Assembly (NCBI RefSeq): GCF_016801985.1
Contig: NZ_JAEVLS010000001.1
Location: 558,001 to 622,000 of the forward strand
Source: Steroidobacter gossypii
GTDB taxonomy: Bacteria > Pseudomonadota > Gammaproteobacteria > Steroidobacterales > Steroidobacteraceae
Reading direction: 5' to 3'
DNA length: 64,000 nucleotides
Made by a program: the position numbers and the translations under genes. This document shows positions 1 through 64,000 of the stretch, one piece after another; positions within the stretch are counted from its first letter, which is position 1, and each line of letters opens with the position of its first letter. The notes under the pieces are model-generated. The model saw only the letters and a list, made by a program, of their open reading frames with translations. It was not told the origin of the DNA and made no database searches.

Positions 1-152
1 TCTCCAGGTTGCAACAGAACTGAACGGTTCGCCACTCGCGTGGCCCGAGCCGAAGCAACCTACGCCAAAGGTCGGTTGAACAGCGTAGCCGGACGCTGCA
101 GTATGCGCGGCGACCAGCGCTCATCCATTGCCGAACAAAAAGGAAACTGCTC

Positions 153-1634
153 GTGCGAATCCTGATCGCGGACGATGAAGTCGCTCAATCCAAAACGTTG
201 CGGCCGTTGTTCGCGGCTGGCGGCAAACGTAAAACCAAGGTCCGCGCCAGCGCGGGCGCTCCCGCCATCGGCCAACTGATCGTGGCGCGAGCTGCTCGCA
301 GCAGCGCACCGAAAAAAGGCAAACGGCGCGCCGGGGCGGCGCAGCCCGGCGCCGACAACCTCGACCTCGGCGATCAACCCGAACAGGCGGCAACCATCCT
401 GGATGCCCTGGGCATCTCGTTGTTGAATCGCGGCATGCTGGAGGAAGGCGCCAGGCTGATCGAGCTGGCCTTGCAGATCCGGCGCAAATTCTTCGGCAGC
501 GATCACCCCGCGACGGCGCTGAGTCTGAACAGCTACTCGCGCGTGGAACGTGAACGCGGCAATTACGAATCCGCCACCGCCGCGGTACAGGATGCGTTAC
601 GCATCAATCGCAAAGTGTACGGCGAGCGAGGTCTGCCGGTGGCCGTGAGCCTGAACGAGCTGGGCGTCGTGCAGCTGCTGCAGGGCCGGTTCACCGAGGC
701 GATGAGCTCGGCCAGCGCAGGCCTCGAGATCCTGAAACAAGCCGGGCTGTACGAGACCGATCCGAATACCACGCGATTGCTCGACATTGTTGGTCGCGCG
801 CAGTGCGCACTACGCCAGTCGAACGAAGCGGAACAAACATACAAGGACCTGCTGGCGCTGGATCAGAAACAACTCGGCACCCGCAAACATCCCAAGTACG
901 CCACGCATCTGGCGAACTTCGGCCTGGTGCTCGAACAGCAGGGCAAGCGCGGCGGCGCCGCCCGGGCCTACAGCAATGCCATCGACCTGTACGCCAACAC
1001 CCTGAACCGCGAGCGCCACCCGAATCTGATCGACGCTTACGCCAACCTCGGATCGCTGTTGCGCACGGTGCCGAGCAAGTCCAAGGACGCCGGCAAGTAT
1101 CTGCAGAAGGCGCTGGAGCTGGATGTAACGGTGCGCGGCGAAGGGCACGCCCTGGTCGGCAACGACTACGCCAATCTGGCCCGCTGGCAATACGACACGG
1201 GCGATCGTGCTTCGGCGAGTCGGGGTTTCTCGCAAGCCATGACCATCTACTCCCGCAATGTTCGCAACGGCTCGTTGCCGGCCAATCACTTTTTCATCGC
1301 CGAGGCGCTGACCTGGCAGGGCCGCCTAGCAGTCGAGCTCGGCACGGTGGCCGGCGGCAAACAGGGCGAGCCGCTGCTGCGTCAGGCCCTGGAAATCTGG
1401 CCGGCGCAACTGGGCCCCGACACTCTGGGCGAGGCCATGGCCAAGGCTTACCTGGGCCGCGCCCTGGCGCTTCAGGGAGGCGATCGCGACGATGCCTGCA
1501 ACCTGTTATGCGAGGGCTATCTGCAGCTGAAGCAGGATCCCCAGGCCAAGCCGGACCTGTTGCGCCAGCTGCGCAGCTGGTTGAAGGAGCAAGGCTGCAC
1601 CTGTGAGGAAACGCCGGTGGCGACGGCCGCATAA
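153..1634 (+). CDS. Tetratricopeptide (kinesin-light-chain-like) repeat protein
   Basis: The protein has 493 residues and starts at a GTG preceded by an AAGGA-type ribosome site. The first about 60 residues are basic and low in order. From about residue 75 to 460 there are repeated 40-residue helical hairpins of the kinesin-light-chain kind, for example ALGISLLNRGMLEEGARLIE and YANLGSLLRTVPSKSKDAG. Such TPR arrays bind protein partners; no enzyme domain is visible. The opening residues MRILIADDE look like the start of a response-regulator receiver domain, but no receiver follows. A LuxR-type regulator and a hybrid kinase lie downstream on the same strand, so a scaffold role in that signalling unit is possible but unproved. 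Confidence 0.8.
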   Translation: MRILIADDEVAQSKTLRPLFAAGGKRKTKVRASAGAPAIGQLIVARAARSSAPKKGKRRAGAAQPGADNLDLGDQPEQAATILDALGISLLNRGMLEEGARLIELALQIRRKFFGSDHPATALSLNSYSRVERERGNYESATAAVQDALRINRKVYGERGLPVAVSLNELGVVQLLQGRFTEAMSSASAGLEILKQAGLYETDPNTTRLLDIVGRAQCALRQSNEAEQTYKDLLALDQKQLGTRKHPKYATHLANFGLVLEQQGKRGGAARAYSNAIDLYANTLNRERHPNLIDAYANLGSLLRTVPSKSKDAGKYLQKALELDVTVRGEGHALVGNDYANLARWQYDTGDRASASRGFSQAMTIYSRNVRNGSLPANHFFIAEALTWQGRLAVELGTVAGGKQGEPLLRQALEIWPAQLGPDTLGEAMAKAYLGRALALQGGDRDDACNLLCEGYLQLKQDPQAKPDLLRQLRSWLKEQGCTCEETPVATAA

Positions 1635-1814
1635 CCCGGGGGCCCCGGGCAGCGGGGCTTTCCGGCACCCGCCTCATTGGCACGAAAGGGTCATTGCCCG
1701 CCCCCTAACGCGGAAGTACGATGGCCGCCTGTACACATCGGGAATACAACCGATCCGCACGGCGACGGAACCGCCCTGCAAACATCCTGGTAGCAACTGG
1801 ATTGGGGCAGTGTC

Positions 1815-2447
1815 ATGAAAATCCTCATCGTCGATGACCATCCGTTATTTCGCGCTGGTTTCCATGCGGTGCTCGAGCAAAGCGACCTGGACGCCGGCGT
1901 GCTGAGCGTGTCCTCGGTGCCCGAGGCGCTGCAGACGTTGCAAACGGATGGCGACATCGGCCTGGTGCTGCTGGACATTCACCTGAAGGGTGAGGACGGC
2001 TTCAACGCCCTCAAGGTGATCGGCGAGCGCTTCCCGACCACCGCCTGCATCATGATCTCCGGCGACGAGCAGCAGGCCGTCGCGGCCCGCGCGGTGACCG
2101 CCGGCGCTTCCGGGTTCATTCCCAAGTCGTTCACCGCCGACGAAATGATCGCCGCGATTCGCCGCGTGCTCGCCGGTGAAGTGTTCGTGCCCGAGACCAC
2201 CAACCTGACGGCGGCCGAACAGCCCAACGGCCTGACCCTGCGTCAGCTCGAAGTCATCAGCATGCTGGGGCGTGGCTTCTCGAACAAAGAGATTGCCCGC
2301 GCGCTGGATGTGGCCGAGCGGACCGTGAAGGCGCACGTGAGCGCGGTGTTCGAAGCGCTCAATGTACGCAATCGCACTCAGGCGGTGCTGGTGGCGCAGA
2401 AGCGTGGCTTCCTGCCCTCCTCGCCGGCTTACGCTAACGCGCGCTAA
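1815..2447 (+). CDS. NarL/FixJ-family response regulator
   Basis: This 210-residue protein has an N-terminal receiver domain: acidic pair DD at 7-8, phospho-acceptor Asp54 in LLDIHL, Ser in MISGDE and a conserved Lys in IPKSF. A LuxR-type helix-turn-helix follows at about residues 138-200, beginning GLTLRQLEVISML. It probably binds DNA as a phosphorylated dimer. The hybrid histidine kinase starts 28 nt downstream on the same strand, so the two are most likely cotranscribed and form a cognate pair. The 180 nt upstream should hold the promoter; no clear consensus boxes were identified there. Confidence 0.9.
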   Translation: MKILIVDDHPLFRAGFHAVLEQSDLDAGVLSVSSVPEALQTLQTDGDIGLVLLDIHLKGEDGFNALKVIGERFPTTACIMISGDEQQAVAARAVTAGASGFIPKSFTADEMIAAIRRVLAGEVFVPETTNLTAAEQPNGLTLRQLEVISMLGRGFSNKEIARALDVAERTVKAHVSAVFEALNVRNRTQAVLVAQKRGFLPSSPAYANAR

Positions 2448-2475
2448 CTCAGCCAAGTAACAAAAACGCCGCTTC

Positions 2476-4239
2476 ATGGACGCCGCGCTGTTGCGACGCG
2501 TTGAGCAACAGCGCGTCGAGATGTTGTATGGCAATGCCCTGGCCGTGTCCGGCTCGGCATTGTTGATGGTGGCCATGATCGCCATCATCACCTGGCCACA
2601 CACTCCTCACGTTCGCATCATCAGTTGGTCCGTCGCGGCGCTGCTGGTGCAAGCCTCGATGCTCGCGCTCACGATCTGGTATCGCGGCGCCGACAATCGG
2701 GCCACGGCTTCTGGCGCCTGGGGCTGGCGCTTCGCTGCGCTCTCGGCGATTGCCGGCGCGGTGTGGGGCTCTTCCGCCTTCGTGCTGGTCGATGCCAGTC
2801 AATCGCTGACGCTCGCCTTGATAGCGGCATGCCTCGCCAGCCGCGCCACCATCAACGTGCTCACTCATGCGCACTTTCCGCCGGCGCTCCATTCGTTTAC
2901 CGCGCCCGTGTTTGGATTGCTGGCGCTGCGTTACATCTCGCTGGGCGGTTATGGCAACGCTGCCCTGGGCGTGATGTGGTTTGCGGTGCTGGGTTATTTG
3001 TTGTTGTTCGGCGAGCGCCAGTCGCGCGTCATCGTGGCGCAGATTCGTCTGCGCTATGAGAACGAGCAACTAGTCGGCCAGTTGCAACAGCAATATGCGT
3101 TGGCGGATCAGGCTCGCGCCCGCGCCGAATCGGCGAGCCGTTCCAAATCTTTGTTCTTTGCCGCCGCCAATCATGACCTGCGTCAGCCGCTGCATTCGCT
3201 CGGCCTTTTTGCCACGGCGTTGCGCAACGGCAAGGTCGACGAAGCGGGCCGCAAGATGATCGATCAGATCCTGCAGGCCACCGAATCGCTCGAGCAGCTG
3301 TTCGACAATCTGTTGGATATTTCCAAGCTGGACGCCGGCCAGGTCGAAGTCAAGAAAGAAATCGTACACGCCAACCTGGTGCTCGATCGTCTGCGCAGCA
3401 CGTTCGCCGTGCCGGCTGAAGACAAGGGACTCAAGCTGATCGTGCGCCGCTCGCGCGCGGTGCTTTACACCGACCCGACGCTGTTGTTTCGCGTGCTGTC
3501 CAATCTGGTCGCCAATGCGATCCGTTACACCGAGAAAGGCGGCGTGATCGTGGCGTGCCGCAAGCGTCGCAACGGCGTCAGCATCGAAGTGTGGGATTCG
3601 GGCATCGGCATTCCGGCCGAGCAGCACGAGCGCATCTTCGAAGAGTTCTATCAGCTCAACAATCCGTCACGCGATCGCAGTCGCGGCCTGGGACTGGGCC
3701 TGGCGACCGTGCGCCGGATCGTGCATTTGCTCGACCATCCTTTGTCGGTGCGCTCCACCCCGCGTCGCGGCTCGCGCTTCACCATCGACGTGCCGCTGGC
3801 GGATCCCAACAAGATTCATTCGGGCGCGGCCACCATCGAGCAAAAAGTCCCGAACCTAATCGGCGGCAAGCTCATCATGGTCATCGACGACGAAGAGTCG
3901 GTGCGGCTGGGCATGCAAAGCCTGCTGGAAAGCTGGGGCTGCAAATGCATCACGGCCATGGATGCCGAGCAGGCGCTGGCTGGCGTCAACGGTCGGGTGC
4001 CCGACTTCATCATTGCCGACCTGCGTCTACGCGGCGATCGCAACGGCATCGACGCGATTCGCGAGCTGCGCGCAAAGCTGGGCGATGGAATTCCAGCCGT
4101 GCTGATCTCGGGCGACACGGCACCCGAGCAGTTACGTAAGGTGAGCGCCGCCGGTCTGACGATGATGCACAAGCCGCTGAAAGCGGTTCGGCTACGCGCG
4201 CTGCTCAATCATGAATTCGCGAAGAAACAGCACGCGTGA
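2476..4239 (+). CDS. Membrane hybrid sensor histidine kinase with C-terminal receiver
   Basis: The 587-residue protein has five or six hydrophobic segments in residues 20-180 and a short coiled coil at 190-222. A HisKA domain follows with H-box ANHDLRQPLH (His233), then a HATPase domain with N box VANAIRYT, DSGIGIP and GLGLGLA. A receiver domain occupies about 450-580, with DDEES, the acceptor Asp in IIADLRL and the Lys in HKPL. No periplasmic sensor domain is seen, so sensing is likely within the membrane region. It sits 28 nt downstream of a NarL-type regulator. The C-terminal receiver could act as a phosphate sink or as an intermediate in a relay. Confidence 0.9.
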   Translation: MDAALLRRVEQQRVEMLYGNALAVSGSALLMVAMIAIITWPHTPHVRIISWSVAALLVQASMLALTIWYRGADNRATASGAWGWRFAALSAIAGAVWGSSAFVLVDASQSLTLALIAACLASRATINVLTHAHFPPALHSFTAPVFGLLALRYISLGGYGNAALGVMWFAVLGYLLLFGERQSRVIVAQIRLRYENEQLVGQLQQQYALADQARARAESASRSKSLFFAAANHDLRQPLHSLGLFATALRNGKVDEAGRKMIDQILQATESLEQLFDNLLDISKLDAGQVEVKKEIVHANLVLDRLRSTFAVPAEDKGLKLIVRRSRAVLYTDPTLLFRVLSNLVANAIRYTEKGGVIVACRKRRNGVSIEVWDSGIGIPAEQHERIFEEFYQLNNPSRDRSRGLGLGLATVRRIVHLLDHPLSVRSTPRRGSRFTIDVPLADPNKIHSGAATIEQKVPNLIGGKLIMVIDDEESVRLGMQSLLESWGCKCITAMDAEQALAGVNGRVPDFIIADLRLRGDRNGIDAIRELRAKLGDGIPAVLISGDTAPEQLRKVSAAGLTMMHKPLKAVRLRALLNHEFAKKQHA

Positions 4240-4242
4240 CGA

Positions 4243-4719
4243 TCAGGCCTGGCTGAAGGTGCTGTCGCTGCGATATGTGAATGGATTGATGCACGCAACT
4301 GCGCGACCGCTGTAAACGATTGTCTCGCGCTTCGGATCGGGCACCCGGAAGAAGTTGCTGCCGATCAGATATTCCGTGAGCACGTAGCGCTCCAACCCTT
4401 CCAGCCCGTTGCGCGCCTTCGCAATGTGCGCCGGCAGCCAGGGCACGAAGCGATCGGCGAACACCGTCACCTTCACCTCTTTGCGCTGCATGCGTTCGCT
4501 GGCGAGGATGTCCTTGATGTACGCCTGCAGGGACGCCGGGTCGAGATCGATGCCTGGCAAGTTCTCTCTCAGCACGCTCTCGACCCATGAAGCGCGGTAA
4601 TTGCTGAGCGAGCCCCAGGAGGCTGCACCGAATATTCCCAATGCTACGGTGCCGCCGGCGCCCGCGATCAGGAGCTTGCGTCGGCCGGACGAAAAGTTGC
4701 TGGTCGATTTCATATGCAT
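4243..4719 (-). CDS. Small Tat-signal protein, probable partner subunit of the GMC oxidoreductase
   Basis: This 158-residue protein begins with a twin-arginine-like signal (SSGRRKLLIAGAGG followed by a hydrophobic stretch to about residue 38). The remainder is soluble, with no cofactor motif. It starts 4 nt after the stop of the GMC oxidoreductase gene, so the two are translationally coupled. Membrane-bound FAD dehydrogenases of the gluconate/sorbitol/glucose type pair a GMC subunit without a signal to a small Tat-exported subunit that carries it across the inner membrane. The same arrangement is inferred here. No cytochrome subunit gene lies next to it. The exact family is not certain. Confidence 0.65.
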   Translation of the reverse strand: MHMKSTSNFSSGRRKLLIAGAGGTVALGIFGAASWGSLSNYRASWVESVLRENLPGIDLDPASLQAYIKDILASERMQRKEVKVTVFADRFVPWLPAHIAKARNGLEGLERYVLTEYLIGSNFFRVPDPKRETIVYSGRAVACINPFTYRSDSTFSQA

Positions 4720-4723
4720 GCCG

Positions 4724-6145
4724 TCACGCGAGCAAGGCAGCGCTGCGCAGAGACAAAGCTGCGACGCTCAAACTGGGATTCGAATTCGGACCCGAAGGGA
4801 ACACCGACGAACCCACTACCACCAGATTGCGGACATCGTGATGAACCTGCTTCGGGTCGATCACCGAAGAGGCGCGCTCCGCGCCCATGCGCAGCGAGCC
4901 CTGGATGTGAGATTCGGTATCGCGCATGCCTTTGAAGTCGATGCGCTCCACCGGCAACGGCGCCAACACCTTTTCGATGTTGTTCAAGGATTCCTGCACG
5001 CCGCGCTTGGCGTACTCCGAAACGTCCGGGTGCAGCACCTTGGGCATGCCGTCGTGGTCGAGCACGACGCGATTGGAATCCTGAGGCAAATCTTCCACCA
5101 CTACCACCAGCGGCGCGAGCTGACGCCATCGGCCGTATTCCTTGCGCAGGCCATGCGGCCAGCGGTTGTCGAAATAGATCAACGCGCCGCCATAGTCCTT
5201 GCGGAACGCGCCGTCATACAACGAGTAGTTCAACGCAGTGGTGATGGTGCCGCCGTCGAGACTGTCGAGACCCTCGAGCAGCACCTCCAGCGAGTACCCG
5301 ACCTGCTCGTGAATGCCGACGCCGGTCAATGGATGATCGATGCCCGAGCGCAGCAGGATCGCCGGGCTGTGAATCGCATTCGCGCCCAGCACGAACAGAT
5401 CGCCGGTGACTCGATGCTCGGCGCCGCCTTTGCGATAGACAGCGGCGCGAGCCACGCCGCCCGCATGATCGAGGTGTGTCACTTCACATTCAGCGCGAAT
5501 CTCGACGTTGGGGAGGTTGCGCAGACTGGCGAAGCCGTTCTCGAATGTGAACTTCGCGTTGACGGGGCATAGATTGCAACGAGCGGAGGCACAACACGGC
5601 GGTCGCCCAGCAGCGGCAGTGCTGGCGCGCGCGGTGGCGATCGGAACGTGAAACTCCGGCTGCGCTTTACGCATGATCGCGTCGACGGCCGTGAGCTTAT
5701 GGGGCGGCTGAGGAAAGGGCGCCGAGCGCGGCAGGATCTCGGCCATTTCCGGCGCTCCCGCCACCGACATCTTGGTTTCAGCCGCGAGGTAATAAGGCTC
5801 GAGCTCGTCGTAATCGAGCGGCCAATCCTGGGCAACGCCGTACCTGCTGCGCATCCGAAAGTCGCTCGGATGAAAACGCGGTGTCTGCGCATACCAACAG
5901 TTGGTGCCACCGCCCACGCCGATCGTGAAGTTCCATACTTTGTTCGCCGCGTCGGTGCGAAACGTCGAGGCAGGCGTGATGGGTGAGTTCTTGCCGTGCT
6001 CCAGCTGCCAGGCGTGCGAACTGAAGGCACCGCGCTCGAGCATCAGGATTTTCGCGGCCGGTCGCTTGCTCAGGTAGCCCTCGACAAAGAACAACGATCC
6101 GAATCCAGTCCCGACCACCACCACATCGAAATGCTCTTGAGCCAT
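4724..6145 (-). CDS. GMC-family FAD-dependent oxidoreductase with Cys cluster
   Basis: The 473-residue protein starts at the ATG at 6145, preceded by a GGGAGGAC ribosome site; a longer frame upstream is not needed. It has an N-terminal Rossmann FAD motif (VVVVGTGFGS, residues 7-16), the GGGTNCW segment near 78-84, and a C-terminal GMC domain with GSLRMG and the closing NPSLSVAALSLRSA. Four cysteines at 184, 185, 190 and 193 (pattern CC-x4-C-x2-C) resemble the iron-sulfur site of FAD glucose dehydrogenase alpha subunits. It lacks its own export signal, and the Tat protein encoded just downstream may carry it out. It likely oxidises a sugar, polyol or alcohol; the substrate is unknown. Confidence 0.85.
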   Translation of the reverse strand: MAQEHFDVVVVGTGFGSLFFVEGYLSKRPAAKILMLERGAFSSHAWQLEHGKNSPITPASTFRTDAANKVWNFTIGVGGGTNCWYAQTPRFHPSDFRMRSRYGVAQDWPLDYDELEPYYLAAETKMSVAGAPEMAEILPRSAPFPQPPHKLTAVDAIMRKAQPEFHVPIATARASTAAAGRPPCCASARCNLCPVNAKFTFENGFASLRNLPNVEIRAECEVTHLDHAGGVARAAVYRKGGAEHRVTGDLFVLGANAIHSPAILLRSGIDHPLTGVGIHEQVGYSLEVLLEGLDSLDGGTITTALNYSLYDGAFRKDYGGALIYFDNRWPHGLRKEYGRWRQLAPLVVVVEDLPQDSNRVVLDHDGMPKVLHPDVSEYAKRGVQESLNNIEKVLAPLPVERIDFKGMRDTESHIQGSLRMGAERASSVIDPKQVHHDVRNLVVVGSSVFPSGPNSNPSLSVAALSLRSAALLA

Positions 6146-6287
6146 GCGTCCTCCCGAAGCGCATCGGAGTTTAACCGGCGCGCTGCCGGGATGTTCCATG
6201 AATGAATGACTTTTGCGCCGTCACCTGACAGATTCCTCGGGGATTGCGTGTAAGCTGCGCGCCATTGTCCCCAGCCACCGACATTCC

Positions 6288-7157
6288 ATGCGCAAGCCCC
6301 CAGCCGCCCCAATCTCCACTGCCAAGGGCGTGAGACTGCAAAAGGCCATGGCCGACGCCGGCCTCGGCGCCAGACGCGACTGCGAAGACATGATCACCGC
6401 CGGCCGAGTGAAGGTGAATGGCCGCGTGGTCGATACATTGCCCTGCTTCGTCGATCCCGCAAGCGACGTGGTGGAGCTCGACGACGAGGTCGTCGAGCTG
6501 CCGGTGCCTGAGCAAAGCACGGCCGATTCCGCCAAGGCAGGCGGCAAGGCGCGCACCCTGATCTACGTGTTGATCAATAAACCCAAGGGCGTCATCACTA
6601 CCACCAGCGATCCCGAAGGCCGTCGCAACGTGCTGGAGCTGGTGCCCACCTCGCTACGCCGCGAGGAACGATTGTTTCCGGTGGGCCGCCTCGACGGCGA
6701 CTCGACCGGCCTGCTGCTGATCACCAACGACGGCGACCTCGCCTATCAGCTCACGCATCCGAAGTTCGGCATTCCAAAGGAATATCGTGTGCTGACCTCG
6801 GGCCTCGCCAGCGACGAGCAGTTGCAGAAGCTGCGCGCCGGCATGTATCTGGTCAATCCGACAGCGGATGGCTCCAAGACGTCCAAGCGCGCTTCGATGG
6901 AATCGGTGCGCATCATCAAACGTTTCGTCGACCGCGCCCGCGGCGACCGCACGCTGCTGAGCGTGACCTTGCGTGAAGGTCAGAACCGAGAGATCCGCCG
7001 CATGCTGGCGCGCGTCGGTTTGAAGGTGCGCGAACTCGAGCGCGTGGCGATCGGCCCGCTGCGCGCCGGCGATCTCAAGCCGGGCCAGGCCAAGCTGCTC
7101 GGCAAAAAAGATGTCGAGAAGCTGCGAGCCGCGACGCTGAGCGCGGGGCTCGATTAG
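6288..7157 (+). CDS. rluB: 23S rRNA pseudouridine synthase (RluB family)
   Basis: This 289-residue protein has an N-terminal S4 RNA-binding domain (about residues 15-60, VRLQKAMADAGLGARRDCE). The catalytic domain carries the conserved GRLDGDSTGLLL, where Asp136 is the nucleophile, and the late motif EGQNREIRRML. The family isomerises a uridine of the large-subunit rRNA; RluB modifies U2605 in E. coli. RsuA and RluE/F relatives are close, but length and the EGQNREIRRM segment fit RluB best. The ATG at 6288 is chosen because the S4 domain starts shortly after it; the frame extends further upstream. Its last 4 nt overlap the convergent tesB gene. Confidence 0.88.
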   Translation: MRKPPAAPISTAKGVRLQKAMADAGLGARRDCEDMITAGRVKVNGRVVDTLPCFVDPASDVVELDDEVVELPVPEQSTADSAKAGGKARTLIYVLINKPKGVITTTSDPEGRRNVLELVPTSLRREERLFPVGRLDGDSTGLLLITNDGDLAYQLTHPKFGIPKEYRVLTSGLASDEQLQKLRAGMYLVNPTADGSKTSKRASMESVRIIKRFVDRARGDRTLLSVTLREGQNREIRRMLARVGLKVRELERVAIGPLRAGDLKPGQAKLLGKKDVEKLRAATLSAGLD

Positions 7158-8056
7158 CCCTGCTTGTCGATCAAGCGGATCAAACCTTCCTGCGCCATCG
7201 AAGCCACCAGCTTGCGATCGCGATTGAACATCTCGGCGCGCGTGAGGCCACGAGCGCCGCCGGCGAACGGACTGACCGCTTCCACCAGGATCCATTCGTC
7301 CGCGCGTGGCGGGCTGTGGAACCACATGGCGTGATCGAGGCTGGCCATCATCACATCCTTGCTCATCATCGCCGCCGGATGTTTCAACAATGCGGTGGAC
7401 ACCAGAAAGTAATCGGACAGGTACGCCAGGCCCGCCAGATGGGTGAGCGGATCATCCGGCAGCGGCGACGCCGCACGGATCCAATACTGGGCCCGCTGCA
7501 TCGACTGCTTACGCAGCATGAACATCTCGGGATTCACCGGCTTGAGCTCGATGATGGCCTCCTGCGAGGCCAGCGCCGAGGCGCCCTTGGGCAGCCGGTC
7601 GCCAAATTTTTCCAGTAACTGACGCACATCCATCAGATCTTCCGGATCGGGCACGTCGCCGCTCACGCTCACGTCGTGCTGCAGGCCGGCTTCCTGCCGG
7701 TGGAACGACAGCTCCATATGGAAAATCGGTCGCGAACGCTGCCGGGCCACGACACGCCGCGTCGAGAAACTGCCGCCATCGCGCGTCAGCTCGACGTCGT
7801 AGATCACGGGGATGTCGCTCGCGCCGGCCAGCAGAAAATAGCCGTGCAGCGAATGGCAGACCCGATCGGGGGCGACTGTCTGGGTGGCGGCCATCAGGCC
7901 CTGACCCAGGATCTGCCCGCCGAACAGCGTGCGATTGACATTGATCTGGTTGACCTGGCTGCGGAACAGGTTGGTGTCGAGCTGCTCGAGCTCCAGCACT
8001 TCACGCAGGCACTTGGGAGCGGGGGGCGCGGGCGGCGGCGAAATCGGATTGGCCAT
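7154..8056 (-). CDS. tesB: Acyl-CoA thioesterase II
   Basis: The 300-residue protein is a double hot-dog thioesterase. The N-terminal half has NRTLFGGQILGQ and HSLHGYFLLAG. The C-terminal half carries LSDYFLVSTAL, MASLDHAMWFH and SMAQEGLIR, which supply the Asp, Ser/Thr and Gln residues of the TesB active site. It hydrolyses medium- and long-chain acyl-CoA in the cytoplasm. The ATG at 8056 is preferred to the longer frame because the family homology begins right after a Pro-rich leader. It is divergent from the pspA-like gene (156 nt between starts) and ends overlapping rluB by 4 nt. Confidence 0.92.
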   Translation of the reverse strand: MANPISPPPAPPAPKCLREVLELEQLDTNLFRSQVNQINVNRTLFGGQILGQGLMAATQTVAPDRVCHSLHGYFLLAGASDIPVIYDVELTRDGGSFSTRRVVARQRSRPIFHMELSFHRQEAGLQHDVSVSGDVPDPEDLMDVRQLLEKFGDRLPKGASALASQEAIIELKPVNPEMFMLRKQSMQRAQYWIRAASPLPDDPLTHLAGLAYLSDYFLVSTALLKHPAAMMSKDVMMASLDHAMWFHSPPRADEWILVEAVSPFAGGARGLTRAEMFNRDRKLVASMAQEGLIRLIDKQG

Positions 8057-8211
8057 GGCGGGGAGTGTAACACCGCGCCGACCGGCGCTCTGAGGCCACT
8101 CACCGGCGCACCGCGGCCGCCGGCCCTCGATCCCTACTCGGCACCGGGGAATTTCGTTAACCTCTGCCCAATAACAACGTCTCATTCCTGGCCCGGAACT
8201 TGGAGGGTTGC

Positions 8212-8955
8212 ATGTTCAGCCGACTCGGGAACCTCATTAAAGGCTTCTTCTCCCTCTTCATCTCGGGAATCGAGAAACGCAATCCGGAAGCGCTGCTGGA
8301 GCTGGAGCAGGAAAATCTCCGTAAGCAGATCGCCAACTTCAATCAGGGCCTGGCCACGCACGCCGGCTTGTGCGAGCGGATCATGGGCCAGGTGCGCAAG
8401 CTCGAGACCGAGCAGAAAGATCTGCGCGCCAAGACTACGGCGCATCTGCGCGCCGGCAACAAGTCGGCCGCCGGCCAGTACGCGCTGCGCCTGCAGACCA
8501 TCGAGTCGCAGCTGGAAGAAAACCGCAAGCAGCTCGAGCAGGCCGAAGGCACCTACAAGAATCTGATCAAGGCTCGTGACGTGGCCGTGCAGACGGCGCG
8601 CGCCAAGATCGAGGGCCTCAAGGGTGCGATCAACGATCTGCGTATGAATCAGGCCATGGCCGAGATCCACGAGATGGCCTCGGGCATGATCAGCAGCATC
8701 GGCGGCTCCGGCGACACGCTCAATCGCCTGCACGAGATGGTCGAAGAGGAGCGCACCAAAGCCGCCGGTCGCGCGCGCATCGCCCGAGACTCGGTCGATA
8801 TGAGCGGCGTCGAAGTGCAGGAAGCGGAAATGAATGCGCTTGCCGATCAGGCGCTCGCCGACTTCGCCGCTCGCGAAGGCATTTCCATCGAAGGCAGCAC
8901 GCCGGCTGCGCCCGCCACGCGCACCATGGGTGCGCAGTCGGAATCGCAGTCGTAA
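8212..8955 (+). CDS. PspA/IM30 (ESCRT-III-like) membrane-remodelling protein
   Basis: This 247-residue, almost wholly helical protein begins with an amphipathic helix (MFSRLGNLIKGFF) and continues as a long coiled coil from about 25 to 210. That is the architecture of PspA/Vipp1/IM30 proteins, which coat and stabilise the inner membrane. The start at 8212 is fixed by a GGAGGG ribosome site 4 nt upstream. The C-terminal 30 residues are a low-complexity tail absent from E. coli PspA. It heads an operon with an AAA+ ATPase, a membrane coiled-coil protein and a binding-protein/OmpA fusion, and no pspB, pspC or pspF-like gene is present. It therefore belongs to a non-classical Psp arrangement. Confidence 0.85.
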   Translation: MFSRLGNLIKGFFSLFISGIEKRNPEALLELEQENLRKQIANFNQGLATHAGLCERIMGQVRKLETEQKDLRAKTTAHLRAGNKSAAGQYALRLQTIESQLEENRKQLEQAEGTYKNLIKARDVAVQTARAKIEGLKGAINDLRMNQAMAEIHEMASGMISSIGGSGDTLNRLHEMVEEERTKAAGRARIARDSVDMSGVEVQEAEMNALADQALADFAAREGISIEGSTPAAPATRTMGAQSESQS

Positions 8956-8986
8956 CCACAACTGTCACCTGGGGAACGCGACCTCG

Positions 8987-10654
8987 ATGCCAGCTCCGCA
9001 CGGCGCACCCGCTTGGGCCAACGAGCTCGCCCTCGCCTACGAAAGCGGCGCGCATGGGCAGTTCATTCTGTACGGCAACGTGCACGACCGGATTGCCGTC
9101 GGCGCGCAGCTCGTCGGGCTCACTGGCTATCTCGAGCATCACCTGCTGTCGAGCTTCCAGATCGTGCTTTCATACGATCTGGGTAGCGGGCTGACCATCG
9201 AACGCGGTGGCGAGCTGGTCGAGAAATGGGGCGGCGCGGATCTGAAGTCCTTGCCGAGGGAGCCGCAGGCAGCGCTGCAATACGTCAGTCGCTATCTGCG
9301 ATACCTCGGCAACCTGCGTGCGCTGGGTCGCGAAGTGAAAGAACACGTCGCAGTGATCTTGCGCAGCGTCGATCACATCGTGCCCGCCGACGGCGTCGGC
9401 TTCGAACATGGCAGTCTCACCAGCGTATTGCGCGAATGGTCGTCGGAAGCCCCGTTCGCCGATCTGCCCTTCACCAGCATTCTGATTGCCGACAATCTCA
9501 ACGATGTCGAGCCGCTCGTCGCATTCAGTACGCATGCCTCGCGCATTCGTGTGCCGCTGCCGGATTCGGCCGAGATCGAACGTGCGTTGACGCTGCTGCG
9601 AACTCACGAGGCCCGAGCGTTCACTCCGGACGCGAACCTGGCGCAGATTGGCGCGGCGCTGGTCGGCGTCACGCTGACGGCGCTGGAAAGCCTGGTGAAG
9701 ATGCGCGATCACTCGGGCCAGCCGCTGAACAGCGCGGATCTCACTCGCATCAAAAAAGAGCTGGTGGAGCGCGACTCCGCCGGCCTGGTCGAATTCATCG
9801 AATCGACTCGCACTCTCGACGCCTATCACGGCCAGGACGCGCTCAAGCGCTGGCTGCGCCAGGACATCAAGCTGTGGCAGACCGGCGATCTGAAGGCGTT
9901 GCCCATGGGGTATCTGCTGTGCGGCCCGGTAGGCACAGGAAAAACCTTTCTGGTCGAATGTCTCGCCGGCGAGGCCGGTGTGCCGGTGGTCAAGCTCAAG
10001 AACTTCCGCGATCGCTGGGTGGGCTCGAGCGAAGGCAATCTGGAAAAGATCTTCCGACTGATCCGTGCGCTCGGCCGTTGCATGGTGTTCATCGACGAAG
10101 CCGACCAGACGCTCGGCCGGCGTGACTCGGGCAGCGGCGACAGCGGCTTGTCCGGGCGCTTGTATTCCATGATCGCGCAGGAAATGTCGGATACCTCGAA
10201 TCGCGGGCGCGTGTTGTGGATTCTGGCGTCGTCGCGGCCCGACTTGATCGAAGTCGATTTGAAACGTCCGGGGCGCGTCGACGTGAAAGTGCCGCTGCTG
10301 CCCACGAGCACCACTGCCGAGAGCGCCGCACTGATCGGCGCACTCGCCAAGCGCTACGGTCTGCAGTTGAACGAAGCGGACCTCACTGCCCTCGAGCCGC
10401 GCATGCCGCTATTGCTCACACCGGGTGCGGCCGAGGCGCTGGTGGTGAAAGCCTATCGGCGCGTACGCACCGAGTACCTCGAGCCGCGTGCCGCGCTCGA
10501 TGCGTGTTTGGTCGGTTATCAGAATCCCGTGCCAGCCGACGTGCTCGAATTCCAGATGCGCATCTCGATCCGCGAGGCCACCGATCTTGCGTTCGTGCCG
10601 GCGGCGTTTCATAAGTACGCCGAGCCGGCCACTGCTGTCCCCATCGCGCCATGA
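8987..10654 (+). CDS. AAA+ ATPase of the PspA-associated operon
   Basis: The 555-residue protein has an N-terminal domain of about 290 residues and one AAA+ module. Visible motifs are Walker A GPVGTGKT (313-320), a pore-loop-like segment RDRWVGSSEGN (341-351), Walker B MVFIDEA (366-372), sensor-1-like ILASSRPDL and the arginine-finger region DLKRPGRVDV. This is the classic clade of AAA proteins (katanin/FtsH-like modules) with a substrate-remodelling role. No protease domain is present. The ATG at 8987 is 31 nt after the pspA-like stop. The last 4 nt overlap the next gene as ATGA. It may disassemble or remodel PspA polymers, much as Vps4 does for ESCRT-III; this is inference from gene order. 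Confidence 0.85.
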   Translation: MPAPHGAPAWANELALAYESGAHGQFILYGNVHDRIAVGAQLVGLTGYLEHHLLSSFQIVLSYDLGSGLTIERGGELVEKWGGADLKSLPREPQAALQYVSRYLRYLGNLRALGREVKEHVAVILRSVDHIVPADGVGFEHGSLTSVLREWSSEAPFADLPFTSILIADNLNDVEPLVAFSTHASRIRVPLPDSAEIERALTLLRTHEARAFTPDANLAQIGAALVGVTLTALESLVKMRDHSGQPLNSADLTRIKKELVERDSAGLVEFIESTRTLDAYHGQDALKRWLRQDIKLWQTGDLKALPMGYLLCGPVGTGKTFLVECLAGEAGVPVVKLKNFRDRWVGSSEGNLEKIFRLIRALGRCMVFIDEADQTLGRRDSGSGDSGLSGRLYSMIAQEMSDTSNRGRVLWILASSRPDLIEVDLKRPGRVDVKVPLLPTSTTAESAALIGALAKRYGLQLNEADLTALEPRMPLLLTPGAAEALVVKAYRRVRTEYLEPRAALDACLVGYQNPVPADVLEFQMRISIREATDLAFVPAAFHKYAEPATAVPIAP

Positions 10655-11508
10655 GCGGCCCGCGCTCCTATCTAGCCGCAGCGTTCAACGCGCGTCCTTT
10701 CGGCATGCCGGTGCCGCCGAACTGGTTCGGCATTGCCGCGTTCGCGCTGCTCGGCGCGTTCGTGAATCCAGGCCTGTGGCTGATCGGCGCGGGGCTCGAA
10801 GGTTTGTATCTCTGGGCGCTGTCACGAAATCCGCGCTTTCGAGCTACCGTTGACGCCGGCGGCAAAGGCGACGACTGGGTCGCGCGCTACAACGCGCTCA
10901 GTTATCACTTGGATGAAGACGCGCGCTGGCGGCAGGAGTCCATCGAAGCTCAGGCGCGGGAGATCGTCGACCTTCTCTCACGCACCGGCGCGACGGAAAT
11001 GCAGAAGAGCGATGTGCGACAGATGGCGTGGCTACATTTGAAACTGCTGGCCGCGCGCGCTTCGATCCTGCAGGTGATCAGCGCTGCGGAGCGCGACAAG
11101 CGCTCGCTCCATGATCAGGAGCTTCGGGTCATCGAGCGGCTTTCGGCCCCGGCGCTCAGCGACGAGCTCAAGCGCAGCCTGGAACAACAGCTGGCAGTGC
11201 TGCGCTCTCGCCGCGCCGGACATGCGGATGCTCAGCATCGCCGCGAACTCATCGAAGCCGAACTGGAGCGCCTGCGCCAGCAAGTGACGCTGGTGCGCGA
11301 GCAAGCATTGCTTGCGACGGACGAACACAGCGTGGCGTCGTCGCTGGACGCGTTGTCCGCTTCGCTCAACGAAGCCAATCGCTGGCTGCGCGATCAACGC
11401 GAATTGTTCGCCGGCCTCGATGGCCTGACCGACGAACCGCCTCCGGAAGAACTGCTGCAGCCTCGCGCGCCGACCGGTCGTCGGCGACGCGAACGCGTGG
11501 TGCAGTGA
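10651..11508 (+). CDS. Membrane-anchored coiled-coil protein of unknown function
   Basis: The 285-residue protein carries two adjacent hydrophobic segments near residues 25-60 (FGIAAFALLGAFVNPGLWLIGAGLEGLYLWAL), followed by a mostly charged helical region to residue 260 with heptad character (VIERLSAPALSDELKRSLEQ). I recognise no named family. It overlaps the AAA+ gene by 4 nt and is followed 43 nt later by the binding-protein/OmpA fusion, so it is part of the same transcript. A role as membrane adaptor joining the cytoplasmic PspA/AAA+ pair to the envelope component is a reasonable hypothesis. Confidence 0.7.
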   Translation: MSGPRSYLAAAFNARPFGMPVPPNWFGIAAFALLGAFVNPGLWLIGAGLEGLYLWALSRNPRFRATVDAGGKGDDWVARYNALSYHLDEDARWRQESIEAQAREIVDLLSRTGATEMQKSDVRQMAWLHLKLLAARASILQVISAAERDKRSLHDQELRVIERLSAPALSDELKRSLEQQLAVLRSRRAGHADAQHRRELIEAELERLRQQVTLVREQALLATDEHSVASSLDALSASLNEANRWLRDQRELFAGLDGLTDEPPPEELLQPRAPTGRRRRERVVQ

Positions 11509-11551
11509 TGTGCGCTCGACGATCAACACAGCTCTCGGCAAGGACTCTTCA

Positions 11552-13249
11552 ATGAGCACAAACAAACCGGTCCAGCGCGGCTCGGCCGCCGGCAATCTGA
11601 TCACGCTCGTGTTATTGCTGGGGATCATCGGCCTGGGCGCGTACCTGTGGATGGGCTCTCGGGGCACGGATGGCACTGGGTCCGGCAGGACCGCCACGAC
11701 CGCAGCGGGATCGACATCTTCCGACAGCCGCCGCGAAGGCGACGCGCCCGAACCCATCGAGCCTGTCACCGGCACGCCCTCGCTCGAGGCGGCCGCGACC
11801 TACACGCCCAAGGATGGCGTGTTGCAAATCGACATCAGCGAGTACGCCGGTTACGGCGGCCTGATCGTCGCCAACGGCGGCATGGAGCCCAATCCCGATT
11901 CGTTCTTCGCCCGGGAATACGGCTTCAAGGTGAGGATCACCAAGAGCGAAAGCGAAACCTGGTCGGCGCTCAACAACGGACGCCTCGCGGCCACGGCCAC
12001 GACCGCCGACGCGCTCGCCGTGCTCGGCCGTCAGTTCGACGCCGTCATCCCGCTGCAGATTGGTTATTCGCGTGGCGCCGATATGGTGGTAGTCGATCGT
12101 GGCATCGCCTCGGTCAATCAGCTCGCCGGCAAAGTGCTCGCCGCTTCGCAGTTCAACGAAAGCGAGTTTTTCATTCGGTATCTGGCCCAGGAAGCCGGCG
12201 TGCCGGTCACGGTGCTGCGTGACCTGGACTCGAAACCTTCCTCCAGCGAGCTCGGCCTGGTCTTCTACGAAGACGCGTTCGTCGCCTGCGACGCCTACGC
12301 ACACGAGCTGACCGGTTCGCAGCGCTTGAATGGCTGCGTCGGCTGGACGCCGCGCACCGACGAAGTCGTGGAAAGATCCAATGGCGCGGCCAAGGTACTC
12401 GTATCCAATCGCAACCTGCTGGTCATTGCCGACGTGCTGGCGGTGAATGGCGGCTTCGCCAAAGCGAATCCCGACATGGTTCGCGGCCTCGTGCACGGCA
12501 TCCTGGAAGGCAACCGTCGCTTGCGCGATCAGCAGGCAGCAAACATTGGCGTGGTCGCCAAGGCGTTCGGCTGGAGCGAAGCGGAGGCGCGCGACGAGTT
12601 ATCTCGCGTGCATCTGTCGAATCTTCCGGAGAACCGCGCGTTCTTCTCGGGCACCATCGATTCGGCCGGTTCGTTCGGCGGTATCTTCCAATCGTCCGTG
12701 CTCGCTTATGGCAGCGTGATCCGCAATCCCACCGATGCCTCACGCTTCGCCGATACGACCGCACTCGACGCGCTCGCCAAGCAAGGTCTGTTCGCCGAAC
12801 AAAAGATCGCTATCGCCCCCATCCGCAGCAGTACGCAGGCATCGCTCGAAGGCGATCCGCTGCTGAGCAAGGACATTCGTTTCTTTTTCGAGGCGAACTC
12901 GGCCGTGCTCGACAAGACCGCGCCTCAGAATCAGGAATATCTGGACACGATCAAACGTTTCCTGCAGGTGAGCCCCGGCTCCACCGTGCTCCTGCGCGGC
13001 CACGTCGACAATGCGCGCGTCGGCGAATTCCGCGACCAGGGCGGCGAACAACTCGTGAAGAGCATGGCCCTCAAAGCCATGGAACTCTCTCGTCAACGCG
13101 CGCTCGCCGTCAGCGAAGCACTCCGCGCTCGTCACAAAGATATCGACAGCTCTCGCATCGAAGCCGTCGGCCGCGGCTGGGAAGAGCCCGCCGGCCCGGA
13201 CAGCGAGCTCAATCGTCGCGTAGAAGTGCAATGGTTCACGCTGGAGTGA
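11552..13249 (+). CDS. Substrate-binding (NMT1/SsuA-like) domain fused to OmpA C-terminal domain
   Basis: This 565-residue protein has one N-terminal transmembrane anchor (about residues 15-34), a Ser/Thr/Gly-rich linker to about 75, and a periplasmic substrate-binding fold of the taurine/nitrate type to about 420. An OmpA-like peptidoglycan-binding domain ends the protein, with IRFFFEANSAVLD, LRGHVDNA, SRQRALAVSEAL and NRRVEVQW. The Asp in GHVDN and the Arg in NRRVEV are the usual diaminopimelate-contacting residues. No ABC permease or ATPase lies nearby, so it is probably a ligand sensor tethered to cell wall and inner membrane rather than a transporter subunit. The start ATG follows an AAGGA site. 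Confidence 0.82.
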   Translation: MSTNKPVQRGSAAGNLITLVLLLGIIGLGAYLWMGSRGTDGTGSGRTATTAAGSTSSDSRREGDAPEPIEPVTGTPSLEAAATYTPKDGVLQIDISEYAGYGGLIVANGGMEPNPDSFFAREYGFKVRITKSESETWSALNNGRLAATATTADALAVLGRQFDAVIPLQIGYSRGADMVVVDRGIASVNQLAGKVLAASQFNESEFFIRYLAQEAGVPVTVLRDLDSKPSSSELGLVFYEDAFVACDAYAHELTGSQRLNGCVGWTPRTDEVVERSNGAAKVLVSNRNLLVIADVLAVNGGFAKANPDMVRGLVHGILEGNRRLRDQQAANIGVVAKAFGWSEAEARDELSRVHLSNLPENRAFFSGTIDSAGSFGGIFQSSVLAYGSVIRNPTDASRFADTTALDALAKQGLFAEQKIAIAPIRSSTQASLEGDPLLSKDIRFFFEANSAVLDKTAPQNQEYLDTIKRFLQVSPGSTVLLRGHVDNARVGEFRDQGGEQLVKSMALKAMELSRQRALAVSEALRARHKDIDSSRIEAVGRGWEEPAGPDSELNRRVEVQWFTLE

Positions 13250-13262
13250 CGCACGCAGTGTG

Positions 13263-14172
13263 TCATGAGGTCACCCATCCCTCCCCGGCCTTCCACCGCT
13301 CCATCAGCTTCTCTCCTCGGGCGAGCGAACGGAGCGCCGGCACTGCGAAGGTCCTGATATCTGCGACGATTCCGTCGAACGCATTAGCCAGTCCCGGCTC
13401 GTCCAGCTTTTTTACAAAGGCGTTCCACTGAATTCGATGCTGCTCCGCGAAGCTGGCGGTGAGCGCTTCGAATTCCTCGGCCGGCACCGGCGTCTCGCGA
13501 TTGTTGAAAGTCGCTTCGATCGCGTTGAGCAGCGCGTCTGCCTCGAAATCGAGATGCTTCGAGCACATCCACACATCGTAGAAATCCTTCACTCGACTGT
13601 TTGCGCTGCCCAACGCCACCATCGCCTGGAGCTTCTCCGCGATCGCGGACTCGATGGGATAGGCAAGCAGATGGATCGTGTCGCTTGCGAGGTAGGCTGG
13701 GTATTCGACGATTCGCGGGCCGGGCACCATCACATCGCCGACACCGAAGTCGATCTGTATCCGAAGACGCACTTTGTCCATGCGTCCGTCCATCAGAATG
13801 CGCGTTCCTTTGTATTCCGAATCCTTGGTGATCTCCTCGGCGACGATGCTATCGGAGGAAGATGAGGCCGTCCGCCTCCACATCGAGCGTCGCGCAGTCC
13901 TTGACGAGAGCGATCAAGCTCGCCCGGTCGGCTTTGCCCCTGCGCAGCATGTCGATGTCCATCGTGGGACGCGCACGTGGTATGCCGATCGTTTTCAGCA
14001 GCAGCGCGCCCTTCAGCACGACGCTTTGCGCATGCTTTGACTTGGAGACTCGATACAGAAATCGCTCGATGGCGTATTGCTGAAGCACCTGTTGAAACGG
14101 CGCGCCGCTCGACTTGGAAGTGTTGCGCAGCCTTGCGAGTACGGAAGCTACGACATTCTTCTTCCCGCTCAT
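13263..14172 (-). pseudogene. abiEii: AbiEii-type nucleotidyltransferase toxin, frameshifted
   Basis: Two frames together make a full-length AbiEii toxin. The first (14172 to 13849) has KGALLLKTIG and TMDIDML, the nucleotidyltransferase signature. The second covers about 13863 to 13263 and has QIDFGVGD, AEKLQAMVAL and VKDFYDVW. The first frame ends in a stop after DGLIFLR, while the other frame carries the expected SSDSIVAEEI. The total span of 910 nt becomes divisible by three with one base removed or two added. The break is in a TC-rich stretch at about 13855-13866. AbiEii enzymes act as the toxin of the type IV abortive-infection pair. The toxin is probably dead here unless the shift is a sequencing error or programmed. 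Confidence 0.8.
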
Positions 14173-14774
14173 TCGATGGCCTGCAGGTACGGCGACATTG
14201 GTTTTTCAACACGAAGCAGGCGCGCGTATCGGAGCAGTTCGCGGTTCTGTACGCGTTTTCGCTGTCGTGCCAGGCGGAGCGCCTCCAGCGCGACGTCCAG
14301 CCCGAGCTTGTTCCTGAACTTGAAGCAATCCACCACAGTGCGCGCAACGCCGTAGATACTCAGCGGCATGCCGGCGACGCGATGCGTTTCGAGACCTTCA
14401 TGGAATGTCTTCGGATCGAAGCGATACACCGTGACTGGAATCGACAGCTTGATGCGGTAATAGCTGTCTCGGGGCACCGCCAGATGCACGGAGGATGGTA
14501 TCTGTGTCGTGATGTCGTGATACGAAAGTGCACTGGTTAGACACACAGCGGCATTCGGCGCGCGCGCAGCGACGACGGCGAGGTCGGGATACTCTGCTTC
14601 GCCGACGTCGGCCAGGCGGTAAAGACCGCGGCCGAGCTCGACAATCTGGCCGCTTTCACGCAGAGCATAGAGTGCGTCGGTGTGCACGCCACTCGCGATC
14701 AGATCGCGAGTGCGCAGCGTGCCGCCTTTTTCGCGGAAGACTCGAAGTGCGCTGTCGAGGTCGCGGGTTTTCAT
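14169..14774 (-). CDS. abiEi: AbiEi-type antitoxin/transcriptional regulator
   Basis: The 201-residue protein has an N-terminal winged helix (VFREKGGTLRTRDLIASGV through GRGLYRL, about residues 10-55) and the AbiEi C-terminal domain (SALSYHDITTQIPSSVHLAV; YGVARTVVDCFK). AbiEi proteins neutralise AbiEii and repress their own operon. The stop overlaps the toxin start by 4 nt, the normal AbiE arrangement. The antitoxin frame is intact although the toxin frame is broken. A perfect 8-bp inverted repeat directly upstream is a likely operator. The pair lies between two large envelope operons, as a small acquired cassette would. Confidence 0.88.
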   Translation of the reverse strand: MKTRDLDSALRVFREKGGTLRTRDLIASGVHTDALYALRESGQIVELGRGLYRLADVGEAEYPDLAVVAARAPNAAVCLTSALSYHDITTQIPSSVHLAVPRDSYYRIKLSIPVTVYRFDPKTFHEGLETHRVAGMPLSIYGVARTVVDCFKFRNKLGLDVALEALRLARQRKRVQNRELLRYARLLRVEKPMSPYLQAIE

Positions 14775-14778
14775 GGCC

Positions 14779-14824
14779 GGGTAATAATAGCTCCATTTAT
14801 TTACAAATGGGTAGAGTATTACCC
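14779..14824 (-). promoter_or_regulatory. Inverted repeat upstream of abiEi, candidate autoregulatory operator
   Basis: GGGTAATA at 14779-14786 and TATTACCC at 14817-14824 are perfect inverted copies about 38 bp apart centre to centre. A further GGGTA at 14809-14813 pairs with the outer TACCC. The segment between them is unusually AT-rich for this DNA (TTATTTACAAAT) and should hold the promoter of the abiE pair. AbiEi proteins are known to bind inverted repeats in their own promoter, so this is the expected operator position. Confidence 0.5.
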
Positions 14825-14891
14825 AGCCCTAGCTCGATACTATCGCCTCCGGCTCTTCAAGCAAGCGGGCTTTTTGTCGGAGCGGCCCGAT

Positions 14892-16256
14892 CTAGGCGCA
14901 AGCGACAGTAAATCCGATCGTGGTAGCGCCGTCGTCGCTTTCGGCGAAGACGGTGCCGCCATGCATGGTGGCAACGGCGCGGACGATCGCCAGACCGAGG
15001 CCGTGATTTTCGCGGCTGCCGCTGCGAGAGCTGTCGACGCGATAGAAGCGGTCGAACAGTCGGGAAAGGTGCTCCCGCGCGATACCGGACCCGGTGTTCC
15101 GCACCGAGACGCGGATGGCGCCTGGCTGCTGCAGAACAGACACGACGATCTCGGCACCGCGCGGGGCGTGCTGGACGGCGTTCTGTAACAGATTGGTTAC
15201 AGCGCGCCGAAACAGTGATGTCTCGATACTGGCCTGCGCATCGCCCTCGATACGCACGCGCACGCCAGCTTCTTCAAAGATGAACTCCAGATACTCGACG
15301 GCGTGGGCCACTTCTTGCGCGATCGACACTTCGATCCGGTTCGGCGCGCGTTCACCGCGATCCGCGCGAGCCAGGAACAGCATGTCGTTGACGATGGCGC
15401 GCAGCCGTTCGAGATCCTCAAGGTTAGAGTGCAGAGCTTCTTTTAGTTCCGTCACACTGCGCTCGCGCGACAACGTGACTTGCGTCTGGCCGATGAGATT
15501 GCCCAAGGGCGTGCGCAACTCGTGCGCCACATCGGCATTGAATGCTTCGAGCTGCTGATACGCCGCCTCGAGCCTCGCCAGCGCCCCGTTGAAAGAGTCT
15601 GCGAGCTTGGAAAGTTCCGGCGCCAGCGTGTCAGTCTGCAAGCGTCGCGACAGACGCCCTGGCGACAACGCCTGTGCTTCACCGGACAACCGCTCCACCG
15701 GCCGCAAGCCCACGCCGGCGATGTAGTAGCCGAGCGCCGCTGCTCCGAGCGCGCCGACGATCGTCAACGCAACCAGGCCCACCGTGAACGACTGCAATGT
15801 TTCCACGAACGGCGTCGAATCGATGCCCACCATCAATCGCACCGCTGGCCGCTCGCCACGCGCCTCGACCATCGCCGAATACGTCTTGAACGGCTCCTGC
15901 TGGTCCGGCAGCCGGACTTGCCCAAAACTGGCCGTGACCGCGCTACGCAGCTGCTCGGCCGTCAGCTCCGAGCCATAGCGGAAGCGTCGGTCGTCACTCA
16001 GCACCCAAACCCTGACGCGACTGTTCTCGGACAGCGAATTGTCGAACTTGCTGCGTATGTGGCCCCAGTAGGCCGCTTCGTCGTTGCGCATGATGAAGGG
16101 CCGGTACATTTGCCAGCGCGCCTGCAGTTCATTGTCCTGATGGCGCCCGAGCTCGCGCTTCAACAGACCATGCATGGCCACGCCCAGCACCGCCAGCGTG
16201 ACGAAGCTAGCGACAGCGAACATCGCGGCGAGGCGCTGGCTGATGGAGAGCTTCAT
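14892..16256 (-). CDS. Sensor histidine kinase (CusS/heavy-metal-type)
   Basis: The 454-residue protein has an N-terminal transmembrane helix (about 10-30), a periplasmic domain of about 125 residues, a second helix (about 160-182), a HAMP region and a HisKA domain with H-box [12 protein letters not shown]. The HATPase domain has [15 protein letters not shown] and [11 protein letters not shown]. It matches the IrlS/CusS group often coupled to efflux operons. It is the last gene of a five-gene unit: its start overlaps the response regulator stop by 4 nt. The signal it senses is not evident; the periplasmic part lacks an obvious His/Met metal cluster. Confidence 0.9.
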
Positions 16257-16939
16257 GCGTCTTCGCTCTGCTCGCGTACTTCGAGCACGTAACCCATACC
16301 GCGCACCGTATGGAGCAAGGTGGGCCGGAACGGATCGTCCAGCTTGCTGCGCAATCTTTTCACGGCGACCTCGACCACGTTGGTGTCGCTGTCGAAGTTC
16401 ACGTCCCAGACCAGTTCGGCGATGGTGGTCTTGGACAGGATCTCGCCCTTACGGCGCGCCAGCGCCGCGAGCAATGCAAATTCCTTGGCCGTCAGATCCA
16501 AACGCTGGCCATTGCGCCAGGCTTTGCGCGCCAGCAGATCGATCTGCAAATCGGCGATGCGCAATTGCATGGCTTCCTGCCCCCGACTGCGCCGAGTCAG
16601 CGCTTGCAGGCGCGCCACCAGCTCCAGGAACGAAAAGGGCTTGACCAGATAGTCGTCCGCGCCTTCGCGCAGTCCACGCACACGATCGTCGACCCGGTCC
16701 CGCGCCGTCAGCATGATCACCGGCGTCTGCTTGCGCTCGCGCAGAGCGTGCAGCACCGAGAAACCGTCGGTGCCCGGCAGCATGACGTCGAGCACGATCA
16801 CGTCGTACTCATATTCGAGCGCCATGTGCTTGCCGTCGAGCCCATCGCGCGCGACGTCCACGACGTAGCCCTGCTCGCGCAGGCCTCGCTCGAGGTAGTC
16901 AGCCGTCTTGGGCTCGTCTTCTACGATCAGAACTTTCAT
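16253..16939 (-). CDS. OmpR/PhoB-family response regulator
   Basis: This 228-residue protein has a receiver domain with ED at 7-8, acceptor Asp51 in [13 protein letters not shown] and the conserved Lys in LVKPF. A winged-helix DNA-binding domain follows at about 125-222 ([39 protein letters not shown]). It is encoded between the outer-membrane factor and the kinase of the same operon with 4-nt overlaps on both sides, so it very probably controls this efflux operon by feedback. The family resembles CusR/IrlR. Confidence 0.93.
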
Positions 16940-18363
16940 TGCCTCGAACTGGACCCCGAACCGGGCACCAGACCCATGGACTCATAAACATTCACCAAGC
17001 GGATGGAAACATCCGCCGTCGCGCGGGCCGCGTCCAGCTCCACCGCATACACGCTGCGCTCCGCGTCCAACACTTCCAACAACGACAACGCACCCGCCGT
17101 GTATTGCCGTCGCGCCAACTCGGCGGCCCGCCGCGCCGACTCCGCCGCGCTCGCCAGCTCCTGCTGCCGAAGCTTGCCTTGCGTGTACAACACCAGCGCA
17201 GTCTGAGTTTCTTGAAGCGCGGTGCGCGCGGTCTGTTCGTACGTCAGATACGCCTGCTCTTGAACGGCGTCCGCCGCATCGATCGCCGCACGAATACGGC
17301 CGAAATCGATCAATGGAGCCAACAAACCACCGCTCACCGACCACGTGCGAGTGCCGGTATCCAACAGATCGCTGACCCTATTGTCCTGGACCCCGAGCAA
17401 ACCGGCCAGCGTGATGCGCGGGTAGCGCAAGGCTTCGGCTACGTTGCGCTGTTCTGCCGCCGCGATCAAGCGTCGCTCCGCCGCTTGCACGTCCGGTCGA
17501 CGCGCGATTACGTCGGCTGGCGTGAGCAGCACACTCTCGGCGTCACTGTCGGGCAGCGCGCCCGGGTCGCTGCCTGAGGCCGGCAACAGAGGATTCAAGG
17601 TTTCCGGCGTCGATGCTGTCAACAGAATCAAGCGATGGCGCGCGGCTTCAGCCAGCTCGTGCGATTGAGGAATCTGCGCGCGCGTGGTCCGCAACGACGA
17701 GACAGTGCGTTCCAGATCCAGCCGGCTGGCAAAACCTTCATCGAAGCGCGCGCGAGTGATGCGGACTGTTTCTTCCTGCGCCTGCGCGTTGCGCAACGAC
17801 AGCTCGGTCTGCACTTGGTACAAGCGGAACTCGAGATAGTTGCGAATGACTTCGGCGATCAATGCCACACGAACTGCGTCGCGATCCGCCTGCAGGGCGC
17901 GCAACTCGGCATCGGCAGCACGCGCTTCGGCTCGCAACCGGCCGAACAGATCGATCTCCCAGCTGGCATTGGCCGCTGCACTGGCATTCTCCTGAATTCC
18001 GCCAATGGTGTTCCCTGCGAAGCGGCGCCCGCTGGAGCGATCGGCGTCGACGGACGCATCGATCTGCGGCGCCAGATTCGCCAGTGTCGCGCGGCGCTGT
18101 GCGCGCACTTCCCGCACACGGGCTTCGGCGACGCGCAGATCGAGATTGCGTTGCTCAGCCAGCTCGACGAGCTGATCGATGGTCTGATCGTCGAACGCCT
18201 TCCACCACGTCAACGAAGCCGCATCCGCTGGGGCGATCGCCCGCTGCTCATCGACCCAAGCGGACTGCATGTCATCGGGCAGCTGCCGCACCGGTTGGCT
18301 GCAAGCCGCCAGCAAGGCCAGAGCGATGACCGACATCACTCGATGTGACATACGGCAGCTCAT
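16936..18363 (-). CDS. Outer-membrane efflux lipoprotein (NodT/OprM family)
   Basis: The 475-residue protein begins with a lipoprotein signal ([14 protein letters not shown]). Two OEP repeats follow, rich in helical segments such as [20 protein letters not shown] and TAADV-type motifs ([23 protein letters not shown]). This is the TolC-like exit duct of a tripartite pump. The ATG at 18363 overlaps the RND stop as ATGA; two in-frame ATG codons follow within 10 residues and could also serve. The stop overlaps the response regulator start. A longer open frame running upstream over the RND gene is out of frame with that gene and not real. Confidence 0.9.
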
Positions 18364-21300
18364 CGGGCCGGCTCCGGCACCGCGGTCACCGCAGGCTCCG
18401 TCGACTGCCGGGAGCCATGAAACACCCGATCGAGCGCCAGATAAATCACCGGCGTCGAAATCAAAGTCAGGATCTGGCTGATGACCAGCCCGCCGAAGAT
18501 CGCGAAGCCCAGCGGCTGACGCAGCTCCGAGCCCGTGCCGATGCCGAGCATCAGCGGAATCGAGCCGAGCATCGCGGCGATGGTCGTCATGACGATGGGA
18601 CGAACGCGCACCAGACAGGCTTCGTGAATCGCAGCGAGCGGCGACATGCCGCTGCGCTGGCGCTCCAACGCGAAGTCCACCATCAAGATGCCGTTCTTCT
18701 TGACGATGCCGATCAGCAGCACCACCCCGATCAGCGCCATGATGGAGAAGTCCTGGCCGGCGAGCCACAATGCCAGCACCGCGCCGATACCCGCCGAGGG
18801 CAGCGTCGACAGAATCGTCAGCGGATGCACGAAGCTCTCGTACAGCACGCCGAGGATGATATAGACGGCCACCAGCGCGCCCAGGATCAGCAGAGGCTGC
18901 GTCGCCAGCGACTTTTGAAATTCCTGGGCCGTGCCACGGAAGTTGCCGGTAACGGTGCTCGGCATGCCAAGCTCGGCCTGCGCCTGCTGGATCAAGGTCA
19001 CCGCATCGCCCAGCGCGACGCCTGGCGCGAGATTGAACGAGATATTGACCGACGGAAACATTCCGTCGTGCGTGATCGAGAGCGGCCCGGTGCTCGGCGG
19101 CTCCATGCGCGCCACGGCTGACAGCGGCACCATCTGCCCGGTCAAAGGCGAGCGCAAATAAAAATTCTGCAGACTCTCGGCGCGGCCGCGCTGGGCTTCG
19201 TCGATCTCCAGAATGATCTTGTATTGGTTGGTCTCGGTCTGGTACTCGCTGATCTGACGCTGACCGAAGGCGTCGTACAGTACCTGATCGATGTCGACCG
19301 TTCGCAAACCGAAGCGCGCCGCGGCGGCCCGATCGATATTCAAGCGCGTCACCGCGGCGCCGAGCTGCAGATCGTCGGAGACGTCGCGCAATTGATCGTA
19401 GCCCTGCAGTTTCTCGGAGAGTTGACGCGCCCACTCGGCCAGCTCGCTGCTGTCCGGCCCGCGCAGCACATACAAATATTGGGCACGACCGCCACCCGCA
19501 CCCAGATTGATGTCTTGCGCAGTCCGCATGAACAACTGCAGGCCGGGAATCCCGGACACCTGCGGCCGCACGCGGTTGATGAACCCTTCGGCGGACACAT
19601 CGCGATCGCTGCGATCCTTGAGCACGATGAAAATGCGGCCGCTGGCCATGTTCGAATTGCCCAAGCCGCCGCCCACCACATGGGCGATGCTCTGCACCGC
19701 CGGATCCTGCGCGATGATGCCGGCGGCGATCAGCTGCTTGGCTTTCATATCTTCGAACGAAACATCGTCGGCGCCCTTGGTGGTCACGAAAATGAACGCC
19801 GTGTCCTGCAGCGGGAAGAATCCTTTGGGGATGAACACGTAGCCCAGCACCGCCACCGCGACGGTAGCGCCAAAACTCACCAGCACGGTGCGCTGATGCG
19901 CCAAGGCCCATCGCAACACGCGGTCATATCGGGCGATCAAGCGCTGCGAGAATCCGTGCTCGGCGCCCTCCTTGTGTTTCATCGGCTTCATGAACCGAGA
20001 AGCCAGCATCGGCGCAAGAGTCAAAGACGCGACCACCGAAATCAGAATGGCCACCGTCATCGTCACCGCGAATTCACGGAACAAACGTCCGACCACGCCG
20101 CCCATGAACAGCAGCGGCACGAACGCGGCGATCAGCGAGAAACTGATGGAAACCACGGTGAAGCCGATCTCGGCCGCACCACGACGGGCCGCCTCGAGCA
20201 TCGATTCGCCGGCTTCCAGATGGCGATGGATGTTCTCCACCACCACGATGGCGTCGTCGACCACGAAGCCCACCGCCACCACCAGCGCCACCAAAGTGAG
20301 ATTGTTGAGGCTGAAGCCCAGCATATACATCGCGCCGACCGTCGTGATCAGCGCCACCGCCAGCACGGCGGCGACGATGGCAGTGGCCGAGAGCTGGCGC
20401 AGGAACACCCCCATCACCACGACGACCAGCAACACGGTCACGATCAACGTGATTTCGACCTCGTGCAACGACGCACGAATGGTGCGAGTACGATCGTTGA
20501 TCACTTCCAGCTCCACGCTGGCAGGCAGGAGCTCCTGCAGCCCGGGCAGCGCTGCGCGGATGCGATCGGCGGTCGCCACGATATTTGCGCCCGGCTGGCG
20601 GCGAATCACGAAATGAATGCCCGGCTTGCCGTTCTGCCAGGCCTGCACATACTCGTTCTCCGCGCCGAATGTCACATTGGCGACGTCGCGCAGGAACACC
20701 GGCGCATTGTCGCGATAAGCGACGATCAAGCCGTCATAGTCCTGCGTGGTGAATATTTGATCGTTGGTCTGCAAGGTCGAGACCCGATCCGCCCCGAACA
20801 GCGCACCCTTGGCTTGATTGACGCTGGCGGCTTGAATCGCCTGGCGCAGGTCCTGCAGCGTCAAGCCCAGCGCCGCGAGCTTCTCCGGGGCGGCCTGAAT
20901 GCGCATGGCGGGCTTGCGTTGACCGTTGATGGGCGTTTCCGCCACGCCCTCGATCTGGCTGAGCTGTCGTCCCACCACGGTCTCGGCGATATCGCTGAGC
21001 TCGGTGAGGGTCATCAGCTCCGATTGCATGCGCACGACCAGAATCGGGCCGTCGTTCGGATTGACCTTGCGCCAGGTGGGCAGATTGGGAAGATCGGCCG
21101 GCAGTCGCCCCGCCGCCGCATTGATCGCCGCCTGCACTTCCTGCGCGGCCACGTCGATATCCTTGGTCAGCACGAACTGCAGGGTGATGGTGGTGCTGCC
21201 CAGGGTGCTGCTCGAGGTCATATCGGTGATGCCCGGCACCGAGCTGAGCTGTACCTCCAACGGCGTAGCCACCGCCGACGCCATGGTCTCGGGGCTCGCA

Positions 21301-21512
21301 CCAGGAAGGTTGGCGCTGATTTGCATGGTCGGCAGTTCCGCCTCGGGCATCGGCGCAACCGGCAGCAGCGGAAAGGCGACGATGCCCAACAATACGATGC
21401 CGATCGTCAGCAAAGTGGTGCCGATGGGATGACGGATGAACCATTCCGACAAGCCGGGCCGCGTCAGACCGACCTGCGCGCGACTCGCTGCCATGGGTGT
21501 TTGCTCGCTCAC
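18360..21512 (-). CDS. RND efflux permease (HAE1/MdtB-MdtC type)
   Basis: The protein has 1050 residues, the usual length for hydrophobe/amphiphile exporters. The first helix near 30-50 (GTTLLTIGIVLLGIVAFPLLP), the long periplasmic porter domain, a helix cluster at about 340-540 with VVDDAIVVVENIHRH, and the duplicated second half all fit AcrB/MdtC proteins. It expels drugs, bile-like compounds or metabolites across the envelope using the proton gradient. It follows the fusion-protein gene (4-nt overlap) and precedes the outer-membrane factor (4-nt overlap), so the complete pump is encoded in one transcript with its own regulator pair. Confidence 0.95.
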   Translation of the reverse strand: MSEQTPMAASRAQVGLTRPGLSEWFIRHPIGTTLLTIGIVLLGIVAFPLLPVAPMPEAELPTMQISANLPGASPETMASAVATPLEVQLSSVPGITDMTSSSTLGSTTITLQFVLTKDIDVAAQEVQAAINAAAGRLPADLPNLPTWRKVNPNDGPILVVRMQSELMTLTELSDIAETVVGRQLSQIEGVAETPINGQRKPAMRIQAAPEKLAALGLTLQDLRQAIQAASVNQAKGALFGADRVSTLQTNDQIFTTQDYDGLIVAYRDNAPVFLRDVANVTFGAENEYVQAWQNGKPGIHFVIRRQPGANIVATADRIRAALPGLQELLPASVELEVINDRTRTIRASLHEVEITLIVTVLLVVVVMGVFLRQLSATAIVAAVLAVALITTVGAMYMLGFSLNNLTLVALVVAVGFVVDDAIVVVENIHRHLEAGESMLEAARRGAAEIGFTVVSISFSLIAAFVPLLFMGGVVGRLFREFAVTMTVAILISVVASLTLAPMLASRFMKPMKHKEGAEHGFSQRLIARYDRVLRWALAHQRTVLVSFGATVAVAVLGYVFIPKGFFPLQDTAFIFVTTKGADDVSFEDMKAKQLIAAGIIAQDPAVQSIAHVVGGGLGNSNMASGRIFIVLKDRSDRDVSAEGFINRVRPQVSGIPGLQLFMRTAQDINLGAGGGRAQYLYVLRGPDSSELAEWARQLSEKLQGYDQLRDVSDDLQLGAAVTRLNIDRAAAARFGLRTVDIDQVLYDAFGQRQISEYQTETNQYKIILEIDEAQRGRAESLQNFYLRSPLTGQMVPLSAVARMEPPSTGPLSITHDGMFPSVNISFNLAPGVALGDAVTLIQQAQAELGMPSTVTGNFRGTAQEFQKSLATQPLLILGALVAVYIILGVLYESFVHPLTILSTLPSAGIGAVLALWLAGQDFSIMALIGVVLLIGIVKKNGILMVDFALERQRSGMSPLAAIHEACLVRVRPIVMTTIAAMLGSIPLMLGIGTGSELRQPLGFAIFGGLVISQILTLISTPVIYLALDRVFHGSRQSTEPAVTAVPEPAR

Positions 21513-22702
21513 CGCCCGGCACTCCCACTGGGGCGATTCGGCTGCCCTCCGGCAGAGAACAGCGCGGCCGGGCCTTCCACCAATGTCACTCTCGCATTCG
21601 GCGTCAAGCGCGAATGGCCATCGATGACGACGCTGTCGCCGCTCGCCAGCCCGGACTCGATGACGGCGATTTCGTCGTTGTTGTAGCCGACCTTCACGGG
21701 CACGACCTCGGCGGTCTGCTCACGCACGCGGAAAACGAAGGGCCCTTGCAAACCCTGTCGCACAGTGCGCGCTGGCACGACCAGTGCGTTGCCACTTATC
21801 CCGGTCTGCAAACGCACTGTCACGAATTGGCCCGGCCACAACTTGCCCGCCTGATTGCTGAACTCGGCCCGCAAACGAATCGTGCCGGTGCTCGCATCCA
21901 CTTGATTGTCGATGGTGGTGAGCTTGCCTTCCGCCAACAGCACGCCGCCGTCGCGATCGTAAGCGCCGACATGCGCGTGCGAGTCGCCGCGTGTCAGCCC
22001 TTGCACGCGACCCAACAGGTCTTGAGGCAAGTTGAAGATCACGGAGATCGGATCGACCTGCGTGACGGTCACCAATCCTGCAGCGTCGCCTGCCTGCACC
22101 AGATTGCCCGGATCGACGCGTCGCAGACCCACGCGGCCGTTCACCGGCGAGGTGATCTTGGTAAAAGTGAGCTGTACCTGTTGAGCGGCGATGGTTGCTT
22201 CATTCGCCGCGATGGCCGCTTCCAGCTGCTCGACCAGCGCGATCTGCTGTTCGAGGGTCTGACGTGAGATCGCTTCTTGCGCGAGCAGATTGTCGTAACG
22301 TGATTGATCCAGGCGGGCGGCCTTGAGTTGCGCCTGATTGCGCGCCCTCTCCGCTTCGGCCTGACGCAGGTTGGCCAGAATGGTACGGTCGTCGATGCGA
22401 GCCAGCAGCTGGCCACGTTGCACCTGCTGCCCTTCGGCGAACAACACTTCGGTGACGATGCCGCTGACCTGCGGACGCAACACCACGTTGTGCAACGACT
22501 GCACCGTTCCGATCCCTGTGGCCAGCTGCGGCACATCCCGCTGCTCCACCGTCGTTACCGTGACCGGGACAGGAGGCGGGCCTGCGGACGGGTCCGCCGC
22601 CAGCGAGCTGGAGGACAGCCGCCACACGATCAGCACTACGACGACAACGGACAGCGCTGCGCCAAGCAGAGCGCCGCGGGATTGAGCAAGTCGAATGGGC
22701 AT
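21509..22702 (-). CDS. RND periplasmic adaptor (membrane fusion protein)
   Basis: The 397-residue protein has an N-terminal anchor (GALLGAALSVVVVVLIVW), a lipoyl-like half motif (NVVLRPQVSGIVTEV ... RGQLLARID), a helical hairpin (about 100-170), the second lipoyl half (KITSPVNGRVGLRRVDPGN) and the beta-barrel part. This is the MdtA/AcrA family. The ATG at 22702 is chosen because the anchor starts right after it. It is the first gene of the efflux operon; the 90 or so nt to the next gene upstream hold the promoter, with no clear operator recognised. Confidence 0.92.
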   Translation of the reverse strand: MPIRLAQSRGALLGAALSVVVVVLIVWRLSSSSLAADPSAGPPPVPVTVTTVEQRDVPQLATGIGTVQSLHNVVLRPQVSGIVTEVLFAEGQQVQRGQLLARIDDRTILANLRQAEAERARNQAQLKAARLDQSRYDNLLAQEAISRQTLEQQIALVEQLEAAIAANEATIAAQQVQLTFTKITSPVNGRVGLRRVDPGNLVQAGDAAGLVTVTQVDPISVIFNLPQDLLGRVQGLTRGDSHAHVGAYDRDGGVLLAEGKLTTIDNQVDASTGTIRLRAEFSNQAGKLWPGQFVTVRLQTGISGNALVVPARTVRQGLQGPFVFRVREQTAEVVPVKVGYNNDEIAVIESGLASGDSVVIDGHSRLTPNARVTLVEGPAALFSAGGQPNRPSGSAGR

Positions 22703-22855
22703 GACGATGCACACGAAAGCCTCTGGACGAGGCCAGGCCCACCATAGCCCAACGCCCGGCACCGGAACATGACCCCCAGCTTACCGAGCTGTCAGGATCC
22801 GTTCCGAGCGTTGGTGTTCAAACAACGTTGCAGTCTCGAGCCGACGCAGCGTGCG

Positions 22856-24109
22856 CTATTCCTCGACGATGGCCTGGTAGGTCAATGAGCGCGACAGCTC
22901 GCGCAGATCGGGCATGTTGTCGCCCCGCTGCTGGATCATTCCCACCACGATCAATTCGTACACCGGGTCGATCCAGAACCAGGTGCCGGCAAAGCCGCCC
23001 CAGAAGTAGGTGCCCTTGCCGCCATAGCCGCCGGCCGCGGCCGGATCTTCGATCACCGCGAAATCCAGACCGAACCCGGTGCCCGGTCCCATGGTGGGCG
23101 CCGAATCGGGCAACGCGTTGGTGCGCATCAGCTTCACGCTGAGCGGCGACAGGATGCGACGCCCGTCGAGCTCGCCGCCGTTCAGTAACATCTGGCAGAA
23201 GCGCATGTAGTCGCTGGCCGTGGACACCAGGCCGCCGCCACCGGAGGGAAACACGGGCGGCTGGCTGTAATCGGCCATGCCCGGATGCTTGACCGTGTTG
23301 CCATCCTTGTCGCGGAAGTAGAACTCCGCGAAGCGATTCATCTTCTCGGGCGGCACGTAGAACGCGGTATCCACCATTTTCAGCGGACCGAACAGGTGTT
23401 GTTGCAGGAATTCCGGGAACGGCTGGCCCGACAGTTTCTCCACCAGATAACCCTGCACGTCCACCGCCACGCTGTAGTGCCAGCGCTCGCCGGGCTGGAA
23501 CAGCAGCGGCACCTTGGCCAGCCGGTCGATCATGGTCTGCATGGGCTCGGTCTGATCGAAGACCTTTTGCTCGACGTACATCTTGTCGACGGCGCTGCCG
23601 CCGAAGAAGCCATAGGTGAGCCCGCCGGAATGCGACATCAGCTCGCGCATGGTCATGGGGTGATCGGGCTCGACGGTCTTCACCTGGCCGCTGATGGGAT
23701 CGACCTTGGCGACTTTCAGCGCCGCGAATTCGGGAATGTGCTTGGACACCGGATCGTTCAGCTGCCACTTGCCCTGCTCGAACAGGATCATCATGGCCAC
23801 GCCGGTGATCGGCTTGGTCATGGAATAGATGCGAAAGATCGTGTCCTTCTGCATCGGCGCGCCGCCCTCGATCTCGCGTTTGCCGGCCGCTTCCAGGTGC
23901 ACCACCTTGCCCATCCGGGCCACCATGGTGACCACGCCCGGCAGCTCGCCTCGCTCGGTGAGCGCTTTCATTTCCGTGGTGAGCCGGGCGAGTCGTTGCG
24001 AGGACATGCCGACGCTTTCCGGCCGGGCCTTGCCCAGATCGGCGGCCGGCGCGCTGCCGACCACGCCGGCGAGCAGCAACGAACAAAACAAGCGACGCGC
24101 TAGGTTCAT
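22856..24109 (-). CDS. Exported serine hydrolase, beta-lactamase/EstB family
   Basis: The 417-residue protein has a Sec signal (MNLARRLFCSLLLAGVVGSAPAA). The class C beta-lactamase-type motif S-x-x-K is SMTK, in RIYSMTKPITGV. A Tyr motif occurs in RWHYSVAVDVQGYL and a Gly-rich segment near the end (GGYGGKGTYFWGGFAGT). Such enzymes are usually periplasmic esterases or peptidases rather than true lactamases. The ATG at 24109 follows a GGGGGAC ribosome site and places the signal peptide at the N-terminus. It stands alone, divergent from hrpB. Confidence 0.85.
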   Translation of the reverse strand: MNLARRLFCSLLLAGVVGSAPAADLGKARPESVGMSSQRLARLTTEMKALTERGELPGVVTMVARMGKVVHLEAAGKREIEGGAPMQKDTIFRIYSMTKPITGVAMMILFEQGKWQLNDPVSKHIPEFAALKVAKVDPISGQVKTVEPDHPMTMRELMSHSGGLTYGFFGGSAVDKMYVEQKVFDQTEPMQTMIDRLAKVPLLFQPGERWHYSVAVDVQGYLVEKLSGQPFPEFLQQHLFGPLKMVDTAFYVPPEKMNRFAEFYFRDKDGNTVKHPGMADYSQPPVFPSGGGGLVSTASDYMRFCQMLLNGGELDGRRILSPLSVKLMRTNALPDSAPTMGPGTGFGLDFAVIEDPAAAGGYGGKGTYFWGGFAGTWFWIDPVYELIVVGMIQQRGDNMPDLRELSRSLTYQAIVEE

Positions 24110-24252
24110 GAATGTCCCCCGTGTTGGAAGTGATTCCTTGCCGTTCGCAGTGTAGTCATTGGTAGATGACGAAAGGAACGGCGCGAGCGCTGGACGGGCG
24201 TTGGCCGCGGCCAGTTTCGCCATACGGATCAACGCTCGTGGCGGGGTTTCGG

Positions 24253-26844
24253 ATGACCGATAATGGCCGGGTGAACCGTTCAGCTGTCGATCTGCCCCCT
24301 ACCCTGCCCATCCAGGCGGCGCTGCCCGAACTGCGGCAGACCCTGGCCCAACACCGCAACGTGGTCCTGCAAGCGCCGCCTGGCGCGGGCAAGTCCACCG
24401 GCGTGCCACTCGCGCTGCTGCCTGAATCGTGGCGAGGCGACGGTCGGATCGTGATGCTCGAACCGCGCCGACTGGCCGCTCGTGCCGTCGCCACGCGAAT
24501 GGCGCAAACACTCGGTGAGGCGGTGGGCCGCACGGTCGGTTATCGCACCAGGCTGGAGACCAAGGTCAGCAAGGAGACGCGCATCGAAGTCGTCACCGAA
24601 GGCATCCTCACCCGCTGGCTGCAACGAGACGCGACGCTGGAAGGCGTGGCGCTGGTGATATTCGACGAGTTTCACGAGCGCAGCCTCAACGCCGATCTCG
24701 GCCTGGCGCTGTGTCTGGATGCTCAGGAAACGGTGCGCGAGGACCTGCGCCTGTTGGTGATGTCGGCAACGCTCGACGGCGCGGCGGTCGCCAGGTTGCT
24801 GGGCGATGCGCCGATCGTTACTTCCGAAGGGCGCGCGTTTCCTGTCGCTACACATTATCGCGAGCGGCTGGATCAGCGTAGCGCACGACCTCAGTACGAG
24901 GATATGGCGCAAATTCTCGCCCGAACCATCATTCGCGCCATCGAGGACGAGGACGGCGACGTGCTCGCATTTCTTCCCGGCCAGGGTGAGATTCGCCGCG
25001 CGCAACGTTTTCTCGAAGACGCCTCGTTGCCGAGCGGCGTGCGCGTGCTTCCTCTGTTCGGCGAGCTGTCCGTGCATGAGCAGGATGCGGCCATCCAGCC
25101 CAGTCGCAGCGGCGAACGCAAGATCGTGCTCGCCACCAACATCGCGGAAACCAGCTTGACCATCGAAGGCATTCGCATCGTGGTCGACAGCGGCCAGGAG
25201 CGGCGTTCGCGCTTCGATCCGTCCACCGGCATGAGCCGGCTCGAGCTTGGCAGCATTTCGCGCGCTTCAGCCGATCAACGTCGCGGCCGCGCCGGAAGAA
25301 TCCAGGCCGGTGTGTGTTATCGACTCTGGAGCGAGGTCGAACACGCGGGTTTGCCTGCGCAGACGGCGCCCGAGATTGTCGGCGCCGATCTCGCGCCGCT
25401 GGCGTTGGAATTGGCGAATTGGGGTATTTCGGATCCAGCCGCGCTGCGCTGGCTGGATCCGCCGCCAGGCGCCACGTTTGCGCAAGCTCGCGGTCTCCTG
25501 CGATCGCTCGATGCAATCTCCGCCGATGGTCGCGTCACCGAACACGGTCGGGCGCTGGCTCGAATGGCGACGCATCCGCGCCTGGCGCACATGATCGTGC
25601 GTGGAGCGGAGCTCGGTTTGCAAACAACGGCGCTGCAGATCGCAGCCGTGCTCGGCGAGCGCGATCTGTTGCGCACTCAGGGCCAGGATAGAAACGTTGA
25701 CTTGCGCTTGCGAGTCGAGGCGCTGCGCGGCGAGCGCAGTCTTCCGGGCGGCGTATCGTTGGATTCGGGCGCGAAGCAGCGCGCGCTGCGAAGTATCGAA
25801 TTGCTCGGCCGGCAATTGGAACATTCCTCCTCCGGTCGCAACCCAACGAGCGACTCGAAGCTCGGCGACTTCGACGTCGGTCGCTTGCTGGCGCTGGCGT
25901 ACCCGGATCGCATCGCTCAATCACGCGGCAGCGGCGGGCGATATTTGCTATCGAGCGGCCGCGGCGCGCAGTTGCCGCCGGCGCAAAGCCTGTCGCAAGC
26001 GGAGTTTCTGGTGGTCGCCGATCTCGACGCCGGAGATCGCGAAGCATCGATTCGACTTGCGGCGCCGTTGACGCGCGAGCTGCTCGAATCGGACTTCGCT
26101 GCGCATATCGAGCATCGCCAGCGATTCGAATGGGACTCGCGCGAGCAAAGCGTCATCGCTCAGGATGAGCGCTGGCTCGGCGCATTGAAATTATACGAAC
26201 GTCGAATCGACAAGCCCGATCCAGGGCGCATGCTTGAGGGCATGCTCACCGGCGTGCGCGAGCTCGGCCTGGCAGCGCTGCCTTGGACCAAAGCTGCACG
26301 CACCTTGCAGACGCGGATGATTTTCGCGCGACGTTATGACGAGCGCGCACCGGCCCCGTGGCCAGACGTGAGCGATGCAGCGCTGCTGGAGCATCTAGAT
26401 GAATGGCTTGCACCGTGGCTGACCGATATGAGCCGTCGCGATCATCTCGCGCGACTCGACTTGCACGACATTCTGCTGTCGCTGCTCGACTGGAATGCGC
26501 AGCAACGGCTGGAAACGTTCGCGCCCACGCATCTGGCGGTACCGAGCGGCTCTCGCATTCCCATCGAGTACGGCGACGATGCACCGACTGTCGCCGTTCG
26601 GCTGCAGGAAGTTTTTGGCATGCACGAAACACCCACCGTCGCCGAAGGCCGCGTGCCGCTCACCCTGCAGTTGCTCTCGCCAGCCCACCGCCCCGTCCAG
26701 GTCACGCGCGACCTGGTGAGCTTCTGGGCGCGTGGCTATCTGGATGTCAAAAAAGAGCTCAAGGGGCGCTATCCCAAGCACTATTGGCCCGACGACCCCC
26801 TCACTGCCCAAGCCACCGCCCGGGCCAAACCCCGCCCGCGCTGA
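24253..26844 (+). CDS. hrpB: ATP-dependent RNA helicase HrpB
   Basis: The protein has 863 residues from this start. DEAH-type helicase motifs are in order: Walker A PPGAGKST, DEFHERSL (motif II), MSATLDG (motif III), LATNIAETSLTI and QRRGRAGR (motif VI). A helicase-associated domain and the HrpB C-terminal domain (RYPKHYWPDDPLTAQAT) follow. The physiological RNA substrate in bacteria is poorly known. The start is uncertain: an in-frame ATG at 24166 would add 29 residues with no homology, and 24253 lies just before the conserved LPIQAALPEL. It is a single gene transcribed away from the serine hydrolase. Confidence 0.93.
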   Translation: MTDNGRVNRSAVDLPPTLPIQAALPELRQTLAQHRNVVLQAPPGAGKSTGVPLALLPESWRGDGRIVMLEPRRLAARAVATRMAQTLGEAVGRTVGYRTRLETKVSKETRIEVVTEGILTRWLQRDATLEGVALVIFDEFHERSLNADLGLALCLDAQETVREDLRLLVMSATLDGAAVARLLGDAPIVTSEGRAFPVATHYRERLDQRSARPQYEDMAQILARTIIRAIEDEDGDVLAFLPGQGEIRRAQRFLEDASLPSGVRVLPLFGELSVHEQDAAIQPSRSGERKIVLATNIAETSLTIEGIRIVVDSGQERRSRFDPSTGMSRLELGSISRASADQRRGRAGRIQAGVCYRLWSEVEHAGLPAQTAPEIVGADLAPLALELANWGISDPAALRWLDPPPGATFAQARGLLRSLDAISADGRVTEHGRALARMATHPRLAHMIVRGAELGLQTTALQIAAVLGERDLLRTQGQDRNVDLRLRVEALRGERSLPGGVSLDSGAKQRALRSIELLGRQLEHSSSGRNPTSDSKLGDFDVGRLLALAYPDRIAQSRGSGGRYLLSSGRGAQLPPAQSLSQAEFLVVADLDAGDREASIRLAAPLTRELLESDFAAHIEHRQRFEWDSREQSVIAQDERWLGALKLYERRIDKPDPGRMLEGMLTGVRELGLAALPWTKAARTLQTRMIFARRYDERAPAPWPDVSDAALLEHLDEWLAPWLTDMSRRDHLARLDLHDILLSLLDWNAQQRLETFAPTHLAVPSGSRIPIEYGDDAPTVAVRLQEVFGMHETPTVAEGRVPLTLQLLSPAHRPVQVTRDLVSFWARGYLDVKKELKGRYPKHYWPDDPLTAQATARAKPRPR

Positions 26845-26894
26845 GTCGGGCGCAAGCAGGGTAGAATCCGGTATCGCTCGGTAGGGGGACCTCC

Positions 26895-27668
26895 ATGCTC
26901 ATACGCACGCTGTCGCTGCTGCTGCTGGCCGCCACCGCCACCGCCGGCACCAAGCTCGAGACTGTCAACCGCGACCTGTCCGGCGCCCGCACCACCACCA
27001 TCAACACCTGGGCCCAGGGCGGCATGATGCGGGTGGAGACGCAGCCCAACGAGTCGACCATGATTTTCAAGGACGACACGATTTACGCCATCAGCCACAA
27101 GGACAAGAGCTACATCGCCATGGACCGCGCCTCCATGAAGAGAATGGCCGAGCAGCTCAATCCGGCCCTGCAGATGCTCCAGGAGCGCATGAAAACCATG
27201 ACGCCCGAACAGCGCGCGCAAATGGAAAAGATGCTCGGCGGTCAGCTCCCCGGAGGGGCGGAGAAAAAGCAGGAAATCAAGCGCACCTCACGCAATGACA
27301 AGATCAACGGCTACAGCTGTACTTTTGTCGAAGTGCGCGAAGACGGCGTGCTCACCGACGAGCTGTGCGTGGTCCCCGGCAACGCCATGCAGGGCTCGGC
27401 CGAACTGATGGCGTCCGCCCGCAAGCTCGCCGCCGTGATGGACGAGATGTTGTCCAGCGTGGATATGCCGTGGCTCAAGCAAATGTCACAGAAACAAATG
27501 CAGAACTTCGAGGCGCTTGGCGGCATCCCGGTGATGAGCCGGCACTTCCAGGACGGCAAGCCACAAAGCGAGACCACGCTGAGCAATATCACCAGCGAGG
27601 CCTTCGCCGCGACCGTGTTCGAAATCCCGGCCGGATATACCAAGAAAGACATGCTGGCGCCGCGCTAA
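26895..27668 (+). CDS. Exported DUF4412-like protein
   Basis: This 257-residue protein has a short signal peptide (MLIRTLSLLLLAATATAGT). The mature part matches the DUF4412 pattern: a strand-rich region (MMRVETQPNESTMIFKDDTIYAISHKDKSYIAMD), a Met- and Gln-rich helix (ERMKTMTPEQRAQMEKMLGGQ) and a closing EIPAGYTKKDM. No catalytic motif is visible. It is followed 31 nt later by a DUF4404 gene and then a HIT gene, all on one strand; whether they share a transcript is not known. Confidence 0.7.
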   Translation: MLIRTLSLLLLAATATAGTKLETVNRDLSGARTTTINTWAQGGMMRVETQPNESTMIFKDDTIYAISHKDKSYIAMDRASMKRMAEQLNPALQMLQERMKTMTPEQRAQMEKMLGGQLPGGAEKKQEIKRTSRNDKINGYSCTFVEVREDGVLTDELCVVPGNAMQGSAELMASARKLAAVMDEMLSSVDMPWLKQMSQKQMQNFEALGGIPVMSRHFQDGKPQSETTLSNITSEAFAATVFEIPAGYTKKDMLAPR

Positions 27669-27699
27669 GATCGTCTCGCCGACATTGACGGAGATAGCA

Positions 27700-27969
27700 G
27701 TGAATCAAGACATCCAGCAGCACGTCCTCGCCCTGCACGCCAGGCTCGAGCGCCTCGACCGGGACGAGATCGACTCGGCCACGCGCGATGCGCTCATGCT
27801 GCTGCTCAACGATCTGACCCGACTGCTGGGTGCGGCGTCCCTGGATAACGAAGACCATCCGCTCACCGAGCGGCTCGAGCAACTCGCGGTGAGTTTCGAA
27901 GCCGAGCATCCTGCGGTCGGCACCGCCGTGCGCCAGCTGATCGACGCGCTGGCCAAGGCCGGAATCTAG
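27700..27969 (+). CDS. DUF4404-family small protein
   Basis: The protein has 89 residues from the GTG at 27700, with GGAG 6-9 nt upstream; a TTG further upstream would overlap that ribosome site. The sequence is a helical bundle (QQHVLALHARLERLD, EHPAVGTAVRQLIDALAKAGI) typical of DUF4404 proteins found in Proteobacteria. Function unknown. The HIT gene begins 9 nt after its stop, so the two are cotranscribed. Confidence 0.75.
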   Translation: MNQDIQQHVLALHARLERLDRDEIDSATRDALMLLLNDLTRLLGAASLDNEDHPLTERLEQLAVSFEAEHPAVGTAVRQLIDALAKAGI

Positions 27970-27977
27970 GAGGCGCG

Positions 27978-28409
27978 ATGTACGACCAAAGCAATGTATT
28001 CGCCAAGATCCTGCGCGGCGAAATCCCGGCATTCAAAGTTTATGAAGACCAGCGCTCGCTGTCTTTCATGGACGCCATGCCGCAGTCCGACGGCCACACG
28101 CTGGTGATTCCCAAAGTCGAAGCGCGCAATTTCTTCGACATCGCGCCGGACGCGCTCGCCGATCTGATCAAGGCGACTCAATACGTCGCCAAGGGCGTGC
28201 AGCAGGCGTTCAAGCCCGACGGCATGCGCATCATTCAATTCAACGAGCCCGCCGCCGGTCAGACGGTGTTTCACATCCACTTCCACATCGTGCCCTGCTA
28301 CGAAGGTCAATCGATCCGGGGACACGGGCGCGACTGGGCGGATAAGGCAGTGCTGGCCGAGCACGCCGAAAAGATACGCGCCGCGCTCGCCACGCTGCCG
28401 CCTCGCTAA
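27978..28409 (+). CDS. HIT-family nucleotide-binding hydrolase
   Basis: The 143-residue protein has the histidine triad FHIHFHIVP with His99, His101 and His103, preceded by the Hint-type N-terminal block ([18 protein letters not shown]). Proteins of this branch hydrolyse adenosine phosphoramidates and similar nucleotide conjugates in the cytoplasm. A strong ribosome site (AGGAGG) lies 4 nt before the ATG. The gene is 43 nt upstream of acs; adenylates are chemically related to HIT substrates, but a functional link is only speculative. Confidence 0.92.
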
Positions 28410-28452
28410 TCGCACCGCTGTTTCGTACGGCAATACTCATCGCTTCGACATC

Positions 28453-30480
28453 ATGAGCCAGAAGATCTACAAAGTTCCCGAAGACTTCGCCGCGCTGGCG
28501 CATCTGCGCCAGGCCGACTACCAGCGTCTGTATCAGGAATCGGTGCGCGACCCGAACAGCTTCTGGGCGCGCATCGGCCGCCGACTCGACTGGATCCAGC
28601 CGTTCGCCAAAGTCAAAGACACCAGCTTCGACGAGCACGACTTTCGCATTCGCTGGTATTACGACGGCAAGCTCAACGTGGCGGCCAACTGCCTCGACCG
28701 CCATCTGACCAAGCGCGGCGACAAGACCGCGATCATCTGGGAAGGCGACGATCCGAAGCTGTCCGAACACATCACCTATCGGCAGCTGTACGAGCGCGTC
28801 TGCCAGTGCGCCAATGCGCTGAAGTCGCTCGGCGTCAAGAAGGGCGATCGCGTCACGATCTACATGCCGATGATCCCCGAAGCAGCCGTCGCCATGCTGG
28901 CGTGCGCGCGCATCGGCGCGATTCATTCGGTGGTGTTCGGTGGCTTCTCGGCCGATTCCCTCGCGGGGCGCATCGCCGACTGCGGCTCTTCGGTGGTGAT
29001 CACCGCCGACGAAGGCATTCGCGGCGGCAAACGCATTCCGCTCAAGACCAATGTGGATCTGGCGCTGACCATGCCGAACACCGACTGCGTCAAGCACGTG
29101 CTGGTGGCGCGACGCACTGGCATTCGTGTGCCGATGTACGCCGCGCGCGATCGCTGGTTCGACGATGTCGTGAACTCGCAGCCGAAGGAATGTGCGCCGG
29201 AGGTGATGGACGCGGAGGATCCGCTGTTCATTCTTTACACCTCGGGATCGACCGGCAAGCCCAAGGGCGTCCTGCACACCAGCGGCGGCTATCTCGTGTA
29301 CGCCGCGATGACTCACGAACTGGTGTTCGATCTGCGCGAGGACGACATCTTCTGGTGTACCGCCGACGTGGGCTGGGTCACCGGCCATAGTTATGTGGTG
29401 TACGGACCGCTTGCGAACGGCGCGACCACGGTGATGTTCGAAGGCGTGCCGAACTATCCGGACTGCGGACGCTTCTGGCAGGCCGTGGACAAGCACAAAG
29501 TCACATTGTTCTACACCGCACCCACGGCGATTCGCGCGCTGATGCGCGAAGGCGAAGAACCTGTGAAGGAATGGTCGCGCAGTTCGTTACGATTGCTCGG
29601 CACCGTCGGCGAGCCGATCAACCCCGAAGCATGGGAGTGGTATCACCGCGTGGTCGGCGACGGCCGCTGCCCGGTGGTGGATACGTGGTGGCAGACGGAA
29701 ACTGGCGGCATCCTGATTTCACCGCTGCCCGGCGCGATCGATCAGAAACCCGGCTCGGCGACGCTGCCGTTCTTCGGCGTGAAGCCGGCGATCGTGGACA
29801 ACGAGGGCAACACGCTCGAAGGCGCCTGCGAAGGCAATCTGATTCTGACCGACAGCTGGCCGGGACAGATGCGCACGGTGTTCGGCGATCATCAGCGCTT
29901 CATTGATACTTACTTCAAGACCTTCCCCGGGCGCTACTTCACCGGCGACGGCGCGCGCCGCGACGAGGATGGTTATTACTGGATCACGGGCCGTGTCGAC
30001 GATGTTTTGAATGTCGCCGGCCATCGTTTGGGCACGGCGGAAATCGAGAGCGCCATGGTGGCGCATCCGAGCGTCGCCGAAGCGGCGGCGGTGGGCTATC
30101 CGCACGACATCAAAGGTCAGGGCATCTATGTCTATGTGACTTTGATCGCCGACGCGCAGCCCAGCGAGGCGCTGCGCACCGAGTTGCGTGACTGGGTGCG
30201 TAAGGAGATCAGCCCGATCGCCACACCCGATTTGATCCAATGGGCGCCGGGCCTGCCGAAGACACGCTCCGGCAAGATCATGCGGCGAATCCTGCGCAAG
30301 ATCGCGGCCAACGAGCACGATCAATTAGGTGATATTTCCACGCTCGCCGATCCTTCAGTGGTCGAGAACCTGGTGCGCGAACGCATGAACCGCCCCGCCG
30401 CCGAGCTAGCCGCTGCTCAGCAGGTAGCGGTCGAGCCGGCGAAAGCGCCTGCCAAGAAGAAGAAAAAGAAGGTCGTTTAA
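28453..30480 (+). CDS. acs: Acetyl-CoA synthetase
   Basis: The 675-residue AMP-forming ligase has the adenylation motif [13 protein letters not shown] near 265, WWQTETGG near 415, [18 protein letters not shown] near 500, and the C-terminal catalytic Lys in [14 protein letters not shown] near 610, which is the usual acetylation-regulated residue. It converts acetate, CoA and ATP to acetyl-CoA. It is about 20 residues longer than the E. coli enzyme because of a tail of Ala/Pro followed by six lysines. Preceded by the HIT gene; the 230 nt after it hold structured repeats rather than a gene. Confidence 0.95.
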
Positions 30481-30710
30481 AGACGCCGCCAATTCGAAGC
30501 GCCTCAGGTACATGGATGTACCGCCGCCTCCGGCGACCGGCGAGCGACAAAAAGTCACGCCTTTTTGCCTGCTCGCCCGCGGGGCCGGGCAGGGCTCGGC
30601 GGTGCCTCAGCGAAGCATCGCTTCGCTCCGCCGGGCCGGTGGCCATGGATGGACACCCCGGGCTTGAGCGCAGCAGGGACTGCGCAACTCAATGCCCGGA
30701 TCCCGCGTCA
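30481..30710. repeat. Intergenic region with clustered short inverted repeats
   Basis: No supported gene. The stretch is dense in dyads: GGTACATGGATGTACC (30507-30522) is a 7-bp stem with two unpaired bases; AAAAA/TTTTT flank GTCACGCC at about 30549; GCGAAGCATCGCTTCGC forms another hairpin near 30610. Such mosaics occur as REP-like intergenic elements in GC-rich gammaproteobacteria. The hairpins may also end transcription from acs and from the convergent NlpC gene, although no classic stem plus T-tract was found. Confidence 0.4.
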
Positions 30711-31217
30711 TCAAAACAGCCTGCCCGCGCCGGCGAGGCGCGGGGCGTAGAAGTCGTCGTCGAGCATGCGCAGCTCGACGGATCGGCCGGTTTGTGGGGC
30801 GTGCACGAAGCGTCCTTCACCGGCATAGATCGCAACGTGAGAGATGCGGCCCTTGATCTTGAAGAACAGCAGGTCGCCCGGCTCGATCTCGTCCACATCC
30901 ACCGGCGTCGCCGCCGAGTACTGCTCGGCGGCGGTCCGGGGCACGAGTATTCCCAACTGATCGTGAATGAAGCGCACCAGCCCGCTGCAATCGAAGGTGG
31001 TCGGTCCATTCCCACCCCATTCATACGGTGAGCCGAGCAATGAGATGGCTCGGATCGCGACTTCGTTGCCGACCGTCGTAGCCGGCGCGACCGGCGGGCG
31101 AACCTCTGTCGCTGTGGGCGTCTGCGGGACATAGGGCTGCGGCACGGCGCACCCCTGCAGCGTAACGATCACTGCGAGCAATGCGAAGCTGAATGTCGGT
31201 GCTGTGAAACGGTTCAT
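30711..31217 (-). CDS. NlpC/P60-family lipoprotein, putative cell-wall endopeptidase
   Basis: This 168-residue protein has a lipoprotein signal ending LQGC (Cys23). An NlpC/P60 domain follows from about residue 50, with catalytic Cys77 in TFDCSGLVRF, His127 in RISHVAIYAG and a third polar residue His139 in FVHAPQTG. Members cut D-glutamyl-meso-diaminopimelate bonds in peptidoglycan peptides. The ATG at 31217 is chosen because it places the signal peptide at the start; a longer upstream frame overlaps the next gene. Divergent from the M28 peptidase. Confidence 0.9.
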   Translation of the reverse strand: MNRFTAPTFSFALLAVIVTLQGCAVPQPYVPQTPTATEVRPPVAPATTVGNEVAIRAISLLGSPYEWGGNGPTTFDCSGLVRFIHDQLGILVPRTAAEQYSAATPVDVDEIEPGDLLFFKIKGRISHVAIYAGEGRFVHAPQTGRSVELRMLDDDFYAPRLAGAGRLF

Positions 31218-31356
31218 GGCGCTACCGTCAAAAGCATGCCCGAGATCGAGGCTATGAGCCAAGCGCTGAACACGCGATGAACTTGCGTGGCCAGCGAAAT
31301 TCCTGCACCGGTGATACTGTTGCGGCCTCTGAAAGCTTATGGAATCCCTCGATCTC

Positions 31357-32988
31357 ATGCTCCGACGCTCCATCTCACTCCTGCTGCTGATGTCCGCTGC
31401 TGCCGTTCCGGCCGCGGAGCGAGGGGCTTGGAACGAGGTGAAGCCGGAGATCATCCGCAGTCACGTTGAATTTCTTGCAGCCGATTTATTGGAAGGGCGC
31501 GCCACCGCCTCGCGCGGCCACGACATCGCCGCGGCATATGTCGCAGCACAGTTCCGGCAGGCCGGCCTGCAGCCGGCCGGCGATGACAACAGCTATCTGC
31601 AGAAAGTGCCTTTGCTGGAAGCAACGCCGGTGCTGCCAGGTTCCTCGGCCGAACTGGTCCGCGACGACGACACACGCAATTTCGAGTACGGCATTCATTA
31701 TCTGCCGAACGCCGATTTCACCTCCGCGAGCTCCACGCTGAGCGCGCCGCTGGTGTTCGTGGGCTTCGGCATCGACGCGCCCGAACTCGAACACAACGAT
31801 TTCGAAAATATCGATGTGAAGGGCCGCATCGCGGTGATCTTCAGCGGCGCGCCGGCCAGGTTCTCCAACGAGAAACGCGCCTATTACTCCTGGGAAGAAA
31901 GAAAGCTCAGCACGCTGGTGGACAAAGGCGCAGTTGGTGTCATCACCATCGATTCATCCGCTGATATCAAACGCACGCCGTGGGAACGGCGCGTTGCGAT
32001 GAGCTGGATTCCACAGATGCGCTGGCTCGACGCGGGTGGCGCGCCACAGAACGCGTTTCCCGCGCTCAAACTGCGTTTCCGTTTCAATCACGACGCGGCC
32101 ACGCAGTTGTTCGAGACGGCGCAAAGCAATTTCGCCGCAGCGCTGGCCGCATCGGACGAAGGCACACCGCAAGGCTTCGAGCTGCCGGGCATGCTGACTT
32201 TGTCCGCCACCACCGGCCTGCGCAAAACCGAGAGCGCCAATGTCGTCGGCATGCTTCCCGGTTCGGATCCCCAGCTGAAAAACGAATACGTCGTGGTCAC
32301 CGCGCATCTGGATCATCTCGGGCGCGGCACGGCGGTGAACGGCGACTCTGTTTATAACGGCGCGCACGACAACGCGGTCGGCATGGGCATCATGCTCGAG
32401 CTCGCGCGAGCGCTGCACGCGTCCAATGCGAAGCCGCGCCGCTCGGTGCTGTTCGTGGCCGTAACCGCTGAAGAGAAAGGCTTGCTCGGCTCGGACTTTT
32501 TCGCGCACCAGGCCGAGGTGCAGGAAAAGAAGCTGGTCGCCAACATCAACATGGACATGCCGCTGACCTTCGAGCCGGTGCAGGACTTCGTCGCGCTCGG
32601 CGCTCCGCACTCGAGCTTGGGAGCGGTGGCCAAACAAGCAGCCGCCGCCGAAGGCTATCGCCTGAGCGCCGACGCCGCGCCCGAGCTGGTGAGGTTCATT
32701 CGCAGCGATCAGTTTTCGTTCATTCGTCGCGGCATTCCGGCGCTGGTGCTGGGCGCCGGCTATCAGCCGCGCAATCCGAGCGTGGATCTGGACGAGCTGC
32801 GGCGCGAGTTTCTATCGGCGCATTATCATCAGCCGAGCGACGATCTGACGTTGCCGATCCATTATCCGACCGCCGCCGACCTGGCCCGAATCAATCTGCG
32901 CATCGTGCTGGCAGCGGCCAATTCGAGCTCGGCGCCGCGCTGGACCCATGGCGATTTCTTTGCGGAGAAATTCGCCGCGGACAGGTAA
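31357..32988 (+). CDS. Exported M28-family zinc aminopeptidase with PA domain
   Basis: The 543-residue protein has a signal peptide (MLRRSISLLLLMSAAAVPAA). An inserted protease-associated domain lies at about 120-260 (VFVGFGIDAPELEHNDFENI). The di-zinc site residues are all visible: His and Asp in VVVTAHLDHLG and NGAHDNAVG, Glu-Glu in AVTAEEKGLLG, Asp in NINMDMP and His in AHYHQPSDDL. The enzyme should release N-terminal amino acids from peptides in the periplasm or outside the cell. An ATG six codons upstream is possible, but the chosen one gives a standard signal. Confidence 0.9.
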   Translation: MLRRSISLLLLMSAAAVPAAERGAWNEVKPEIIRSHVEFLAADLLEGRATASRGHDIAAAYVAAQFRQAGLQPAGDDNSYLQKVPLLEATPVLPGSSAELVRDDDTRNFEYGIHYLPNADFTSASSTLSAPLVFVGFGIDAPELEHNDFENIDVKGRIAVIFSGAPARFSNEKRAYYSWEERKLSTLVDKGAVGVITIDSSADIKRTPWERRVAMSWIPQMRWLDAGGAPQNAFPALKLRFRFNHDAATQLFETAQSNFAAALAASDEGTPQGFELPGMLTLSATTGLRKTESANVVGMLPGSDPQLKNEYVVVTAHLDHLGRGTAVNGDSVYNGAHDNAVGMGIMLELARALHASNAKPRRSVLFVAVTAEEKGLLGSDFFAHQAEVQEKKLVANINMDMPLTFEPVQDFVALGAPHSSLGAVAKQAAAAEGYRLSADAAPELVRFIRSDQFSFIRRGIPALVLGAGYQPRNPSVDLDELRREFLSAHYHQPSDDLTLPIHYPTAADLARINLRIVLAAANSSSAPRWTHGDFFAEKFAADR

Positions 32989-33029
32989 GATTTACTCACG
33001 TGGCCTCTCAAAGCACCGCTATCAAAAGG

Positions 33030-33287
33030 ATGAACCCCATGCCGGACCTGGATGCAGTCAAGGACATCGACGTAGACGCCGCCGATCTGAAGGAGCTGAA
33101 ACAAAGCTTCGACGCCTGCGACAGCAACGCCGACGGCTGGATCGTGCATCAGGAGTTCAGCGCGCTGTTGCGCTCGCTGGATCAGGACCTGTCCGAGGAC
33201 GAATGCCTGCTCGCCTTCGAGCTCACCGACGCCGACGGCGACGGCTCGATCTCGTTCGAAGAGTTCATGGGCTGGTGGACTGAATAG
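33030..33287 (+). CDS. Small EF-hand calcium-binding protein
   Basis: The protein has about 85 residues and two EF-hand loops: DACDSNADGWIVHQEF and DADGDGSISFEEF. Both keep acidic residues at positions 1, 3, 5 and 12. It is cytoplasmic, with no signal. The start is uncertain: ATG codons at 33030 and 33039 and a GTG at 33000 are in frame, and an AAAAGG ribosome site best suits 33039. It probably acts as a calcium buffer or sensor. It lies 41 nt after the peptidase gene, which may share its transcript. Confidence 0.82.
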   Translation: MNPMPDLDAVKDIDVDAADLKELKQSFDACDSNADGWIVHQEFSALLRSLDQDLSEDECLLAFELTDADGDGSISFEEFMGWWTE

Positions 33288-33340
33288 CGCGCCCGTCGAG
33301 CGCGATCGGGGATTTTGTCAAAGACAACCCCGCAGCAATA

Positions 33341-33356
33341 TGTGATATGGCTCACA
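33341..33356. promoter_or_regulatory. CRP/FNR-superfamily binding site
   Basis: TGTGATATGGCTCACA is a perfect TGTGA-N6-TCACA dyad, the consensus of CRP and its relative Clp. It is centred about 150 nt before the small gene at 33499 and just after the EF-hand gene. It is most likely an activator site for a promoter between 33360 and 33480. Confidence 0.6.
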
Positions 33357-33498
33357 CGCGCCCCCCGCATGGCGCGTGACGTAATGCTCATTCCCCGCAT
33401 GAACCGGGGGCTTACTGCTTTCCCCTAGTCGAACATCCAGGAGGTTGCCCCTAACCTAGCGCGCTGCTCGTGCCGATAGCGCTGAGTAAGGAGACTTC

Positions 33499-33744
33499 AT
33501 GAGCAGCGAAATGAGTGAACAGATGCGCCACCAGTTGCGCATCGGCGACCCGGTCCGCCTCAAAGACAGCGACGTGGATCTGCGTGGCGACGTCTGGCAG
33601 TTGCGCACCGGCCGCTACGTCGTGGTGCGCTGGCAGGACGAATGTCGCAGCACTCATTCCGAAACGGCCGTCGAATACGACGCCTCGCGCAGCCGCGCCG
33701 AGTGGAGCCGCAACATCAGTCATGAGGACCGCGAGCGCTCCTAG
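33499..33744 (+). CDS. Small conserved-looking protein of unknown function
   Basis: This 81-residue cytoplasmic protein starts at an ATG with a clear AAGGAG ribosome site 6 nt upstream. The centre looks like a small beta-barrel (LRIGDPVRLKDSDVDLRGDVWQ, then GRYVVVRWQDE), similar in feel to KOW/SH3-like modules in which a Gly precedes alternating strands. The C-terminal 30 residues are charged and helical. I recognise no family. A perfect CRP-type dyad lies upstream and a hairpin lies 30 nt after the stop. Confidence 0.65.
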   Translation: MSSEMSEQMRHQLRIGDPVRLKDSDVDLRGDVWQLRTGRYVVVRWQDECRSTHSETAVEYDASRSRAEWSRNISHEDRERS

Positions 33745-34078
33745 CGTCTGACAGGAAGGCGCCGGATAAAAATAGGCCGCGCTCGAATGAAGAGCGCGGC
33801 CTTGAAGTGCGCAGCCGTCAGCATGGTGTCCGATGGGTTCTCAGCGGGTGCCCCCATCGTCCTGGGGAGGTCCATGTAACGAGTTGCGCAGGGTTCGGTT
33901 GATCGGTGCGTTAATCCTTGTCGAGGTCCGTTCGCATCACTGGCGTCGCATCGCTGGTCGATAATCCGGCAGAAAGGATCCAAGCAGTGGTCGCACAACG
34001 CACGACCGGACGCGCAGGATCCTGAGTATGTTCCGTCATGTGGCTGCGGTTTTATTTCGGCAGTTACTCACTGGCAGC
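33745..34078. other. Intergenic stretch with no supported gene
   Basis: Apart from the hairpin at 33775-33801, I see no credible coding region. An 85-codon minus-strand frame here runs through the hairpin and has no ribosome site or family resemblance. The stretch could be the long 3' end of the receiver gene's transcript or a separate small RNA ending at the hairpin. Confidence 0.5.
33775..33812 (-). terminator. Hairpin, rho-independent terminator mainly for the minus strand
   Basis: GGCCGCGCTC (33775-33784) pairs perfectly with GAGCGCGGCC (33792-33801) around a 7-nt loop. Read on the minus strand, the stem is followed by TATTTTTATCC, a good T-tract. On the plus strand only TT follows, so it ends leftward transcripts best, and may weakly serve the gene at 33499. 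Confidence 0.6.
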
Positions 34079-34459
34079 TCAGGCCGCGTCGATCTGCAGC
34101 AATACCTCGCGTACCTTGTGAAACTCCGAAGCCTTGTCGAAGAAATGATCCGCGCCACACTCGCGGCTCGCAATCCGGTAATCATCGGATGGATGATTCG
34201 TAACCACGATCACGGCCTCGGGTCGGCTGCGGCTTGCCCTTAATTGCTTGAGCACCTGAAAGCCGCTACCGCCGCGTAGCTGGATGTCGAGAATCAGTAC
34301 CCGGGGTTGCGCCAGTCGCATCCCTTCCAGCGCAGCGGCCACGGCATCGGCGCTCCCCACCACCTTGGCGTTTGGGATATCGCCCACGGCTTCCACCAGG
34401 CGCTCCATGACCGCAGGCGAGTCCTCAACGATGTAGATCGTCAGCTCGGATCCAGCCAT
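34079..34459 (-). CDS. Single-domain response regulator (receiver only)
   Basis: This 126-residue protein consists of a receiver domain only: VEDS at 11-14, acceptor Asp58 in VLILDIQLRGG, Thr in VVTNHPSDDYR and Lys in FFDKASEF. There is no output domain, so it should act through protein contact or as a phosphate carrier. It lies 66 nt downstream of a LuxR-type regulator on the same strand and closes a run of four regulatory genes (Fis-like, LuxR, receiver, and the kinase further upstream). Confidence 0.88.
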   Translation of the reverse strand: MAGSELTIYIVEDSPAVMERLVEAVGDIPNAKVVGSADAVAAALEGMRLAQPRVLILDIQLRGGSGFQVLKQLRASRSRPEAVIVVTNHPSDDYRIASRECGADHFFDKASEFHKVREVLLQIDAA

Positions 34460-34525
34460 GACTCGCGCCTGGGCAGGAGGGGAGCCTTCCGTCCGCTCAT
34501 CCCCGCTCTCCAGCTAGTACCGACC

Positions 34526-35230
34526 TCACTCCACCAGTTGATTGCGGACCGCGTAGGCCGCGATCTCGGCGTTACTGCGCATGCCCATCTTTTCCAGGAT
34601 GCGCGCCCGATAGGTGCTCACGGTCTTGACGCTGAGCCCGAGCTCGTTAGCCATCACGGCCGGCGAGACGCCACGCGCAATACGCGTGAACACCTGCAGC
34701 TCGCGCTCCGACAGCCGGTTGTGCATCGGGCCTTCTTCGTCCGCCGCACACTCCGACGCCAGCAGCTCGGCGACCAGCGGCGTGATGTAGCGACGGCCGG
34801 TGCCGACCGCACGCACGGCTTTCACCAGCTCTTCGGGCACGATCATCTTGGGCACATAGCCGTTGGCGCCGGCGCGCATCAGACGGACGGCGAAGCTGCG
34901 CTCCGGATGCATGCTCAGCACCAGGATCGCCAGCTCCGGCTGATCGCGCTTGAGCTGCTTCAGCAGATCGATGCCGCTCTGGCCGGGCAAGGTGATGTCG
35001 AGCACCACCACGTCGACCTGCAGGCCGTTGCGCAACTGTTGAGTCGCGTCCTCGGCCGAGCCGGCTTCGGCGACCACCTGGAGATCCTGCTCCTCCGCCA
35101 GCATCTCGCGCACACCGGCGCGGAGAATGGCGTGGTCGTCGACGATCAACACGCGAATCGGCGTATGCATGGCCTGATACGCGTCCCTGGCTTCATTTTC
35201 CCGAGAGCCTACTTCGTTGGGATTCAACAT
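34526..35230 (-). CDS. NarL/FixJ-family response regulator
   Basis: The 234-residue protein has a receiver domain with DD at 31-32, acceptor Asp78 in VVVLDITLPG, SMHP and a Lys in YVPKM. A LuxR helix-turn-helix follows at about 168-228 (NRLSERELQVFTRIARG, LSVKTVSTYRARILEKM). The first ATG (35230) overlaps the stop of the Fis-like gene, suggesting translational coupling. An internal ATG at 35170 would start directly at the receiver domain, so the first 20 residues may not be translated. The CHASE3-type kinase encoded upstream is the likely partner. Confidence 0.9.
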   Translation of the reverse strand: MLNPNEVGSRENEARDAYQAMHTPIRVLIVDDHAILRAGVREMLAEEQDLQVVAEAGSAEDATQQLRNGLQVDVVVLDITLPGQSGIDLLKQLKRDQPELAILVLSMHPERSFAVRLMRAGANGYVPKMIVPEELVKAVRAVGTGRRYITPLVAELLASECAADEEGPMHNRLSERELQVFTRIARGVSPAVMANELGLSVKTVSTYRARILEKMGMRSNAEIAAYAVRNQLVE

Positions 35231-35637
35231 CGCTGCGGTACCTCGGTCATGGCTTCACGGAGGTCGCCCCCCTGCAAGGTGGTAATGGCCACGTCCTGAC
35301 CGTCACTGAGACCGTAGTCCATGGCCAGACCCTGCGCGCGGTATGCATTGAGGCGGTTGTAAAGAGTCTTCAGACTCACCCCCAGCAACGCCGCCGCGCG
35401 CGTCTTGTTTCCACCGCACTTCTGAAGCGTGGCAAAGATCATCCAGCGCTCGACGTCGGCGAGGTTGGTGCCTACCGGAATGCGTAGCGCAACCGGCGCT
35501 TGCGCATGATTGCGCTCGCCGCGCTCGACACTCTCGGTCGACAGCTCCTCGTTCGACAGCTCGTCGCCCGGATGGGCCTCATCGCCGTAGTTGGCGCGAT
35601 GATCACTGTGGGTTGCCCTCTCGACATGATTCTCCAT
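35224..35637 (-). CDS. Fis-type helix-turn-helix protein
   Basis: The 137-residue protein has an acidic, disordered N-terminal half and a Fis/NtrC-type DNA-binding domain at about residues 58-105 (LADVERWMIFATLQKCGGNKTRAAALLGVSLKTLYNRL). No AAA+ sigma-54 activation domain or receiver is present, so this is a free-standing DNA-binding domain. It could be a repressor or a nucleoid-type modulator, or the remnant of an NtrC-class activator. It overlaps the following LuxR regulator gene by 7 nt. Confidence 0.8.
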   Translation of the reverse strand: MENHVERATHSDHRANYGDEAHPGDELSNEELSTESVERGERNHAQAPVALRIPVGTNLADVERWMIFATLQKCGGNKTRAAALLGVSLKTLYNRLNAYRAQGLAMDYGLSDGQDVAITTLQGGDLREAMTEVPQRC

Positions 35638-35837
35638 GCGAACGCTCCTGACGGTCAGCTTTACACTTGGTGGCCCGATGGATCACAACGGCGTCAGGGC
35701 GAGGAAAAGTTCCCCACAAAGTGAAGTTCGTACCGTCAGACGTTTCCTACGTACTGACCCGGACCCCTGGTTTTGGCCCCCACAGACCCGACGCCCGGAA
35801 CAGATTTCCCGTCGCAGTCCCCAAGCGCTCCGCGGTG

Positions 35838-37268
35838 TCAGGCGGAGATCGCGGCGGGGTTGCTGGCGGGGATGAAGGCTTCGACGATGGTGCCGGTGCC
35901 CTCTTCGGGGCGGCGGATTTGGAATTTGCCGCCCATCTGGCGCATTCGTTCGCGCATGCCGACCACGCCGTGGGATTTGGGTTTGCTGAGTGACTCTTCG
36001 GCCACGCCGACGCCGTCGTCGATGATGCGCAGACGGACGCCGCCATCTTCGCGCGCCAGAATGATGCGAACCCGGGTGGCCTGCGCATGCTTGGCGATGT
36101 TGGTGAGCGATTCCTGCGCAATCCGATAGAACGCGATCGACCGCGCCGGATCCAGATCGTCGAAATCCTCCTGCACATCCACCTCGCAGGGCAGCCCGGT
36201 GCGACGCGTGAACTCGCGACAGTGCGAGCGCATGGCGAACGCCAGGCCCAGGTTGTCCAGGTGACTGGGCCGCAAGCCTTCGATCACTTCGTGCTTGAGC
36301 TCGACAGTCTCGGTCAACATCTGCAGCACCCGTTGCAGCCGTTCCTTGATCTCGCGCGTGCTCTCCGGCAGGCGACGCTGGATCCAGTTCAAGTCCATGT
36401 TGATGGCGGTGAGATTGCTGCCCAAGGTGTCATGCAACTCGCGCGCGAGCTTGGCCTTCTCCTCTTCCGAAACGCGGATCAGATGTTGTGAAAGCTCGGT
36501 GAGCTCGGCAGTGCGCTGTTCGACCTGCTCGTTCAAGGCTTGATTGGCCTGCAGGATGGCGTTCTCGGCCTTCTCACGATCGCGCACATACTTGCGCAAC
36601 AGTTTGTTGAGACCGATCAACACCGCCACTGTCACAACCGTGGTGAGCAACGCCAGCCCGCCAGCGACGAGCAGATCTCGCAACACCTCGCGGCGCAAAG
36701 CTTCGATGCGTGCATCTTCCTCCGCGACCATTCGATCGACGATGCCTCGCACGCGATCCATCGTGGTCGTGGCTTGCTCGGTGCCTGCGACATCGGCGGT
36801 GCCATTCGGGCCCGGCTGCGGACTGCGGCTGATTGTCGCTTTCAGGCGACTGATGGCGGCCGCGGTGAGTTGCTCCAGCTCGCCGATGTCTTGTTGTCGG
36901 GCCGGGTTTTCCGAGGTGAGATTGCGCAGCTTGTCGATTTCGGTGCGCCAGCTGCGCATCGCCACGTAATAGGGTTCCAGATATCCGGTCTGACCGGTGA
37001 GCAAATAACCGCGCTGGCCGCTCTCGGCCGCCGTGAGCACTGACTGAAACGAGCTCAGCGAGCGTTTGATTTCGTAGGAGCGAGCATATTGCGCATGCGA
37101 ATCCATGGTGGCCGCGGTGTTGATGATCAGCAGCGTGGCGTTGACCATCAGCAGCGCGATCGAAATCACGATCACGAGGCGCACGTGCAGGGGCACGCCT
37201 CCGGTCGCCGCCGGCGGCTTGTTCACCGTTGCATTCGGAGAATGCCCGCTGTGAGTTGCGTCGACCAT
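35838..37268 (-). CDS. Sensor histidine kinase, CHASE3-like sensor and HisKA_3 domain
   Basis: The 476-residue protein starts at the ATG at 37268 with a GGAGG site 5 nt upstream; the longer open frame lacks any homology. Transmembrane helix 1 is at about 28-50. A periplasmic four-helix domain with ESGQRGYLLTGQTGYLEPY, the mark of CHASE3, spans 55-205, and helix 2 lies near 210-232. HisKA_3 follows with RELHDTLGSNLTAI and a HATPase domain with ESLTNIAKHA, DDGVGV and GVVGMRERM. This subgroup pairs with NarL/LuxR regulators such as the one at 34526. A 200-nt gap separates it from the Fis-like gene. Confidence 0.9.
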   Translation of the reverse strand: MVDATHSGHSPNATVNKPPAATGGVPLHVRLVIVISIALLMVNATLLIINTAATMDSHAQYARSYEIKRSLSSFQSVLTAAESGQRGYLLTGQTGYLEPYYVAMRSWRTEIDKLRNLTSENPARQQDIGELEQLTAAAISRLKATISRSPQPGPNGTADVAGTEQATTTMDRVRGIVDRMVAEEDARIEALRREVLRDLLVAGGLALLTTVVTVAVLIGLNKLLRKYVRDREKAENAILQANQALNEQVEQRTAELTELSQHLIRVSEEEKAKLARELHDTLGSNLTAINMDLNWIQRRLPESTREIKERLQRVLQMLTETVELKHEVIEGLRPSHLDNLGLAFAMRSHCREFTRRTGLPCEVDVQEDFDDLDPARSIAFYRIAQESLTNIAKHAQATRVRIILAREDGGVRLRIIDDGVGVAEESLSKPKSHGVVGMRERMRQMGGKFQIRRPEEGTGTIVEAFIPASNPAAISA

Positions 37269-37590
37269 GGCCTCCTGCAGGCAATGAGACAGTCGTGGCT
37301 GCAACGGCTGTGTACATTTCTTGGTTCCTTGGTCAGATGTTGCCGTCGGACAACGCCCATGTCGCCATTCAGTCGCGCAGGTCACATATACACGCTCGTG
37401 CAACAACAGGACGATCACTTGACGCAGCGCGCCGCGTGTGCGCGGAACCTTGCATTTCATCGGCACGTTATCGACGCGAATTCCGCGCGCTGCCAAGCGC
37501 TTGCACCCACTGTGGGGGAACTGACCGTTTGGCAGGGGGATTGAATCGTGGAGCGCGCGGATCACCAGTAACTGTTTCGAGGGCATGCAC
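37269..37590. other. Divergent intergenic region
   Basis: No gene is supported in this 322-nt region between the divergent kinase and lipoprotein genes. It must hold both promoters. The only motif I can name is an ECF-sigma-like pair at 37444-37469, oriented toward the lipoprotein. Confidence 0.5.
37444..37469 (+). promoter_or_regulatory. Candidate ECF/extracytoplasmic-stress sigma promoter
   Basis: GGAAC (37444-37448) and CGTT (37466-37469) are separated by 17 nt, the GGAAC-N16/17-CGTT layout of many extracytoplasmic-function sigma promoters. Transcription would begin near 37476, giving a 115-nt leader to the lipoprotein gene at 37591. The envelope location of the product fits, but short motifs like this occur by chance. 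Confidence 0.3.
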
Positions 37591-38019
37591 ATGAAGAGCA
37601 ATGTTTGTTATTTGATTCTTGCCGCGGCAGGTCTGGCTCTGGCGGGCTGCAACAAGGCCGAGTCGCCAGCCGACGTTCAACAGGACGTCGCCAGCGCTCA
37701 GCAGGAAGCTCAGCGCGATGTGACGGATGCGCAGAACGAGGCCCAGGAGTCCATGGCCGACGCGCACGAAGATGTGATCGACGCGCAACGGGACAATAAC
37801 GCCGACGCCGTGGCCGATCAGGCTCGCGACGCCAGCGAGACCGCCGCCCAGGGCGATTTCAAAGTCGCTGTAGCCCGCGCCGAAGCCACGCATAAAATCG
37901 CGGTAGAGAAATGCGATGCGCTGCAGGGCACGGCTCAGGAAGACTGCAAGGAGCGTGCGGACGCCGATCTGGAAAACGCCAAGCGTGCGGCCGAGGCTCG
38001 CCGCGACGGCGCGGGTTGA
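37591..38019 (+). CDS. Small helical lipoprotein with repeated Ala/Gln/Asp motif
   Basis: The protein has 142 residues with a lipoprotein signal ending LAGC (Cys20). The mature part is a continuous helix with an approximate 11-residue repeat (DVQQDVASAQQEAQRDV, then DAQNEAQESMADAHEDV) like Lpp/YqhV-type or LEA-like helices. Near the end it has two cysteines (KCDALQGTAQEDCKERAD) that may form a disulfide. The start at 37591 is preferred to the ATG two codons upstream because of the spacing from GAGGG. A BON-domain lipoprotein gene follows 56 nt later. Possibly an envelope-stress or cell-wall-associated protein; function not known. Confidence 0.78.
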   Translation: MKSNVCYLILAAAGLALAGCNKAESPADVQQDVASAQQEAQRDVTDAQNEAQESMADAHEDVIDAQRDNNADAVADQARDASETAAQGDFKVAVARAEATHKIAVEKCDALQGTAQEDCKERADADLENAKRAAEARRDGAG

Positions 38020-38075
38020 TAGATCTCAAAGGTAGATTGTCAGGCAGATTTCAGGAACTCATCAGTTCAGGAGCG

Positions 38076-38402
38076 ATGGATATGGCACGGCAAAACACGG
38101 CGGCATTGTTGTTGGCCGCAATCATGGCCTCGACGGTCGTCGGATGCTCGTCGACTCCGACGCAGCAATCGACCGGCCAGGCGATCGACGACGGCGTCGT
38201 CACGGCCAAGGTCAAGGCCAAGCTGATCGAAGATCCGGTGACCAAGGCGCATCAGATCAACGTCGAGACGTTCAAGGGCACGGTGCAGTTGAGCGGCTTC
38301 GTCGAAACCGATCAGGCTCGCACCCGGGCGCTGCAGCTGGCCCGAGACGTCGACGGCGTGAAGAGCGTCAAGGACGCGCTGGAGATCCGCAAAGGCGGCT
38401 GA
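38076..38402 (+). CDS. BON-domain lipoprotein (OsmY-like)
   Basis: The 108-residue protein has a lipoprotein signal ending VVGC (Cys24) and one BON domain (DDGVVTAKVKAKLIEDPVTKAHQINVETFKGTVQLSGFV, ending VDGVKSVKDALEIR). BON modules bind phospholipid and occur in stress-induced periplasmic proteins such as OsmY and DolP. AGGAG lies just before the ATG. Probably cotranscribed with the preceding lipoprotein; a strong terminator follows. Confidence 0.9.
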   Translation: MDMARQNTAALLLAAIMASTVVGCSSTPTQQSTGQAIDDGVVTAKVKAKLIEDPVTKAHQINVETFKGTVQLSGFVETDQARTRALQLARDVDGVKSVKDALEIRKGG

Positions 38403-38423
38403 TTTGCGAGCGGATAGCAGCAA

Positions 38424-38453
38424 GGGCGGGTGAGTAATCACCCGCCCTTTTTG
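38424..38453 (+). terminator. Rho-independent terminator
   Basis: GGGCGGGTGA (38424-38433) pairs with TCACCCGCCC (38438-38447) over a GTAA loop and is followed by TTTTT. It ends the two-lipoprotein transcript and separates it from the bufferin operon. Confidence 0.9.
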
Positions 38454-38567
38454 TTGTCCGGACGATGCCAAATGGCGACAGCAAGCGCTGAATCCGAAAC
38501 TTCGCCGACTGCGTATACTCCAGCGCTTCGCCTTCGAAGCGTCCACTTTCCACGAGGAATGGCATCG

Positions 38568-38813
38568 ATGAAGAAACTTTCTACTCTGGCGTTGGCCACC
38601 GCCGCCGCGGTGATGTTCAGTAGCGCCCCGCTGACCGCGGCCCAGGCGGACGAAGCCAAGGTGAAGTGCGAAGGCGTGAATGCGTGCAAGGGCACCAGCG
38701 CCTGTGGCACCCAAGCCAATGCCTGCGCCGGCAAGAACGCCTGCAAGGGTCAGGGCTTCCTGATGCTGACCAAGGCGGAATGCGACGCCGCCAAGGCCAA
38801 GCTGAAGAAATAA
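38568..38813 (+). CDS. bufA2: BufA2-type bufferin precursor (periplasmic copper-binding RiPP)
   Basis: This 81-residue protein has a Sec signal ([27 protein letters not shown]). The Cys-rich core has Cys34, 40, 46, 53 and 59 at nearly even spacing, with NACKG twice (38-42 and 58-62), plus Cys72 near the end. This is the pattern of bufferin type A2 metallophores. In bufferins, a DUF692 enzyme with its DUF2063 partner converts core cysteines to heterocycles, and the exported peptide sequesters copper. Both enzymes are encoded immediately downstream. The start at 38568 fits the GAGGA site; an ATG three codons earlier is too close. A TATACT at 38514 could be the -10 box. Confidence 0.88.
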
Positions 38814-38843
38814 CTTCGGCTCCGGCCCGGTCTGATGAACAGG

Positions 38844-38876
38844 GCGGCGCGACATCTCATGGCGCCGTCGCGCCGC
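38844..38876 (+). other. Stem-loop between bufA2 and bufB
   Basis: GCGGCGCGAC (38844-38853) pairs exactly with GTCGCGCCGC (38867-38876) with a 13-nt loop. No T-tract follows, so it is not a normal terminator. It sits in the 89-nt gap between precursor and enzyme genes and may stabilise the upstream mRNA or reduce read-through, so that the peptide is made in excess. Confidence 0.5.
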
Positions 38877-38902
38877 TTCCTGTTCCAGCCTGCGAGCGTT
38901 CC

Positions 38903-39754
38903 GTGTCTAAATCGTCTGCTCTACCCTCTCTTGGATTCGGCCTCGGCGTTCGCCCGGCGCACTACGAAGCGTTGCTGGGCGAGCGCCAGGGCAGCGTCGG
39001 CTGGCTGGAAGCCCTGACTGAGAACTATCTGGTCCCCGGCGGCAAACCGCTGCACTACCTGGAGCGGTTGCGCGCCGAATACCCGATCGTGCTACATGGA
39101 GTGTCGCTGTCCATCGGCAGCGCCGATGCGCTGAACGAAACCTATCTCGCCGAAGTGAAAGCCCTGGCCGATCGCGTCGAGCCGGCGTGGGTGTCCGATC
39201 ATCTGTGCTGGACCGGCGTCGACGGCGTCAATCTGCACGACCTCATGCCCATGCCATTCACCGAGGCGGCCTTGCGGCACGTCGTGTCGCGGATCGCTGC
39301 CGTTCAGGAACGACTCGGCCGCCGGCTGGTATTGGAGAACGTGTCCAGCTACGTGAGCTTCACCCACTCGGACATGACCGAGTGGGAATTCCTCCGTGAA
39401 ATCGCCCTGCGAGCCGACTGTCACCTGCTGCTGGATGTGAACAACGTGTATGTCAGCAGCGTGAACCACGGCTTCGATCCCATGGCCTATCTGCGCGGCA
39501 TTCCGGTGGAGCGAGTCCAGCAATTTCACCTCGCTGGTCATCGCAATATGGGCGACTATCTCATCGATACGCACGATGCGCCGGTCTGCGAGGAGGTGTG
39601 GCAACTGTTTCACGCGGCCGTGGAGCGCTTCGGCCCGGTGTCGACCATGATCGAGCGCGACGACAATATCCCCGAGATCGATGTGTTGCTCGCCGAGCTG
39701 GATCGCGCCCGCGAGATCACGGCGGCCGCACAAGCCTCCAGGTCGGCGGCATGA
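38903..39754 (+). CDS. bufB: DUF692 multinuclear non-heme iron oxidase (BufB)
   Basis: The 283-residue TIM-barrel enzyme of the MNIO (DUF692, UPF0276) family is related to MbnB. Metal-site residues are visible in [37 protein letters not shown] and STMIERDD. It should act on the bufferin precursor cysteines using iron and oxygen. The start is taken as GTG 38903, because homology ([12 protein letters not shown]) begins ten residues later and no in-frame ATG lies between it and the bufA2 stop; the ribosome site is weak. It overlaps bufC by 4 nt. Confidence 0.9.
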
Positions 39755-40530
39755 GCGACGCGCGCGCCTTGGCCGAATTGCAGCGTGACTTCCAGCGCCA
39801 TGTCATGCATGGACAAGAACGCATCATCGAGGCCGTCGGCGGAAGCCCGAGTGTGCCGGCAAGCGTTCGCCTGGGCATCTATTCCGAAGCGTATCGGCTG
39901 CGACTCACCGATGCGCTCGCAAGCACCCTGCCCCGCCTGCAACAGCTCATGGGCAAGGAGCCGTTCTCGGCGACCGCCCTCGAATATATCGACCTGTGTC
40001 CGTCCAGCTATCCCTCCATCCGCTGGTTCGGCGATCAGCTGCCGCGCCTGTTGCGACGTTCGTTTCCGGAGCAACCGTGGCTGGCCGAACTCGCCACTTG
40101 GGAATGGACCATCGCCGCGGCGTTCGACGGTCCGGATGCAGAGCCTGCGACGGTCGCGACACTGGCGGCCGTGGCCCCCGAGCAATGGCCAACGCTGCAG
40201 TTTCAGTTCCATCCGACCGTGCAATGCCTGCAGCTGCAGAGCAACGCGCCGCAGCTGTTCAAGGCGCTGACAGAAGAAACCCTGCCACCGCCCCCGGTGG
40301 CGCTCGAGCAGCCGCAAGCCTGGCTGATCTGGCGCGAAGGGCTGAAGACCCAGTACCGCTCGCTCGAAGCCGACGAGCACGCGGCTCTGGAAGTCATGCG
40401 TGCGGGAGGGACGTTCGAAGCGCTCTGCGACACCCTGTGCGCCTGGCATGAAGCGGAAGCGGTGCCCGCGCAGGCGGCGAGCATGCTCAAGCGCTGGGTG
40501 GTGGATCAAATGATCGTCGGAGTATCCTAG
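39751..40530 (+). CDS. bufC: DUF2063 partner protein (BufC)
   Basis: This 259-residue protein has the DUF2063 domain in the N-terminal 90 residues ([36 protein letters not shown]) and a variable C-terminal region. Its relatives pair with MNIO enzymes, as MbnC does with MbnB, and help recruit the precursor. It starts at an ATG overlapping the bufB stop (ATGA), so the two are produced together. The next gene starts 29 nt later but has an unrelated metabolic function. Confidence 0.88.
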
Positions 40531-40559
40531 CGGCCCGAAACATTCCGGGCCGCGTACCC

Positions 40560-41243
40560 ATGTCCTTTGTTTTTCCGCCGCCGGCGCCGCCCGGCGTGGC
40601 TATCGTCGGACGTACCGAGCGCTTTCCCGTGCACCGCATTTATTGCGTGGGTCGCAACTACGCCGCGCACGCCCGCGAAATGGGCAATGACCCGGAGCGC
40701 GAACCGCCGTTCTTCTTCACCAAGCCCGCGGACGCGGTCGTACCGAGCGGCACGCAACTGCCATTCCCCTCGCGCACCGGCGACTTGCATCACGAAATCG
40801 AGTTGGTGGTCGCCATCGACACTGGCGGCGCAAACATCGGCATTTCACAGGCGCTGTCGCACGTGTTCGGCTACGCGGTGGGGCTCGACCTCACCAGGCG
40901 GGACTTGCAGGCCGCAGCGAAAGACAAAGGACGACCCTGGGACACCGCCAAGGGCTTCGATCGCTCCGCGCCCATCGGCGCCATCACTCCCATAAAAGAC
41001 GCGCAGCTCAACGGCAGCAAGATCTGGCTGAAGGTCAACGGCCAATTGCGCCAGCAAGGGGCGCTATCGGACATGATCTGGAGCGTCCCGGAAATCATCG
41101 CCGAGCTATCGACCTTGTTCGAGCTGTGTCCCGGCGATCTGATTTTCACCGGCACGCCCGCGGGCGTCGCGGCCATCAAGCCCAACGACCGGCTCGAAGG
41201 CGGCGTCGACGGCCTCGAATCTCTTCTCGTGACTCTGATCTAA
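40560..41243 (+). CDS. Fumarylacetoacetate hydrolase family protein, probable fumarylpyruvate hydrolase
   Basis: The 227-residue FAH-fold protein has the N-terminal active-site block IYCVGRNYAAHAREMG. The divalent-metal residues are in DLHHEIELVVAID, and the closing segments are LIFTGTPAGVAAIKPND. The length and sequence suit fumarylpyruvate or acylpyruvate hydrolases, which split the ring-cleavage product of gentisate. The zeta-class isomerase gene 4 nt downstream supports a step pair isomerase then hydrolase. No gentisate or homogentisate dioxygenase gene is adjacent. Confidence 0.85.
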   Translation: MSFVFPPPAPPGVAIVGRTERFPVHRIYCVGRNYAAHAREMGNDPEREPPFFFTKPADAVVPSGTQLPFPSRTGDLHHEIELVVAIDTGGANIGISQALSHVFGYAVGLDLTRRDLQAAAKDKGRPWDTAKGFDRSAPIGAITPIKDAQLNGSKIWLKVNGQLRQQGALSDMIWSVPEIIAELSTLFELCPGDLIFTGTPAGVAAIKPNDRLEGGVDGLESLLVTLI

Positions 41244-41247
41244 CCGC

Positions 41248-41886
41248 ATGAAGCTCTACAATTTCTTTCGCAGCTCGGCCGCGTTCCGTGCGCGCATCGC
41301 CCTGAACCTGAAAGGTCTCGAATACGAGCGCGTCGCCAAGGCCTTCGCCAGGAACGAACATCGCGCGCCGGACTATCTCGCGTTGAATCCGCAAGGCCTG
41401 ATCCCGGCCTTGGACATCGACGGCGCGGTGATCTCACAATCGCTGGCCATCATCGAATATCTCGACGAGGTTTACCCGCAGCCGAAGCTGCTGCCGAGCG
41501 AGCCGCTGGCGCGAGCTCAGGTGCGCTCGATGGCGCTCGCCATCGCTTGTGACATTCATCCGCTCAACAACCTGCGAGTGCTGAATTATCTGCGTCACAA
41601 CCTCGGCCAGAACGAGGACGGCGTGAATACCTGGTATCGGCACTGGGTCGCCGAAGGCTTTCGCGGCCTGGAGCAGGAAGTCGCCAGGTTCTCGAGCGCG
41701 CAGCGCTACTGTTTCGGCGACAGCCTGTCGCTGGCGGATGTGTGCCTGGTGCCGCAGATGTACAACGCGCGCCGCTTCGATACCGACCTCACGGCGTTTC
41801 CCAAGCTGGTCGCGATCAGCACCCATCTGGAATCCCTGCCGGCGTTCGCGTCGGCGCGTCCGGAAGTTCAGCCCGACGCCAAGTAG
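41248..41886 (+). CDS. maiA: Zeta-class GST, maleylacetoacetate/maleylpyruvate isomerase
   Basis: The 212-residue protein has the zeta-GST signature near the N-terminus, SSAAFRARIALNLKG, where Ser and Arg contact glutathione, then LNPQGLIPALDIDG and QSLAIIEYLDEVYP. The C-terminal helical domain includes DSLSLADVCLVPQ. It isomerises maleylacetoacetate or maleylpyruvate to the fumaryl form. It directly follows the FAH gene (4-nt gap). Whether the substrate is from tyrosine or gentisate breakdown cannot be told. The SonM-like gene begins 26 nt downstream. Confidence 0.9.
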   Translation: MKLYNFFRSSAAFRARIALNLKGLEYERVAKAFARNEHRAPDYLALNPQGLIPALDIDGAVISQSLAIIEYLDEVYPQPKLLPSEPLARAQVRSMALAIACDIHPLNNLRVLNYLRHNLGQNEDGVNTWYRHWVAEGFRGLEQEVARFSSAQRYCFGDSLSLADVCLVPQMYNARRFDTDLTAFPKLVAISTHLESLPAFASARPEVQPDAK

Positions 41887-41912
41887 CCTCAGTGACCGAG
41901 CCAAGCAATCTC

Positions 41913-42713
41913 ATGAAAGGACGCGGCAGCCTGGTGTGCGTGGGTATCGGCATGACCCTCGGATCGCATCTGACTCCGCTGGCGCGCGATCACATCCAGA
42001 ATGCCGACGTGGTGTTCACCGGGCTGTCCGACGGCATCGTCGAAATGTGGATCGCGGGAATGAACAAGGATGTGCGCAGCCTGCAGCCGCTCTATCAGGA
42101 GGGCAAATCGCGCATGCAGACCTATCGCGAGATGGTCGACACCATGCTCGCCGAAGTGCGCGCCGGCAAACGCGTTTGCGCCGCCTTTTATGGGCATCCC
42201 GGCGTGTTCGCCTGGCCGACCCACAAGGCCATCGAGATCGCGCGCCGCGAAGGCTATAGCGCGCACATGGAGCCTGGTGTGTCCGCGGCCGATTGCTTGT
42301 ACGCGGATCTCGGCTTCGATCCTGGCAAATACGGCTGCCAGCACTACGAAGCCAGTCAGTTCATGTTCAATCGGCGCCGCCTGGATACCGGGGCGTATCT
42401 GATTCTGTGGCAGGTCGGCCTGTCCGGGGATCAGTCGCTGGCGCGCTTTTCCACCGGCGCGGCGTATCGACAAGTGCTGGTCGACGTGTTGAGCCGCGAC
42501 TATCCGCTGGAACACGAAGCGATCCTCTATCGGGCGGCGACGCTGCCCACCTTCACTCCGAAGATCATTCGAGTGGCGCTCGGGCGCTTGCCCCAAGTCG
42601 AAGCCGATATGCATTGCACGTTGGTGATTCCACCGGCGCAGCCACTGCAGCCCGATCATCACATCCGCGAGCGCCTCTCCGCGCTCGACCGCGAGTTCGC
42701 CGCGCAGAGCTGA
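41913..42713 (+). CDS. sonM: SonM-like peptide alpha-N-methyltransferase (split borosin)
   Basis: This 266-residue protein has the tetrapyrrole-methylase fold: GSLVCVGIGMTLGSHL (5-20), the SAM-binding FYGHPGVFAWPTH (about 91-103), MEPGVSAADCLYADLGFDPG and the conserved QHYEASQFMF. The Arg67-x3-Tyr71 pair within SRMQTYREMV matches the catalytic Arg/Tyr of OphMA and SonM. These enzymes methylate backbone amides of a peptide precursor. This branch resembles SonM of Shewanella, in which enzyme and precursor are separate proteins. A SonA-like precursor is encoded 0.9 kb downstream. A GTG at 41892 could add seven residues. Confidence 0.88.
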   Translation: MKGRGSLVCVGIGMTLGSHLTPLARDHIQNADVVFTGLSDGIVEMWIAGMNKDVRSLQPLYQEGKSRMQTYREMVDTMLAEVRAGKRVCAAFYGHPGVFAWPTHKAIEIARREGYSAHMEPGVSAADCLYADLGFDPGKYGCQHYEASQFMFNRRRLDTGAYLILWQVGLSGDQSLARFSTGAAYRQVLVDVLSRDYPLEHEAILYRAATLPTFTPKIIRVALGRLPQVEADMHCTLVIPPAQPLQPDHHIRERLSALDREFAAQS

Positions 42714-42722
42714 GGGCGGGCG

Positions 42723-43295
42723 GTGCACGCGTTTCCAGTGGAAACCGCCAGACTGCTCATGCGCCCTATCGAGGCGGCTGATGCGGCCCTCTATGAGCAT
42801 CTGTATACGGATGCCGAAACCATGCGTTTCATCGGCGCTCCTCTGTCTCCGGAACGCGCCGCCAGAAGTTTCCGGAGCGCGCTCGCCGGCATGCAGCGCC
42901 AGCCCATCGAGCGCGTGTTTCTGGTGGTGTGCGAGAAGACCACGAACACCGCGGTTGGTCTGTGCAGCCTGCAGGACTTCGATGCCGAAGCTCGCAGCGT
43001 TCAAGCTGGCTTCATGTTCGTCGCACCCGCCCGCAGCAGGGGCTATGCGAAGGAAGCCATCACGGAGCTGATTCAGCAGGTGTTCGCGCGCTTGCCGGTG
43101 GATGAGCTGTGGGTGGAATTCGCGGTCGACCATGTGGCTGTGCAGCGGGTCATGCATAGCGTAGGCTTTGCACACCGTGGCAACCTCGCCCGGCAGGAGT
43201 CTGAGCATGGGCAACGGAATGCCTGGTCGGTTCGTCGTCGATTCTGGTCGCCGCCCTCGGCGCTCACGGCATCCACTGTTCGGAACGAACGGTAA
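42723..43295 (+). CDS. GNAT-family N-acetyltransferase within the borosin cluster
   Basis: This 190-residue protein is of the RimJ/RimL-like GNAT type: TARLLMRPIEAADAALYEHLYTD at the start, FMFVAPARSRGYAKEAI as the acetyl-CoA binding motif A, and VQRVMHSVGFAHRG near the C-terminus. The start is GTG at 42723, 9 nt after the methyltransferase stop, so they are cotranscribed. It may acetylate the modified peptide, its leader-cleaved amine, or an unrelated amine. Split borosin clusters often include tailoring enzymes, but its role here is inference. Confidence 0.85.
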   Translation: MHAFPVETARLLMRPIEAADAALYEHLYTDAETMRFIGAPLSPERAARSFRSALAGMQRQPIERVFLVVCEKTTNTAVGLCSLQDFDAEARSVQAGFMFVAPARSRGYAKEAITELIQQVFARLPVDELWVEFAVDHVAVQRVMHSVGFAHRGNLARQESEHGQRNAWSVRRRFWSPPSALTASTVRNER

Positions 43296-43579
43296 CGGGC
43301 CGGAGAAATTCCGACTCCGCCCGGCGTTTCTCGCGCCAGCACGGCTGCCGAGCGCCGTTTTCACCCCATCCGGGCCCATCGAAGGGCTTCGAAACAGGCA
43401 TAATTCTGTTAACTCGCGGATCGCAATCCGATCTCGGAGCGGCGGATGAATGTTTCTGTGGAACGTTCGAGAGCCCGTCGCGGAGCGCTTGCTCTAGTCT
43501 GATCGACAGCGGGCGACAACGGCTGCGTCATGCAGCGGTCATCGATGCAACAACAAACGGGGCAGAGGAGGAGCATATC
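43296..43579. other. Intergenic region ahead of the borosin precursor gene
   Basis: The 284 nt contain no supported gene. A CATAAT (43399-43404) may be a -10 box for a promoter of the precursor, but no good -35 is seen. The 3' part ends with the strong GAGGAGGAG ribosome site. No terminator after the acetyltransferase gene is evident, so read-through from the upstream genes is possible. Confidence 0.45.
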
Positions 43580-43864
43580 GTGTCGAATGTGGTGGATCTG
43601 TTGGAAAGAATGGGCCAGAGCTCGCGCGTGCAAGCGCTCAGCAGCGAGCAACTGGCTCAGGAGCTGCGGCTCGCCGGTCTCGAGCCGGCCGTGCAAGCGG
43701 CCATCCTGGAGCAGCGCGCCCGCGAGCTCGAGGAGCTGATCGGCGCGAGCAAGAACGTGTGCTGCATGGTCCACGCGCCACAAGACGACGAGCCCGAGGA
43801 AGAGCAGCCTGCTGACGACAAGCAGATCACCGGCGTCGATCGCCGTGTCGCGCGCGCCGGCTGA
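43580..43864 (+). CDS. sonA: SonA-like borosin precursor peptide
   Basis: The protein has 94 residues, starting at GTG with a GAGGAGGAG ribosome site 7 nt upstream. Residues 1-55 form a helical leader with the layout of the borosin-binding domain (VVDLLERMGQ; LRLAGLEPAVQAAILEQRARE). A short hydrophobic and Cys-rich stretch KNVCCMVHAP (58-67) is where the SonA core lies. A strongly acidic follower comes next (DDEPEEEQPADD) and a basic end. It is small, has no signal peptide and no enzymatic motif. The SonM-like methyltransferase encoded upstream is the proposed modifying enzyme. The next gene starts 16 nt later. Confidence 0.8.
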   Translation: MSNVVDLLERMGQSSRVQALSSEQLAQELRLAGLEPAVQAAILEQRARELEELIGASKNVCCMVHAPQDDEPEEEQPADDKQITGVDRRVARAG

Positions 43865-43880
43865 GCAATCACCTAGAGCA

Positions 43881-45689
43881 ATGGGTTCCGTCCGGCATTG
43901 GTTGCTGGGCGGACTCGCTCATTTGTGCCTGTTGACGGCGGCGCCGTCGCTCGCGGCGGAGTCGCCAGACTTCGCCGCGATGCTGCAGCGGGCGGACGCG
44001 ATGAAAAGCGTCGACCCGACCGAGTTCGTACGGCTACTCGAAGATCTGCGCGAGCAGGCCGATCGGCTGACCCCGCAACAGCGCGACCAGCTGCAGTTCC
44101 TGCAGGGCTGGCGCCATGCGTACGCGGGCGAGTACACCGCGGCGGTTCCTTTGCTGGAAGCGGTCGTGGAACGATCGTCCGACCCCACGCTGCAATTCCG
44201 CGCCGGCCTGACCGCCGCCAACGTGCGCGTCCTGGCCACCCAATACGAAGGTGCCTTCCTGCAACTCAATAAACTATTGAGCAAGCTGCCGGAGGTCACC
44301 GATCCGGACGCGCGGCTGCAAGGCATGTCGGTGGCTGCCGATCTCTATGTGCTGGTCGGCGAATACGATCTGGGCATTCGCTACGCCGAACAGGTCATCA
44401 AGGAAAACGTTCGAGGTCGCGGCGTGTGTCGTGGCCAGCAGATCCGCCTCGACGCGCTGTGCAAGACCAAGCGCTTGAAGGCGGACCACCCCGACCTCGA
44501 GTCGAGCATCGAGGCCTGTCTGACGCAAGGCGAAGCGCTGGCCGCCAGCGGCATTCGCATGACCAAGGTGCGTTTGTTACTGCGAGAGCGCCGCGCGGAC
44601 GAGGCCATTTCACTGCTCGAACGGCACTACGGCGATATGGAACAGACCCGCTATCCACGCGGCATTTCCGAATGGGAGTCGCTGATGGCGCAGGCCTATC
44701 AGCAGCGAGGCTTTGGGGCCGAAGCGCAGCGCTACGCTCTCCAATCGGTCGCACACAGCGTCAAGGACCAATTCACGTTGCCGCTGGTGAGCGCATATCG
44801 CGTGCTCTATGAAGAGGCCGAGAAGCGCGGCGACCTGGCGAACGCCATCGCCTACCTGAAAAAATCGGCCGCCGCGGACAAAACCTATATCGACGACGTG
44901 ACCGCACGGCAGCTCGCCTATGAACGGGTCAAGTCGAACACGCTGTCCACCAAGTCGCAGCTCGAAGCGCTGAATCAGGAGAACAAGCTGCTGCAATTAC
45001 AGCGCGAGCTGGACAGCAAGGCGGCCGAGACCAGTCGCCTGTACATCGCGCTGCTGATGCTGGTGCTTGTGTTCATCGCGCTGTGGGCCTATCGCACCAA
45101 GCGCTCGCAGCTGTATTTCATGAAGCTGTCGCAAGTGGACAGCCTGACCGGCATCGCCAATCGGCCGCGCTTCATCCAGCTCGCCGAAGCGGTGCTCGAA
45201 GCGGCGCGTAAATCGCAGCAGCAGGTCAGCGTCGTGCTGTGCGACCTCGATCATTTCAAAGCCATCAACGATCGCCACGGCCATGCCGCAGGCGATCACG
45301 TGCTGCGCCAAGCGGTGATGGCGTGCCAGGCACATCTGCGCGTCAGCGATATTTTCGGCCGCGTCGGCGGCGAAGAATTCGGCATCGTGCTGCCGGGCTG
45401 CGGACTCGACGACGCGCGGCAACGCGCCGAACGGCTGCGGCAGGCTCTGATCGCCATCGATCCGCACTACGAGGGTGCGCGTTGTCCGGTCTCGGGCAGC
45501 TTCGGCGTCACCTCCACCGAGCAGTCAGGCTACGAACTGCGCCAATTGCTGGCGCACGCCGACGCGGCGTTGTATCGAGCCAAGGCTGCCGGACGCGATC
45601 GGGTCACGCCGTTCGATGGTGGCAGCCTCACCCCCGATCAAAACATGATCGGCGTCGACAACGGTCTGCGCAGCGCCGGTAACGCCTGA
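43881..45689 (+). CDS. TPR-GGDEF diguanylate cyclase, exported sensor
   Basis: This 602-residue protein has a signal peptide (LLGGLAHLCLLTAAPSLAAE), a periplasmic TPR-like region (about 30-360), a coiled coil, a transmembrane helix near 395-415 (LYIALLMLVLVFIALWAY) and a cytoplasmic GGDEF domain with SLTGIANR, LDHFKAIND and the intact GGEEF. The RVSD five residues before GGEEF is an RxxD inhibitory site. It therefore should make cyclic di-GMP with product feedback. It lies 16 nt after the borosin precursor and probably shares its transcript. Confidence 0.9.
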   Translation: MGSVRHWLLGGLAHLCLLTAAPSLAAESPDFAAMLQRADAMKSVDPTEFVRLLEDLREQADRLTPQQRDQLQFLQGWRHAYAGEYTAAVPLLEAVVERSSDPTLQFRAGLTAANVRVLATQYEGAFLQLNKLLSKLPEVTDPDARLQGMSVAADLYVLVGEYDLGIRYAEQVIKENVRGRGVCRGQQIRLDALCKTKRLKADHPDLESSIEACLTQGEALAASGIRMTKVRLLLRERRADEAISLLERHYGDMEQTRYPRGISEWESLMAQAYQQRGFGAEAQRYALQSVAHSVKDQFTLPLVSAYRVLYEEAEKRGDLANAIAYLKKSAAADKTYIDDVTARQLAYERVKSNTLSTKSQLEALNQENKLLQLQRELDSKAAETSRLYIALLMLVLVFIALWAYRTKRSQLYFMKLSQVDSLTGIANRPRFIQLAEAVLEAARKSQQQVSVVLCDLDHFKAINDRHGHAAGDHVLRQAVMACQAHLRVSDIFGRVGGEEFGIVLPGCGLDDARQRAERLRQALIAIDPHYEGARCPVSGSFGVTSTEQSGYELRQLLAHADAALYRAKAAGRDRVTPFDGGSLTPDQNMIGVDNGLRSAGNA

Positions 45690-45811
45690 GTTCGCGGCAA
45701 ATCGTTACGCAGTGTGTCGGCCCGCGCGGCCGCAACACTTGGTTACAATGTAGCCGCGCACGCGGCGCGAGCATTGGCCATGATTGCGCGCGCAAGCTCT
45801 GAGCTGACGCC

Positions 45812-46531
45812 ATGACCGACTCCCGCCATATCCTCATCGTCGATGACGATCGTGAAATTCGCACTCTGCTGGGCGACTACCTGCAGAAGAATGGCTTTCG
45901 CGCCACGGCCGTGGGCGATGGCAAAGCCATGCGTCGCGCTCTGGAACAGTCGCATGTCGACCTGATCGTGCTCGACCTGATGTTGCCGGGCGAGGACGGC
46001 CTGAAGCTCACGCGCGAGCTGCGCGCTCATTCGCAGATCCCTATCCTCATGCTCACCGCGCTGGGCGAGGAAGTCGACCGGGTCGTTGGCCTTGAAGTCG
46101 GCGCCGACGATTATCTTTCCAAACCGTTCAGCCCGCGCGAGCTGGTCGGAAGGATCAAAGCGATCCTGCGGCGGACGGCACACATGCCGCGCGACCCTTC
46201 GCAAAGCCAGGTCACCACTTATCGCTTCGGCGACTGGAAACTCGATGTGACGGCGCGCTCGCTGACCCACGCCGACGGCTCGCAACATGCGTTGAGCGGC
46301 GCCGAGTTTCGTCTGCTTGCCGTGCTGCTGGCTCATCCCACGCGAGTGCTGTCACGCTCGCAATTGATGGAGCTGCTGCGTGGACGTGACATCGATCCTT
46401 TCGATCGCAGCGTCGATGTCCGCATCAGCCGGCTGCGACAGGTGCTGCGCGATGACGCGCGCTCGCCCAAGATCATCAAGACGGTTTATGGCGAAGGCTA
46501 CGTGATGGGCGTTCCGGTCGAACAGGAATGA
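45812..46531 (+). CDS. OmpR-family response regulator
   Basis: The 239-residue protein has a receiver domain with DDD at 11-13, acceptor Asp55 in LIVLDLMLPGEDG, TALG and the Lys in LSKPF. A winged helix follows at about 140-235 (HALSGAEFRLLAVLL, RSVDVRISRLRQVL, VYGEGYVMG). It overlaps the kinase gene that follows by 4 nt, so the two form a cognate pair of the OmpR/RstA kind. The target may include the Spy-like gene encoded directly downstream. Confidence 0.93.
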   Translation: MTDSRHILIVDDDREIRTLLGDYLQKNGFRATAVGDGKAMRRALEQSHVDLIVLDLMLPGEDGLKLTRELRAHSQIPILMLTALGEEVDRVVGLEVGADDYLSKPFSPRELVGRIKAILRRTAHMPRDPSQSQVTTYRFGDWKLDVTARSLTHADGSQHALSGAEFRLLAVLLAHPTRVLSRSQLMELLRGRDIDPFDRSVDVRISRLRQVLRDDARSPKIIKTVYGEGYVMGVPVEQE

Positions 46532-47937
46532 CGGCCTTGCGCTCGCTGCTGCCCGACACGTTGTTTGGACGCCTCTTCGTGGCGACCGTGGGCGTGATCG
46601 GGGCCATGCTGCTGGTATTCGTCCTGCTGATCGTACGAGAGCGCCGCGAGCTCGCGCTGCTCGAGAGCGGCGCCGGCAGCTCGGCCAACCTGATCGCCGA
46701 GACCAGCCAATACCTGGCGGGATTGTCCCAGGAACAGCGCGACGAGGCTCGCACCCAGCTTCGCGAGCAACGTCTCTCGCCGAGCGACGTGCGCCCGCCG
46801 CCGCGGCGCATCCCTGATGAACAGCAGGCCGCGCTAGAGCGAGCGTTCGCCGCTCATCTGCAGCGCCATCTCGGTCCAGACTACAAAGTCTCTACCGGCC
46901 CGCCGCGGGCCCGACGCGGCGATGTCATTCCCCTATACGCGATCCGCAGGGAGCCGCCGCCCGAACAACCCACTCTGCGCATCCGCCGCTTCGAGCGAAT
47001 ATTCGATGTCACGGTGACTTTGCCGGACGGCGACAAAGCGACGTTTCGTACGCTGGCGCCCCGCTCCGGGCCGCCGTTGCCGCGGATGATCTTCCTCGAG
47101 CTCGGCATCCTCGCCGTCGCGCTGAGCGTGGTGTTGTATGCGATGACACGCACCATCACTCGTCCTCTTGGCGATCTCGCCCGCGCCGCCGACGAGGTCG
47201 GTCGCGGCGCCACTGCGACTGCGTTGAAGGAAACTGGAGCGAGAGAGCTGCGTCGTGCGACACGTGCGTTCAACTCCATGCAGGAGCGCTTGCGTCGCTA
47301 TCTCGACAGTCGTACGCAAGTGCTCGCGGCGATGTCACATGACCTGCGCACACCACTGACACGCCTGCGCTTGCGAGTGGAATCCATCGATGACGACACG
47401 CTGCGCCAGCGCTGCATCGAGGATCTGGACGAGATGTCCAACATGGTTCGCGGCGCGCTCGGCGTGTTTCGCGGTTTGAACGATGAAGAAGCCGCCGTGC
47501 CGGTGGACATCGACGCGCTTGCACGCGAGCTGCAGCGACAACATGCCGAGCTTGGTGACGATGTGACCATCGTGGGTTCGGCGCGCGCACCCTACGTCGC
47601 CAAGCCACTCGCGTTGAAACGTTGTCTCGGCAACCTGGTGCAGAACGCGATTCGCCACGGCGCGCGGGCCAGCATCCATATCGAAGACGGCCCGCAACTC
47701 ATCCTGCGTGTTTGCGACCAAGGCCCGGGCATTCCCGAAGACATGCTGGAGAAAGTGTTCGAGCCGTTCTTTCGCCTCGAGCAATCGCGCAATCGCGACA
47801 CCGGCGGCACCGGCCTGGGGCTGAGCATCGCCCGCGATATCGCCCAGGCCCACGGCGGTTCACTATCTCTCCACAATCGGCAGAGCGGCGGTCTGGAAGC
47901 CCGGCTGGTGCTGCCCAGGGAAGCAGCAAGCCGCTGA
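46528..47937 (+). CDS. Sensor histidine kinase (EnvZ/RstB-like)
   Basis: The 469-residue protein has transmembrane helix 1 at about 14-36, a periplasmic domain of about 150 residues rich in Arg and Pro, and helix 2 near 190-210 (FLELGILAVALSVVLYAM). HAMP follows with RTITRPLGDLARAADEVG, then HisKA with AAMSHDLRTPLTRLRLRVE and HATPase with NLVQNAIRHG, DQGPGIP and GTGLGLSIAR. It shares a 4-nt overlap with its response regulator. The positively charged sensor region could bind anionic ligands, but no known sensor fold is recognised. Confidence 0.92.
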   Translation: MTALRSLLPDTLFGRLFVATVGVIGAMLLVFVLLIVRERRELALLESGAGSSANLIAETSQYLAGLSQEQRDEARTQLREQRLSPSDVRPPPRRIPDEQQAALERAFAAHLQRHLGPDYKVSTGPPRARRGDVIPLYAIRREPPPEQPTLRIRRFERIFDVTVTLPDGDKATFRTLAPRSGPPLPRMIFLELGILAVALSVVLYAMTRTITRPLGDLARAADEVGRGATATALKETGARELRRATRAFNSMQERLRRYLDSRTQVLAAMSHDLRTPLTRLRLRVESIDDDTLRQRCIEDLDEMSNMVRGALGVFRGLNDEEAAVPVDIDALARELQRQHAELGDDVTIVGSARAPYVAKPLALKRCLGNLVQNAIRHGARASIHIEDGPQLILRVCDQGPGIPEDMLEKVFEPFFRLEQSRNRDTGGTGLGLSIARDIAQAHGGSLSLHNRQSGGLEARLVLPREAASR

Positions 47938-48052
47938 TTCTGCTTGACTTTACGACATTACAGTTAGTAACACTTCATTACCGCACGCGGCCCGCCGCCG
48001 GCCTATTCTGAAGCCGTGTTCTGAAACGACACGCACTAACGGAGACACTGTG

Positions 48053-48499
48053 ATGAAAACCAAAGTCACCCTGCTTGCGCTTGCCTGGCTTGCCAGTGGC
48101 GTGGCCTTTGCCGCCGAAACCACGGCGACTCCGGCCGCTCAAAGCGAGGCCCGCACGGTCAAGCGCGGTCCGGACATGGACCGGATGGCGCTGCTGCTGG
48201 ACCTGAACGACTACCAGAAGACCGAGGTCGAGAAGATCCTCAACGAGCATCATCAGCAGGTCCGTGCCGCGCACGAAGCGACTCGCGCCACGGGCGCACG
48301 TCCGTCACGCGAAGAGATGAAAGCTCTGCGCGAGCAACACAAGCAGGAACTCAACGCCAAGCTCAGCGGCGTGCTGACGCCGGAACAGCTGAAGAAATTC
48401 GACGCTCTGCGCGAGCGTGGCCCTGGCCGTCACTTCAAGCGTGGTCCCGGCGGCCACGGTGATGGCAATGACGCTGACGCGGCGAGCACCAGCAGCTGA
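48053..48499 (+). CDS. Spy/CpxP-like periplasmic protein
   Basis: This 148-residue protein has a signal peptide (MKTKVTLLALAWLASGVAFAA) and a helical mature part with LTPEQLKKFDALRERG, the LTxxQ repeat of the Spy/CpxP chaperones. The C-terminus is Gly/His/Arg-rich (FKRGPGGHGDGND). ATG 48053 follows GGAGA; a GTG just before it is the other option. Spy and CpxP are induced by envelope stress. Its position 115 nt after an OmpR-type pair suggests it is a target or an accessory regulator of that system. A strong terminator follows. Confidence 0.85.
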   Translation: MKTKVTLLALAWLASGVAFAAETTATPAAQSEARTVKRGPDMDRMALLLDLNDYQKTEVEKILNEHHQQVRAAHEATRATGARPSREEMKALREQHKQELNAKLSGVLTPEQLKKFDALRERGPGRHFKRGPGGHGDGNDADAASTSS

Positions 48500-48510
48500 G
48501 ATGATGAATC

Positions 48511-48542
48511 GGACGGCGGTGACCTCACCGCCGTCCTTTTTT
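48511..48542 (+). terminator. Rho-independent terminator
   Basis: GGACGGCGGTG (48511-48521) pairs with CACCGCCGTCC (48526-48536) around ACCT, and TTTTTT follows. It ends the Spy-like gene, and the stem lies just beyond the stop of the convergent DUF4394 gene. Confidence 0.92.
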
Positions 48543-48546
48543 GGTA

Positions 48547-50565
48547 TTAGCGGATCGCCGTCTGACCCACCGTCAGCCCACTGATTCCCGCCGGCAGCGC
48601 GCCCAAATCCGTAGCGCGACCATTGCTGAGATCGATCGAGTACAGCCGCGTCGACGAACCCACCGTGAGCGCGGCGAACGCCGAGCCAGTGGCCGCGGCC
48701 GAAGCCGTCGTCACCCGCACGGTCGACGGAATATCGAAACCGTTCGCTTCGGTGAAATCCACTGTATTGCCGTTCAACGTGATGGTCTGGCCCGCGGTGA
48801 GCGTGCCGTTGTTGGGCGGGTTCTGGATGAACAGCATGTTGCTGACCGGGTCGATCACATACTGAGTGGTCACACCGCCCGTGCCCTGGCCGAAACTGTT
48901 CGTATAAGCCGCGCCAGTGACGCCGGTCGAGCCGGCGGGCTGAGCGTTGATCGAACCATCCGGATTGATGCCGTCGGCGCTGGCGTTGCCGTCGACCGGC
49001 ACGCCCAGGATCTGATTCAGCCTGAAATTCAAGCCCGTGCCCGTGGTGACACGAATGCGATCCACGGTGGGATTGAAGTCGAAGCCGTAACCTGCGGACG
49101 CCGGTGGCAGATCGACGACCGCTCCCGCGGCGGTCACGAACGCAATCGAGCCCGCCGTGCCAACCGCACTGGCGGTGCCTGACAGCGGATCGATGATGTA
49201 GATCGTGCCGTTATCCATCGCGGCATTCACGCCGAACGAATACAGCTGGCCGGTCTGCGGGCGAAAGTCGATGCCCACCAATGTTTCTCCAGCTGTGATT
49301 CCGGAGATGTTCACGGTTACCGGCGAGTTGAGCGCGTTGCTCAACAAGCGCACCAGCTGCGTGCCATCCGCCGACAGCGCAAACAACGGCGTGGCTGCCG
49401 GCTGCTGAAGCGCTATGCCGATCACACCGGCGGTGCTGAGCGGGCCCGCGGTTGTGACAGCACCCGTGGAGAGATTGACGTTCACCAGCTCGTCCTGCGT
49501 CCGACCGGACGCGAGTACGACTGCCGTGCCCGCTCCTGCCGCGACAGCGTTGGAGCTGCTCACCGTGACCGTGGGCGGGATATCGAAACCTTGCACGGTC
49601 TCCACCGGCACCGACAACAGCGTGCAGACGGTTTGCGTGCCCGCGTTCGGCGGATTCTGGATACAGATCGTGTCGGTGGTTTGATCGATCGTGTACTGAG
49701 TCGTCACGGTCACGTTGGGAGCGCTGTTGGTATAGGCGGTCTCCTGCACCGACACGGTGGGGCCGTTGATGGGCCCGTCCATGTTCACGCCCGGCGTGGC
49801 CATGTCGCCATCGACCAGCGCACCGTTGTTCGGATTCATGCGGAAGTTCTGACCGGCGCTATTCACCACGCGAATGCGATCGACAGTCGGGTTGAAATCG
49901 ATGCCGAAGAGGGTGTTGGCATCGGCGCCAATGCGTACATTCGCGCCGCCCGCATCGACGAAGCGGCCGGCGGTCCCGATCGCCGTCGCCACCGATGTTT
50001 GCGACGAGATGCTGTAGAGCTGAACCGTACCCGCGGTGGCGTTGTAGCCGAGCCCGTAGAGAAAGCCGTTCTGCGGCCGTCGGTCGATGCTGACCAGCGT
50101 CTCGCCATCGTTCACGCCGGTGATGTCGGTGGGATTCTCGAAGCCCGCCGGGAACGAGGCGGGAAATGCGGCCAGCCTGTTGTTCGACAACAGCGCATTG
50201 CTGTCCGAGGCCGGCACCATCACGTTCTGGGTGTAATCCCGGCTATCGGTGCCGGAAGGGTTCGACGCTGTGATGGTGAACGAGTACGAACCCACCGTGG
50301 TGGGCGTGCCGGTGTATTGCCCACTCATGGCGTCGAGCGACAGCCCCGGCGGCAGCGAGCCACTCACGCTCCACATGATGTCCCGACCTTGGGACACGAA
50401 CGTCGCGCTGTAAGGAACACCCAGTGAAGCAGGCGGCAGCGGAGTATCCGGGGCGGTAATTTGAGGCCGACGCGATTCGTCGTTACCGTTATCGCCACAG
50501 GCGCTCAGCAAGGTGAAGGACGCGCAGATCAGGACTGCGGCCGAGCCCAACTTCATCAATCTCAT
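48547..50565 (-). CDS. Lipoprotein with Ig-like domain and two DUF4394 domains
   Basis: This 672-residue protein has a lipoprotein signal ending LLSACGDN (Cys23) and one putative Ig domain at about 40-125 (LPPGLSLDAMSGQYTGTPTTVGSYSFTITASN). Two DUF4394 beta-propeller-like repeats follow. Each has the pattern GETLVSIDRRPQNGFLYGLG ... GIDFNPTVDRIRVV or GFDFNPTVDRIRV, about 270 residues apart. Function unknown; DUF4394 proteins are exported and sometimes linked to binding or surface roles. The ATG at 50565 gives a normal lipoprotein signal. Its stop lies 4 nt beyond the T-tract of the Spy-side terminator. Confidence 0.82.
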   Translation of the reverse strand: MRLMKLGSAAVLICASFTLLSACGDNGNDESRRPQITAPDTPLPPASLGVPYSATFVSQGRDIMWSVSGSLPPGLSLDAMSGQYTGTPTTVGSYSFTITASNPSGTDSRDYTQNVMVPASDSNALLSNNRLAAFPASFPAGFENPTDITGVNDGETLVSIDRRPQNGFLYGLGYNATAGTVQLYSISSQTSVATAIGTAGRFVDAGGANVRIGADANTLFGIDFNPTVDRIRVVNSAGQNFRMNPNNGALVDGDMATPGVNMDGPINGPTVSVQETAYTNSAPNVTVTTQYTIDQTTDTICIQNPPNAGTQTVCTLLSVPVETVQGFDIPPTVTVSSSNAVAAGAGTAVVLASGRTQDELVNVNLSTGAVTTAGPLSTAGVIGIALQQPAATPLFALSADGTQLVRLLSNALNSPVTVNISGITAGETLVGIDFRPQTGQLYSFGVNAAMDNGTIYIIDPLSGTASAVGTAGSIAFVTAAGAVVDLPPASAGYGFDFNPTVDRIRVTTGTGLNFRLNQILGVPVDGNASADGINPDGSINAQPAGSTGVTGAAYTNSFGQGTGGVTTQYVIDPVSNMLFIQNPPNNGTLTAGQTITLNGNTVDFTEANGFDIPSTVRVTTASAAATGSAFAALTVGSSTRLYSIDLSNGRATDLGALPAGISGLTVGQTAIR

Positions 50566-50772
50566 GGGGATCCCTTCTGGTTGCACGCGACCGCCGCCGA
50601 GAGCGTTCAGCTCGCGGCAGGATCTGCAGCGTTATTCGGGAAGGGCTGCGGCACGGATGCAGCAATGTCGCTGAACGCAGTGTCTCGCGAGCGCGACGCG
50701 CGCCTGGACACGTCTGTTCTGAGACGATTCGATTTTTGCTAAATTGCCCACGACCCATCGCAAGGAACTCAC

Positions 50773-51378
50773 TTGAATTGGCTGGCCCACGTGTTTCTGT
50801 CCGAGCCGAACGTCGAATTTCGCCTCGGCAATCTGCTGGCCGACATCGTCCGAGGAGAAGAGCTGCGGCGCATGAGCCCGGGCTTTCAGCGCGGCGTTCA
50901 GAAACACAAGCAGATCGACGCGTTCACCGATGCGCATCCGCTGGTAAAGCGCAGCCGCTCGCGAGTGAGCCCGGAGTTCCGTCGCTTCAGCGGCGTGCTG
51001 GTCGATGTGTTCTACGATCATCTGCTCGCCACCAACTGGGGCCGCTACTCGCCCATTGTGCTCGACGCATTCACGGCCAAGTTCTACGCTGACATCGAAG
51101 CGCATCACATCGCGCTGCCCTCCTCCGCGCGCGTCACGCTCGATCGCATCATTCGCCACGACCTGCTCGGCTCATACCGGCGTATCGAAGGCGTCGAGCG
51201 TTCGCTGCGTCGGTTGTCGGCGTATCTGTCGTCGCGCTGGCGACGCGAATTCGCACTGGAAAATGGCGTCGCCGATCTGATCGAGCACCGTGCTGGATTC
51301 GAGACCGATTTCGCGGAGTTCTTCCCGCAACTGCAGGCCGCCGCGGCCACGGATCGCGTTACACTGCGAGGCTCGTAA
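50773..51378 (+). CDS. acpH: Acyl carrier protein phosphodiesterase (AcpH)
   Basis: The 201-residue protein starts at TTG with homology from the first residue (MNWLAHVFLS), as in the family. HD-like divalent-metal residues are spread along the sequence: GNLLADIVRG, HKQIDAFTDAHP and DVFYDHLLATNW. It removes the phosphopantetheine group from ACP. Start preference: the TTG reproduces the canonical MNWLAH start. The amidohydrolase gene follows 22 nt later, but a functional tie is unlikely. Confidence 0.88.
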   Translation: MNWLAHVFLSEPNVEFRLGNLLADIVRGEELRRMSPGFQRGVQKHKQIDAFTDAHPLVKRSRSRVSPEFRRFSGVLVDVFYDHLLATNWGRYSPIVLDAFTAKFYADIEAHHIALPSSARVTLDRIIRHDLLGSYRRIEGVERSLRRLSAYLSSRWRREFALENGVADLIEHRAGFETDFAEFFPQLQAAAATDRVTLRGS

Positions 51379-51400
51379 CGACGACAACAAAGGATCGCCC

Positions 51401-52729
51401 ATGCCCGTCCGAGCCATCCGCAAGGCTGTAGCAATTGCATTGGTCGCCTGTTCGACACTCCCGACTCAGGCAGTGGCGCAAACCAGCGGCGACCGCGTGG
51501 TGCTGGTCCAGGCTGGACGACTCCTCGACCGCCCCGGCCAAGCGCCGCGAGGCAACGCGACCATCATCGTTCGCAATGGCAAAGTGGAAGCCGTGCGCGA
51601 TGGTTTCGTCGGTGCGGAAAATTATCCCGGCGCGCAAGTGGTCGACCTGCGTGAGCGCTACGTTCTTCCGGGGCTCATGGACAGTCACGTGCATCTCGAC
51701 AGCGACCGGGCCGGCCAGGAAGGCCTGCTCGAATCGTTGACCAACGATCTTCCTTACTTCGCGTACGAAGCGGCTGTGAACGCGCGCAAAACTTTGGAGG
51801 CGGGTTTCACGACGGTTCGAAATCTCGGCAACGACGGCGGCGTGACATTGGCGCTGCGTGACGCAATTGCCGCCGGCAAGGTGCCCGGCCCGCGCATCAT
51901 CGACGCGGGCTCGTCTATCTCCGCCACCTCGGGGCACGGCGACGCGACACTCGGCCTGCGTCACGAGATCGGCGAACACATCTCTCAAGAGAATCTCTGT
52001 GACAGCGCCGAAGCGTGCCGGCGCGCCGTTCGTATGCAGGTCCGCCGCGGCGTGGATGTGATCAAGATTCTCACCACCGGCGGCGTCAACAGCCGCATCG
52101 GCGCCGGCCTCAACAAGCAAATGTTCGACGACGAGGCCAAGGCGTTGATCGAAACCGCGCATCTCTATAACAAGAAGGTGGCGGTTCATGCGCACGGTGC
52201 GGACGGCATCAATCTGGCGCTCAAGTACGGCGCCGACTCCATCGAGCACGGCACGCTGATCGATGACGAAAGCATCAAGCTGTTCGTCAAGCATGGCGCG
52301 TACTACGTGCCGACGCTGTCGACGGTCAACGGGTATCTCGAGCGCATCGCCAAGGACCCGAACGCTTATCCGCCTGAAGTGCGCGCCAAGATCGAATGGC
52401 GCATCGGCATCACCGGCAAGGCTTTGGAGAAGGCGTATCCGCGCGGTGTGAAGATCGCATTCGGCACCGACGCGGGCGTGTCCAAACACGGCCGCAATGC
52501 CGACGAGTTCGAGCTCATGGTGAAACACGGGATGCCCGCGGCCGAAGCCATCAAAGCCGCCACCGTCAACGCGGCCGATCTGCTCGGCATCTCGGCCGAA
52601 GCCGGCACGCTCGAGCCCGGCAAGCGCGCCGACCTGATCGCCGTCGCCGGCGATCCGCTCGCCGATGTCACAGTGCTCAAACAAGTCGCGTTCGTGATGA
52701 AGGACGGACGCATCTTCAAGCAGCAATAA
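51401..52729 (+). CDS. Exported metal-dependent amidohydrolase (imidazolonepropionase/Xaa-Pro dipeptidase-like)
   Basis: The 442-residue protein has a Sec signal (IRKAVAIALVACSTLPTQAVAQ). The TIM-barrel metal sites are visible: HxH in MDSHVHLD, the carboxylated-Lys candidate in DVIKILTTGGV, two His in VAVHAHGAD and SIEHGTLID, and Asp in FGTDAGVSKHG. It belongs to a widespread periplasmic amidohydrolase group that often acts on dipeptides or cyclic amides. The substrate is not known. The ATG at 51401 follows AAAGGA. Confidence 0.9.
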   Translation: MPVRAIRKAVAIALVACSTLPTQAVAQTSGDRVVLVQAGRLLDRPGQAPRGNATIIVRNGKVEAVRDGFVGAENYPGAQVVDLRERYVLPGLMDSHVHLDSDRAGQEGLLESLTNDLPYFAYEAAVNARKTLEAGFTTVRNLGNDGGVTLALRDAIAAGKVPGPRIIDAGSSISATSGHGDATLGLRHEIGEHISQENLCDSAEACRRAVRMQVRRGVDVIKILTTGGVNSRIGAGLNKQMFDDEAKALIETAHLYNKKVAVHAHGADGINLALKYGADSIEHGTLIDDESIKLFVKHGAYYVPTLSTVNGYLERIAKDPNAYPPEVRAKIEWRIGITGKALEKAYPRGVKIAFGTDAGVSKHGRNADEFELMVKHGMPAAEAIKAATVNAADLLGISAEAGTLEPGKRADLIAVAGDPLADVTVLKQVAFVMKDGRIFKQQ

Positions 52730-52893
52730 CGCCTACAGTGCCAGGGCCGTACCGAGGTCGGGCGCTTCTATGGAACTTCCGTAATTAGGACTTACGACCA
52801 CTGACACCGAATTGCGAATGAACTACCGTGGCCTGCAGAGTGAACCCGCTGCCGCTGTGCTGCAGCAGGGTTCCCGTACTGGGGAGCAAGCGC

Positions 52894-54093
52894 ATGGCCA
52901 CCGATACTGCGCGCGTAGAACTCGAACTGGCGTCCGGAAGAAATGAAATCACCGCGCCGTTTCATGAGACCGCCCAACGCAGGCGGCGACAACACGAACT
53001 AAGCGCAGCATCGGTGGGTGCGCCGGCCGTCGCACCGTCCCGGCTCTCGGCACGACCGCCTTGGATTGCCTTCGCCGCTGCCTTGGTAGCAGTTGCCCTC
53101 GCGGTCTGGTGGGTGATGGCGCAGCGCATGCCCGACATCGATCCGGGCGAAGTCATCGCCCGCAATCTCCACGATGCTCAGACTGCGATGGCCGATGGCC
53201 GGTACACCGACCCGTCGGAGCGCAGCGCATTTCATTACTACAGCACCGTGCTTGCCTTGGACCCGACCAATGCCGAGGCCATCGCTGGGATCGACGCCAT
53301 TGCCAATCGTCATCTCACCGACGCGCGAGTATTGCTGGCGGAACAAAAGATCGCCGAGGCCGGCGTCGCGTTGGAGAAGGCGCGGCGCGTTCGGCCGGAT
53401 CACAATGGCCTGACGTTGCTCGAAGCACAGTGGCGTACGGAACTGCGGAAGCTGCTCGCCGCCAGCACGGGCGTCGCGAAGACCATCTCCGAGCCGATCG
53501 TGAAACCCGCTGGCACCAGGCAGCGCGCTACTGCTCCCAAGCGTACCGAACAAACATTGGCTGCCGCCAACAAGGTGGAAGAGCCACAGGCACGGAAGTC
53601 AGGCAGTGGCCCGGAAATGAAGGCGTTTGTGGAGCGACCGCAAGTGGCCAAGCTCGATGTGGCCGCGGCTGCGCTGGCCGCTGCGAAGCCTCCGTCGACC
53701 CGACTGGAAGAAATGGCGCTGCCGGTGAGCGAACCTGACGTGAGCATAGCCAACACGGGTGCGAACATCGTCCAGGAAATCGCGCCTGCGGCTAGTCCTG
53801 CGCCGACGCCAGCGCCGGCCGTTCCACCCGCCGAACCCAAGCTCATCAAAATGATACAGCCTCGGTACCCGCAAGAGGCGCTGATGCGAGGCCTGGAAGG
53901 CTGGGTCGACATCAGCCTGCAAGTATCGCCGACAGGTGATGTGATCGACCCGCGCATCGAAGGCAGCAGTCGTGGGCGCATGTTCAATCGGGCCGCCCTG
54001 AACGCGGTCCAGCAATGGAAATATGAACCGCGCAGCGACGGCGCGAGCAGCGGACGAGTGCGCGTTCGCGTGCAATTCAAACAGGCCGACTGA
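52894..54093 (+). CDS. TonB-family protein with TPR-like middle region
   Basis: This 399-residue inner-membrane protein has a cytoplasmic N-terminus (1-55), one transmembrane helix (WIAFAAALVAVALAVWWVM), a helical TPR-like periplasmic region (DAQTAMADGRYTDPSERSAFHYYSTVLALDPTN), a Pro/Ala-rich span and a C-terminal TonB domain (LIKMIQPRYPQEALMRGLEG, FNRAALNAVQQWKYEP). It likely passes proton-motive energy to an outer-membrane receptor or links to the cell wall; no receptor or ExbB/ExbD gene lies nearby. The ATG follows GGGGAG. Confidence 0.85.
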   Translation: MATDTARVELELASGRNEITAPFHETAQRRRRQHELSAASVGAPAVAPSRLSARPPWIAFAAALVAVALAVWWVMAQRMPDIDPGEVIARNLHDAQTAMADGRYTDPSERSAFHYYSTVLALDPTNAEAIAGIDAIANRHLTDARVLLAEQKIAEAGVALEKARRVRPDHNGLTLLEAQWRTELRKLLAASTGVAKTISEPIVKPAGTRQRATAPKRTEQTLAAANKVEEPQARKSGSGPEMKAFVERPQVAKLDVAAAALAAAKPPSTRLEEMALPVSEPDVSIANTGANIVQEIAPAASPAPTPAPAVPPAEPKLIKMIQPRYPQEALMRGLEGWVDISLQVSPTGDVIDPRIEGSSRGRMFNRAALNAVQQWKYEPRSDGASSGRVRVRVQFKQAD

Positions 54094-54155
54094 TCGATCG
54101 GCCGGGCTTGCCAGCCCGGCCCCGGATGGGCAGCATGCGGATCGGAGGGATCCGC

Positions 54156-56294
54156 ATGAGACCCAAGGAAAGGTTCACCCGCGCCCTGCTGGCTGCCGTG
54201 GTCGGCTGCCTCGTAGTCGTGGCCCGCGCGGAAGATCGCGATATCGCTTTCGCGTATTCGGCCCAGGTCGTCAATCCCAAGTTGACCGGCTCGTTGTACG
54301 AGCCTCGGTCCCGAACATTGCTGCTGTGGGGCACGGACGGCGCCATCCTCTACTCCACCGATCTCGGCACCTGGCACAACGCGCCGACACCGGCGACCGC
54401 TGACCTCGCACGCGTGGCCGCCGACGCCGATGGCAAAGTGCTGATCGCCGTTGGCGAACGCGGCACCATTCTTCGCTCCGACGATTCGGGACGGCGCTGG
54501 CACGCGGTGGCAGCAGGCGGCTCCGATTTCGACCTTCGCGCCGTTATTCATCATGCAAGCAGCGGCGTCTGGATCGCCGCCGGTACGCGCGGGACGATCC
54601 TGCGCTCGCTCGACAGCGGCAGAACCTGGTCGGCGTTGGAGCATGGACTCGAGCTCTCTTTCGAGACGCTATATGTCGAGCCCGCCAGTCGCGCTCTCTT
54701 GATCGGCGGAGAGGCCGGATTGATCGGGCGCTCCACGGACGCAGGCGTGAGCTGGCTGCTGACGCAAATCAAGATGCCGGAGCCCGTCACACCGATCACC
54801 GCCTTCCGTTCGCTGGGCGATGAACTGATTGCCATGAGCGCGCTGGGTCGATTCCTAACCTCGAGTGACCGCGGCGAAAGCTGGGAACTCCAGGACATGG
54901 GCGCGAATGCCTACTTCACCGACGCAACGCTCGATCCCGTGCACAGCACCCTGCTGTTGAGCAGCCATACCGGGGACTTGTTTCGACGTGAGGCCAGCGA
55001 CTCGTCCTGGGAGAAGGTGGAACTCACGCTCGACGGGCAGAAACGTTTCGTGAGCGCCATTCGCTATGACGAGCTCACCCGTTCATTGCTTGCGGTCGGG
55101 CACCACGGCTTGGCCGCACGCTCCACCGATGGCGGGCGCCAATGGCACAAGATCGAAACTGGGTTTGCCAGCAGCATGGAATCTCTCGCTCAGCTGGACA
55201 AAGGTCGCTACGTCGGATTCGGCGAGGGCGGTTATATCGTCTCGTCCGCCGATTCTGGCAAGACCTGGCGCCGCGCATCTCCCGAGTTGAGTCTGAATTT
55301 GCGCGAAGTCGTCAGCGTGCCGGATAGCGACATCATGGTCGCAAGCGGCGAGCTTGGAGGCATCGTCCGCTCCGCCGACAGCGGACGAACCTGGCATCTC
55401 ATCGATGTTCGCTATCCAAACATGAACACGCCGCCCGATCTGCGCTCATTGCTGGTCGCGCCCGGCGGCAAGGCGCTCGTCGCGGCCGGCGCACCCGGCA
55501 CCATCATCCGATCCGAAGATGGCGGTCAGCAATGGCGCATCGTGCATTGGACGCCGTTGGAAAAAGAAGAAGCATTCCCCTGGGTACTCGCGCGCGGAGA
55601 CTCGATGACAGTGATCGAAGCGCGCGGCTCGTTCTACTCGTCGCAAGACGCGGGCAAGTCGTGGCATCTAACGAAGCTCGACACCGATCGCGAGCTTTGG
55701 CAGGGCAGCGTTGCCGCGAAAGGCTCCGTCATGTTGGCCGGCGGACAGCGTGGCGTCGCGATTCGCAGCGTCGATGGTGGCAGGCAGTGGGCTCACATCG
55801 ACACCGGCGCCACTGAAGATCTGTTTGGCAGTTATGCCGACGAGCACTCGGGCGATTGGTTTCTGTTGGGTGGCAAGGGCCTGATCCTTCGTTCTCTCGA
55901 TGCCGGCTTGCACTGGCAGCGCGCTCCATCCGGGACGGATCGCGCTCTACGACGCATGCTCCGTCATTCTGCAACCAACACGCTGGTCGCGTTCGGTGAG
56001 TTCGGCAGCATCGTCCGCTCGTCCGACGGCGGGCGAACCTGGCAACCGATCGCAAGCGGCACCGATGCGGAGTTGCGCAAGGGTTTGATCGAACCCCGCA
56101 GCGGCCACATGATCATCGTCGGTCAGCAAGGCGTCATCCTTCGCTCCACTGACGCAGGCAAGAGCTGGCAAAGAATCTCCAGCCACACGCAGCGTCATTT
56201 CCGCAGCGCCGTGATCAATCCTCGCAACGGCGATCTCATCGCCGTGGGCGAGCGCATCGTGAGATTGACACGCGGCTCGGCTACTTCGCGTTGA
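54156..56294 (+). CDS. Exported YCF48/BNR-type repeat protein
   Basis: The 712-residue protein has a signal peptide (LLAAVVGCLVVVARAED) and a dozen or more 40-45-residue repeats of the form G-x-x-G-x-I-x-R-S-x-D-x-G-x-x-W, for example GERGTILRSDDSGRRW, GHHGLAARSTDGGRQW and GQQGVILRSTDAGKSW. This is the YCF48/sortilin-like beta-propeller repeat, typically 6-7 blades, so two propellers may be present. Its role is unknown; such proteins assist photosystem assembly or bind glycans in other organisms. It starts after GGAGG and follows the TonB-family gene by 62 nt; its end overlaps the convergent gene by 14 nt. Confidence 0.85.
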   Translation: MRPKERFTRALLAAVVGCLVVVARAEDRDIAFAYSAQVVNPKLTGSLYEPRSRTLLLWGTDGAILYSTDLGTWHNAPTPATADLARVAADADGKVLIAVGERGTILRSDDSGRRWHAVAAGGSDFDLRAVIHHASSGVWIAAGTRGTILRSLDSGRTWSALEHGLELSFETLYVEPASRALLIGGEAGLIGRSTDAGVSWLLTQIKMPEPVTPITAFRSLGDELIAMSALGRFLTSSDRGESWELQDMGANAYFTDATLDPVHSTLLLSSHTGDLFRREASDSSWEKVELTLDGQKRFVSAIRYDELTRSLLAVGHHGLAARSTDGGRQWHKIETGFASSMESLAQLDKGRYVGFGEGGYIVSSADSGKTWRRASPELSLNLREVVSVPDSDIMVASGELGGIVRSADSGRTWHLIDVRYPNMNTPPDLRSLLVAPGGKALVAAGAPGTIIRSEDGGQQWRIVHWTPLEKEEAFPWVLARGDSMTVIEARGSFYSSQDAGKSWHLTKLDTDRELWQGSVAAKGSVMLAGGQRGVAIRSVDGGRQWAHIDTGATEDLFGSYADEHSGDWFLLGGKGLILRSLDAGLHWQRAPSGTDRALRRMLRHSATNTLVAFGEFGSIVRSSDGGRTWQPIASGTDAELRKGLIEPRSGHMIIVGQQGVILRSTDAGKSWQRISSHTQRHFRSAVINPRNGDLIAVGERIVRLTRGSATSR

Positions 56295-57033
56295 TCTTCT
56301 GTTGCAAACGCGCCAGCTCGCGATCGAATTCGGTGGTCTCGTAGTTCTTCAGCTGGGTGTACTGCTCGGGCGTGAGCGCCGGCGAGACTTCGGACAGAAA
56401 CTCATCGAGATATCGCTTCAGTGCTTCGCTCGTTTTCTCATGCGCGTACTTGCGCTCGGCGGGCGACAGAGAGTCTCGGTCCAAGCCAAGATCGCGCATT
56501 ACCGTGCTGTAACGTTGCTTCTGCCGCAGCTTCGCATCGAGCACGACGCGTTCCTGACGCGCGTCGAGTGGCGCGACATTGCTGATACCGCCGGTATATT
56601 CGGCGAGATGATGCTGCTCCAGATCCGACTCCTTCAGGACCTGAAAATACTCGAAGCCCTCCGCTGACAACAGTCGACCGATCTGGGCATCCAGCTGCTC
56701 TCGCGCAGCCAGACTCGCTTGCGATTCGCGCTCCAGCAATCGTTGCCGCAGCTCTTCAACCTGCGCTGGATTGGCGTCCGCGATCAAGAAGCGGTACTTG
56801 TGCTCGACGTGAGCGAGCAAGGCGACATCGCCGATGTCTCCCGTGGCGAGGAGGCGCTCCTCTTTGGGCGCGGCTGCCGGCTGGACGCTGCTCGACTGCA
56901 TCGGCGCTGTCACGGGCGCGTTCCGCGCGGATGCAATCGGAGTGGCGACAGGCTGTTCACTCTTCCGAGCCTCGATGGCCGCATATGCAATGCACGCAAC
57001 GACCGCTGTCCCTATCAGCAGTTTTGCATTCAT
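56281..57033 (-). CDS. Membrane-anchored helical protein of unknown function
   Basis: This 250-residue protein has an N-terminal hydrophobic anchor (MNAKLLIGTAVVACIAYAAIEA), a Pro/Ala linker to about 60 and a long charged helical region with coiled-coil character (EELRQRLLERESQASLAAREQLDAQIG; FDRELARLQQKINA). The centre has SAEGFEYFQVLKESDLEQ. No family recognised; lipase chaperone and Spy-like proteins are loosely similar in layout only. It is convergent with the YCF48-like gene (14-nt overlap) and encoded 69 nt downstream of the pectate lyase. Confidence 0.65.
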   Translation of the reverse strand: MNAKLLIGTAVVACIAYAAIEARKSEQPVATPIASARNAPVTAPMQSSSVQPAAAPKEERLLATGDIGDVALLAHVEHKYRFLIADANPAQVEELRQRLLERESQASLAAREQLDAQIGRLLSAEGFEYFQVLKESDLEQHHLAEYTGGISNVAPLDARQERVVLDAKLRQKQRYSTVMRDLGLDRDSLSPAERKYAHEKTSEALKRYLDEFLSEVSPALTPEQYTQLKNYETTEFDRELARLQQKINAK

Positions 57034-57102
57034 GATTTCACCTTCGAACAGATGGCCGGGAGCATCTCGCTCCCGGCCAAGCTCGATTCACACCGACAAA
57101 GA

Positions 57103-58314
57103 TCAATAGTTGCTGTTACCGGACTGCTGGCAGCTGGCCCACGGCCCGATGCAGATCGTGCCCGCATCGTGCAGGCGGCTGTTGGTCAGCCGCGCCGTGC
57201 TGCTCGAGCTGTCAGTGCGGAACACGCCCTCGTTCATGTCGTTGATGTCGCAGCGATCGAAGGTCACGTCGACACGGAAGGTCGTGCCGCCATTCTGGCG
57301 CAGCGCCTTGCCGGCGCGGTGGATGATGCAGTTGCTGACATTCAGGGTCGAAGCGGCGTTGACCTGGAAGAACTTGTCGTCGGCGTCGTAGCCTTCGATG
57401 TTTCTAACCGTGGTGGTGCCCGAAGACTTGATGGTCATCGCGTCCTCGCCGACATTCATCCAATGGATGTTGTCGAGCACCGCGCCGTTATAGGTGTGAA
57501 TGCCGTCGGCGCCGTTGTTGCCAATGACCACGTTGCGCAACGTCGCGCCATTCTCCACGCGGAACACTGGATCCTGACCTTCCGACTGGCTGCCATCACC
57601 CAGCGCCGAGCCCGCGTTGAAACGCTGGCAGCCGCCGTCGTACGTGCCACTGGTCACGCGAATGGTGGCATTCACCGTCGTCTGCGCTCCGTTGGTCGAA
57701 CACGAGGAACCCGTGATCGAACCGGTCCCCGGATTGCCGCCGCCGCCTCCGGACGGCGTGGCGGAAGCGACATTGGAATCCGTCGCCGTGCCGCTGGCCG
57801 TGTTCTTGATCCAGTAATAGTAGGTCGTGCCGTTGCTCAACCCGCTATCGGTGTAGCTGCGTGTGCTGGCGCTGACGCTGGCGATGCGCACGCGTCCATT
57901 CGGATTGGAATCGAGATCGCGATAGATTTCCTGCGTGGTCGCCGTGCCGCTCGAATACGACCAGCTCAACGACACGCTGCCGTTGCCCCCGGACGCGCTC
58001 AGATTGATGCTCGATCCGGTCGGTGGCGGCTCGCCCCCGCCGCCGCCCGAGCCCGACGGCACCGAACATTCCTTCACCTGCTTGGATGGAATGGGATCGG
58101 ATCCGAAGGTGGCGACGGTGCAAGTGAAGGTGCCGCTCAGCACCTTGTAAACGAACTGGCCCGACGCGCCGAAAGCTACGTTGGTGCTGCCGCTCACCGA
58201 GCATGTCTCGGGCGTGCGGCAGATAGTGACGTAACCTTCCGGCCGATTGGTCGCGCTCCAGCTGGAGGCGGCCGCGGCCAGCAATATTCCCCCTACGAAC
58301 AACTTGCGAAGCAT
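57103..58314 (-). CDS. Secreted pectate lyase, family PL3, with fibronectin-type module
   Basis: This 403-residue protein has a signal peptide (MLRKLFVGGILLAAAASSWSA), an N-terminal module of about 70 residues with three or four Cys, a Gly linker, an FN3 domain (about 102-190, with YRDLDSN, TTYYYWIKN), a second linker and a PL3 beta-helix. The catalytic region includes NGADGIHTYNGAVLDNI, VGEDAMTIKS and DADDKFFQV, matching PL3 motifs, with calcium-binding acidic residues. It breaks polygalacturonate by beta-elimination outside the cell. Two palindromic operators lie upstream. Confidence 0.93.
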   Translation of the reverse strand: MLRKLFVGGILLAAAASSWSATNRPEGYVTICRTPETCSVSGSTNVAFGASGQFVYKVLSGTFTCTVATFGSDPIPSKQVKECSVPSGSGGGGGEPPPTGSSINLSASGGNGSVSLSWSYSSGTATTQEIYRDLDSNPNGRVRIASVSASTRSYTDSGLSNGTTYYYWIKNTASGTATDSNVASATPSGGGGGNPGTGSITGSSCSTNGAQTTVNATIRVTSGTYDGGCQRFNAGSALGDGSQSEGQDPVFRVENGATLRNVVIGNNGADGIHTYNGAVLDNIHWMNVGEDAMTIKSSGTTTVRNIEGYDADDKFFQVNAASTLNVSNCIIHRAGKALRQNGGTTFRVDVTFDRCDINDMNEGVFRTDSSSSTARLTNSRLHDAGTICIGPWASCQQSGNSNY

Positions 58315-58451
58315 GATTTTCTCCTGTCCATTGGATTTCGATGCTCGACTTCACTCTCGCGGCCGGACAGGGCGGGCCAGTGAACGAGGCGCAAGAACAT
58401 GGCTGCGTCGCGTCCGAAGGCACGCATCTGCCCGGTCTTTCAGCGATAAGT

Positions 58452-58465
58452 TGACACCGGTGGCA
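58452..58465. promoter_or_regulatory. Operator half-set 1 upstream of pectate lyase
   Basis: TGACACCGGTGGCA is a 14-bp dyad with one mismatch (a G in place of the final T of the right arm) and a CpG centre, as in LacI/GalR-type operators. It lies 138 nt upstream of the pectate lyase start, and its twin lies 30 bp away centre to centre. Confidence 0.6.
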
Positions 58466-58481
58466 AAAATGCAGTCATTCG

Positions 58482-58495
58482 TGACACCGGTGTCA
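58482..58495. promoter_or_regulatory. Operator half-set 2 upstream of pectate lyase
   Basis: TGACACCGGTGTCA is a perfect 14-bp palindrome. Together with the copy at 58452 it makes a pair separated by three helical turns, suited to cooperative binding of a repressor dimer pair. A LacI-family regulator of pectin or uronate use is the best guess. Confidence 0.65.
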
Positions 58496-58625
58496 GCCGA
58501 CCGTACAAGCTGCGCCCCGGCAGCGAACATACGTACATGGTGAAACCGGCTTAACCGCCTGTGACCACTGCGAATTTCACCGCAGTCGGGTCAACGGAAG
58601 CCGGATTTATGGAACGCGCCGGCGT

Positions 58626-61600
58626 TCAGGTCGTGTGGGGAGCACCGGCGGGATCGGAAGGCACGGCGGACGATGCGCTCGCAGGCGCAGGCACCGCTTC
58701 ATGAGTCTGGCCACGATGCCAGAGCGCCTTCGCCCAGGCGGTGAAGCCGTAAATATAGGTGTAGAACACCGGCACGATCAGCAATGTGAGCAGTGTCGAA
58801 GTGATCACGCCGCCGATGACGGCGCGGCCCATCGGAGCGAGCAATTCACCACCGGCGCCGACGCCGATGGCCATCGGCAACATGCCGAAGATCATCGCCA
58901 GAGTCGTCATCAGGATCGGGCGCAAACGGACCTGCCCGGCTTCGAGAATGGCCTCGCGCACCGTGCGGCCGGCGCGGATCGCCTGATTGGTGAAGTCCAC
59001 CAGCAGGATCGCGTTCTTGGTCACCAGGCCCATCAACATGATGAAGCCGATGATGGAAAAGATATTCAGCGTGGTGCCAGTGAGCAGCAACGCCAGCAGC
59101 ACGCCGATCAGCGACAGCGGCAGCGACACCATGATGGCGATCGGCTGCAGGAAGCTGCCGAACTGCGACGCCAGCACGAAGTAGATGAAGATCACCGCGA
59201 GGATCAACGCCGCGCCGGCGGCAGCGCTGGTCTCGTTCATTTCCTGCTGGCCGCCGCTGACATCGAAGCGATAGCCCGGCGGCAATTCCATGGCCTTCAC
59301 GATCTTTTCAGCGTCGGTGCCCACGTCGCCCGACGGACGGCCCTGAGCATTGCCATAGATGGTGATGCGCCGTTGCAGGTTGAGACGCTTGATCTGCTGT
59401 GGACTGGTGGTCTCGACGAAATCCGCGACCTGCCGGATGGGCACCAGCAACGGGTTGCCGTTGGCATCGGTGCGAGCGCTGGTCACATACAGGTCGCCCA
59501 GATCGGCGGCGATCTCACGACGCTGCTTGGGCAGTTGCACGATGACGTCATAGTCCTGCCCGTCCGGGCCGAGCCAGGTGCTGATCTGATCGCCCGCGAT
59601 CAGCGGCCGCAACGCGTTGCCGATGCTGGCGGTGGTCAGGCCCAGATCGCTCGCCAGCTCGTTCTTGATGCGCACGGCTACTGTCGGATTTGCGCCGCGC
59701 TCGCTGCTTTCCAGATCCGCGATGCCCGGGATTGTCGACAACCGGCGCATCAGCTCCTGCGACAGCTCGGTGAGCTTGCTGTTCTCGGGACCCAGAATCG
59801 AGATCACCACCGGCTGATTGAAGCCGCCCATGGTCAGACTCAAGCCGGCGAAGCTCGACAGCCGATTGCGGATCTGCGCCTCGATCTCCTTCTGCGACGG
59901 ACGATCGAACAGCTCCTTGTCCTTCAGCAGCACACGCACGCGCGCATAGTTGCGACCTTCGTCGGTGCCCACGGTGGTGACGATGCTGTCGACACCTTCG
60001 ATCTCCCGGATCGCCGCTTCGGCGTCGCGGATCTTCGCATCGGTGTATTCCAGGCTCGAGCCGATGGGCGTGTTCATGCGAATGAACATGATGCCCTCGT
60101 CCTGTTCGGGCACGAACTCGGTGCCCACCTTGCCCACGATCAGGAAGCTGCCCAAGAACGAAAACAGGGCGATGAGCAACGAGATCGCCCGCGGGCTGAG
60201 GCTCACTCGCCCGGCGACCCGATAGCGACGATCGCTCATCACCCATTGCAGCAAACGATCGTAAACGCGGTGCGCATAGTCGATGACGCTCTCGACGCGC
60301 TCCATCACCTTGCCGAGCCACGGCGCGCGACGGAACCGGTCTTTGCTCGGATCGGGCCACACCGACGACAGCATGGGATCGAGCGTGAAGCTCACGAACA
60401 GCGACACCAGCACCGCAACCGCCACCGTGATGCCGAACGGCTTGAAGAACTTGCCGATGACGCCGTCCATGAAAGCGACCGGGATGAACACCGCCAGGAT
60501 GGCGAAGGTGGTCGCCATCACCGCCAAGCCGATTTCGCTGGTGCCTTCGAGCGCCGCGGTTCGATGGTCCTTGCCCATGTCGGCATGACGCACGATGTTT
60601 TCACGCACCACGATGGCGTCGTCGATCAGCAGGCCGATACACAACGACAGGGCCATCAAGGTCATGAAGTTGAGCGTGTAGCCAAACGCGTTGAGCGCGA
60701 TGAACGTCGCGATCACCGAGATCGGCAGGGTCAGGCCGGTGATGATGGTGGAGCGCCACGAGTGCAGGAACAGGAACACGATCAGGATGGTCAGCAGCGC
60801 GCCTTCCAGAATGGTTTCCTTGACGCGCTCCAGCGAGCCTTCGATGAACTTCGCATCCGACCACAGCGTGCGGATCACGATGTCGGGAGGCAGCCGGGAA
60901 GTGAGATCGGCGACCGCTTCATCGACCGCCTTGCCGACCTCGACCATGTTGGCCTGCTGAACCTTGTAAACGTCCAGCGAGACCGAGCGCATGCCGTTGG
61001 AGCGCGAGATGGACATCTCTTCCGCCTCGCCGTCGACGATGTCCGCGATCTGGTGCAGATAAACCGGCGCGCCGCCCTGATTGGCGACGATGATGCGCTC
61101 GAAGTCGCGCGGATCTTTCATCTTGCCTTCGACGCGGACCAGCTGTTCCTGCGGACCACGCGAAATCATGCCGGCCGGCAAATCCTGGTTCGCGGCGCGC
61201 ACCGCTTCGACGACCTGATCCACACCGACGCGGAAGCTCTGCAACGCCTCCGGCCGCAAGAAGATCTGCACCTGACGTTCGACCGCGCCGCCGACCGAGA
61301 CATTGCCTACGCCGTACGAGTTCTGCAGGCGTTTGACGATCTGCTGTTCGGTGATGGTGGAGATTTCGCGCAGACTGCGAGTGGTCGAGTACACGACCAG
61401 GCTGACGACGGGCTCGGTGGAACTGTCGTTGCTGGCGCGAGAGATGGTCGGCTCGCGCACGTCTTCGGGCAGCGAAGCACGGATCTGCGCAACTTTATCG
61501 CGGACTTCCTGAGTCGCCGCCACCGCATCGGTTTCCATGCGGAAGTCGATCATCAGGAACGCGTTGCCCTCGCGCGCCGTGGAATAGATGTTCTTGACGC

Positions 61601-61826
61601 CGTCGACGCCGTTGATGACGTTCTCCAGCGGCTTGATGACGTCGTTTTCGATCGCCTCGGGCGAGGCGCCCGGATAGCTGACCGTGACGTAGGCCTGCGG
61701 CACCACGATCTCGGGCATTTCTTCGACCGGCAGCAGCCGATACGAATACAGCCCGAGCACCACCAGGGCCAACATGACCATGGTCGCGAAGACCGGCTGA
61801 TTGACGCTGGTTTTGGTGATCCACAT
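58626..61826 (-). CDS. RND efflux permease (HAE1 family)
   Basis: This 1066-residue protein has the N-terminal helix ([21 protein letters not shown]), periplasmic domain, [17 protein letters not shown] in the first helix cluster and the repeated second half ([40 protein letters not shown]). It belongs to the AcrB/MexB/MdtB class but differs in sequence from the pump encoded at 18360. It follows the fusion-protein gene by 21 nt. No outer-membrane factor gene is adjacent, so it must use one from elsewhere. A Pro/Ala-rich tail ends the protein. Confidence 0.94.
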
Positions 61827-61847
61827 GTGAGTAACGCCAGCGAGCGA

Positions 61848-63188
61848 CTAATTACGCGCGACTTCGGAGGCCACGGCGGCGGTCGGCTCGGACTTGCGCA
61901 CGCGAGCCACCGCACCCGCCTTGTCGTCGCCGATCTCGGCGACGATGACCTGATCGCCGGGGCTCAGACCTTCGCGAACTTCGACGAAGGCGTCACCCTT
62001 GTTGCGCGGACCGAGAGTCACCGGTGTGCGAACGATTTTCTCGTCGCGCAAAACGTAGACGTAAGTGACGCCGGCTTCATCGCGCACCGCGCGCTGGGCT
62101 ACTGCAAGAACCGGCTCGGTCGCATTCAACATGAGCTCGCCTTGGGCGAACATGCCGCCCTTGAGCGCGCTGTCCGGATTCGGGACCGCGATGTAAATCA
62201 TGATGGCGCGCGAGCCATCCGAGGTCATCGGATTGATTCGCTGCACTTCACCTTCGAACGTGCGCTCGCCGAAACCGGCGACGCGGAAGCGCACTTTCTG
62301 ACCCACGCTCACCGAAGGAATCTCGGCGGACGGCACCGCGGCCTCGAGCACCATTTGTTTCAAATCCACCAGCGTGACGATTTCCGAATCCGGCGACACT
62401 TTTTCGCCCGGCTGCACCAGGCGCCTGGCGACGGTGCCGGAGAACGGCGCTCGGATCACGGCGTCGTCCAGATTGATCTTGGCGACGCGCGCCTGGGCTT
62501 CGGCAAGCTTGAAGCTCGCGATGCTGGCGGCGTAGGCGCTCTCGGTCTGCTCGAAGGTGTTTTGCGAGATGAACTTCTGATCGAGCAACGCGCGGTTCTT
62601 GTCTCGATTCAACCGCGCCAGTTCGAGATCGGCGCGTGCCTTTTCCACAGCCGCCGCTTCACGATCGTACTGGGCCTGCAGATTGCGGGTGTCGACGCGA
62701 GCAATCACTTCGCCCTCGCGCACATCCTGACCTTCACGCAGTCGCAACTGCTCGACTTCGCCACCGACCTTGGACTTCAAGGTCGCCTGCACATACGGCG
62801 CGATCGAGCCGGACAGCGGCAAGGCGCGCGACAGCACTCGCGATTCGACGGATGAAACATCGACGGCAGCGAGCTCTACTGGAGCCGCGCTGGCGGCTGG
62901 CGTACCCACCGCTGCGGCAGGCGCCGCCGCCGGATCGCGCATAGCAAACCATGCGATTGCGCCGATGATGGCCAGCGCCGCGACAATGATCCCTGCTTTC
63001 ATTGGTGTGATTTTGGAAGAGTCGCCGTGCTCCTGCTGGACCATCTCGGGTGCAGCCTCCTGAACCGGGGCCGACTGCCGATGTTCCGTGGGGCGGGTCG
63101 GGAACGGGGTGACCGCCGCTGCATGTGCGGGCGGATCGGTCCGATCGGCTTCGTAACGCGCGGAAGGCTGGTTTGCACTGGTTTTCAT
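61848..63188 (-). CDS. RND periplasmic adaptor (membrane fusion protein)
   Basis: The protein has 446 residues from the ATG at 63188; a GTG at 63200 adds four. After about 60 charged, disordered residues there is a single hydrophobic anchor (MKAGIIVAALAIIGAIAWFAM). The lipoyl halves (ATLKSKVGGEVEQLRLREGQDVREGEVIARVD and APFSGTVARRLVQPGEKV) flank a coiled-coil hairpin, and the barrel region completes an AcrA/HlyD-type adaptor. A shorter start at the MKAG Met is plausible, as the leader before the anchor is unusual. It feeds the RND pump encoded 21 nt downstream. Confidence 0.88.
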   Translation of the reverse strand: MKTSANQPSARYEADRTDPPAHAAAVTPFPTRPTEHRQSAPVQEAAPEMVQQEHGDSSKITPMKAGIIVAALAIIGAIAWFAMRDPAAAPAAAVGTPAASAAPVELAAVDVSSVESRVLSRALPLSGSIAPYVQATLKSKVGGEVEQLRLREGQDVREGEVIARVDTRNLQAQYDREAAAVEKARADLELARLNRDKNRALLDQKFISQNTFEQTESAYAASIASFKLAEAQARVAKINLDDAVIRAPFSGTVARRLVQPGEKVSPDSEIVTLVDLKQMVLEAAVPSAEIPSVSVGQKVRFRVAGFGERTFEGEVQRINPMTSDGSRAIMIYIAVPNPDSALKGGMFAQGELMLNATEPVLAVAQRAVRDEAGVTYVYVLRDEKIVRTPVTLGPRNKGDAFVEVREGLSPGDQVIVAEIGDDKAGAVARVRKSEPTAAVASEVARN

Positions 63189-63404
63189 TGCGGAATCCAC
63201 GACCGGAAGTCCCTGAAGGCCGGCGGCCAGGTCAGCTTAGAACACCGAACCTCGCCGCGAGTTGCACCCCTTGCCCCAAAGGCCAGCGAGCCGGGTGCGT
63301 TCCTGGTTGGACGGAAGCCAAGCCCAAAAGGTTACAAGCCGGCGAAAATTCTTTCCGAGACCTGGGTCTGTGTCGAAGCCTGCGGCCCCGAATCCAGGCT
63401 ACGG

Positions 63405-64000
63405 CTACACCTGTTTCAACTTCCACCGACCGCGCCTGAACAGCACCAGACTCCACAAGGCCAGCGCCGAAAAGCCGATGGGCACTGCAATGAACACGCC
63501 CAGCGGCCCGAGTCGGAAGACTTCCGCCAGCAGCCAGGCGAGCGGAATCTGGAACAGCCAGAAACAGAAAAAATTCAGCCGCGTCGGCGTCCAGGTGTCG
63601 CCCGCGCCGTTGAACGCCGCTTCCAGGCACATGCCGGCGGCATATAAAGGAAACGCCAGACTGACGATCCACAAGGCCCGCACGCCGTGCTCGAGCACCG
63701 GCGGATCGTCGGTGAACAGCCGTACCAGCGGCCCCGAGCCGAACACGAACACGAGGCCGATCAGGCCAAGAAACATCACATTGAAACGGGTCGCGATTCG
63801 TATCGCCTGCTCGGCGCGCTCCGGTTTGCCGGCGCCGAGGTTCTGGCCCACCAAGGTGGCGCCCGCGTTGGCCAGCCCCCAGGCCGGCATCAGCGCAAAC
63901 ATCACGATGCGCATGGCGATGGTGTAGCCGGCCAGCGCCGCGCTGCCGAACGCCGCCAGGATCTTGAACAGGCCCACCCAGCTGGTAGTGCCGATCAGTA
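63405..64000 (-). CDS. MATE-family efflux transporter, C-terminal part (cut by window edge)
   Basis: The last 198 or so residues of a multi-helix transporter are visible, open at the right edge. Helices include AALAGYTIAMRIVMFALMPAWGLANAGATLVGQNLGAG, with the GQNLGAG typical of the MATE family, then VMFLGLIGLVFVFGSGPLVRLFTD and FPLYAAGMCLEAAFNGAGDTWTPT. These Na+- or H+-driven pumps export organic cations. The frame stays open past 63977 as LIGTTSWVGLF, so the apparent GTG there is internal. Confidence 0.9.
   Translation of the reverse strand, partial: LIGTTSWVGLFKILAAFGSAALAGYTIAMRIVMFALMPAWGLANAGATLVGQNLGAGKPERAEQAIRIATRFNVMFLGLIGLVFVFGSGPLVRLFTDDPPVLEHGVRALWIVSLAFPLYAAGMCLEAAFNGAGDTWTPTRLNFFCFWLFQIPLAWLLAEVFRLGPLGVFIAVPIGFSALALWSLVLFRRGRWKLKQV

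Follow-up and report, generated by a model that had tools for sequence, protein, structure and literature searches.

A split-borosin locus in Steroidobacter gossypii pairs a SonA-like precursor with a predicted TPR-sensor diguanylate cyclase

We observe that a 64,000-nucleotide stretch of the Steroidobacter gossypii genome (contig NZ_JAEVLS010000001.1, positions 558,001 to 622,000; hereafter the window), taken from a host genome of 7.1 Mb, carries what is, by its sequence, a type IV split-borosin locus with added parts, arranged in one conserved order: methyltransferase (MT), GNAT acetyltransferase, precursor peptide, and diguanylate cyclase (Table 1). The parts of the locus, their order, and their constancy can be read from the genomes compared, and from these we infer a role in signaling. 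We put at roughly 55% the probability that this split-borosin locus is tied to cyclic di-GMP (c-di-GMP) signaling, with the methylated peptide acting as ligand of a c-di-GMP-making receptor. We have little doubt that the locus is a borosin locus, and it is likely that the cyclase functionally belongs to it, while the chances that the peptide serves the cyclase as cognate ligand or as regulator appear about even. The initial annotation of the window had placed three genes, MT, GNAT, and precursor, at positions 41913-43864, and the sequence confirms them there. Among named organisms, the locus search places Steroidobacter agaridevorans and Peristeroidobacter species nearest.

Table 1. Features of the locus, in window coordinates
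Feature	Coordinates	Strand	Basis
SonM-like peptide backbone N-methyltransferase, 266 aa, TP-methylase fold	41913..42713	+	SonM match, PF00590
GNAT acetyltransferase, RimL-like, optional, probable tailoring enzyme	42723..43295	+	PF13302, motif RSRGYA
Likely ribosome-binding site of precursor, AGAGGAGGAG	43564..43573	+	Read from sequence
SonA-like precursor peptide, 94 aa, GTG start	43580..43864	+	Homologues, family profile
Borosin-binding domain (leader), residues 1-55	43580..43744	+	SonA profile match, predicted helices
Putative core, residues 57-67 (SKNVCCMVHAP)	43748..43780	+	Cys-bearing in 53/90 cyclase-adjacent precursors
Acidic C-terminal tail (follower), residues 68-94	43781..43861	+	Tail acidity comparison
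TPR-sensor diguanylate cyclase, 602 aa, ATG start	43881..45689	+	GGDEF profile, sensor model
Predicted periplasmic TPR superhelix, residues 31-335, candidate peptide receptor	43971..44885	+	Structure model, Foldseek
GGDEF domain, intact GGEEF and inhibitory site	45132..45602	+	Pfam, motif reading

The open frame of the MT spans 41742-42713, and its start was assigned to the ATG at 41913. Its product is a stand-alone protein without a fused core, of the OphMA/SonM kind of alpha-N-methyltransferase, which matches Pfam TP_methylase at E = 9e-21 and has SonM (7ltc_A) as its top PDB match (E = 3e-71), with fungal OphMA matched at an E value of about 1e-45 in the same search. In the alignment with SonM, the residues Tyr58, Arg67, Tyr71, and Tyr93, which have been probed by mutation in that enzyme (passages of PMC8429565), correspond to Tyr61, Arg67, Tyr71, and Tyr93 here. 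All four are invariant in an alignment of 11 MT homologues of at least 65% identity, and when two MTs of 42-48% identity are added, Arg67 is kept in 12 of the 13 sequences and Tyr61 and Tyr71 in 11 of 13. The SonM-like enzyme with an Arg67/Tyr71 pair that had been proposed from the first reading is thereby upheld. Across 200 genomes of the family, the MT is present in 20 at E = 1e-15, with at least 65% identity in 11 and 40-48% in the other 9. When the Rhodanobacter MT of locus L081 was searched across the class, 3 of 274 genomes had a match at E = 1e-40: the host's own and two others whose MTs are 38% identical. Among 72,556 plasmid records, 7 matched at E = 1e-20, none of them reaching 60% identity.

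The precursor starts 867 bases past the last base of the MT, in agreement with the previously noted 94-residue peptide 0.9 kb downstream. It is more than a chance open reading frame: it is 72-76% identical in four close relatives and is found at E values below 1e-9 in 12 of the 200 family genomes (35 further genomes with matches only at E = 0.001 to 0.1, a chance level, were left out). Searched as a single sequence it has no match in Pfam, NCBIfam, or the PDB, whereas a family profile of 13 sequences ranks SonA first among 177,635 PDB sequences (E = 0.0024) and a profile of 72 sequences finds SonA at E = 4e-7, ungapped, over residues 1-59. The precursor is, on these profile matches, homologous to SonA over the borosin-binding domain, as the initial annotation had read from the layout of the leader, and the alignment with SonM and SonA that it had proposed as a check finds both proteins homologous in the PDB searches. 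The AlphaFold model of the precursor (mean pLDDT 64) predicts helices at 3-13, 22-31, 36-43, and 47-54, with an additional short helix at 17-19 and a low-confidence tail after the leader, and Foldseek places SonA chains first, as 9 of 18 matches (TMt 0.60-0.68, all E values above 1). The SonA profile match and the modelled helices, low in pLDDT, together point to an N-terminal five-helix borosin-binding domain. The peptide backbone is probably methylated after translation; if the ungapped register holds, Leu63 and Ile65, the residues of SonA that SonM methylates (passages of PMC8429565), align to Met63 and His65 of the peptide.

With respect to the company kept by the MT, genome contigs were scanned for MT relatives, which gave 422, and the best 80 were taken as loci; these are the closest relatives, near-duplicates such as L090 and L092 included, and they span Steroidobacter kin, Rhodanobacter, Dyella, Luteibacter, Fulvimonas, Frateuria, Tahibacter, and metagenome-assembled genomes. 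One locus (L096) stops at the MT, and the remaining 79 of these best 80 all have the cyclase. A precursor is recognized in 78 of the 79 by the first profile and in the 79th (L114) by the larger profile (E = 4e-7), meaning that precursor and cyclase accompany the MT in 79 of 79 loci that continue beyond it, among the best 80 of 422. Seen from the sensor, 91 of 94 matches in the 80 loci have a precursor at most 900 bases upstream, the other three being in L106 (none by the first profile), in L114 (larger profile), and at the second cyclase of L135 (none); the second cyclase of L133 lies in two pieces and is counted twice within the 94. Cyclases less than 300 bases apart were merged in the locus count, which hid the second cyclase of L135 until it was recovered later. 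Furthermore, one MT is followed by at least two precursor-cyclase pairs in 11 loci (L084, L091, L095, L098, L099, L100, L102, L104, L105, L108, and L133).

Searches for precursor, MT, and sensor in 24 whole genomes chosen from the loci gave 69 precursor matches (four or five fragments included), 33 MTs, and 48 sensors. A precursor match lies 71-295 bases upstream on the same strand for 46 of the 48 sensors, two of the 46 resting on partial precursor matches (G485 and G488), and the two sensors without a precursor are in G495 and G485. Precursor and sensor are both found within 12 kb of 32 of the 33 MTs, and 64 of the 69 precursor matches have an MT within 12 kb, so that the case raised in the initial annotation, peptide homologues that never occur beside the MT, was not seen. 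The 5 of 69 precursor matches that have no MT inside 12 kb are all followed by a cyclase (5/5); the one in G488 is a 41-position match only, and the one in G480 lies 1.9 kb from the contig end, so that its MT may be cut off. Peptide and cyclase are a tighter pair than peptide and MT. The cyclase had been correctly placed fourth in the gene order, but it had been underrated, since it is the most constant partner of the peptide.

A similar pattern is observed across the 200 family genomes, where all 11 with an MT at least 65% identical have precursor and cyclase directly downstream, a favorable outcome, for MT and precursor, of the check on co-occurrence of the three genes that the first reading had proposed. 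The sensor is found in at least 13 of the 200, a lower bound because in many genomes 9 first-look candidates were scored and further sensors may have been missed: the 11 with MT and precursor, G135, where the precursor lies at a contig edge with the cyclase after it, and G085, where the cyclase is an orphan and neither precursor nor MT was found. In the stretches read around 11 distant MTs (about 38-48% identity), neither precursor nor sensor is found, and this holds for all 9 family MTs at 40-48% identity; among these stretches, L072 ends at the MT and L064 extends just 2.4 kb past it. The link of the MT with precursor and sensor seems to belong to one MT clade.

Cyclase-adjacent precursors differ from one another in their core. 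A Cys falls within residues 55-70 in 53 of the 90 found in the loci, a Pro-Gln-type stretch replaces it in about 31 of 90, mainly in Dyella and Luteibacter kin (a regex gives 32, with L123 misfiled among them), and the remainder have neither. The tails of cyclase-adjacent precursors are more acidic than those of other copies (90 versus 25, Mann-Whitney P = 2e-9, ancestry not corrected). The core is present twice in some precursors, for example in L097, L098, and L117, which is something that RiPP precursors may show.

The cyclase starts at the ATG at 43881, beyond the coordinates of the initial annotation, and is predicted to run from a signal/anchor helix through a TPR superhelix and a single transmembrane helix, seen as a hydrophobic stretch near residues 385-405, to a GGDEF domain. 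The last of these matches the Pfam GGDEF profile at E = 3e-42 and reads GGEEF at residue 496 with RVSD, an RxxD inhibitory site, 5 residues earlier, so the enzyme is a predicted diguanylate cyclase with active and inhibitory sites present. Among the 94 sensor matches of the loci, GGEEF is found in 87, the other 7 being open reading frames of 140-461 aa, and the inhibitory site in 80. The sensor occurs once in the host genome. A separate idea, that read-through of the stop codon joins precursor and cyclase, was rejected, because the two share a reading frame in 31 of 91 units, which is the chance expectation.

By sequence, the sensor finds nothing better than E = 0.27 in the PDB. The model of the TPR sensor (pLDDT 88) matches many TPR proteins in Foldseek (E about 1e-5 to 1e-4, TM-scores about 0.4-0.6), including LGN-partner complexes and the Rap-pheromone and NprR-NprX complexes. 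This likeness alone would be no proof of peptide binding, as TPR folds have many partners and the matches are loose. In RRNPP systems, to which Rap and NprR belong, a receptor gene is paired with a peptide precursor gene, and the receptor is by definition cytoplasmic with an HTH or Rap-type output. The sensor model shares the TPR superhelix with these receptors, but the protein departs from them in its place and output, being predicted to be membrane-bound with a GGDEF output, in Gammaproteobacteria, and accompanied by a peptide that is predicted to be backbone-methylated.

From these parts we propose the following course of events. By analogy with SonM/SonA, the leader would dock on the MT, which would methylate backbone amides of the core around residues 59-66; the GNAT may acylate this peptide class, and a protease encoded elsewhere would release the core. 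The modified core would then pass the membrane and bind the periplasmic TPR superhelix of the neighboring cyclase, altering its c-di-GMP output. Each precursor would act on the adjacent cyclase alone, as its private ligand, and one MT would serve several pairs. N-methylation favors membrane permeability (passages of PMC8429565).

The GNAT gene has a GTG start 9 bases beyond the MT stop, and its product matches Acetyltransf_3 (E = 1.5e-25) and, in the PDB, a putative ribosomal-protein-serine acetyltransferase (2fck, E = 4e-4). The motif RSRGYA at residue 104 agrees with the acetyl-CoA motif of GNATs, (Q/R)xxGx(G/A). A GNAT is found in 28 of the 80 loci (best 80 of 422), and the precursor lies directly downstream of it in 27 of the 28 by the first profile, 20-422 bases apart, with the adjoining precursor of the 28th (L114) detected by the larger profile. 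Counted by precursor-cyclase units, it is present in 27 of 90. We consider it somewhat probable that the GNAT acts on the peptide; the alternative, that it is a passenger gene and the remainder a type IV split borosin with a cyclase, is in our judgment rather unlikely. Its absence from 63 of 90 units, including those of the relatives G150 and G193, suits a passenger, and the claim of the initial annotation that the GNAT is a tailoring enzyme is weakened by it. That claim stays plausible, since in the loci read a precursor follows directly downstream of these GNATs, L095, L099, L104, and L108 have the GNAT in the second unit, away from the MT, and MT and GNAT form one fused protein in two sister genomes (L110 and L123, on the same contigs as G074 and G044). 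L110 and L123 are sisters in the sensor tree, so the fusion may be one event; their precursors carry a Lys-rich tail. The fusion suggests that a borosin here undergoes a second modification. In goadsporin, albusnodin, and the microviridins, a GNAT acetylates the N-terminus of the core once the leader is removed (passages of PMC12048977), and in selidamides GNATs acylate side chains (passages of PMC9505594). These RiPPs belong to other classes than the borosins, and the passages of the two sources hold no GNAT-borosin link; by analogy, acetylation of the core N-terminus after leader removal would be a likelier model here than side-chain acylation. A tie between the GNAT and an Asn preceding the core (21 of 27 GNAT units versus 2 of 61 without GNAT; 20 of 27 versus 3 of 45 by a cruder regex) was set aside, because a quick tree built from 88 sensors requires just 6 changes of the GNAT label and yields 2 independent pairs, and with so few changes ancestry explains the tie equally well.

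Biosynthetic clusters often encode regulators, and the locus could on that ground make a borosin natural product, such as a metal-binding or antimicrobial compound, with its own c-di-GMP enzyme controlling how it is made or exported; the cyclase would then sense something else, and the peptide would not be its ligand. Cores with a Cys pair could bind metal, and additional precursors with short, less acidic tails do occur. One regulator per cluster would be enough for such a role, however, and the arrays hold one cyclase per precursor group; moreover, 5 precursor-cyclase pairs lack an MT within 12 kb. The constant pairing, the pairs distant from an MT, the multi-pair arrays, and the tail acidity fit a peptide-receptor pair better, and we consider the product-and-regulator explanation doubtful. 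The cyclase-adjacent copy being the one with the acidic tail could also mean that the precursor is an intracellular regulatory subunit, methylated but retaining leader and tail, which works on the cyclase from the cytoplasmic side or targets a c-di-GMP partner. This would agree with the neighbor scan of the loci, noisy from antisense open reading frames in GC-rich DNA, in which no conserved exporter or protease stood out. We hold it to be improbable, as the distinguishing, family-specific part of the cyclase is the predicted periplasmic TPR region, whereas nothing is unusual about the active and inhibitory sites of its GGDEF domain. Finally, the small protein, which alone matches nothing in the three databases searched, might be an unrelated helical protein, with the MT having another substrate and no RiPP being made; the collinear, gapless profile match to SonA (E = 4e-7) and the constancy with which the MT accompanies the small protein make this very improbable. 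Neighboring genes (GST, FAH, DUF692, DUF2063, two-component, and LTXXQ) were also considered as parts of the locus and rejected: they are syntenic in the 4 nearest genomes (L054-L057), and no syntenic match is found in the other 6 loci around 65-73% identical MTs.

Compared with known systems, the locus resembles SonM/SonA of Shewanella oneidensis in having an enzyme of the TP-methylase fold that is encoded separately and shares the active-site residues of SonM, and, adjacent to it, a gene for a separate precursor with an N-terminal borosin-binding domain and a core after the leader (passages of PMC8429565). It differs in the acidic tail of about 27 residues after the core, in the Cys-bearing core, in the length of the precursor (94 residues versus 71 in the SonA chain), in the GNAT between enzyme and precursor, and in the TPR-sensor cyclase that follows. 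The split borosin types V-X and XI share the bacterial split arrangement (passages of PMC11395268), and the legend of Figure 1 of that paper lists a GGDEF domain among the drawn borosin architectures, so that a link between a borosin and a GGDEF protein has been drawn before. In the open-licence literature searched, we met no paper joining a RiPP N-methyltransferase and precursor peptide to a diguanylate cyclase, or ribosomal backbone N-methyl peptides to c-di-GMP; the tight precursor-sensor pairing, the pairs distant from an MT, and the MT-GNAT fusion were likewise not met there.

According to passages of PMC8429565, none of the type IV pathways has yet been tied to a final natural product, and the proposed peptide-receptor pairing gives a clade of bacterial borosins a concrete, testable role. 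That the peptide, in related bacteria, nearly always lies beside its own predicted membrane signaling enzyme suggests that such peptides are signals. More tentatively, the loci may represent a peptide-pheromone system of Gammaproteobacteria, in which N-methylated, sometimes GNAT-acylated, membrane-crossing ligands would be read by dedicated periplasmic TPR c-di-GMP receptors, with one MT for several pairs. Named strains of Rhodanobacter, Dyella, Steroidobacter, and Povalibacter carry the locus, so that gene deletion looks feasible, and, if the proposed signaling role is true, backbone N-methylation would be joined to c-di-GMP signaling.

A short way upstream of the borosin locus we observe a second cluster, RiPP-like in its content (38568-40530), which resembles bufferin-type clusters. 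Among the loci read, synteny of its MNIO and DUF2063 genes is found only in the four nearest genomes, and the genes that follow the TPR-sensor diguanylate cyclase likewise keep their synteny in these four genomes only.

Features flanking the borosin locus (window coordinates)
Feature	Position	Remark
Cys-rich peptide, 81 residues	within 38568-40530	likely signal sequence
MNIO enzyme	within 38568-40530	PF05114, E 2e-111
DUF2063 protein	within 38568-40530	
Response regulator, histidine kinase, LTXXQ-like protein	45812-48499	downstream of cyclase

With respect to more distant relatives, the loci L066-L072, which lie in the same taxonomic family but in a separate genus (code g18), carry a different SonM-like family at approximately 40-45% identity, and the partners of the borosin locus are absent from the stretches read there. 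The TPR-sensor cyclase of one further genome (G085) sits on a 5.7 kb contig (L167) on which neither precursor nor methyltransferase was found; the family searches found neither of them in the rest of that genome. A run of seven precursors precedes one cyclase at a single Luteibacter locus (L134:6846-9102), the acidic tail being present in the last of the seven only. At two other loci, methyltransferase and GNAT enzyme are fused into a single protein (L110:5890-7365 and L123:5929-7356), and the precursors adjoining these fusions bear long Lys-rich, histone-like C-terminal tails.
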